This document shows, in pieces, positions 1 to 25,363 of a stretch of DNA of 25,363 nucleotides. Every line of letters begins with the position of its first letter. Position 1 is the first letter of the stretch. The translations under genes and the position numbers were made by a program. Below the pieces are notes generated by a model. That model ran no database searches, was not told the origin of the DNA, and saw only the letters and a program-made list of their open reading frames with translations. The stretch comes from a virus. The stretch is taken from the IMG/VR virus record IMGVR_UViG_3300020202_000206, positions 1 to 25,363 of that record. One strand, 5' to 3'.

Positions 1-1006
1 GCCGCGCCGCATGGATCTCCATGGTCGGCTCCATCTCGCCGGCCAGCATGGCGCGCACGCTCTTGAGCTTCTCCTCGAGGCCGAGCGCCTTGTACTTGGG
101 GTCGGCGATGGCGGCGTCGATTTCTGGGAGCAGTTCCTCAACGCTGATGGAACGGTCGCCCTGCTTTTCGAGGGCGCGCGGCTTCTCGACGTTCTGCAAG
201 CGCTGCCTGTTGAGGCGCTCCTGGACCTCAAGCTCCTTCTGGAGCGTCCTGGCGGTCCGCTCGCCGACGATCCCGCGCCCCCGTGAATTCGGCTCCACGC
301 CGAACTGAGCAGAGGGGGCGTTCTCAGCCACCGGGCCAGGCAAGGGCGAGATTCGCGCCCCCTGCTGCTCCATGAGGCGAACGTTCTCGCCCGTCGTGGT
401 GCGGGAGTCGCGGATTGCCTTAGCCGAGCCCCCGGCCCCTTCGCCAAGAAGCTGGAACCCAGCCCCGAGCAGGGGGGTGGGGATGCGCCAGTCGGTGAAC
501 GGGATGTTCGTGTACTTGGCCGCCTCGGCCGCGGCGGGGAGGGGGTTCTGCCCCTTGGCGGCCGCCTCGGCTGCCGCTCCCGTGGCGTTGGCCCCGGACG
601 CAACGACGCCGGCTCCGAGCAGGCGCATCGGGAGGCTCATCATGTGGGGCATGACGAGCTCTCCGCCGAACATGCCAGCCGCCGAGCCCACAGCGTTGCC
701 GATGCTGGCCGCTTCTAGTTCCTTGCGCTCTGCCGGGGGAAGGAAGGTCCAGTTAGGCACCCCCTCGTAGGCGACGCCCGGGAAGATGTGCTGTGACTCT
801 CCGGGCTCGAGGTCGATCTGGGTGATGTCCCGCTTCGGGGCAGGGGAAGCGGCCAGGGCGCGCATCTGCATGGGTCGCTCCGCAGGCGACGGGCCCGTCA
901 CCTTCCTCCTCTCAGCCTGCACCTCGGCCGCGGCCTTCTTGAGGTCCGCCATGGTCCAACCCTGCTGAATCAAACGATCTAGCGCGCCATCCCGCTTGTC
1001 AGCCAT
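1..1006 (-). CDS. Putative DNA-ejection / internal virion protein, C-terminus outside window
   Basis: The frame is open from an ATG at 1006 to the left edge, giving 335 residues with no stop, so the protein is longer. A GGAGG lies 11 bases before the ATG. The N-terminus (1-45) is charged and helical. Residues about 95-150 are a Gly/Ala/Met-rich, weakly hydrophobic stretch that could be membrane-active, and residues about 250-330 look like a charged coiled coil. I recognise no family motif. Its place after the tail genes, last in a block of three or four similar proteins, matches where P22-type phages keep their ejection proteins (gp7, gp20, gp16), which leave the capsid with the DNA and form a conduit across the cell envelope. 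It is separated from the 508-aa gene by an opposite-strand lipoprotein gene. The role is inferred from position and composition only. Confidence 0.6.
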   Translation of the reverse strand, partial: MADKRDGALDRLIQQGWTMADLKKAAAEVQAERRKVTGPSPAERPMQMRALAASPAPKRDITQIDLEPGESQHIFPGVAYEGVPNWTFLPPAERKELEAASIGNAVGSAAGMFGGELVMPHMMSLPMRLLGAGVVASGANATGAAAEAAAKGQNPLPAAAEAAKYTNIPFTDWRIPTPLLGAGFQLLGEGAGGSAKAIRDSRTTTGENVRLMEQQGARISPLPGPVAENAPSAQFGVEPNSRGRGIVGERTARTLQKELEVQERLNRQRLQNVEKPRALEKQGDRSISVEELLPEIDAAIADPKYKALGLEEKLKSVRAMLAGEMEPTMEIHAAR

Positions 1007-1064
1007 GGGACACTGAACCTCCGCTCAGCTTGTGGAGGAGATCCCGCGGCGCAACACTGGCGCC

Positions 1065-1451
1065 ATGAAGCGGATAGCGGCGGCGCTCGTGGTCGTTCTT
1101 TTTGCGGCATGCGGCGGCGACAACGACGGCCCGTGCGCGAGTCGGGACGGACTTTACCGGGTTACGCTCGTTGCCCAGTCTGGCAACTGCGGCACCATCT
1201 CTGACATCGTTCTTAACGCCAACATGGCGCCCAGCAACATGTCCTGCACCGGAGGCTCCACGCCGTCGGCTGATATGTGCTCTGCGACGGTCGACACGAC
1301 GTGCGCGGTTGAAGGCGGCTCCGTCACCATGCGCGGACGTGTCACATGGAATCGCACGGGATCGCTCGGCACCGGGACGGTCTATTTCGACGTGGTTGAC
1401 CGAGCAGGCGGATGCCACGGCGTCTACAGCGCCACCTACCGAAAGATCTAA
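1065..1451 (+). CDS. Small lipoprotein (moron) on the strand opposite the virion genes
   Basis: A 128-aa protein with a lipoprotein signal: Met-Lys-Arg, a hydrophobic run (residues 4-14) and a lipobox-like L-F-A-A-C ending at Cys16. The mature part begins C-G-G-D-N-D and has six further cysteines (24, 42, 61, 72, 80, 117), enough for three disulfides, so export and lipidation are likely. The ATG at 1065 is chosen because it puts the signal at the N-terminus; a GTG at 1032 would bury it. No good ribosome site precedes it. It lies between two leftward virion genes and ends 8 bases from the stop of the 508-aa gene, so it must have its own promoter, which I could not identify. Phage lipoproteins of this kind (for example T5 Llp) can block superinfection by binding receptors; that role here is inference. 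The style of the N-terminus resembles myxobacterial lipoproteins. Confidence 0.75.
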   Translation: MKRIAAALVVVLFAACGGDNDGPCASRDGLYRVTLVAQSGNCGTISDIVLNANMAPSNMSCTGGSTPSADMCSATVDTTCAVEGGSVTMRGRVTWNRTGSLGTGTVYFDVVDRAGGCHGVYSATYRKI

Positions 1452-1459
1452 CCGCGCTG

Positions 1460-2986
1460 TCACTGCTTGCCGCCTCCTAGCAACTGCTTCAGCAACTCGG
1501 GGTTATTCCTAAGCGCATCCTTGAGTGCCTCCGGGTTGCCCGGCTTCTGCCTTGGTGCCTTCCCGCCGTAGCCGGCGCGAGACGCCCCCGCAATCTCGTC
1601 GATCTTGTCGTAGAGCATCCCCTGCTTCAGGGCTGCCACGTCGTCATCGTCGCCGGGAAGGCGGATGTACCGCTGCATGACGTTTTGCCACTCGTTCGGC
1701 TGAATAACAGCGCCGGTCTCCTTGCGGAGGACGTCCGTGGTTAGCTCAAGGCTCAGGTAGTAGGACTTCAGGTCGGTGCCCTGGAGCTTCTCGCTGATGT
1801 CCTTGTAGGCCCCCGTGCGCATAGCAATGGCCTTCTTGCCCGGGTTGGCCTCGAAATACGCCTCGTCGGCGAGGTGCTGAAGGATGGTCTCGCTGGCTTC
1901 CTTGGAAAGCGGCGGCAAGGCGTATAGCTGATCAGCGATGCTCGCCAGGCGAGACGCCTTGGCAGTCGCCACGCGCTCAGGCTCGGTCAACTTCTCTTGG
2001 CGGTTTCGCATGGCCGACGCCGTGCGGATGCTGCTCCTCTCCGCCTGCTCCAAGCGCTCCAGTTCGCTCACGCGATCTGTCCACGCCTTCGCGATGGCGT
2101 CCTTATCCGGAGGCAAGGCGCCGTTGGAGACGACGTTATACACATCCTTGAGCGCCTCGCGCTTGATGGGCGTGTCGGCAAGCGGGGCCATGTTCTGCAC
2201 GATCTCGGCGCCGATCTTCGCCCGCGCCGCCCGCGCCTCGGTCTCCGCCGACGAGGACATCAGCAGCGTCTTGCCGTTGGGCAAAAACGCCTGATACATC
2301 CCCTGCGCGGCCTTCTCCTGGCCCTCTCGCTCGTTCTCGGCCGCCGTGCGGACGTCGACGTATTTTTCGGCCTCCTTGGCGAGCCCCGCGTCGGTCCCCA
2401 TGCCGGCGAGGCTGAACGGCGAGAACATGGGCAGACCGAGCGGGCTCACCATGGGGAGCGCCCGGTTGGCCGTGCGGACCTTGCCCTCGTCCTCGACGGC
2501 CCGCCGCCCCTCCTCGGTCTTCAGCGCCTCGGGTGCCTCCGGGGGCTTGAACTCCGGCAGGCGGTATGGACCGAACTCGACACCGTGCGCCCCGGCGATG
2601 ACGGCGGCGCGGTTGGGGTTCTGGCCCTCGACGGCCTCTTGCACCTTCTCGATGGCGCCTGCGGCGTCTTTCTGCCGCTCCCGCTCGATGCGCGCCTTTT
2701 CCTCTGCCGCCTTCGCCTCGAGCTCCTGGCGCTTGAGCTCACGCGCACGCTCGTCCTCGGTCTGGATGCGCCACGACTCGCGCTCGTTGTCCTGATAGCG
2801 CTCGGTCAACTCGCGGGCGAACTGCGACTCGCGGTCCAGCCGCTCACGCTCGCGCAGCTCTAGCTCCTGCTTGCGCCGCCGCGCTTCCCCGGCCGCCTGC
2901 ATCGAGGCAAGGAACATCCCCGCCCCGGAGGAGTAGATCTCCTCAGGCTTCGCGAACGAGACGTTTGGTGTCTGCCAGTAGCTCAT
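1460..2986 (-). CDS. Coiled-coil virion protein, candidate DNA-ejection protein
   Basis: A 508-aa protein. Residues about 30-130 are extremely rich in Glu, Arg, Lys and Gln and should form a long coiled coil. A central segment of about 170-200 is richer in Pro, Gly and Met, and the rest is mostly helical. There is no signal peptide or enzyme motif. It starts at 2986, sharing one base with the stop of the 152-aa gene (TGATG), so translation is probably coupled. Size and position resemble P22 gp20 (471 aa), an ejection protein, but I see no clear sequence signature, so this is inference from gene order, length and helical character. A tail-associated or scaffold-like structural protein is the alternative. 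Confidence 0.7.
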   Translation of the reverse strand: MSYWQTPNVSFAKPEEIYSSGAGMFLASMQAAGEARRRKQELELRERERLDRESQFARELTERYQDNERESWRIQTEDERARELKRQELEAKAAEEKARIERERQKDAAGAIEKVQEAVEGQNPNRAAVIAGAHGVEFGPYRLPEFKPPEAPEALKTEEGRRAVEDEGKVRTANRALPMVSPLGLPMFSPFSLAGMGTDAGLAKEAEKYVDVRTAAENEREGQEKAAQGMYQAFLPNGKTLLMSSSAETEARAARAKIGAEIVQNMAPLADTPIKREALKDVYNVVSNGALPPDKDAIAKAWTDRVSELERLEQAERSSIRTASAMRNRQEKLTEPERVATAKASRLASIADQLYALPPLSKEASETILQHLADEAYFEANPGKKAIAMRTGAYKDISEKLQGTDLKSYYLSLELTTDVLRKETGAVIQPNEWQNVMQRYIRLPGDDDDVAALKQGMLYDKIDEIAGASRAGYGGKAPRQKPGNPEALKDALRNNPELLKQLLGGGKQ

Positions 2987-3444
2987 CAGTAGGCCCGTAG
3001 GGTCGGGTTTTCCTCGTCAGGAGTGTCGGCGTAGGGGTCGAGGCCCAGCAGATCCGAGATGGTCTTGATGCGCGGGTTCTGCCGCCTGATGATGGGGCCC
3101 GTGGCGCGGCTCACCGCCTCCCTGGGATCGTAGGGGGCGGGCTCTGGCTCCGGGGTCCGCCGTCTTGGGAACACGGCGGCGTAGTCGGGGATGCCGGAGA
3201 AAATCGAGGTCCCCGGATCGTCGTAGAAGTACCCAGGCGAGGCGGAGCCCGTCGCCGTGGGGGGAGCATCGAACGCCGCCCCGATGCTGGCGCCCCCGGG
3301 CTTGCCGGCCCGCCCGCCGTCGACTCGCGCACCGTCGATCATGCGCCCGAGACGCGTATCCCAGAAGTCGGGCTTCGGCTCAGCCTTTCGCTCGCGGTAG
3401 GTCTGGATTGCCCACACACCGGGCACGCGGCTATAGGCGGCCAT
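2986..3444 (-). CDS. Hypothetical protein in the ejection-protein cluster
   Basis: A 152-aa protein of no recognised family, rich in Pro, Gly, Arg and Asp and probably partly disordered. It has no membrane segment, signal peptide or catalytic motif. It overlaps the 218-aa gene upstream and the 508-aa gene downstream by one base each, so the three are probably translated together. Its place between candidate ejection proteins suggests a minor virion protein. Being real is well supported by the tight packing and strong third-position GC in this frame; the function is unknown. Confidence 0.65.
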   Translation of the reverse strand: MAAYSRVPGVWAIQTYRERKAEPKPDFWDTRLGRMIDGARVDGGRAGKPGGASIGAAFDAPPTATGSASPGYFYDDPGTSIFSGIPDYAAVFPRRRTPEPEPAPYDPREAVSRATGPIIRRQNPRIKTISDLLGLDPYADTPDEENPTLRAY

Positions 3445-4100
3445 CAGAACGCCGCTCCCAGAATCGAGGACAGCGTGCCCACCTGATCCCGGTGTCGCGC
3501 GAGTCGGTTGCTGGTCCCGGCGAGCCGCGCGTTGATGGCGCCGAGTTTCCCAGCGATGAGGTTGGAGGTGCCAGAGTCGGTCAGGCCGCTAACCTGATTC
3601 GCTCGCGACTGACCGAGGTTGTTCACGCGGTCAAATGCGTTGCCCAGGCGGGTCTCGGTCGCCTGCTGCGATCCCGCCGCAAGGTCCGCCATCTGCCGCG
3701 CCTCGGACGCCCCCAGGTCGGCATTCAGGTTCCCGATCGCCCTGAGCGCCGCGCCCGAGTTGTTGAGACCTCGGGCGGCGAAGGCGTCCCCGATGGACTT
3801 GGCGCCGAGCTCGCGCGCCCGGATCTGGTCGGCCGAGGTCCCGCTCTGCCGCTCCATGTACAGGCGCTCGAGCGCTCCAGGGCCATCCATCACCCCGCCG
3901 CCACCGTATAGCTGCTCCCAGTAGCGAGCCGCGGGGAGCGTCTGGTCTAGCGCCCGGCCGATGCCCCGCTGCGTGTCGTCGTACGCCTGGCGACCCGTGG
4001 CGTCCAGTTCCTCGCCGGCTCGGCGGTTGGCCGCCTCGGCGTCCTTGTAGGGCCGCCCGGTGAGAAAGTCCATGATGGGGTTTTGGGTGATGGAAAACAC
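3444..4100 (-). CDS. Putative internal virion / DNA-ejection protein
   Basis: A 218-aa protein, mostly helical, rich in Ala, Gly, Asn, Arg and Gln, with repeating A-x-x-x-A/G spacing (for example the stretch around residues 100-190). The N-terminus (about 1-20) is short and mildly hydrophobic, and the C-terminus ends in a small hydrophobic Ile-Leu-Gly-Ala-Ala-Phe. This resembles small ejection proteins such as P22 gp7 or T7 gp14 in size and composition, but I cannot point to a diagnostic motif. It starts at 4100, directly after the stop of the gp10-like gene at 4101. It is the first of the run of candidate ejection genes, as gp7 is in P22-like phages. Confidence 0.6.
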   Translation of the reverse strand: MFSITQNPIMDFLTGRPYKDAEAANRRAGEELDATGRQAYDDTQRGIGRALDQTLPAARYWEQLYGGGGVMDGPGALERLYMERQSGTSADQIRARELGAKSIGDAFAARGLNNSGAALRAIGNLNADLGASEARQMADLAAGSQQATETRLGNAFDRVNNLGQSRANQVSGLTDSGTSNLIAGKLGAINARLAGTSNRLARHRDQVGTLSSILGAAF

Positions 4101-5834
4101 CTAGTCCTCCAGTAGCTCGAACGTCTCCTCGAACGGCCCAACCAGCGCACCGACTCCTGCGCCGATTGTCAACTCCCATTGTCGCCTAACGTACGGGCGC
4201 GAAACGATCCTTTTCACCAATTCCGGCCTATTTTGCTCCGCTGCCCCTAGGCTCAGTTGCAACGGTTTGGACCATGCACCGGGACGGTCCGCCCAGCGCA
4301 GTTCAATGAACGGCGGGTTAGTCGCGCCCAATGAACCGAGCCCCCGTTTCAACGGAACCCGGAGTGTCAACGTTTGCTTTGGCCCCTCGGTCCCGCGGCC
4401 CTGAAATCCGAGGCGGGCCCGGCCGATGATGGGTTGCCCAGCGACGGACACCGCGTCCATGTCGAGTTTCGCAATCTCGCCCGTGGAGAGCCCCACGAGG
4501 AACACGTTCTGCTCGGGCCAGAAGAACGAAGAAACAATGGGGTAGGCGGCATAATCACCAAGGGTGGTGTCGTAGCCCAGCAGGCGGAACCAGCGTTTCG
4601 CATCGATGTCGTAGGCGAACGCGACGCCGGCCGAGGGGAAGCGCCACACCAGAAGGCGGTAATTGTCGACCTTCCAGTAAAACCCGGTGCAGTCGTCCAC
4701 GTGGGGCAGGTTCTTGATGGTCCGGGTGATGTCCGGTCGGGAGATGGGGGTGGGGTCGTCGCGAACCGACGAGATGACGAACTCCCGATCCTCGGTCAGC
4801 CAGGCGAAGGCCCGCTTCTCGAGGAGGTTGATGATCGAATACCGGACGCAGCCCTGGTTGAGCGTGTATTGGGGCGCATATCCGACGTTGGCGTCAGGGG
4901 CGAAGATCTGGACCGTCCGCGCACCGAAGAGAAACACCTCGTCACTGTTCTCGTGGATGGCGTAGACGGCATCGGGCCGCGCCTCGGCCTCGGCGAAGTT
5001 CAGGGCGTCCCATGCGGTCGATGACGTGTGGTCCGTGCCGCTGGGCTCGGTCCACGAGAACTGCCCCGAGGCATCGAAGGCGTTGGCCACGGCCCGCTGG
5101 GCATTGGCGACGACGTGCGAGGCCCGCGGCCCGTTGCTCACCCTCGAGGATAGTCCGCTGCCCGTCCACGATTGCATCAGCCCGCCCCCGGCAACGAGAA
5201 GCGTGCTCTTCGTGGCGGCAAACACCGGAGGCTGGTTGCCGTCGAGCTTGGTGGTGGCGGTCCCGTTGGAGAGCGGCGAGATGAGCCCGGGGGCGGAGAT
5301 GGCCCACAGGCGGCGATCCTTGGTGACGTAGACAACCGCCCCCTTGAACTCGGTGATCCCGATGACCTCGCGCTCCGCAGCGTCGGCCACCTGATCCCAG
5401 TCCGTGCCGTCGTATTTGAAATGAAACGTCCCCGGCCCCGTCACCGCCGCCCCGGTGGCGAGCTGGAGAGGCGCATACCCGGAGGGCGCGCTGCTGGCGT
5501 TGTGGGCGAGCGTGGTAGCGCCGGGGAGCACCAGGGTCACGATGTCCCCCGATGCCCAGTCCGTGGTGCGGATGAAACTCACCGATCCCGGACCCGTGAT
5601 CGTGAACTTGTGCCACCCCTTGCCCACCAGGGCCACCTGGGACGCGGCCTCAACGGTGATGCTCGTAGAAGGGAACCACGACCAGGAGGACGTGCCGGGG
5701 GCAAGGCGGATGAACCCCGCGGCGTCCTTGAGGATGTTGGCGATCTGGGGGTTTCCCCCGGCCACCTCATCCACGGCATCGGATAGGCCGATTCCGAAGT
5801 CGAGCGGGGCCTTCTGAACGGCTAGTTCAGCCAT
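4101..5834 (-). CDS. P22 gp10-like tail accessory (packaged-DNA stabilization) protein
   Basis: A 577-aa protein. Residues about 155-560 read as a beta-propeller-like protein of the phage stabilization family (P22 gp10). The stretch around 285-345 is typical: Asn-Ser-Asp-Glu-Val-Phe-Leu-Phe-Gly-Ala-Arg-Thr, then a Gly-Cys-Val segment and Ala-Trp-Leu-Thr-Glu-Asp. In P22, gp10 joins the portal/gp4 adaptor to the tail needle and holds DNA in the filled head. Residues about 72-148 carry an extra beta domain ending Tyr-Asp-Gly-Thr-Asp-Trp that also forms the C-terminus of the neighbouring tailspike. It sits right after the Arg-Leu-Ala-Pro-Gly segment (43-47), where the family's normal N-terminal strands should continue, so it looks like an insertion. 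The start shares one base with the tailspike stop. The last 80 codons (about 4130-4380) appear less GC-rich than the rest. Confidence 0.8.
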   Translation of the reverse strand: MAELAVQKAPLDFGIGLSDAVDEVAGGNPQIANILKDAAGFIRLAPGTSSWSWFPSTSITVEAASQVALVGKGWHKFTITGPGSVSFIRTTDWASGDIVTLVLPGATTLAHNASSAPSGYAPLQLATGAAVTGPGTFHFKYDGTDWDQVADAAEREVIGITEFKGAVVYVTKDRRLWAISAPGLISPLSNGTATTKLDGNQPPVFAATKSTLLVAGGGLMQSWTGSGLSSRVSNGPRASHVVANAQRAVANAFDASGQFSWTEPSGTDHTSSTAWDALNFAEAEARPDAVYAIHENSDEVFLFGARTVQIFAPDANVGYAPQYTLNQGCVRYSIINLLEKRAFAWLTEDREFVISSVRDDPTPISRPDITRTIKNLPHVDDCTGFYWKVDNYRLLVWRFPSAGVAFAYDIDAKRWFRLLGYDTTLGDYAAYPIVSSFFWPEQNVFLVGLSTGEIAKLDMDAVSVAGQPIIGRARLGFQGRGTEGPKQTLTLRVPLKRGLGSLGATNPPFIELRWADRPGAWSKPLQLSLGAAEQNRPELVKRIVSRPYVRRQWELTIGAGVGALVGPFEETFELLED

Positions 5835-7369
5835 CAGAGCACGTTCCGCCCGTCTTCCTTCCAGTCGGTCCCGTCGTACATCAGCACCAGCGAGTCATTT
5901 GCCGAGGCAGTGAAGGCCGCGGTGAGCTGGATAGGGGCGTAGTTCGCCGCCGCGCCGCCCGTGTTGTCGTTGACCGTGGGCGTGCCGCTGAACTGAAGCG
6001 TGATCTTGTCGCCCGGTCTGCGCCCGAGGGTCTCGATGTGGTCGATGTTCGTGTTTCCGGTGACCACGAAGAACCGCCCGCCTCGAGGAGCGATGGCCGC
6101 CGCTGCGGTGACGTCGGCCCCCTTGCGCCCGCCCTCGAAGCTCCCCCAGAGCGACCCAGCCGCCAGATCCGTGATCTTGGCGGTGTCGATCTCGTTCCCG
6201 TACTCCCGGAACCCGATGGCCCCGGTTGCCTGGATGTTGATGTCGGTGGTGCAACTGGCGAAAGATGACCCGCGCATGGACACGGTGGAGCCGACAAAGC
6301 CCGAGGTGATGCTCAGACCCGTAGCCAGCGACTCGAAGTAACAGTCATCGATCGAGATACGCCCATCGGCGTCTGCGATCTTGATGCCCGTGCCGGCACC
6401 GGAGAAGTAGCAGGCCCGCACGCTATGGAACCGCGTGTTTGCGTCCTTGAAGTGAAGCCCGAACTGCCCCGACGCCGGGGAGAAGTAGACGCCGTTGATT
6501 TGGCCCCAGAAAGCGCCGCTTTCGACCCGAATCCCCTCGGCGAAGTTGCTGATGATGAGGTTCTGGAAGATGTCGTTATCGCCGGCCGTCTGGATGGCGT
6601 AGCCGGTCGATGCCGCGTTGGCTGTGAGCTGCAATTTCTCGATCTGGACGTTCCACCCGCTCCCGATGGTGAAGATGTTTGCGGTCGCGCTGGTGCTCTT
6701 GAGGATCGTGGCGTTGAACCCCGCGCCCTCGACTAGAAGCCCGTTGAAATCGATGGTCGCCAGGGCGGCATCGAGCATGTACGTTCCAGGCGGAACGATG
6801 AGCCGCCCGCCACCCGCCGACTTGATGGCGGCGATGGCACTGTTAAAAGCGCTGGTATCGATGGCCGAGCCGTTCCCGGTGGCCCCCCGGTCCTTGACCG
6901 AGAGACCGCGCTCGCTGATGACGACCCGTAGAGCCCGCTCCGTCCCGCCCGGGGCGTCCTGGTAGTTGCCGTCCTTGCCGCCGAGGCTCGCCCCCACGCG
7001 GTCAAGCGCCGTCGAGGCAGGCAGCTTGCCCCCGGCCCCTTGCGAGCCGTCGGTCTTGGTTCCGGTGAAGTAGGCGCTCTCCACCTCGACGCCGGCCGCG
7101 GCGGTGGCGGTGGCGCGCTCGACGGTGTACGTGGTCCCGTCGGAATCCTGGGCCACGACCTTGACCACGCCATCGGTAAACACCGTGGCCTGGCCCGCGG
7201 AGTTGGCTGTCACCGGCTGGGAGAGCGTGCTCGTCTTGTTGGCGTCGCCGTAAACGGCGGTCTGGGTCGTCGTCCCGGGGACGTAGAACCAGATCTTCGC
7301 GGCTGACATCGCCGTCCCGTCCGACTTGCGGAGCCCATCGAGCTGGAGCCAGGTAAGAGGGGAAGCCAT
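5834..7369 (-). CDS. Tailspike with pectate-lyase-like beta-helix
   Basis: A 511-aa protein in three parts. Residues about 20-90 (I-W-F-Y-V-P-G-T-T-T onward) match the short beta domain that many podovirus tail fibres use to bind the particle. Residues about 157-430 begin with the pectate-lyase-superfamily opening (V-K-D-R-G-A-T-G-N-G and, 20 residues on, G-G-G-R-L-I-V-P-P-G-T-Y) and continue as a right-handed parallel beta-helix, the fold of polysaccharide-cutting tailspikes. The last 80 residues are a beta domain shared with the gp10-like protein. The likely role is to bind, and perhaps cut, a host surface polysaccharide. Catalytic residues cannot be assigned by eye, so depolymerase activity is inference. 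It follows the adaptor gene by 3 bases. At 511 aa it is compact for a tailspike (P22 gp9 has about 670). Confidence 0.82.
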   Translation of the reverse strand: MASPLTWLQLDGLRKSDGTAMSAAKIWFYVPGTTTQTAVYGDANKTSTLSQPVTANSAGQATVFTDGVVKVVAQDSDGTTYTVERATATAAAGVEVESAYFTGTKTDGSQGAGGKLPASTALDRVGASLGGKDGNYQDAPGGTERALRVVISERGLSVKDRGATGNGSAIDTSAFNSAIAAIKSAGGGRLIVPPGTYMLDAALATIDFNGLLVEGAGFNATILKSTSATANIFTIGSGWNVQIEKLQLTANAASTGYAIQTAGDNDIFQNLIISNFAEGIRVESGAFWGQINGVYFSPASGQFGLHFKDANTRFHSVRACYFSGAGTGIKIADADGRISIDDCYFESLATGLSITSGFVGSTVSMRGSSFASCTTDINIQATGAIGFREYGNEIDTAKITDLAAGSLWGSFEGGRKGADVTAAAAIAPRGGRFFVVTGNTNIDHIETLGRRPGDKITLQFSGTPTVNDNTGGAAANYAPIQLTAAFTASANDSLVLMYDGTDWKEDGRNVL

Positions 7370-7372
7370 CGT

Positions 7373-8047
7373 CTACCTCAGGGTGAAGCGGAACCCGCCG
7401 CGCTCGGTGTTGTCCTTGAACATCGTTTGTTTGGCCTGCTCGGCCCGCCGCTCGAGGCGGTCGATCTTGTCGGCGCTCTTGCCGGCCTTCTCCGCCAGCC
7501 AGACGGCCCCGGCCAGCACCACGGCCTTGATGACACGCTGGTTGACGTCGGCGGTTGTCCCGGAGGCCAGGTCCCGGATCAACTTCGCCCGGACGTAGGT
7601 GATGCTCGAGACGGTCGAGTCAGGGACCGGGTGCAGAGTCATCACCACCGAGTCCTTGCGCTCGACGAGGGCACGCGTCGGGATGCCCTGCTGCGTTTTG
7701 TTCGAGATCCGCATGTACTCGTCGAGGGTCATGCGGTCCACCTCGTACGTCGAGGTTGAGCTGCTGGTCAGCGTGACGTATGCGGGAAACTCGACGTCGA
7801 TGGTGTCGGCGTCCACCGTGACCGTCGCCGTCCCGGCCGTGAGCGTCTTGGTGACCCGCTCCACCTGGCGCAGAAGCCGCCCGGCCGCCTGCCACTCCTT
7901 GAGCTCGGCGTTGAGCCAGTCGGCGAAGGATTGCACCTCCTCGCCGGTGGGGTCCTCGTAGTCACCGAGGACGCCCGCCGTCCGCATGGACAGTTTCGCC
8001 AGGCTGGTGAGGTCTGGGTTATAGCTGTAGCTCGAGGAGATGGCCAT
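7373..8047 (-). CDS. Head-to-tail adaptor, P22 gp4-like
   Basis: A 224-aa protein resembling the tail accessory factors that bind under the portal after packaging. It has a helical N-terminus (D-W-L-N-A-E-L-K-E-W around residue 45) and a mixed middle (L-D-E-Y-M-R-I-S-N-K, then R-A-L-V-E-R-K-D and T-L-H-P-V-P-D), the usual layout of gp4-type adaptors. A strand (S-S-I-T-Y-V-R-A-K-L-I-R-D-L) and C-terminal helices follow. In P22, gp4 is 166 aa, so this one is somewhat longer. It shares one base with the 591-aa gene stop and is followed by the tailspike and gp10-like genes, exactly the partners expected for this role. Confidence 0.78.
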   Translation of the reverse strand: MAISSSYSYNPDLTSLAKLSMRTAGVLGDYEDPTGEEVQSFADWLNAELKEWQAAGRLLRQVERVTKTLTAGTATVTVDADTIDVEFPAYVTLTSSSTSTYEVDRMTLDEYMRISNKTQQGIPTRALVERKDSVVMTLHPVPDSTVSSITYVRAKLIRDLASGTTADVNQRVIKAVVLAGAVWLAEKAGKSADKIDRLERRAEQAKQTMFKDNTERGGFRFTLR

Positions 8048-9822
8048 TAGTGATCCCTCACCACAAACACGCGGGGCTGCTCGCGATAGGCAAGGCCGAT
8101 GAGCGCCGCTTTGTAGGCGTCATAGAAGAACCCGGCCCACACGCGATCCCCGGACGGCTGGAAGGAAAACCCGCTGCTCCCGAGCAGGTTCAGGGCGGCG
8201 AAACGGTCATCCCCGCGCGTCCCGGCGAGACGCCGCCTGACCATCATCGACACCTTCCGCTTAGCCTCCGTGAAATTGGACGGCTCGCGGGACGAGAGCA
8301 GGGGCGCCAGCAGCCCCATGCACTCCCAGGCGTACCAAGTCGAGCTATCGGTGGTGTTGACGGACGGGGTGCCGACGGTGATGTCAACGTTGTCGGACCA
8401 CGTGAGCTTCGGGTTGTAGGTCCCTAGGTTGTTGTATTCCTCGTCGAGATCCGTTCCGTAGTACAGGATGTCGAAAGGCGTAGTCGTCGCGGTGATGGCG
8501 TGGTCCGCAGACGATGCCGTGGCCATGAAGAAATCCCAGATCGGGCTGATGACCGAGTCGAACCCGTAATAGGCGTTCCAGCCCCGGATCGCCTGGGCCC
8601 ACTCCGGGGGAAACACAGCACCGGCCACGAGCCACGTGCTGTTTTGCGTGACAGATGACCCGTTCGAGGTGGACGCCCGGTAGGTGCGGCTCATGTACGA
8701 CGTAGAAAGGCCCGTCTTGGTGGCCCCCGTGGTGTGGTCGTAAACGCCGTTCACCCAGAAGGCCCGCGCCTCGGCGGCCATGGCGCTGAGCGTGGCGGCG
8801 GTGGCGTCGGTCATCTCCCCGACCGCCGTCGTATCGCCGTAGGTCGTGTCCCCCTCGAGGGCCTTGGCCGCAGCGATGAACTCCAGCCCCCACAGGTCAT
8901 CTACGTTGATGGACTCGTCGGCCTCCCACGTCGAAGCACCCCCAGCCGCCTTGGTGAAGTTCCACGGCCACATCCCCGGGTGAAAGCGCGCCGATGTGCT
9001 GGTGCCACGGGAGACGAAATAGCGCCCGGTGAGCTTGCCGGGGCTCTGGCAACGCCGCAGGCACGTCAGGGCCATGCGGTAGCCTTGGCGGTACTTCTCA
9101 TCGCCGAGCGCCTGATACGCGCGCAGGAGCGCCAGGCCGCCGAGATAGACATCCTTGGTGTAGATGTTCGCCTCGTCCGAGGCACCGGACCACGAGAGGG
9201 TCAGCGAGTTGCTATAGGGCCAGAGGAAAGCCCCATACTCGAAGTCCGTTGACGCCGTGGCGCGGCCTAGCCACGTCGTGATCTGGGACGCCTGATACGG
9301 CCCTCCCGCCTGCCACGTGAGCAGCAGGTCGGCGAGGGCACGGAGCTTGGTTTTCGCGCGGTCGATCCACACCTTCGGTCGCCGGTCCTCGGCGATGACC
9401 GAATACAGGTACATGCAGGTAACCGCGGACGTCTCGACGAGGCTTTCCACGTCAACGCCGTTGTCATCCTCGATCTTCCCCGCGCCGCTCTTCATGTTGA
9501 CGAAACGCCGGGGAGGCACGCCCGGCCCGGCGTCGGCAATCGAGCTGCGAACGTCGCCGAAATCAGCGGTCAGGAGGTTGAGGATGCGCGCCTCGGCCTT
9601 CTGGTAGAGCTCGAGGTCTGGTGTCTCGCGCACCTGTTCGGCGGGACGCGGCCTGATGGCCGGGGGGATGGTCGGCCGTGGCCCAGCGGCGTCGAGCATG
9701 TCGTCGGTAAAGCCGCGCGCATCGTAGGGGCAGGCGTATTTCCCGTCCCCGATGGGAGCCATCTTGCGGAAGGGCCACGTGTCGTCTCCGCAGACGTCGC
9801 AGGCGCGGCGGTGGTCGCTCAT
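8047..9822 (-). CDS. Large alpha-helical virion-cluster protein with N-terminal Cys motif
   Basis: A 591-aa protein of no family I can name. The N-terminus has Cys8-x2-Cys11 and Cys31-x2-Asp34, like a zinc knuckle whose fourth ligand is Asp. A Pro-rich linker follows (about 45-65). From about 100 on it is built of helical hairpins with many Trp, Tyr and Phe residues (for example Y-L-G-G-L-A-L-L-R-A-Y-Q-A-L-G-D), recalling the alpha/alpha-toroid fold of several glycosidases and lyases. Trp and Asp/Glu are frequent around 180-320 and 400-470. It lies between the beta-helix proteins and the adaptor, overlapping the former by 4 bases, so it is probably a virion component, perhaps acting on sugars. 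That activity is conjecture; a purely structural role is equally possible. Confidence 0.75.
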   Translation of the reverse strand: MSDHRRACDVCGDDTWPFRKMAPIGDGKYACPYDARGFTDDMLDAAGPRPTIPPAIRPRPAEQVRETPDLELYQKAEARILNLLTADFGDVRSSIADAGPGVPPRRFVNMKSGAGKIEDDNGVDVESLVETSAVTCMYLYSVIAEDRRPKVWIDRAKTKLRALADLLLTWQAGGPYQASQITTWLGRATASTDFEYGAFLWPYSNSLTLSWSGASDEANIYTKDVYLGGLALLRAYQALGDEKYRQGYRMALTCLRRCQSPGKLTGRYFVSRGTSTSARFHPGMWPWNFTKAAGGASTWEADESINVDDLWGLEFIAAAKALEGDTTYGDTTAVGEMTDATAATLSAMAAEARAFWVNGVYDHTTGATKTGLSTSYMSRTYRASTSNGSSVTQNSTWLVAGAVFPPEWAQAIRGWNAYYGFDSVISPIWDFFMATASSADHAITATTTPFDILYYGTDLDEEYNNLGTYNPKLTWSDNVDITVGTPSVNTTDSSTWYAWECMGLLAPLLSSREPSNFTEAKRKVSMMVRRRLAGTRGDDRFAALNLLGSSGFSFQPSGDRVWAGFFYDAYKAALIGLAYREQPRVFVVRDH

Positions 9823-10628
9823 TCAGTCCACTTCCACCCGCTCGTGGCGTCGATGGTGTGCGAGCCGCCGATGTAGCCCTTGATCCCGCTGATAGAGGCC
9901 CCGGCAAACGAGTAGTTCTGAAGGGTCAGATCCCGGAACCGGAAGCGGTCGGCCGTGGCCGTGTCCACCTGGAGCGCATACCCCGACGTCCACCCGTAGC
10001 TCCCGCCGTCGAAGGTGCAGCTCTCAACGAGGAGATTGGTCGACGCGCCGGTGGCCCTCACGCCCGTGCGGCTCGTGCCGGAGACGGACGCCGTCACCTT
10101 GAACGTCGAGCCGCGGAACGTGGCGTTTGCCACGCCGTTGACCAGGACCAGATCCGTCGCCTCGTTGGCCCCGCCCTCGAGGAGGCAGTCGCGCATCTCG
10201 AAGCCCGACCCCGTGATCGCCAGCTTGCGGGTGATGGACGCGCTGGCCGCAGGGAAGTAGCAATTCTCGATGCGGACCTCTGTCCCAGAGACGGTGATGA
10301 TCCCGGAGTTGGTGAACTGGGCCCGCGACGTCCCCGACCCCAGCGAAATGAGCGTGACCCCAGCCGTCGACCACGTGTAGGCCGCTACCGTCTCCCGGTG
10401 GGTAGCGAGGCACACGATGAGATTGGAGTTGTTCGAGGTGCAGACGGAGATGGCCCCCGAGGCGCCGAAAACCGTTGCCTTGGGGGTCTTCTCCTCCGTG
10501 CCGGCATTGGAGTCGCTGCCGGTGACGGAGTCTACGAATATGACCGAGTCCGAGGAGATGTACGGGTACCCGACCAGAAGGTCAGGCCCCGTACTCGCGA
10601 ACCCGCTGTTTCGAACCAGTAGAGCCAC
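9819..10628 (-). CDS. Beta-helix virion-cluster protein (269 aa)
   Basis: A 269-aa protein with a GTG start at 10628, chosen because AAGGAG lies six bases upstream. It opens with a short N-terminal part, then residues about 65-105 (L-I-V-C-L-A-T-H-R-E-T-V, then G-V-T-L-I-S-L-G-S-G) match the first coil of phage right-handed beta-helix proteins. The rest is short strands with N-C-x-F and D-C-L-L turns typical of parallel beta-helices. It resembles its neighbour at 10673-11623 over this region, so the two are probably paralogues. Such proteins sit next to the coat gene in many phages and may be head fibres or surface decorations; the role is inferred. The stop overlaps the next gene by four bases. 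Confidence 0.75.
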   Translation of the reverse strand: MALLVRNSGFASTGPDLLVGYPYISSDSVIFVDSVTGSDSNAGTEEKTPKATVFGASGAISVCTSNNSNLIVCLATHRETVAAYTWSTAGVTLISLGSGTSRAQFTNSGIITVSGTEVRIENCYFPAASASITRKLAITGSGFEMRDCLLEGGANEATDLVLVNGVANATFRGSTFKVTASVSGTSRTGVRATGASTNLLVESCTFDGGSYGWTSGYALQVDTATADRFRFRDLTLQNYSFAGASISGIKGYIGGSHTIDATSGWKWTE

Positions 10629-10635
10629 GCTTTTC

Positions 10636-10666
10636 TCCTTGGGCCATGGCCCGAGGGCGTGGCCCT
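10636..10666 (-). promoter_or_regulatory. Ribosome site with adjacent palindrome
   Basis: AAGGAG (minus strand, 10636-10641) serves the GTG start at 10628. It touches a perfect 12-bp palindrome, GGGCCATGGCCC (10641-10652), and GGGCCA can instead pair with TGGCCC at 10660-10665. A hairpin here could cover the ribosome site and limit translation of the 269-aa protein. This is only a structural possibility read from the bases. Confidence 0.35.
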
Positions 10667-10672
10667 AGCTGA

Positions 10673-11623
10673 CTAGGCCGAGACGGTTCCGACGACCTCG
10701 GTCCCGGTCTCGCCCGCCGTGTTGGTGACGGTCGGCCGGTGGAAGGTCATGATCCCGGTGCTGGTGAGCCACGGGGTCAGAGACGAGGTATCCAGGTAGG
10801 CGAAGTGCTCGTTTCGGCTCACGCCCGAGACGCCCGCCAGACCCGTAACCGCGCAAGTAGAGAGCGCCTTGCGGTTGATGTACGTGTTGTTCTCGAGCCA
10901 GATGTTGAGGCTGGCAGTGGTCGCGAACCGCACGATTCCAACACCGACCGCCGAGGTAGCGCCCTCGATGACGTTGTTGAACATCCGCAGGCCATCGGCT
11001 CCCACGATCTGAAGGAACGTCGTGCACTCCGCAGCCGTCGCGCCGATGGCGTGATTGCCGGAGTACTCGAAGTAGTCCGCGCCGGCCGTGGTGGTGATGC
11101 CGATGGTCACCTTGTTGTTCGCGTCGGTCCCGAAGAACTGGCGCGTGTTGAGGATCTTGCAGCGAGCCGCCGAGACCGTGATCGGAGCAGCGACGTTGAC
11201 CGATCCCGTGGTCGGCTCCATCTGCAAGATGATGCCGCGGTTGGGGCCGCCGTCGATGACGAAGTCGGCCGCGTCCATGAGGGCCGTGGTCGTCGCCGTG
11301 GCCCAGGTGATCGTGGCCGGAGGACCGAAGCCGGGGCCGCGAATGGTAACGCCCGTCTTGGTGCCCAGGTTGGACCACGCATCAGCCCCGCTGATGGTCT
11401 CGGTGTGACCGGGGAGGAGCTGGACGACGTCACCACGTCCCGAGCGACAGAGGTCGAGAGCGGCCTGGATGGTGGTCCGGCCGTCCTCGGCGTACCACGC
11501 CGGGGCATCGCTGAGGTTGCCCGGCCCCGAGTGATGGACCGGGATGATCTTCGCGCCGGTTCGCGCGAAAACAAACCCCGGAATCTCCACCGGGCCGGAG
11601 GGAGTGAGCACTGAGGGAACCAT
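10673..11623 (-). CDS. Beta-helix virion-cluster protein (316 aa)
   Basis: A 316-aa protein, first gene after the coat protein, with GGAGG five bases before its ATG. Residues about 48-105 hold the recognisable phage beta-helix opening: an 'I-Q-A-A-L-D-L-C' helix, then V-V-Q-L-L-P-G-H-T-E-T-I, then G-V-T-I-R-G-P-G-F-G. After this come repeated short strands with N-N-x-I-E and N-N-T-Y turns, as in parallel right-handed beta-helices. The family is common beside capsid genes and may decorate the head or bind the cell surface; no catalytic residues can be named. The 269-aa neighbour shares the same opening, suggesting duplication and divergence. Confidence 0.78.
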   Translation of the reverse strand: MVPSVLTPSGPVEIPGFVFARTGAKIIPVHHSGPGNLSDAPAWYAEDGRTTIQAALDLCRSGRGDVVQLLPGHTETISGADAWSNLGTKTGVTIRGPGFGPPATITWATATTTALMDAADFVIDGGPNRGIILQMEPTTGSVNVAAPITVSAARCKILNTRQFFGTDANNKVTIGITTTAGADYFEYSGNHAIGATAAECTTFLQIVGADGLRMFNNVIEGATSAVGVGIVRFATTASLNIWLENNTYINRKALSTCAVTGLAGVSGVSRNEHFAYLDTSSLTPWLTSTGIMTFHRPTVTNTAGETGTEVVGTVSA

Positions 11624-11632
11624 CGGTGCCTC

Positions 11633-12538
11633 CTACGCCAGCGAGAAGAAGTACGTGCGCCAGTTGCTCCACGACACCAGGAAGCGAGCCGAACCCACGT
11701 GAACCTCGGACTCGTTCCGGATCTCGTCCGTCTTGCGGAACCGCGGCTTACGCCGCCAGATGAACCGAGCGCCGCGGGGAGCGTCCGTGTGGGCGCCCCA
11801 GTTCGTGGTGCTGGCCATGTGCGGGATCGGGGCGTACGACGAGGACACCCCGCGCGGCTTGAGGGAGTTGATGGCGTTGTTCGCCGTGTCGTCCCTCATG
11901 TCCGACTTGGTGATCTCGAGGAACCGCGCGTGCAGGTTCTCCGGCCCGATCCACTTCTTGACCCGCGTGCCGGCGATGTAGCCGTTAGAGCCGGCCATCT
12001 TCACGCACGAAGTAACGATCAGGTTGAGCGCCGTGTTGCTGGGGGTGAGCGCCGGGCTCAGGATGTTCGAGACCGTCGCGCCGCCGCGGATCGGGTGAGC
12101 CGAGTTGGCCAGGGTCACGCCGTCGCCGCCGTTGACGCCGGTGGTAGCAGCGTCGTCGATGATACCGACGGCGTAGTAATCCTGGGTCTGGATGCAGGTG
12201 CGGCCCAGCATGCGGACGGCGTCGTACGCCTCCTCGTAGACCGCGTCCTCCTTGATCTCGTCGGGGATCACGAGACGCTTGGCGAACTTGAGCGGACGCC
12301 ACCGGGTGACGTACCCCTCGTTGTACTCGTCCATGTCGATCTCGGCGCCCTCGTCGGTCTCGGTCCACAGACCGGGATCGACCCACTCCACGTCATCGTA
12401 CCAGCGCTTGTCGGTCGAGCCCTCCTCGAGGTAGCCCTTCCAGTAGGGTTCGTTCTTCTCGATGACCGACGTCCAGATCGCGCCGAGAGTCGCGTGGAAT
12501 ACGTCGGGCGCCTGACCTTCAGAAATGCTCTGTGCCAT
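11633..12538 (-). CDS. Major capsid protein (HK97-fold type)
   Basis: A 301-aa protein, which I take as the coat protein. It lies after the scaffold and a decoration candidate, begins without a cleaved prodomain, and has the mix expected of HK97-fold coats. There is an N-terminal arm (about 1-50), an E-loop-like acidic region (W-T-E-T-D-E-G-A-E-I-D-M-D, about 58-70), a spine helix (E-D-A-V-Y-E-E-A-Y-D-A-V-R-M-L-G-R, about 97-113) and a long A-domain. It ends in the typical beta segment (S-E-V-H-V-G-S-A-R-F-L-V-S-W-S-N-W). GGGAG precedes the ATG. At 301 aa it is small compared with P22 coat (430 aa), nearer the size of many HK97-like coats. The assignment rests on gene order plus these features. 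Confidence 0.82.
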   Translation of the reverse strand: MAQSISEGQAPDVFHATLGAIWTSVIEKNEPYWKGYLEEGSTDKRWYDDVEWVDPGLWTETDEGAEIDMDEYNEGYVTRWRPLKFAKRLVIPDEIKEDAVYEEAYDAVRMLGRTCIQTQDYYAVGIIDDAATTGVNGGDGVTLANSAHPIRGGATVSNILSPALTPSNTALNLIVTSCVKMAGSNGYIAGTRVKKWIGPENLHARFLEITKSDMRDDTANNAINSLKPRGVSSSYAPIPHMASTTNWGAHTDAPRGARFIWRRKPRFRKTDEIRNESEVHVGSARFLVSWSNWRTYFFSLA

Positions 12539-12552
12539 GGTCCGTTACTCCC

Positions 12553-13137
12553 TCAGATGCCCGCGTTGTCCACGAACGCGTGGAAGCCCTCGTTGATCAT
12601 CACCTTGACGTGCAGGTTCGCACCCGTGTAGGTGCGGCCCGGGACGCGCCGGATCTCGAGAATCCGGAACTGCGCAGCTCCGGCAACCGGGGTGCCGTCC
12701 ACCTGATGGCCCGAGCAGCCGTACACCGTGCTGCCCGCGCCGGCCAGGAGGTCCATGTTAGACCCCACGGCGGCCTCCCACTCGGCGGCGGTGTCCGTCG
12801 AGGTGTTTGTCGCCGAGGTGGTCCAGAACTCCTGGTTGGGATCGTCGTAGATCCACACCCAGGTCTGCGTGGACACCAGGTTGCCGGTGTAGGTCGTGCT
12901 GGCCGGCAGGTACGGCGAGCGCACCCGCTTGCCGCCCGTGGTGTACTCGAACTCCTTGGCAACGCCGATGAGGTCGGTGTCACCGGCCGCCGCAACGTCC
13001 ACGAGACCCGTGGTGGCGATCTTGAGAACGTCACCGCGGAAAATCGCAGTGCTGTTGTTGCTCACGACGTTGTAGCGCCGGGCCCGGGAGCGGAGCTCCT
13101 GGTCCGCGTGGAAACCGCCTTGCAGTAGATTGGGCAT
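12553..13137 (-). CDS. Putative capsid decoration / cement protein
   Basis: A 194-aa protein, beta-rich and without helices of note. It has a middle T-x-T-W-V-W-I-Y-D-D-P-N-Q-E-F (about 92-106), which reads like a beta-strand pair, and a C-terminal R-I-L-E-I-R-R-V-P-G-R segment. It ends 14 bases before the coat gene and starts just after the 144-aa gene stop. Small beta proteins directly upstream of the coat gene are often head-decoration or cement proteins in phages that use a separate scaffold. I do not recognise the exact family, so the role is inferred from position and fold. Confidence 0.65.
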   Translation of the reverse strand: MPNLLQGGFHADQELRSRARRYNVVSNNSTAIFRGDVLKIATTGLVDVAAAGDTDLIGVAKEFEYTTGGKRVRSPYLPASTTYTGNLVSTQTWVWIYDDPNQEFWTTSATNTSTDTAAEWEAAVGSNMDLLAGAGSTVYGCSGHQVDGTPVAGAAQFRILEIRRVPGRTYTGANLHVKVMINEGFHAFVDNAGI

Positions 13138-13143
13138 CTCTAG

Positions 13144-13578
13144 CTACCTCCGAGCCATCTGTCGCGGGCCGCTGCCCGGGTTGTTGACGAAAACGTCCCC
13201 GTTGGCTTTCTTGAGGAATGCCTCACGGGTCTTGCGATTCGCGGCGCGCTCACCGGCGAGCACTCGCTCATGCCGGCCCTTGTCGCGCACCATCAGAACG
13301 TGATCGGCCATCCGGATCTGCTCGCCCTTCTGGAACTGAAGCCCAGAGAGCAGCTCGATCCCGTCCTCACCGGCGCGCACCTCGCGCCAGCCGCGGCCCT
13401 TGTAGGTGTTGACGTCCGAGAGATGCGGCCACACCGTCACGAGGTCGGAGGGGACGGACTCCTCGTCCACCTTGAACTCGAACGTGGGATCGCCGTCGAT
13501 CTCGGCCTTCTCCGACGGGTCGAAGCGCTCCAGCACCTCGATCGCTTCCGTCTTCTCGCTCTCGGTCTTCTTGGCCAT
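13144..13578 (-). CDS. Hypothetical protein of the capsid cluster
   Basis: A 144-aa protein starting at 13578, where GGAG lies five bases before the ATG. The frame is open further upstream to 13683 but that part is Arg-rich and lies in the leader, so the shorter start is preferred. Residues 1-30 are highly charged. Residues about 35-110 are beta-like, with the stretch F-Q-K-G-E-Q-I-R-M-A-D-H-V-L-M-V-R-D resembling a small barrel, followed by a basic helix (about 100-125). No family recognised. It is the first leftward gene after the promoter island at 13681-13761, so it heads the coat transcript. Confidence 0.65.
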   Translation of the reverse strand: MAKKTESEKTEAIEVLERFDPSEKAEIDGDPTFEFKVDEESVPSDLVTVWPHLSDVNTYKGRGWREVRAGEDGIELLSGLQFQKGEQIRMADHVLMVRDKGRHERVLAGERAANRKTREAFLKKANGDVFVNNPGSGPRQMARR

Positions 13579-13680
13579 GAAATCTCCAGGTCGCCGGTGG
13601 ATGGCGTCCACCGCTCCGCGCCGCGCTTCTGGCCGCGACGACCGAGATTCAAGGCCCCCGAGGGGCTGGCCCTTACGGAC
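13579..13680 (-). other. Structured leader before the capsid transcript
   Basis: About 100 bases between the promoter island and the 144-aa gene contain no convincing gene. On the leftward transcript they can form at least two hairpins, one from GGTGGA paired with TCCACC (about 13595-13611) and one from GCCCC paired with GGGGC around 13652-13664. These may be a 5' leader structure. Function unknown. Confidence 0.35.
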
Positions 13681-13761
13681 CAATTGCTAAGTTAGAACAA
13701 CACCCCTAGTGTGTAAATAGAAAAATCGTAATGTTCGTTGCAACGTAGCAACGAAACGCCA
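13681..13761. promoter_or_regulatory. AT-rich divergent promoter island with palindrome
   Basis: This is a distinctly AT-rich patch in otherwise GC-rich DNA, lying between the leftward capsid genes and the rightward 148-aa gene. On the minus strand, TTTACA (13712-13717) and TAACTT (13689-13694) are 17 bases apart, a fair sigma-70-type promoter for the coat genes. On the plus strand, TTAGAA (13692-13697) and TAAATA (13714-13719) are 16 apart and could serve the 148-aa gene. CGTTGCAACG (13736-13745), a 10-bp palindrome followed by a further half-site GCAACG (13748-13753), lies just downstream of the plus promoter and resembles sites near 21.4 kb. Promoters are read by eye. Confidence 0.5.
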
Positions 13762-14208
13762 ATGAACAACACCCTCAAACGAGCGGCCCCCGAAACTGGC
13801 GCCCCGGCGCGCGAGGTAGCGTTTTTCTACCGGGAGATCCGGCAGGCGCTCAATCAAGCGTATTTCGAGCGCTTCGAAGTCACGACGACTCTCACCGCTG
13901 CTGCAACGACGATATGGCAATACGCCATGTCTCCGTCGAGCGCCTGGAGCATCGACGCCTCCATCACGGGCATCGCCACCGACGGATCTCTCGCTGCCTA
14001 CCGGCGCATGGTCCGCACGCGGCGGGTTGGCTCTGCCGCTCCAACGGTCATCAGCACGGACACGCTGGGGACGGATTACGAGGACGTCGCCGCGTGGGCT
14101 ATCGCCTTCGACATCTCCTCGAACAACGTCAGGCTACGTGTGACGGCAGACGCCACCCGCACCGTGACGTGGCAGGCGATGATCCGGATCGACGAGGTCC
14201 GGTACTAG
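13762..14208 (+). CDS. Beta-sandwich virion-type protein (moron) opposite the capsid genes
   Basis: A 148-aa protein, ATG at 13762; a TTG at 13738 in the same frame would overlap the palindrome and is less likely. Neither has a clear ribosome site. The N-terminal 40 residues are charged and helical. Residues about 45-148 (A-T-D-G-S-L-A-A-Y-R-R, T-D-Y-E-D-V-A-A-W-A-I-A-F-D, N-N-V-R-L-R-V-T, W-Q-A-M-I-R-I-D-E-V) match the compact beta module often found at the ends of phage tail-fibre and virion proteins. Here it stands alone as a gene, on the strand opposite the virion block, with its own promoter island. Its stop overlaps the scaffold stop by four bases. It may be a head or tail decoration acquired on its own; function unknown. 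Confidence 0.72.
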   Translation: MNNTLKRAAPETGAPAREVAFFYREIRQALNQAYFERFEVTTTLTAAATTIWQYAMSPSSAWSIDASITGIATDGSLAAYRRMVRTRRVGSAAPTVISTDTLGTDYEDVAAWAIAFDISSNNVRLRVTADATRTVTWQAMIRIDEVRY

Positions 14209-14211
14209 TAC
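14202..14211. other. Palindromic shared stop of two convergent genes
   Basis: The palindrome GTACTAGTAC encodes the last residue (Tyr) and TAG stop of the rightward 148-aa gene and, on the other strand, the last residue (Tyr) and TAG stop of the scaffold gene. The two coding regions overlap by four bases. Palindromy makes the same ending readable on both strands. Confidence 0.85.
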
Positions 14212-15191
14212 TCGCCGCGCTTCATACGCTCCATCTGCGCGGCCACCTCGGCGGGAGAAACGCCGGAGCCCTTGAGCACTGCCAGTTGATCCGGGCCGAA
14301 GGTGATCGAGCCGTTGCTGTGACCGTTGCTCCGGCCGCCGCCACCGGCACCCTCGAAGATGCCGCGCTCACGTCCCGACGACGAGCGGAACCCCTCGGGA
14401 GCCCACCCCTTCTGCGTGTAGATGTACTGACACGCCTCGCGGAGCAGGCCCAGCGACTCCTGGCCGCCGTTCCGGGCGACGAGGTAGTTATAGTAAGCCT
14501 TCGCCTCGGCCTTGGCGGCGTGGTCCTGCTCGAGCCGCGGGAACTCCGTGGCCAGCACGGTACGCGCCGCCACGACGTCAGGGGAGGGGACGTTTTCCTG
14601 CTGCTGCCGGAGCCGCTCGTTGATGAGCTTTTCCGCCTCGGTGCGGATGAGAATCCGCTCCCGCTTCTCCGATAGCTGCTGAAACTGCTGTGCGAGGGCC
14701 TGGCGCTGCTCTGCCGGGAGGTCGGCATTGGAGGCCATCACCGCCAGGTCGTTGAGCTGCTTGGAGATGGTGGTTAGCTCCTGGCTCGCCGGGTCCTGCT
14801 GCTCGGGCTGGCGACCGAAGCCGGTTTTCTCCAGCGCCTCCCAGCGTCCCATCATGGTCGCTAGCTGCTGCTCGAGAGCGGCCACCTTCGTCTGATACTC
14901 CTTGGTGCGCTCGGTGACCGCTTTCTCGATGTAGCCCTTCCATGAGCTGGGCTTGGTGGGTTTCTGCCGCTGGGGCGCGATGTCTCCGGGGTCACGCTGC
15001 CGCGGCTGCGTCTGCATCTCGCGCGGCTGCTGCTCGGCCATGGGCTCCGCAGAGCCCAGCGTGCTCCCGCCCGACGGCTCATCGTCGCCGGCTCCGACCT
15101 CCAGATCTTCGCGGTCGTCCTCCTGGCCGATCTTGACGGTCACGGGAGAAAGGTCATCTCCGCTCTCTACGGGCTTGTCTGCACGGGCCAT
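14205..15191 (-). CDS. Capsid scaffolding protein
   Basis: A 328-aa protein between portal and coat genes, the usual place for a scaffold. The N-terminal 80 residues are acidic and disordered, rich in Glu, Asp, Gln and Pro. Residues about 82-200 are strongly helical and coiled-coil-like, rich in Gln, Glu, Leu and Arg. The C-terminus (about 300-328) is a short basic helix (V-A-A-Q-M-E-R-M-K-R), the part that in P22 scaffold binds the coat. There is a Gly/Asn/Ser-rich linker around 280-295. No protease motif is seen. It would direct coat assembly around the portal and leave before packaging. The assignment rests on order, composition and the basic C-terminal helix. Confidence 0.8.
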   Translation of the reverse strand: MARADKPVESGDDLSPVTVKIGQEDDREDLEVGAGDDEPSGGSTLGSAEPMAEQQPREMQTQPRQRDPGDIAPQRQKPTKPSSWKGYIEKAVTERTKEYQTKVAALEQQLATMMGRWEALEKTGFGRQPEQQDPASQELTTISKQLNDLAVMASNADLPAEQRQALAQQFQQLSEKRERILIRTEAEKLINERLRQQQENVPSPDVVAARTVLATEFPRLEQDHAAKAEAKAYYNYLVARNGGQESLGLLREACQYIYTQKGWAPEGFRSSSGRERGIFEGAGGGGRSNGHSNGSITFGPDQLAVLKGSGVSPAEVAAQMERMKRGEY

Positions 15192-15194
15192 GGT

Positions 15195-15824
15195 CTACCT
15201 CATCCTTTCGGCTGCGCGCCGAGCGGCGGCGGCCTCGTGTGGGTTGCTGCTTCGCTCTGCCAGAGCTTCCAGCTTCTCCTTGCGGGACGTGACCGCGGGG
15301 AGGAGCTTGTCAGGGGTGGACACCTTGGCGAGCTTGTGGCGGCCATCGGTGTCCTGGACGATCTTGAGCTTCCCCTCGCGCATCTGCCGGGCGAGGTCGT
15401 CGGAGCCGATGATGTCCTTGTCCTTGATCATGAGGATCTTGTTGTGCCGCATGCTCTCCGGGGTGTGGTCGTCGGCCTCCCAGCCGGCGAACCGCCCGAA
15501 GATCACGATGTGCCCCTCCTCGATGCCGTTGGAGGCCAGCGTGTCCCGCGCCCGTGGGCCCATGGCCAGCAAGATCCCCTTTACGTGCGGGCTCTGGTGG
15601 TCCGACGGGATGACGAGCCCGCCCGCCGAGAGTTGCAGGGGCGGAAGTCGCCACACCACCACGTTGTTGTCGATGGGCTGAAACGTGACCTTGGGGATGC
15701 CCCAGTCTCGACACCTGTAGTCGAGCAGCGATTCGCCTTTTTTCTGCTTGGTGGGGACGTGCAGCTCCACGCCCGCGGCCTTGGCCGCTCTCACCAGCGC
15801 CTTGCTCGGCTTGTCACTCTTCAT
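15195..15824 (-). CDS. GroES-like co-chaperonin
   Basis: A 209-aa protein starting at the ATG at 15824. Residues about 50-140 follow the GroES chaperonin-10 fold in order. A first strand pair (N-V-V-V-W-R-L) leads to a loop, S-A-G-G-L-V-I-P, matching the GroEL-binding mobile loop of E. coli GroES (S-A-G-G-I-V-L-T). Next come K-G-I-L-L-A-M-G-P, then G-H-I-V-I-F-G-R-F and K-I-L-M-I-K-D-K-D-I-I (GroES has G-D-I-V-I-F and V-L-I-M-S-E-S-D-I-L). A basic N-terminal extension (1-40) and a charged helical tail (145-209) make it about twice GroES length. Phage co-chaperonins such as T4 gp31 replace GroES on host GroEL so that a coat protein can fold. Its place just before the scaffold suggests the same client. 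The stop lies three bases from the scaffold start. Confidence 0.8.
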   Translation of the reverse strand: MKSDKPSKALVRAAKAAGVELHVPTKQKKGESLLDYRCRDWGIPKVTFQPIDNNVVVWRLPPLQLSAGGLVIPSDHQSPHVKGILLAMGPRARDTLASNGIEEGHIVIFGRFAGWEADDHTPESMRHNKILMIKDKDIIGSDDLARQMREGKLKIVQDTDGRHKLAKVSTPDKLLPAVTSRKEKLEALAERSSNPHEAAAARRAAERMR

Positions 15825-16023
15825 CTTTCGCCTTTCCTCCGTTGAGAATTGCCCAGGCACGTTGCAGGCCGCGGTAGTACCCCGCCCGGTTCCTGATGTC
15901 GGAGAGCTCGCCGACGCCAGCGGAAACGAGGATGTCCTTGGCTGCGCGTTCGATCTCGACCTTGATCTCGTGCAGCTTCTTGCGCGTGTGCTCGTCGTCG
16001 AGCCAATCCCGTTGTGCGTCCAT
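15814..16023 (-). CDS. Small charged helical protein, unknown
   Basis: A 69-aa protein, almost entirely helical and strongly charged (W-L-D-D-E-H-T-R-K-K-L-H-E-I-K-V-E-I-E-R at residues 7-26). It has no recognised domain. Its start shares one base with the stop of the 82-aa gene and its end overlaps the co-chaperonin start by 11 bases, so it is part of a coupled block between portal and scaffold. Confidence 0.6.
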   Translation of the reverse strand: MDAQRDWLDDEHTRKKLHEIKVEIERAAKDILVSAGVGELSDIRNRAGYYRGLQRAWAILNGGKAKDEE

Positions 16024-16271
16024 CAGAGCACCGGCACCGGAGGAGGACCGCCGTCCATGCCCACGAGCTCGCGGAAGTGGCGCAAGTAAACCTGCGCGCA
16101 GAACTTCTCGCCGCGCTTGAACGCGAACTCAGGCCCCGAAGGAACATCCTGGGCTGCGTCCTGCTCGAGCAGCCCCACGAACATCACCACGGCGCCCCTC
16201 CACGCCTCCGGGTTGGCCGCGATGCGCTCGCGGTACTCCTTCATGTGCTCGTAATACTGCTTGGTCATCAC
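16023..16271 (-). CDS. Small protein after the portal, unknown
   Basis: An 82-aa protein starting at 16271, overlapping the portal stop by four bases (ATGA); Met2 is an equally possible start. The N-terminal 20 residues are charged and Tyr-rich, then a short hydrophobic segment (G-A-V-V-M-F-V-G-L-L, about residues 26-35) and a C-terminal Pro-rich tail. No family recognised. It lies in the block of small genes between portal and scaffold. Confidence 0.6.
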   Translation of the reverse strand: MMTKQYYEHMKEYRERIAANPEAWRGAVVMFVGLLEQDAAQDVPSGPEFAFKRGEKFCAQVYLRHFRELVGMDGGPPPVPVL

Positions 16272-18523
16272 TGGACCTCGGGCGGCATGCCCTCCGCCCC
16301 GGTTACTGGCATGGCCCGTGGCAGTCCCGCCTCCTGCTGTATGGCCTTGCCCTTCTTGTACGCTTGGGCCATGTGCCCGCGCTCGTGACGGTCGAACAGT
16401 TGCTTCCCCGTTGGACTGAGCGCCTTGTATTGGTCGGTGGCCTTGTACTCCGCCATGTCGGCGAGGTGGACGATGTCGTCATCGTCCGGAAGAACCGGGT
16501 GATCCTGCTCGTTCATGAAGCCCGCGATCTCGTCCACCTGGCTCATCGGGGACGGCGGAGGCGGGGGCGGGATGTTGTCGGGGAGGCGCGACGCGAGGTC
16601 TTGCGCCTTGAGGGCCCGCAGCGCTTTCTTGAGCGCCGCGAGTTGCAGGTTCGGATCGCCCGCCGCTAGCTGGTCGCCGCGGATGAGGGCATACGCCTCG
16701 AGCGCGCTCTGTCCGATGCCGGGGTCGACCTCGAGCCTGACATCGGCCTCGAAGGTGATGTCATAGTCCGTATCGTAGTCGGCCCGCGTGATCTGAACCT
16801 GCTTGCGTGCCTGGGCCCCGGTCTGCGGGTGCGGCTCGGTGACAAAGAAATACTCGGTGTCCGGGAGGAACATCGAGTTTAGCCGCGCATAGAGCTTGTA
16901 CTCGTACGCCAGCGGGATGAGGAACTGCTCGACCGCCGCCGTGGTAGCAGTCGAGCCCTGGTACGCCCTGGCCCTCGCCGCCGTGGCCGTCTCGTGCGAC
17001 GGCCCGGGGACGCCGCTCTGCTGGTCAGACGACGACGTGACCGCCTGGGCCTCCTGGTCAAGTTTCTCGATGTAGCCGGAGAGGTTGCCCTTCGGCCGCT
17101 CGAACGGCAGCGGCAAAACGCCGTCCTTGAGTTGCTGGGAGGTGACCCCCTCGAGGTGGTTGAACTTCCCATACTCGAGCTCGAAGGTGCCCTTCTCGAC
17201 GGCCACGTCATCCGAGACGAGCCCGCCCTGAATGTTGGCCATGCGATGGGCGATGATGTCCTCTCCCAAGAGGTCGTTAATCACCTCGTTGAGCGGGCCG
17301 ACGAAGGCCCAGGCGCCGAGTCCGTAGATGCCCTCGGGGTTGGGCATGAAACGGTAGTGAATGATCGAGAACACCGGCTCGACGGCCGGAGGCGCGATCT
17401 CGCCGGCCGGGTTCGGGGGCGGCTGCTGCCCGGCCATGGCCGCGCGGGCTGCGATCTCGCGCCAGTTCTGAATCTGGATGGCCTTGAGCTTCGATTCGTT
17501 CTCGAAGCGGATGCGGTCCACCCGGATCTCACGCTCCATGATGACCAGGCGGAGAACCTTCTTGGTCGACTGCTCCACCCAGACGGCCACCCGTCGCGGA
17601 ACGTCCTTGTCAGGGTTCCAGCCCGGGATCTCGGGCAGCTCACACCACATGTGCTGCTGCACGATCTGGTACGAGTCGCGCTTGCCCGTGGAATTGTCGG
17701 CGGTCTGCCCCTGGAACTCCGCCACGACCTCCTGCACGGCGTTCTTGTCCGTGTCCTTGACCGGGCTGGCCTTGATCTCGGAGTCCTTGTCGAAGATGTC
17801 GAGGTTCTCGAACCACTTGCGCATGCCGAGCCGCTTGATCCGGTGCTTCGGCATCCGCATCAGGCGCGAGATCCGCTCCACCCGGCGCATATCCGGAGAA
17901 GAATCCTTCTCCGAGTAGGGGAGGATCAGGTCCCCGCAGCTCATGTAGTCGATGCTCTTTTTGTTCTCGAGCACGTCCCACTCGACGGCCCGGAACATCG
18001 ACCCGAAAAGGACCCACTGCATCGCCGAGTCAGCCATGGTCGGCGCCCAGTCGGGGTGCTTCGCGCGCTTCTCCCAGGCGATGTGCTGGGCAAGGCGCAA
18101 AGCGCGCTCGATGTCATCGTCGGCCGTCGGAACCGCGATGGGCTCCGTCTGGAGGACGACGGAAATCACCCGGGAGTAGGTGCGGTTCACGATCTTGGCC
18201 AGCGTCGGATGCACCGGACGGGGAGAGCCCTTCGCCGGGCCCTTGGTGAACGTGCCCCCGCGGCCCAGGTACATCTCGAGCGCGCTGGCCAGACACTCGC
18301 GGTATCCCTCGCCCGACTTCTCGTCCTCATCCTTCTTGCGGATGACCCTCTTTCCCAGCTCCTCGAGGAAATGCCTTCCCTCCTGCGTGGTCATCAGCGC
18401 CGGCACGAGGTTGACGTTTTCGAGCGTGCCCTGCTCCGGGGGAACGATGGGGCTTGGCGCTCCCTCGTCCTGGGTCATGGGCTCGGTCTGCTGTTCCGGG
18501 GTGATGGGCGGCTGTGTTTCCAT
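16268..18523 (-). CDS. Portal protein
   Basis: A 751-aa protein starting at 18523. A longer open frame to 18682 is rejected because it runs inside the terminase gene and its extra 53 residues are Arg/Gln-rich. Size is near P22 portal (725 aa). The long mixed alpha/beta body includes A-M-Q-W-V-L-F-G-S-M-F-R-A-V-E-W-D, L-N-E-V-I-N-D-L-L-G-E-D-I-I-A-H-R and a Gln/Ser/Thr-rich stretch followed by A-R-A-R-A-Y-Q-G-S-T-A-T-T-A-A-V-E-Q-F, all consistent with podovirus portals. The C-terminus is charged with a Pro-rich linker (P-P-P-P-P-P-S-P). Twelve copies form the vertex ring through which the terminase pumps DNA. It follows the large terminase by five bases. Confidence 0.85.
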   Translation of the reverse strand: METQPPITPEQQTEPMTQDEGAPSPIVPPEQGTLENVNLVPALMTTQEGRHFLEELGKRVIRKKDEDEKSGEGYRECLASALEMYLGRGGTFTKGPAKGSPRPVHPTLAKIVNRTYSRVISVVLQTEPIAVPTADDDIERALRLAQHIAWEKRAKHPDWAPTMADSAMQWVLFGSMFRAVEWDVLENKKSIDYMSCGDLILPYSEKDSSPDMRRVERISRLMRMPKHRIKRLGMRKWFENLDIFDKDSEIKASPVKDTDKNAVQEVVAEFQGQTADNSTGKRDSYQIVQQHMWCELPEIPGWNPDKDVPRRVAVWVEQSTKKVLRLVIMEREIRVDRIRFENESKLKAIQIQNWREIAARAAMAGQQPPPNPAGEIAPPAVEPVFSIIHYRFMPNPEGIYGLGAWAFVGPLNEVINDLLGEDIIAHRMANIQGGLVSDDVAVEKGTFELEYGKFNHLEGVTSQQLKDGVLPLPFERPKGNLSGYIEKLDQEAQAVTSSSDQQSGVPGPSHETATAARARAYQGSTATTAAVEQFLIPLAYEYKLYARLNSMFLPDTEYFFVTEPHPQTGAQARKQVQITRADYDTDYDITFEADVRLEVDPGIGQSALEAYALIRGDQLAAGDPNLQLAALKKALRALKAQDLASRLPDNIPPPPPPSPMSQVDEIAGFMNEQDHPVLPDDDDIVHLADMAEYKATDQYKALSPTGKQLFDRHERGHMAQAYKKGKAIQQEAGLPRAMPVTGAEGMPPEVQ

Positions 18524-18528
18524 GGGGT

Positions 18529-20004
18529 CTATCCGATCTCGGCGTAACGCTTCTTCTTGAAGCGGCTGGCGTAGTCCTCTTCCTCGTCGTAGTAGTCGCT
18601 GTCTTTGACGACCTCTAGCTTGGGCTTGAGCGGGTTGGAGCCGCAGCCGTACATGGTGTCGTCTAAAACGTGGTCCTCGCACCCCTTGGGCACGTCCTCG
18701 GCGTTGTTCGGGTCGCGAGGCAGGATCGGGAGAATCCGGATCGGGGCCTCACACCGCTTCATCCACCGGATCATCCCCTTCTTGATGGGCTTGCCGCTTT
18801 CGTCCTGGCCCACCGTCACGCTCTGGGACAGTCGCCGCATGACCTCGGCGATGCCGTTAACCCGGTCCTTGATGCTCGGAATCCAGGCCACCCCGTGCCG
18901 CCTGAACTCCTCGGCGATGGACGGACCGGATGCGCTCGTCGGATTGCGCGCCCAGCAGGCCGCATCGAGCGGCGACCGGCGAAGCATCGAGCGCTTCTCC
19001 TCGAGGTCCCAGTCGCCGAAATGCTTTTCGATCTCGCGGATGCGCCCGGCGATACGGTCCGCCGTGAGGTCTTTGACGTAGAGGTTGTAATAGGCCGTCA
19101 TCGCCCCATCCGAGTCGACGTACCACCACGTAATGGACGTGTAGGCGTTGATGCCGAAGTCCCCCGAGCGGAACCGCCAGCAGTTGGGCGGAATCGGGTG
19201 ATTCGGGACGACGTGGAGATCCTGATCCCAGAACTCGGAGAGCAGTCCGCCCGGCGAGTAATGCCAGTTGCCCTCGAAAAGCGCCTTGAAGATGTGCGGC
19301 TTGTTCTTCCTGAGCGACGCCTCGTAGCGCCCGTCCTTGGCGAGTGACGGGTTGTCCGAGAGATACGCCTGTATGAACACCTGATCCTGGTCGATGTACC
19401 GGCCGTCGGAGATGCGGGTCCGCACTCGCACCGTCTGACCGGGCGGAGCCACGTCCACGAACCGACGCCGCACCCAGATGAGCCCCGGACCTACCGGGTT
19501 TGACCCCCAGCGAATGTTTTCAAACGGCTTGTGCGCGGGGTCCGGAGAGCGGATGCGGGAGTCAATCTGGTCGAACTGCTCCTCCTCAAACTCCGTGAGC
19601 TCGTCCATGTAGACGCCCTGGAACTCGAACGAGTAGTACTTTAGGTAATCCTGAGACTTCTCCATCGCGCCGAACATGGCGTGAAGCCCACACTCGAACG
19701 TCCATACGTGGTCCGTGGCGTTCCACTTGGCGTGTTTGTCGATGAGCGTGAAGCTGCGCAGGCTGTTGGCGATGGCCTGCTTGAGGTTCGGCATCACGCG
19801 CCGGAAATAGCAGGTCCAGGCTGACGACTTCCGGATCTCGCCTCTCCGGTAGCGCTGGTCCTCGAAGTCGAGCAGGTAGCAGAAGTGATAGAGCAGGGCC
19901 GCCGACTTGCCCGAGCCCGCCGAGCCTCCATACCCGACCGTGCGGGCCGGGTGCCGCATGAAAAGCTCTTGCTTGCCCGTGTGGGGCGTGAAGATGAAAT
20001 TCAC
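18529..20004 (-). CDS. terL: Terminase large subunit (ATPase and nuclease)
   Basis: A 491-aa protein that packages DNA by ATP hydrolysis and cuts the concatemer. The ATPase half has a Walker A, G-G-S-A-G-S-G-K-S at residues 26-34, a Walker B, V-Y-M-D-E-L with Asp134 and Glu135, and a coupling S-N-P at 168-170. The nuclease half has Asp282 in S-G-D-F-G, Asp347 in P-L-D-A-A-C-W and an Asp pair at 448-449 (H-V-L-D-D-T-M-Y), a plausible metal-binding triad of the RNase H-like nuclease. Its length is typical. The start overlaps the 67-aa gene by four bases; the portal follows after five. By gene order and P22-like genes headful packaging is likely, but the mode is not visible in the sequence. Confidence 0.93.
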   Translation of the reverse strand: MNFIFTPHTGKQELFMRHPARTVGYGGSAGSGKSAALLYHFCYLLDFEDQRYRRGEIRKSSAWTCYFRRVMPNLKQAIANSLRSFTLIDKHAKWNATDHVWTFECGLHAMFGAMEKSQDYLKYYSFEFQGVYMDELTEFEEEQFDQIDSRIRSPDPAHKPFENIRWGSNPVGPGLIWVRRRFVDVAPPGQTVRVRTRISDGRYIDQDQVFIQAYLSDNPSLAKDGRYEASLRKNKPHIFKALFEGNWHYSPGGLLSEFWDQDLHVVPNHPIPPNCWRFRSGDFGINAYTSITWWYVDSDGAMTAYYNLYVKDLTADRIAGRIREIEKHFGDWDLEEKRSMLRRSPLDAACWARNPTSASGPSIAEEFRRHGVAWIPSIKDRVNGIAEVMRRLSQSVTVGQDESGKPIKKGMIRWMKRCEAPIRILPILPRDPNNAEDVPKGCEDHVLDDTMYGCGSNPLKPKLEVVKDSDYYDEEEDYASRFKKKRYAEIG

Positions 20005-20204
20005 CCGCCAGCCGCCTTCTTGCGCGCGAAGTACTGTTCACGCCCGTACGCCGCGCGCTCGAGCTTGATGGCCCGTTTCAGCTCGGCAATGCGAGTGCCC
20101 CTGCGCCTGGTCACCTGCCATCGGCCGTCGGGGAGCTCAGTCCACCCGCGCTGCCGCAGGAACGCCTTCACCTCGTCCCAGTTGTGCAGGTAGATGCCCA
20201 TCAC
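20001..20204 (-). CDS. Small basic protein before terminase large subunit
   Basis: A 67-aa basic protein, possibly with an N-terminal alpha/beta hairpin (residues 8-35: V-K-A-F-L-R-Q-R-G-W-T-E-L-P-D-G-R-W) followed by a basic helix. It overlaps the large terminase by four bases and the 141-aa gene by four. It may help packaging or bind nucleic acid, but no family is recognised. Confidence 0.6.
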   Translation of the reverse strand: MMGIYLHNWDEVKAFLRQRGWTELPDGRWQVTRRRGTRIAELKRAIKLERAAYGREQYFARKKAAGG

Positions 20205-20626
20205 TCGTCCCCGGGCTCTCCCCGCAGCTCGTCCGCGTCGATGATCTTGACCTCCGACTCGGGAGCCGGGGGGAGCTTGGGCGGAAGCATGATGTAGTTG
20301 TTGTTCTGGACCACGTTCACCCGCTCCCCTGACCCGTGGTCCTTCCTGACCCGCGCTTCTTTGTACCGGAGCGCAAACACCAGCCCGACCGGGGCCTCGC
20401 TCTGGGGCAGCATCGCCGCGGCTGCGATCCGCTTCTCTCGCGGGGTGAGACCTTCCATCTCGGTCTCATCTGCGCCGAGGTAGGACGTGGCGACCTCGGC
20501 AATGCGTAGTTGCTTGCGGGAGACGTCATCGGCGAGACGCTCCAATTCCAGATCGGAGTGTTTGAGCTCCTCTGCGGCAAGTTCCTGGCCGTCCTTGACT
20601 ACGAGGTCTCGGATGTCGGATGCCAT
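20201..20626 (-). CDS. Candidate terminase small subunit
   Basis: A 141-aa protein. Residues about 1-50 are charged helices, about 55-80 a helical part (L-T-P-R-E-K-R-I-A-A-A-A-M-L-P), and the C-terminus holds V-N-V-V-Q-N-N-N-Y-I-M-L-P-P-K-L-P-P, like the beta-strand and Pro tail that ends many small terminases. It lies two genes before the large subunit in the usual place for terS, which recognises the packaging site. No helix-turn-helix is obvious at the N-terminus, so the call rests on position and the C-terminal pattern. The start lies within the last 28 bases of the 164-aa gene. Confidence 0.5.
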   Translation of the reverse strand: MASDIRDLVVKDGQELAAEELKHSDLELERLADDVSRKQLRIAEVATSYLGADETEMEGLTPREKRIAAAAMLPQSEAPVGLVFALRYKEARVRKDHGSGERVNVVQNNNYIMLPPKLPPAPESEVKIIDADELRGEPGDE

Positions 20627-21093
20627 GGCTCCGGGTGCTCGTTGTATCCGGGGACGGCCTTGTCCCCGTTGAGCGCCGCTCGAGCCCGGCGCTTGAAGTC
20701 CGCATAGTCCACGCGCATGAGCTCGGTCAGCATCACGCCGGCCGCCCTGACGTTCCCGTCCTGGCCGACGATGATCCCGGACGGCTCCCCATAGACGCCG
20801 TACGCCTCGAGGACGACGTCGAACATGTGATCTGCGTTCTCCGGGATGGGCTCACCGACGTACACCAGTTCCGCCCCGGCCGGGATCGGCTCGAGACGTC
20901 CCGCTCCCGCCATCAGGAACCGGGCCCCGTCCTGCTCCACCACGTGCTCCCGGTTGACCACCAGCACGTGCTTTTTCGGGCGGCGGTGAAGCTCCAGCTT
21001 GTGGCCCAAGATCTCCTTGGCCATCGGCAGCGCCGGCATCGGCTGGCCGTTCTTCTTGGCGATTGACCGCGGATTCGACCGGCTCTCTGACAT
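20599..21093 (-). CDS. Hypothetical protein before the terminase genes
   Basis: A 164-aa protein. I take the ATG at 21093 because GGAGG lies nine bases upstream; an ATG at 21102 is also possible. A basic N-terminus (1-15) is followed by a body with V-L-V-V-N-R-E-H-V-V, A-E-L-V-Y-V-G-E-P-I-P, M-F-D-V-V-L-E-A-Y-G-V and I-I-V-G-Q-D-G-N-V-R-A-A-G-V. These suggest a small alpha/beta protein, not recognised. Its start lies 242 bases inside another minus-strand frame (20852-21469), which is unusual. It overlaps the candidate small terminase by 28 bases. Confidence 0.6.
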   Translation of the reverse strand: MSESRSNPRSIAKKNGQPMPALPMAKEILGHKLELHRRPKKHVLVVNREHVVEQDGARFLMAGAGRLEPIPAGAELVYVGEPIPENADHMFDVVLEAYGVYGEPSGIIVGQDGNVRAAGVMLTELMRVDYADFKRRARAALNGDKAVPGYNEHPEPWHPTSETS

Positions 21094-21469
21094 TCGCTCC
21101 ATCCTCCAGCAGTTGGGAAAATCGCTCAACCTCCGCACTCCACGCCTTGAACAAAATTCCGTAACTAGCGTTGCCACGCGCAGCCCGGCACGCCCCAATG
21201 CAGAGCCCCGCCGCGACCAGCGCATCCAGCCGGCTCCGCCCCAGGCCAGCACTGCGCCGCGACGCCCGCACCAGCCGCGCCGCGTCCCGCAGATGCCCGC
21301 GCACCGTCGAGGACGACACCCCCGCGAAGTGCCGCGGGTCCTCGAGCATCGACGTCACCAGCGAGAGCATGTACCCAGACGCCGGGTGCTTCTTAGCCGT
21401 TGCAACGATTGATTGGGCAAATGTTGCAACCGAATCCGCCCGGGTCACGAATTCCACCGAAATCGTCAT
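20852..21469 (-). CDS. Leader gene of the virion operon, unknown, with a long out-of-frame tail
   Basis: An open frame of 205 codons from an ATG at 21469. Residues 1-140 look like a real protein: mixed helices, high GC at third positions, and a part around 45-70 (V-S-S-S-T-V-R-G-H-L-R-D-A-A-R-L-V-R) that could be a DNA-binding helical segment. The last 65 residues, after about 21095, change to Gly/Ala/Arg/Pro-rich text and overlap the well-formed 164-aa gene in another frame, so they are probably not meaningful. The true stop may have been lost by mutation or a base error. The TTGCAA palindromes sit inside its first 25 codons; a later start at Met34 (21370) would leave them in a leader. TTGACA on the minus strand (21480-21485) could be a -35 box, but no -10 is clear. 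Confidence 0.45.
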   Translation of the reverse strand: MTISVEFVTRADSVATFAQSIVATAKKHPASGYMLSLVTSMLEDPRHFAGVSSSTVRGHLRDAARLVRASRRSAGLGRSRLDALVAAGLCIGACRAARGNASYGILFKAWSAEVERFSQLLEDGANVREPVESAVNRQEERPADAGAADGQGDLGPQAGASPPPEKARAGGQPGARGGAGRGPVPDGGSGTSRADPGRGGTGVRR

Positions 21470-21477
21470 TGCAATGA
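21398..21477. promoter_or_regulatory. Cluster of TTGCAA palindromes, putative operators
   Basis: CGTTGCAACG (21398-21407), TGTTGCAACC with an 8-bp palindromic core (21422-21431) and TCATTGCAATGA (21466-21477) share a TTGCAA centre and lie just left of a divergent gene pair. The first two are 24 bp apart centre to centre, near two and a half helical turns. They lie before the Cro/YdaS-like gene at 21504 and within the start of the leftward leader gene, so they could be the operator for that HTH protein. The same 10-mer recurs at 13736-13745. Binding is inferred. Confidence 0.45.
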
Positions 21478-21503
21478 TTTGTCAATAGCGGAAATGATGA
21501 AAC

Positions 21504-21830
21504 GTGACGAACATCGGCAGACCGCCCCTCAAGCATCCCGATCTGAAGCTCTGGGCAGCGCTGGGGGCTCTAGGGAAATCGGCCCACGCTCTCGCCGCCG
21601 AGCTCGGGGTCAAGCATCAGCGGCTCTCGTACTGGGTCAACGGTGACCAGTGGGCCCCGCTCGACAAGGTCCGAGCCATCGAGGCCATGACCGAGGCTCT
21701 CCCCGAGCCCATGCGCGTACGCCTCGGCCACTGGCCCCGGGTGCGAGACCGCGAGAACGGCAAATACTGGGAGTATGGCCAGCCGGTGACGAGCCCCTGG
21801 CGAACCAAGGCAAAGAAGGAGGCAGCGTGA
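21504..21830 (+). CDS. Cro/YdaS-like HTH DNA-binding protein
   Basis: A 108-aa protein starting with GTG at 21504, the only start after an upstream in-frame stop. Residues about 22-66 (G-K-S-A-H-A-L-A-A-E-L-G-V-K-H-Q-R-L-S-Y-W-V-N-G) match the helix-turn-helix of Cro/YdaS-type phage regulators, and the rest is short and basic. It lies next to palindromic sites and diverges from the virion operon, so it is a candidate repressor or anti-repressor of that operon. The stop TGA overlaps the GTG of the micro-ORF that follows. Confidence 0.75.
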   Translation: MTNIGRPPLKHPDLKLWAALGALGKSAHALAAELGVKHQRLSYWVNGDQWAPLDKVRAIEAMTEALPEPMRVRLGHWPRVRDRENGKYWEYGQPVTSPWRTKAKKEAA

Positions 21831-21877
21831 AAGAGTTCAGGTACAAGACCGCCCACGACTGGAGGCTCGTTGACTGA
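21827..21877 (+). CDS. Micro-ORF of 16 codons coupled between two regulators
   Basis: A GTG at 21827 has a strong AAGGAGG a few bases upstream, overlaps the stop of the HTH gene (GTGA) and runs for 16 codons to a TGA that overlaps the ATG of the next gene (TGATG). The peptide is V-K-E-F-R-Y-K-T-A-H-D-W-R-L-V-D. Perfect spacing on both sides suggests it is translated, either as a microprotein or to hand ribosomes on to the next gene. It is too short for ordinary gene finding. Confidence 0.5.
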   Translation: MKEFRYKTAHDWRLVD

Positions 21878-22116
21878 TGCCGTGGAATCCTGTCCCCGTC
21901 CGGGTCATCCGCAAGCCACGCCCAGCCCCCGATCCGCCACGATTCTTCACCCGCAAGCAGGTAGCTCAGGTGCTCCGCATCTCCGTCTGCACCGTCTCCC
22001 GCCACATCAAATCCGGCGCCCTCCGCGCCTACCGCATCGGTAACCGCGTGCTCATCGAGGACAAAGACCTCGCCGCCTGGCTCGGCCGGCAACCACTGCT
22101 AGCGGCGAAAAGGTGA
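21877..22116 (+). CDS. Excisionase/MerR-like HTH protein
   Basis: A 79-aa protein. Residues about 23-70 (F-F-T-R-K-Q-V-A-Q-V-L-R-I-S, then T-V-S-R-H-I-K-S-G-A-L-R-A-Y-R-I-G and R-V-L-I-E-D-K-D-L-A-A-W-L) match the winged helix-turn-helix of excisionase-type proteins (HTH_17). A Pro-rich N-terminus precedes it. It is joined to the micro-ORF by TGATG. It could be an excisionase or a transcription factor; no integrase is present here to support the former. Confidence 0.75.
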   Translation: MPWNPVPVRVIRKPRPAPDPPRFFTRKQVAQVLRISVCTVSRHIKSGALRAYRIGNRVLIEDKDLAAWLGRQPLLAAKR

Positions 22117-22121
22117 AAAGC

Positions 22122-22436
22122 CTAGCGGCGGTACTTGTCCGCGTCGATGTCGTACGTCACGGGCGGCGTGTACGCTAGACACGCGCTGATGTCGCGCCCG
22201 AAGGTGCGCAAGATGTCGGGCAACATGGAGCGAAGCCGACGATCGCCCGCGCGTACGGTCGGGTCGTCACTCGGAAGACTTGCGCGCGTGTCGACGAGTT
22301 GGTCGATCGCGTAGCTACAGTCCGCCTGCTGGTCCGCGTCCAGCGTTGGATAGACCCCGATGAGGCGCTCCACCCGGATCAAGAGCACCCAGTATTGAAA
22401 GAGAGCGCGCTTCGCGTGGATGCGGTGTGTACACAA
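22122..22436 (-). CDS. Hypothetical protein within the control region
   Basis: A 104-aa frame on the minus strand, read from a TTG at 22436 without a ribosome site; GTG and TTG codons further in are alternatives. It is helical, with W-V-L-L-I-R-V-E-R-L-I-G-V-Y near the N-terminus, and has no known domain. It ends five bases from the stop of the excisionase-like gene. It diverges from the next HTH gene, and an inverted repeat lies over its start. It may be a small regulator; the evidence is composition and fit between neighbours only. Confidence 0.45.
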   Translation of the reverse strand: MCTHRIHAKRALFQYWVLLIRVERLIGVYPTLDADQQADCSYAIDQLVDTRASLPSDDPTVRAGDRRLRSMLPDILRTFGRDISACLAYTPPVTYDIDADKYRR

Positions 22437-22454
22437 CTTCGTGAAAGTGTTGTG
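22426..22454. promoter_or_regulatory. Overlapping palindromes at a divergent gene start
   Basis: TGTGTACACA (22426-22435) is a perfect 10-bp palindrome. It overlaps a second inverted repeat, CACAAC (22432-22437) with GTTGTG (22449-22454), 11 bases apart. They lie over the start of the leftward 104-aa gene and upstream of the HTH gene at 22496, a likely place for a regulator to bind. Confidence 0.4.
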
Positions 22455-22495
22455 GCGGTAGGCCGGCGTAGCGGCACTGGAGTATGGTCCATGCC

Positions 22496-22699
22496 ATGGC
22501 TGAAGTCGAGTATATGCTGGAGCACGAGGTCGCGGAACTTCTGAGGGTCCCCAGGGCCCGCGTCCGCTTCTGGCGCAAGAAGGGCCTGATCCCGACGGTC
22601 AGGCCACCGGGTACGCGATTGATTCTGTACCCGCGCGCCGCGGTCCTCGCCTGGATCGCTGGCGAGCCCTCGCAGGGGCCGGGGGGTTCTTACGTGTAG
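22496..22699 (+). CDS. Excisionase/MerR-like HTH protein (second)
   Basis: A 67-aa protein from the ATG at 22496; an ATG at 22484 in the same frame is an alternative. Residues about 6-56 (Y-M-L-E-H-E-V-A-E-L-L-R-V-P, R-V-R-F-W-R-K-K-G-L-I-P and L-Y-P-R-A-A-V-L-A-W-I-A-G) match the HTH_17/MerR-type fold. The C-terminus is Gly-rich. It lies 46 bases before the XRE-like gene. Like its neighbours it may regulate or assist DNA handling. Confidence 0.65.
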   Translation: MAEVEYMLEHEVAELLRVPRARVRFWRKKGLIPTVRPPGTRLILYPRAAVLAWIAGEPSQGPGGSYV

Positions 22700-22745
22700 C
22701 AGTAGCTAGTGCTTGGCGCGATGGTGTCCTCCGGAGGTCTTGAAC

Positions 22746-22952
22746 ATGACGACCAGAGCGATTGACGGTGCAAAGCTCGCCTTCTGGCTCAAGCGCCGCG
22801 GACGTGCCCAGCGCTGGCTGGCGGGCAAGCTCAAGGTGGGAGAGACGGACTTTTCCCACATGGTCCATGGCCGTAGGGCGATGGATGCTCGCATCGCCGG
22901 GCAGGTGGCCGCGCTGCTCGGGGTGGAACCAAGAGAGATCCTGCCGGACTAA
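22746..22952 (+). CDS. XRE-like HTH DNA-binding protein
   Basis: A 68-aa protein. The ATG at 22746 has GGAGG eight bases upstream; the frame extends further left without a better start. Residues about 8-60 (A-K-L-A-F-W-L-K-R-R-G-R-A-Q-R-W-L-A-G-K-L-K-V-G-E-T-D-F-S-H-M, then A-G-Q-V-A-A-L-L-G-V-E) match the Cro/C1/XRE helix-turn-helix. It is the last rightward gene before a gene-free stretch, with a possible terminator 26 bases after its stop. Confidence 0.72.
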   Translation: MTTRAIDGAKLAFWLKRRGRAQRWLAGKLKVGETDFSHMVHGRRAMDARIAGQVAALLGVEPREILPD

Positions 22953-22977
22953 TCACCAACGCAGCGCAGCGAAACTT

Positions 22978-22994
22978 TCCCCGCTGGGGATTTT
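22978..22994 (+). terminator. Weak hairpin followed by T-run
   Basis: TCCCC (22978-22982) pairs with GGGGA (22986-22990) around GCT, and ATTTT follows. It lies 26 bases after the stop of the XRE-like gene, so it may end that transcript. The stem is short. Confidence 0.35.
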
Positions 22995-23010
22995 ATGTGC
23001 GGGGATTCCT

Positions 23011-23047
23011 GAGGGTGATTTACACCCTCGAGGGGGTGGGTACCCCC
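23011..23047. repeat. Two adjacent perfect hairpins
   Basis: GAGGGTG (23011-23017) pairs with CACCCTC (23023-23029) around ATTTA, and GGGGGT (23032-23037) pairs with ACCCCC (23042-23047) around GGGT. No T-run follows either, so they are not standard terminators. Confidence 0.6.
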
Positions 23048-23505
23048 GGTGCCGATTCGGGCCCTCGCCGGTTTCACCCCACCCCCGTCGTTCGAGCCTG
23101 GCCCGTCGTCCCGCTACCTAACTAGGGTATCGCGAGCTGGCGTCACGCTAACCACGCATGCTCATTGGGAATCGCCTCTACCGTCGAGAGCGAGGCGCTA
23201 CCGGGCCAGTGGGGACGGCGAGATTGTCACGGCGAGCGACGGCCAGCGAGGCGAGGGGCTCGCACACCTGAGTCGCCGTCGTAAGGCGCTCGCGGCCTCC
23301 TCCCGCCCTGCTCGCGCCTTCATTGCATCGGCCCGCTCGTCGTCGGCTCGGCGTCGCCTCGTCCGTCGGGTGGCTTCAGTGCCAACCCGGGTTACCTAAC
23401 CGACGTTCTCCCAAGTCGCCCCTACGGGGCTCAGAATCACCGGGCGCGCGTTGGGTCATTAGGGCCCCGCGTCAGACAGCGAGTCAAGACCCATGATGCC
23501 TCAGT

Positions 23506-23565
23506 TGTTACAACGAACGAGGCTAAGTACGCGCTCGCTGGTCGCAATCGACCCCTGTTACAACG
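23506..23565. repeat. Repeated TGTTACAACG
   Basis: Exact 10-base copies at 23506-23515 and 23556-23565, 50 bases apart. Each contains GTTACAAC, one base from the GTTGCAAC palindrome at 13.7 and 21.4 kb, so both may belong to one family of sites. Weaker relatives (TGCAAC) lie near 23597 and 23633. Confidence 0.4.
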
Positions 23566-23664
23566 TCTGGCGTGCGCTCAGGGGCTCGTTTTGGGATGCA
23601 ACGGTGTCCGTGGGGCCTAAAACGGGCTTGCGTGCAACTGGCGTGAGCCTAGCGCGTCCCATCG

Positions 23665-23823
23665 CTATCCTGTGACCCGGACGGTCTGTATGCCGTTGGT
23701 GGTCGCTCCGGGGTGAGCCTCGGCGATGTGCTCGAGGATGGCACGACGGACCTTGGTGATGCTGCGGCCATGGGCCACGGCGGGGCAGTGGGGGCAGCGG
23801 GCCTCAGCGTGCTCGTAGGTCAT
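23665..23823 (-). CDS. Small C2H2-type zinc-binding protein
   Basis: A 52-aa protein starting at 23823, just inside the 80-aa gene (ATGA overlap). The longer frame to 23880 adds 19 residues in the overlap and is not used. Cys10-x2-Cys13 and His32-x4-His37 can bind zinc in a small finger. It is the last gene of the leftward small-gene operon. Function unknown. Confidence 0.6.
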   Translation of the reverse strand: MTYEHAEARCPHCPAVAHGRSITKVRRAILEHIAEAHPGATTNGIQTVRVTG

Positions 23824-24062
23824 GGCTTCCGCTTCCTCCTGCGCTTGGCGGGGTGCTGGGGAGCCACGGCGGTTAGGCATGTCGTATAGGCCGTGCCGTC
23901 ACCGGCAATGAGCACGCCCCAATCATGGACCTCACACCAGGAATGGAATTGCGGCATGTGGGCGGGGCGGTGCCAGGGGTCGTATTCCTGCCATTCATCG
24001 TGGCCATGGGCGATTAGCGGCAGGCGTTCCTCTTGAGCCACGGCGTCAATCAGCCGCTTCAC
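23820..24062 (-). CDS. Small His/Trp-rich protein, unknown
   Basis: An 80-aa protein from a GTG at 24062 preceded by GGGAGGG. It is rich in His and Trp (H-G-H-D-E-W-Q-E-Y-D-P-W-H-R-P-A-H-M-P-Q) with two Cys and a basic C-terminal tail (R-R-R-K-R-K-P). The GTGA overlap with the 73-aa gene and ATGA overlap with the next point to coupled translation. No family recognised. Confidence 0.6.
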   Translation of the reverse strand: MKRLIDAVAQEERLPLIAHGHDEWQEYDPWHRPAHMPQFHSWCEVHDWGVLIAGDGTAYTTCLTAVAPQHPAKRRRKRKP

Positions 24063-24280
24063 CGCTTCCCTCCCTTCTGGGCCGATTTTGGTTCCTTACC
24101 CTGCCTCCTCCCCGCGAGATGCATCCACGTGCCCAGCACGAGCCACGCCGTACACGCACGGCACGCGGCGCACACGTAGCGGGTCGGCAGTCGTTTGCTT
24201 GCCGGCCGGTGAATCACGGTCGTGTGCTCGCACGGCTTCCCGCCCCTCCTGGGCTTGGTGGGCTGCTTGGGCTCGCTCAC
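24059..24280 (-). CDS. Small zinc-ribbon-like protein
   Basis: A 73-aa protein from a GTG at 24280. Cys17 with His19 and then V-C-A-A-C-R-A-C form a possible zinc ribbon. The N- and C-termini are basic and Lys/Pro/Gly-rich. It follows the 50-aa gene by three bases. No specific function can be given. Confidence 0.6.
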   Translation of the reverse strand: MSEPKQPTKPRRGGKPCEHTTVIHRPASKRLPTRYVCAACRACTAWLVLGTWMHLAGRRQGKEPKSAQKGGKR

Positions 24281-24283
24281 GGC

Positions 24284-24436
24284 TTACCTGCCCTTGAGGG
24301 TGCGCACCCAGCCCACGCATACGCCGCACTTGCTGCCTTCCTCGCCGGGCGAGTCGCAGATCGGGCAGCGGCCACGGTCGTTGCGGATGGCGGGGGTGAA
24401 CGCGCGCTCCTCGGTCGGCTCGGGCGGCTTGCTCAC
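24284..24436 (-). CDS. Small four-Cys zinc-ribbon protein
   Basis: A 50-aa protein from a GTG at 24436, preceded by GGAG. It has C-P-I-C and C-G-V-C pairs 10 residues apart, a classic small zinc ribbon. The longer frame upstream to 24781 is rejected, since it overlaps three other genes. GTGA overlaps the stop of the 83-aa gene. Confidence 0.6.
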   Translation of the reverse strand: MSKPPEPTEERAFTPAIRNDRGRCPICDSPGEEGSKCGVCVGWVRTLKGR

Positions 24437-24684
24437 GGCTGCTCCAGCACGTTGGTCACGCGCCTGTGCGCCTCGGCCATGGCTCGCATCAGGCCCCCAT
24501 CGTCCCGCACGAACTCCGTGCCATCGCCGGGGAACAGCTTGCGCATTGCCCCCTCCCTCTCGGGCCGCACGTAGACCGTGTCCTTGAAAACCATCCAGTC
24601 CCCCAGGAGCAGCTTGGCGTCCAGCACCACGCGCTTGATCTCGTGGATGTCGCCGGGCTTGATGTCGAACTCGTCCTCGCTCAC
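24433..24684 (-). CDS. Small protein, unknown
   Basis: An 83-aa protein from a GTG at 24684, preceded by GGAG. The frame is open to 24807, but the 42-codon extension overlaps the 59-aa gene, so the GTG is preferred. It has an alpha/beta pattern (E-I-K-R-V-V-L-D-A-K-L-L-L-G-D-W-M-V-F, then V-Y-V-R-P-E-R-E-G) and a C-terminal helix. No family recognised. Confidence 0.6.
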   Translation of the reverse strand: MSEDEFDIKPGDIHEIKRVVLDAKLLLGDWMVFKDTVYVRPEREGAMRKLFPGDGTEFVRDDGGLMRAMAEAHRRVTNVLEQP

Positions 24685-24860
24685 GGCCGCTCCAGCGTCT
24701 CGGTGTAAAGCGGTATCCGTAGCCCACTCGGCCGAGTCGTGAACCACACCCTGACGGGCTTCTCGGGCCAACCCCAACCAACGGGCAGGTACGTCTCGCT
24801 GTAGCACCCGTGCGAGCCGGCGGCCTTCATGAACAGGCGGAACATGTCCCAGATGCTCAT
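24681..24860 (-). CDS. Small protein, unknown (59 aa)
   Basis: A 59-aa frame from an ATG at 24860 with GGGAGG just upstream, too short for a usual length cut-off. The peptide starts M-S-I-W-D-M-F-R-L-F and contains G-W-G-W-P-E-K-P-V-R-V-W-F, an aromatic segment. It overlaps the 43-aa gene (ATGA) and the 83-aa gene (GTGA), which supports it being real. Confidence 0.55.
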   Translation of the reverse strand: MSIWDMFRLFMKAAGSHGCYSETYLPVGWGWPEKPVRVWFTTRPSGLRIPLYTETLERP

Positions 24861-24988
24861 CTCCCCTCCCTTACCACGACCCTCCCCAGCGCCGCCGCCA
24901 GCATCGCAGCTAGCCTGGCTACCTCGGGGTAAAGACGTGCGATGCGCTCGCGGTCTCTGCGGAGTTGCTGGGCCTGGGCTCGGGTCAT
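24857..24988 (-). CDS. Small helical protein, unknown (43 aa)
   Basis: A 43-aa frame from an ATG at 24988, a single helix rich in Arg, Gln, Ala and Leu. It overlaps the 73-aa gene upstream (ATGA) and the 59-aa gene downstream (ATGA). Support comes from this overlap pattern; the protein itself says little. Confidence 0.5.
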   Translation of the reverse strand: MTRAQAQQLRRDRERIARLYPEVARLAAMLAAALGRVVVREGR

Positions 24989-25206
24989 GGTTTCCGGGCG
25001 ACGGCGGGGTGCGCGTCGATGTAGTCGGCCAGCTTGGATTGGGCGTGCCCTAGCAGCACGACGACATCCGTCAGCAATGGGTGGGCACCGAGCGCCTCCA
25101 CCGCGTCCAACGCGTCATGGATGGCCACTTCCTCCGGAGTCCACATGTCGCGGCGGTTGCGACGGGATATCGTGTAGCCTGCGGGGTCCTTCGGTCCGTT
25201 GCTCAT
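24985..25206 (-). CDS. Small protein, unknown (73 aa)
   Basis: A 73-aa protein from an ATG at 25206, with an acidic helical middle (T-P-E-E-V-A-I-H-D-A-L-D-A-V-E-A-L) and a hydrophobic stretch (L-L-T-D-V-V-V-L-L-G). It overlaps the RHH gene (ATGA) and the 43-aa gene (ATGA). Confidence 0.6.
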   Translation of the reverse strand: MSNGPKDPAGYTISRRNRRDMWTPEEVAIHDALDAVEALGAHPLLTDVVVLLGHAQSKLADYIDAHPAVARKP

Positions 25207-25363
25207 GGTATCGCTCCTATCGCTCGTAGTGCCCTGATCACCACCTGGGCCATGGATATCCCCTGCGCCTGGGCGTAGGCGGCCAGGGCCCGCTTGGCCT
25301 CGGGAGGGAGCAGCAGATGGACGGGAACCCCCGTGCGGCGGAGGGCACGGGGGTTGGAGGGGC
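25203..25363 (-). CDS. Ribbon-helix-helix protein, N-terminus outside window
   Basis: A frame open to the right edge with 52 residues before the stop at 25203. R-T-G-V-P-V-H-L-L-L-P-P-E-A-K-R-A-L-A-A-Y-A-Q-A-Q-G-I-S-M-A-Q-V-V-I-R-A-L is the strand, helix, helix pattern of the CopG/Arc family (strand T-G-V-P-V-H-L-L-L, then two helices joined by the Q-G-I-S turn). The start lies beyond the window. As first visible gene of the leftward small-gene operon it could be its regulator. Confidence 0.65.
   Translation of the reverse strand, partial: PSNPRALRRTGVPVHLLLPPEAKRALAAYAQAQGISMAQVVIRALRAIGAIP

Follow-up and report, generated by a model that had tools for sequence, protein, structure and literature searches.

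Why should a phage keep a co-chaperonin gene of its own in the middle of its head genes? The textbook phage lid for GroEL, T4 gp31, is explained by an oversized coat protein, and the same question is raised here by a locus with a much smaller coat. The locus lies in a 25,363-nt stretch of viral DNA (IMG/VR record IMGVR_UViG_3300020202_000206, positions 1 to 25,363; hereafter the window), in which an earlier note, made from the letters alone, had described a GroES-like protein of 209 aa with a kept GroEL-contact loop and flanking extensions. The gene and its parts are as follows.

15195..15824, minus strand: Cpn10/GroES-like co-chaperonin gene, 209 aa, ATG at 15824 and stop at 15195 (PF00166, PHROG_3188, fold match)
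15684..15824, minus strand: N-terminal extension, residues 1-47, outside the Pfam match
15405..15683, minus strand: Cpn10 core, residues 48-140 (Pfam match)
15606..15629, minus strand: GroEL-contact (mobile) loop SAGGLVIP, residues 66-73, placed by alignment; its low pLDDT fits a mobile loop
15531..15557, minus strand: predicted helix, residues 90-98, at the place of the GroES roof hairpin (AlphaFold model; conserved branch motif A-x-D-x-L-x-S-N-G)
15198..15404, minus strand: C-terminal extension, residues 141-209, the first part common to the branch described below

The open reading frame is preceded by a GGAGG site, the end of the 69-aa gene before it overlaps its ATG, and its codon-position GC (0.64/0.43/0.87) is consistent with the minus strand. 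Residues 48-140 matched the Pfam Cpn10 profile PF00166 with 32.2 bits against a curated cut-off of 21.1 bits (E 1.1e-7, profile positions 2-91 of 93), and the protein matched PHROG_3188 'co-chaperonin GroES' as well (E 6.8e-9). Several NCBIfam GroES models also matched it, each under its own cut-off, and a PDB sequence search returned GroES chains headed by the bacterial GroES 3nx6 (E 9.6e-5). Searched directly with the window protein, neither IMG/VR nor 84,980 species genomes yielded a relative, and the named phages yielded two matches only, both insignificant; its identity to phage Cpn10s is 14-26%. Judged by these sequence matches, the window protein is a member of the Cpn10/GroES family, and the resemblance is more than chance.

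An AlphaFold2 model built with 52 aligned viral relatives had an overall pLDDT of 76.6, which rose above 90 for the core strands and was close to 70 for the loop. By Foldseek its top 19 PDB matches were all Cpn10 proteins (E from 1.1e-5), T4 gp31 (1g31) standing at rank 18 (E 1.3e-3), and its top viral structure matches were GroES proteins as well; the model was guided by Cpn10 relatives in the alignment, so that the fold match counts as support and not as independent proof. The GroES-like identity put forward by the earlier note is thereby confirmed, by a PF00166 score above the cut-off and by the Cpn10 fold of the model. Neither of the two outcomes that the note had named as refuting it was obtained: a Cpn10 profile match was found in Pfam, PHROG_3188 and the PDB sequences, and a Cpn10 barrel in the predicted structure and its Foldseek matches. 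The extensions that it had called foreign to GroES were borne out too, both ends running beyond the Cpn10 core: N-terminal extensions are common in the phage relatives, with unrelated sequences, and the predicted C-terminal additions comprise a helix, a beta hairpin and a helical hairpin. Residues 184-208 (15201-15275, minus strand) resemble, at a score under the family cut-off (21.0 against 23.9 bits), the first half of DUF2786, and these last 25 residues are absent from the other branch members.

The loop SAGGLVIP aligns with SAGGIVLT of E. coli GroES, as had been claimed for it, and places L, V and I at E. coli GroES positions 25-27. Of 68 relatives, 67 retain the first hydrophobic contact and about 65 the third, and the two glycines of the loop are kept in 63 and 65, respectively. 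Replacement of position 25 or 27 by alanine lowers the GroEL affinity of E. coli GroES more than 1000-fold, so that these contacts are needed for binding there (PMC5575113). The kept loop speaks for retained GroEL binding by the window protein.

On the minus strand the gene order runs terminase, portal, two small genes, Cpn10, putative scaffold, a 144-aa gene, a 194-aa gene, coat and tail genes.

18529..20004, minus strand: terminase large subunit (PF04466, PHROGs)
16268..18523, minus strand: portal, ATG at 18523 (E 1.7e-44 against a profile of the relatives' portals; PHROG portal)
15814..16023, minus strand: small gene, 69 aa, directly upstream of the co-chaperonin gene and overlapping its start
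14205..15191, minus strand: putative scaffold, 328 aa (position, size, coiled-coil-like composition)
13144..13578, minus strand: 144-aa gene in a conserved slot, ATG at 13578 (position only)
12553..13137, minus strand: 194-aa head-module protein (E 4.6e-32 against a profile of the relatives' proteins at this place)
11633..12538, minus strand: major coat protein, 301 aa, HK97 fold (E 4.7e-38 against the relatives' coats; AlphaFold pLDDT 83.9; Foldseek)
7373-8047: SU10-type adaptor, among the tail genes after the coat
4101-5834: head closure Hc3 (PHROGs), among the tail genes after the coat

The portal, the 194-aa gene and the coat are homologous to annotated genes of the relatives and stand in the same order. 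Neither the putative scaffold, compared with the relatives' proteins at the same place, nor the 144-aa gene, compared with the relatives' profiles, gave a significant sequence match. The position 'between portal and scaffold' given in the earlier note therefore holds for the portal and the slot, the scaffold being putative by position, size and composition. The label 'P22-like phage' did not survive: the 33.6 kDa coat has an HK97 fold, its best Foldseek matches were the T5, phiXacJX1, HK97 and Mu coats, and no P22 coat was among the 50 matches listed; the label fits the tail parts at most. A 148-aa ORF (13762-14208, plus strand) interrupts the head operon in inverted orientation, separating the putative scaffold from the 144-aa gene, and the sequence at its end (RLRVTADATRTVTWQAMIRIDEVRY) resembles that of a structural protein; the coat-linked relatives have no inverted gene between these two slots.

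The conserved order in the relatives is portal, Cpn10, putative scaffold, two small genes and HK97-fold coat, and the question whether Cpn10 and coat type go together was answered in both directions. From the coat side, a GroES, either annotated or recognisable as such, occupies this slot in the named phages that share the coat, ct7ZZ929 alone excepted, and in the IMG/VR contigs found by the coat only, with at least 2.6 kb of upstream DNA, a Cpn10 lies 1.9-2.7 kb before the coat in 53/53. From the other side, all 52 contigs found by the Cpn10 only and with enough downstream DNA have the coat 2.0-2.3 kb after it; each of the two contig sets consists of the 80 top matches from a single search. 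In whole phage records PF00166 was found in 14/14 coat-sharing phages versus 0/13 terminase relatives with other coats (Fisher p about 5e-8), counts that are non-independent given the shared ancestry of all the phages and that include both Synechococcus phage MinM2 and Planktothrix phage Pra-JY27 (both 65,014 bp), probably the same phage. The two-way linkage to the coat type supports a role in head assembly, and it may partly reflect the common descent of one head module. Two apparent Cpn10-less exceptions were rejected, namely L002, the contig with the nearest terminase, in which a drifted homologue sits in the slot, and ct7ZZ929 (L017), which has its Cpn10 elsewhere in the genome. The Cpn10 gene of ct7ZZ929 (L121:2200-2664, MW202601.1) is distant from the coat and adjoins a single-strand-binding-protein gene; it was either moved or acquired separately. 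GroEL (Cpn60) was found in none of the 18 phage records examined, so the partner must be the host's.

The slot protein of L002 (L002:7860-8528) is related to the window protein (31% identity over 95 aa, E 1e-11), and further searches added L101, L102, L103, L116, L117, L119 and L120, the last two of which look identical in the alignment. The branch thus comprises eight contigs with seven distinct sequences beyond the window, and the portal is found upstream in 8/8 loci and the coat downstream in all six that reach far enough. None of the eight proteins had a significant match in Pfam or PHROGs; in NCBIfam the top match of the L002 protein was a GroES model (E 0.038), and the other six distinct sequences had no GroES match. 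Two motifs run through the branch. One, A-[LM]-D-[NT]-L-R-S-N-G, occupies the roof-hairpin position and reads A-R-D-T-L-A-S-N-G in the window; the other, R-D-G-D-[IL]-x-[GA]-S, opens the C-terminal extension and reads K-D-K-D-I-I-G-S in the window. A profile of four branch members without the window protein was collinear with phage Cpn10s (hhalign E 3.9e-5, probability 71%), and with the window protein added the same profile matched GroES in the PDB (E 0.0016). The window protein belongs to a separate branch of the capsid-linked family, which has gained a C-terminal extension and in which, according to the model, the roof hairpin has given way to a helix. Most branch relatives have other residues instead of the loop GG, and M, K or A occupies their third contact, which places the GroEL binding of those members in doubt. 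As far as its sequence tells, the window protein is the most GroES-like member. The branch might also be a Cpn10 that is abandoning GroEL for a dedicated role in head assembly while staying in its slot, and the window protein the intermediate in which the origin is still visible; we consider this speculative reading rather unlikely.

Known systems differ from the window protein in instructive ways. Its closest counterparts are the capsid-linked GroES genes of HTVC023P and HTVC027P (Pelagibacter), CRP-901 (Roseobacter), vB_Af_QDWS535 (Alcaligenes), Pra-JY27 (Planktothrix) and DSL-LC04, with which it has in common the slot between portal and putative scaffold, the coat family and the kept loop; the 13 core genes of HTVC023P-type pelagiphages include co-chaperonin GroES (PMC9599517). 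These proteins have 113-155 aa and a W-C motif in the roof region, the tryptophan being present in 65/68 relatives, whereas the 209-aa window protein has neither the motif nor this tryptophan and differs further by the predicted helix in the roof region and the C-terminal extension. Bacterial GroES is alike in fold, loop and core sequence, but in the window protein the roof hairpin appears replaced and both ends are extended. Among phage-coded Cpn10s linked to coat folding, i.e. T4 gp31 and RB49 CocO, gp31 matches the model in fold with 12% identity in the structural alignment, and it too is without the GroES roof loops (PMC6318259), where the window protein has its predicted helix. Together with GroEL, gp31 folds the T4 coat gp23 (PMC3012670, PMC6318259); GroES is unable to replace gp31, whereas gp31 and CocO are able to replace GroES (PMC3012670). 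The usual explanation for gp31 is the size of gp23, which with about 56 kDa slightly exceeds what the GroEL-GroES cage can take (PMC6318259). The window coat of 33.6 kDa should fit the ordinary cage, so that the T4 rationale does not carry over. A soil viral chaperonin paper was set aside as a precedent, as it concerns GroEL and not Cpn10 (PMC8390657).

Taken together, the window gene would encode a dedicated phage co-chaperonin that caps host GroEL so that head proteins fold, a reading to which we give a probability of roughly three in four. The Cpn10 domains would probably assemble into a ring that uses the SAGGLVIP loop to cap host GroEL, in the manner of GroES and T4 gp31. Late in infection, phage head proteins could then fold inside the closed chamber; the client would probably be the coat, or else some other protein of the head module whose size allows it to fit. 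The earlier note had suggested that the coat depends on an altered chaperonin chamber, and of this the head-assembly part gains from the two-way coat linkage, but a need of the coat in particular, or of an altered chamber, does not, since an ordinary cage should suffice by size. Enlargement of the cage for the coat was accordingly rejected as the purpose of the lid, and a private lid must have some other reason, e.g. that it is specific for the coat or makes the phage independent of host GroES.

Among the alternatives, the one that survives best holds that the Cpn10 barrel has been repurposed for head assembly or for the virion, as a portal ring, scaffold partner or decoration, and has lost its work with GroEL. 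The fixed place inside the head module would suit it, and so would the added extensions and the eroding loop contacts of the branch, where the third is M, K or A, alanine at this contact abolishing GroES-GroEL binding in E. coli (PMC5575113); the lost GG and contacts, as read from the alignment, weaken the GroEL claim for the branch members. SAGG-LVI is nevertheless kept in the window protein, and a loop so strongly kept in 68 low-identity relatives would make little sense without GroEL. A further point against it comes from Pseudoalteromonas phage B8b, whose GroES is a phage Cpn10 within a structural module (its predicted structure is BFVD rank 29 of the model) and is missing from the virion proteomics list that includes its neighbours (PMC4294664), although this gene sits among tail genes and the B8b head module is different (prohead-peptidase coat). 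We regard repurposing as doubtful.

A co-chaperonin for host or general phage folding, i.e. stress support in infection with the linkage as inherited gene order, seems very improbable. The ability of gp31 and CocO to stand in for GroES in general folding (PMC3012670) and the ct7ZZ929 gene beside a single-strand-binding-protein gene, away from the coat, are compatible with it, but it is at odds with the presence of Cpn10 in all 14 coat-sharing phages and in none of the 13 terminase relatives with other coats, and with a distance to the coat that is fixed in 53 of 53 contigs. Finally, a chance resemblance, for which the low identity to phage Cpn10s and the branch members lacking a Pfam Cpn10 match could be cited, is scarcely credible in the face of a match over 90 of the 93 profile positions, the fold match, a slot shared with annotated GroES genes and the collinear window-free branch profile. 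The dedicated co-chaperonin thus remains the preferred reading.

Phage GroES genes are already annotated and their slot is readable from annotated genomes; no description of the two-way coat linkage or of the drifted branch was found in the open-licence papers searched. What emerges is a lineage whose coat is small (about 300 aa) and which keeps its own lid in a fixed place, spanning phages of Pelagibacter, Roseobacter, Caulobacter, Alcaligenes, cyanobacteria and many uncultivated hosts. Such a lineage allows a test of whether phage lids serve purposes other than cage size, e.g. specificity, speed or independence from host GroES. Co-chaperonins are also under-counted in phage genomes, those in the slot of eight contigs having been missed by Pfam and PHROGs.

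Beyond the coat, the minus strand of the window encodes large proteins (5834-11623; 316, 269, 591 and 511 aa), probably fibres or spikes, and the gene directly after the L002 coat (L002:11793-12749) is similar to window positions 10673-11623.
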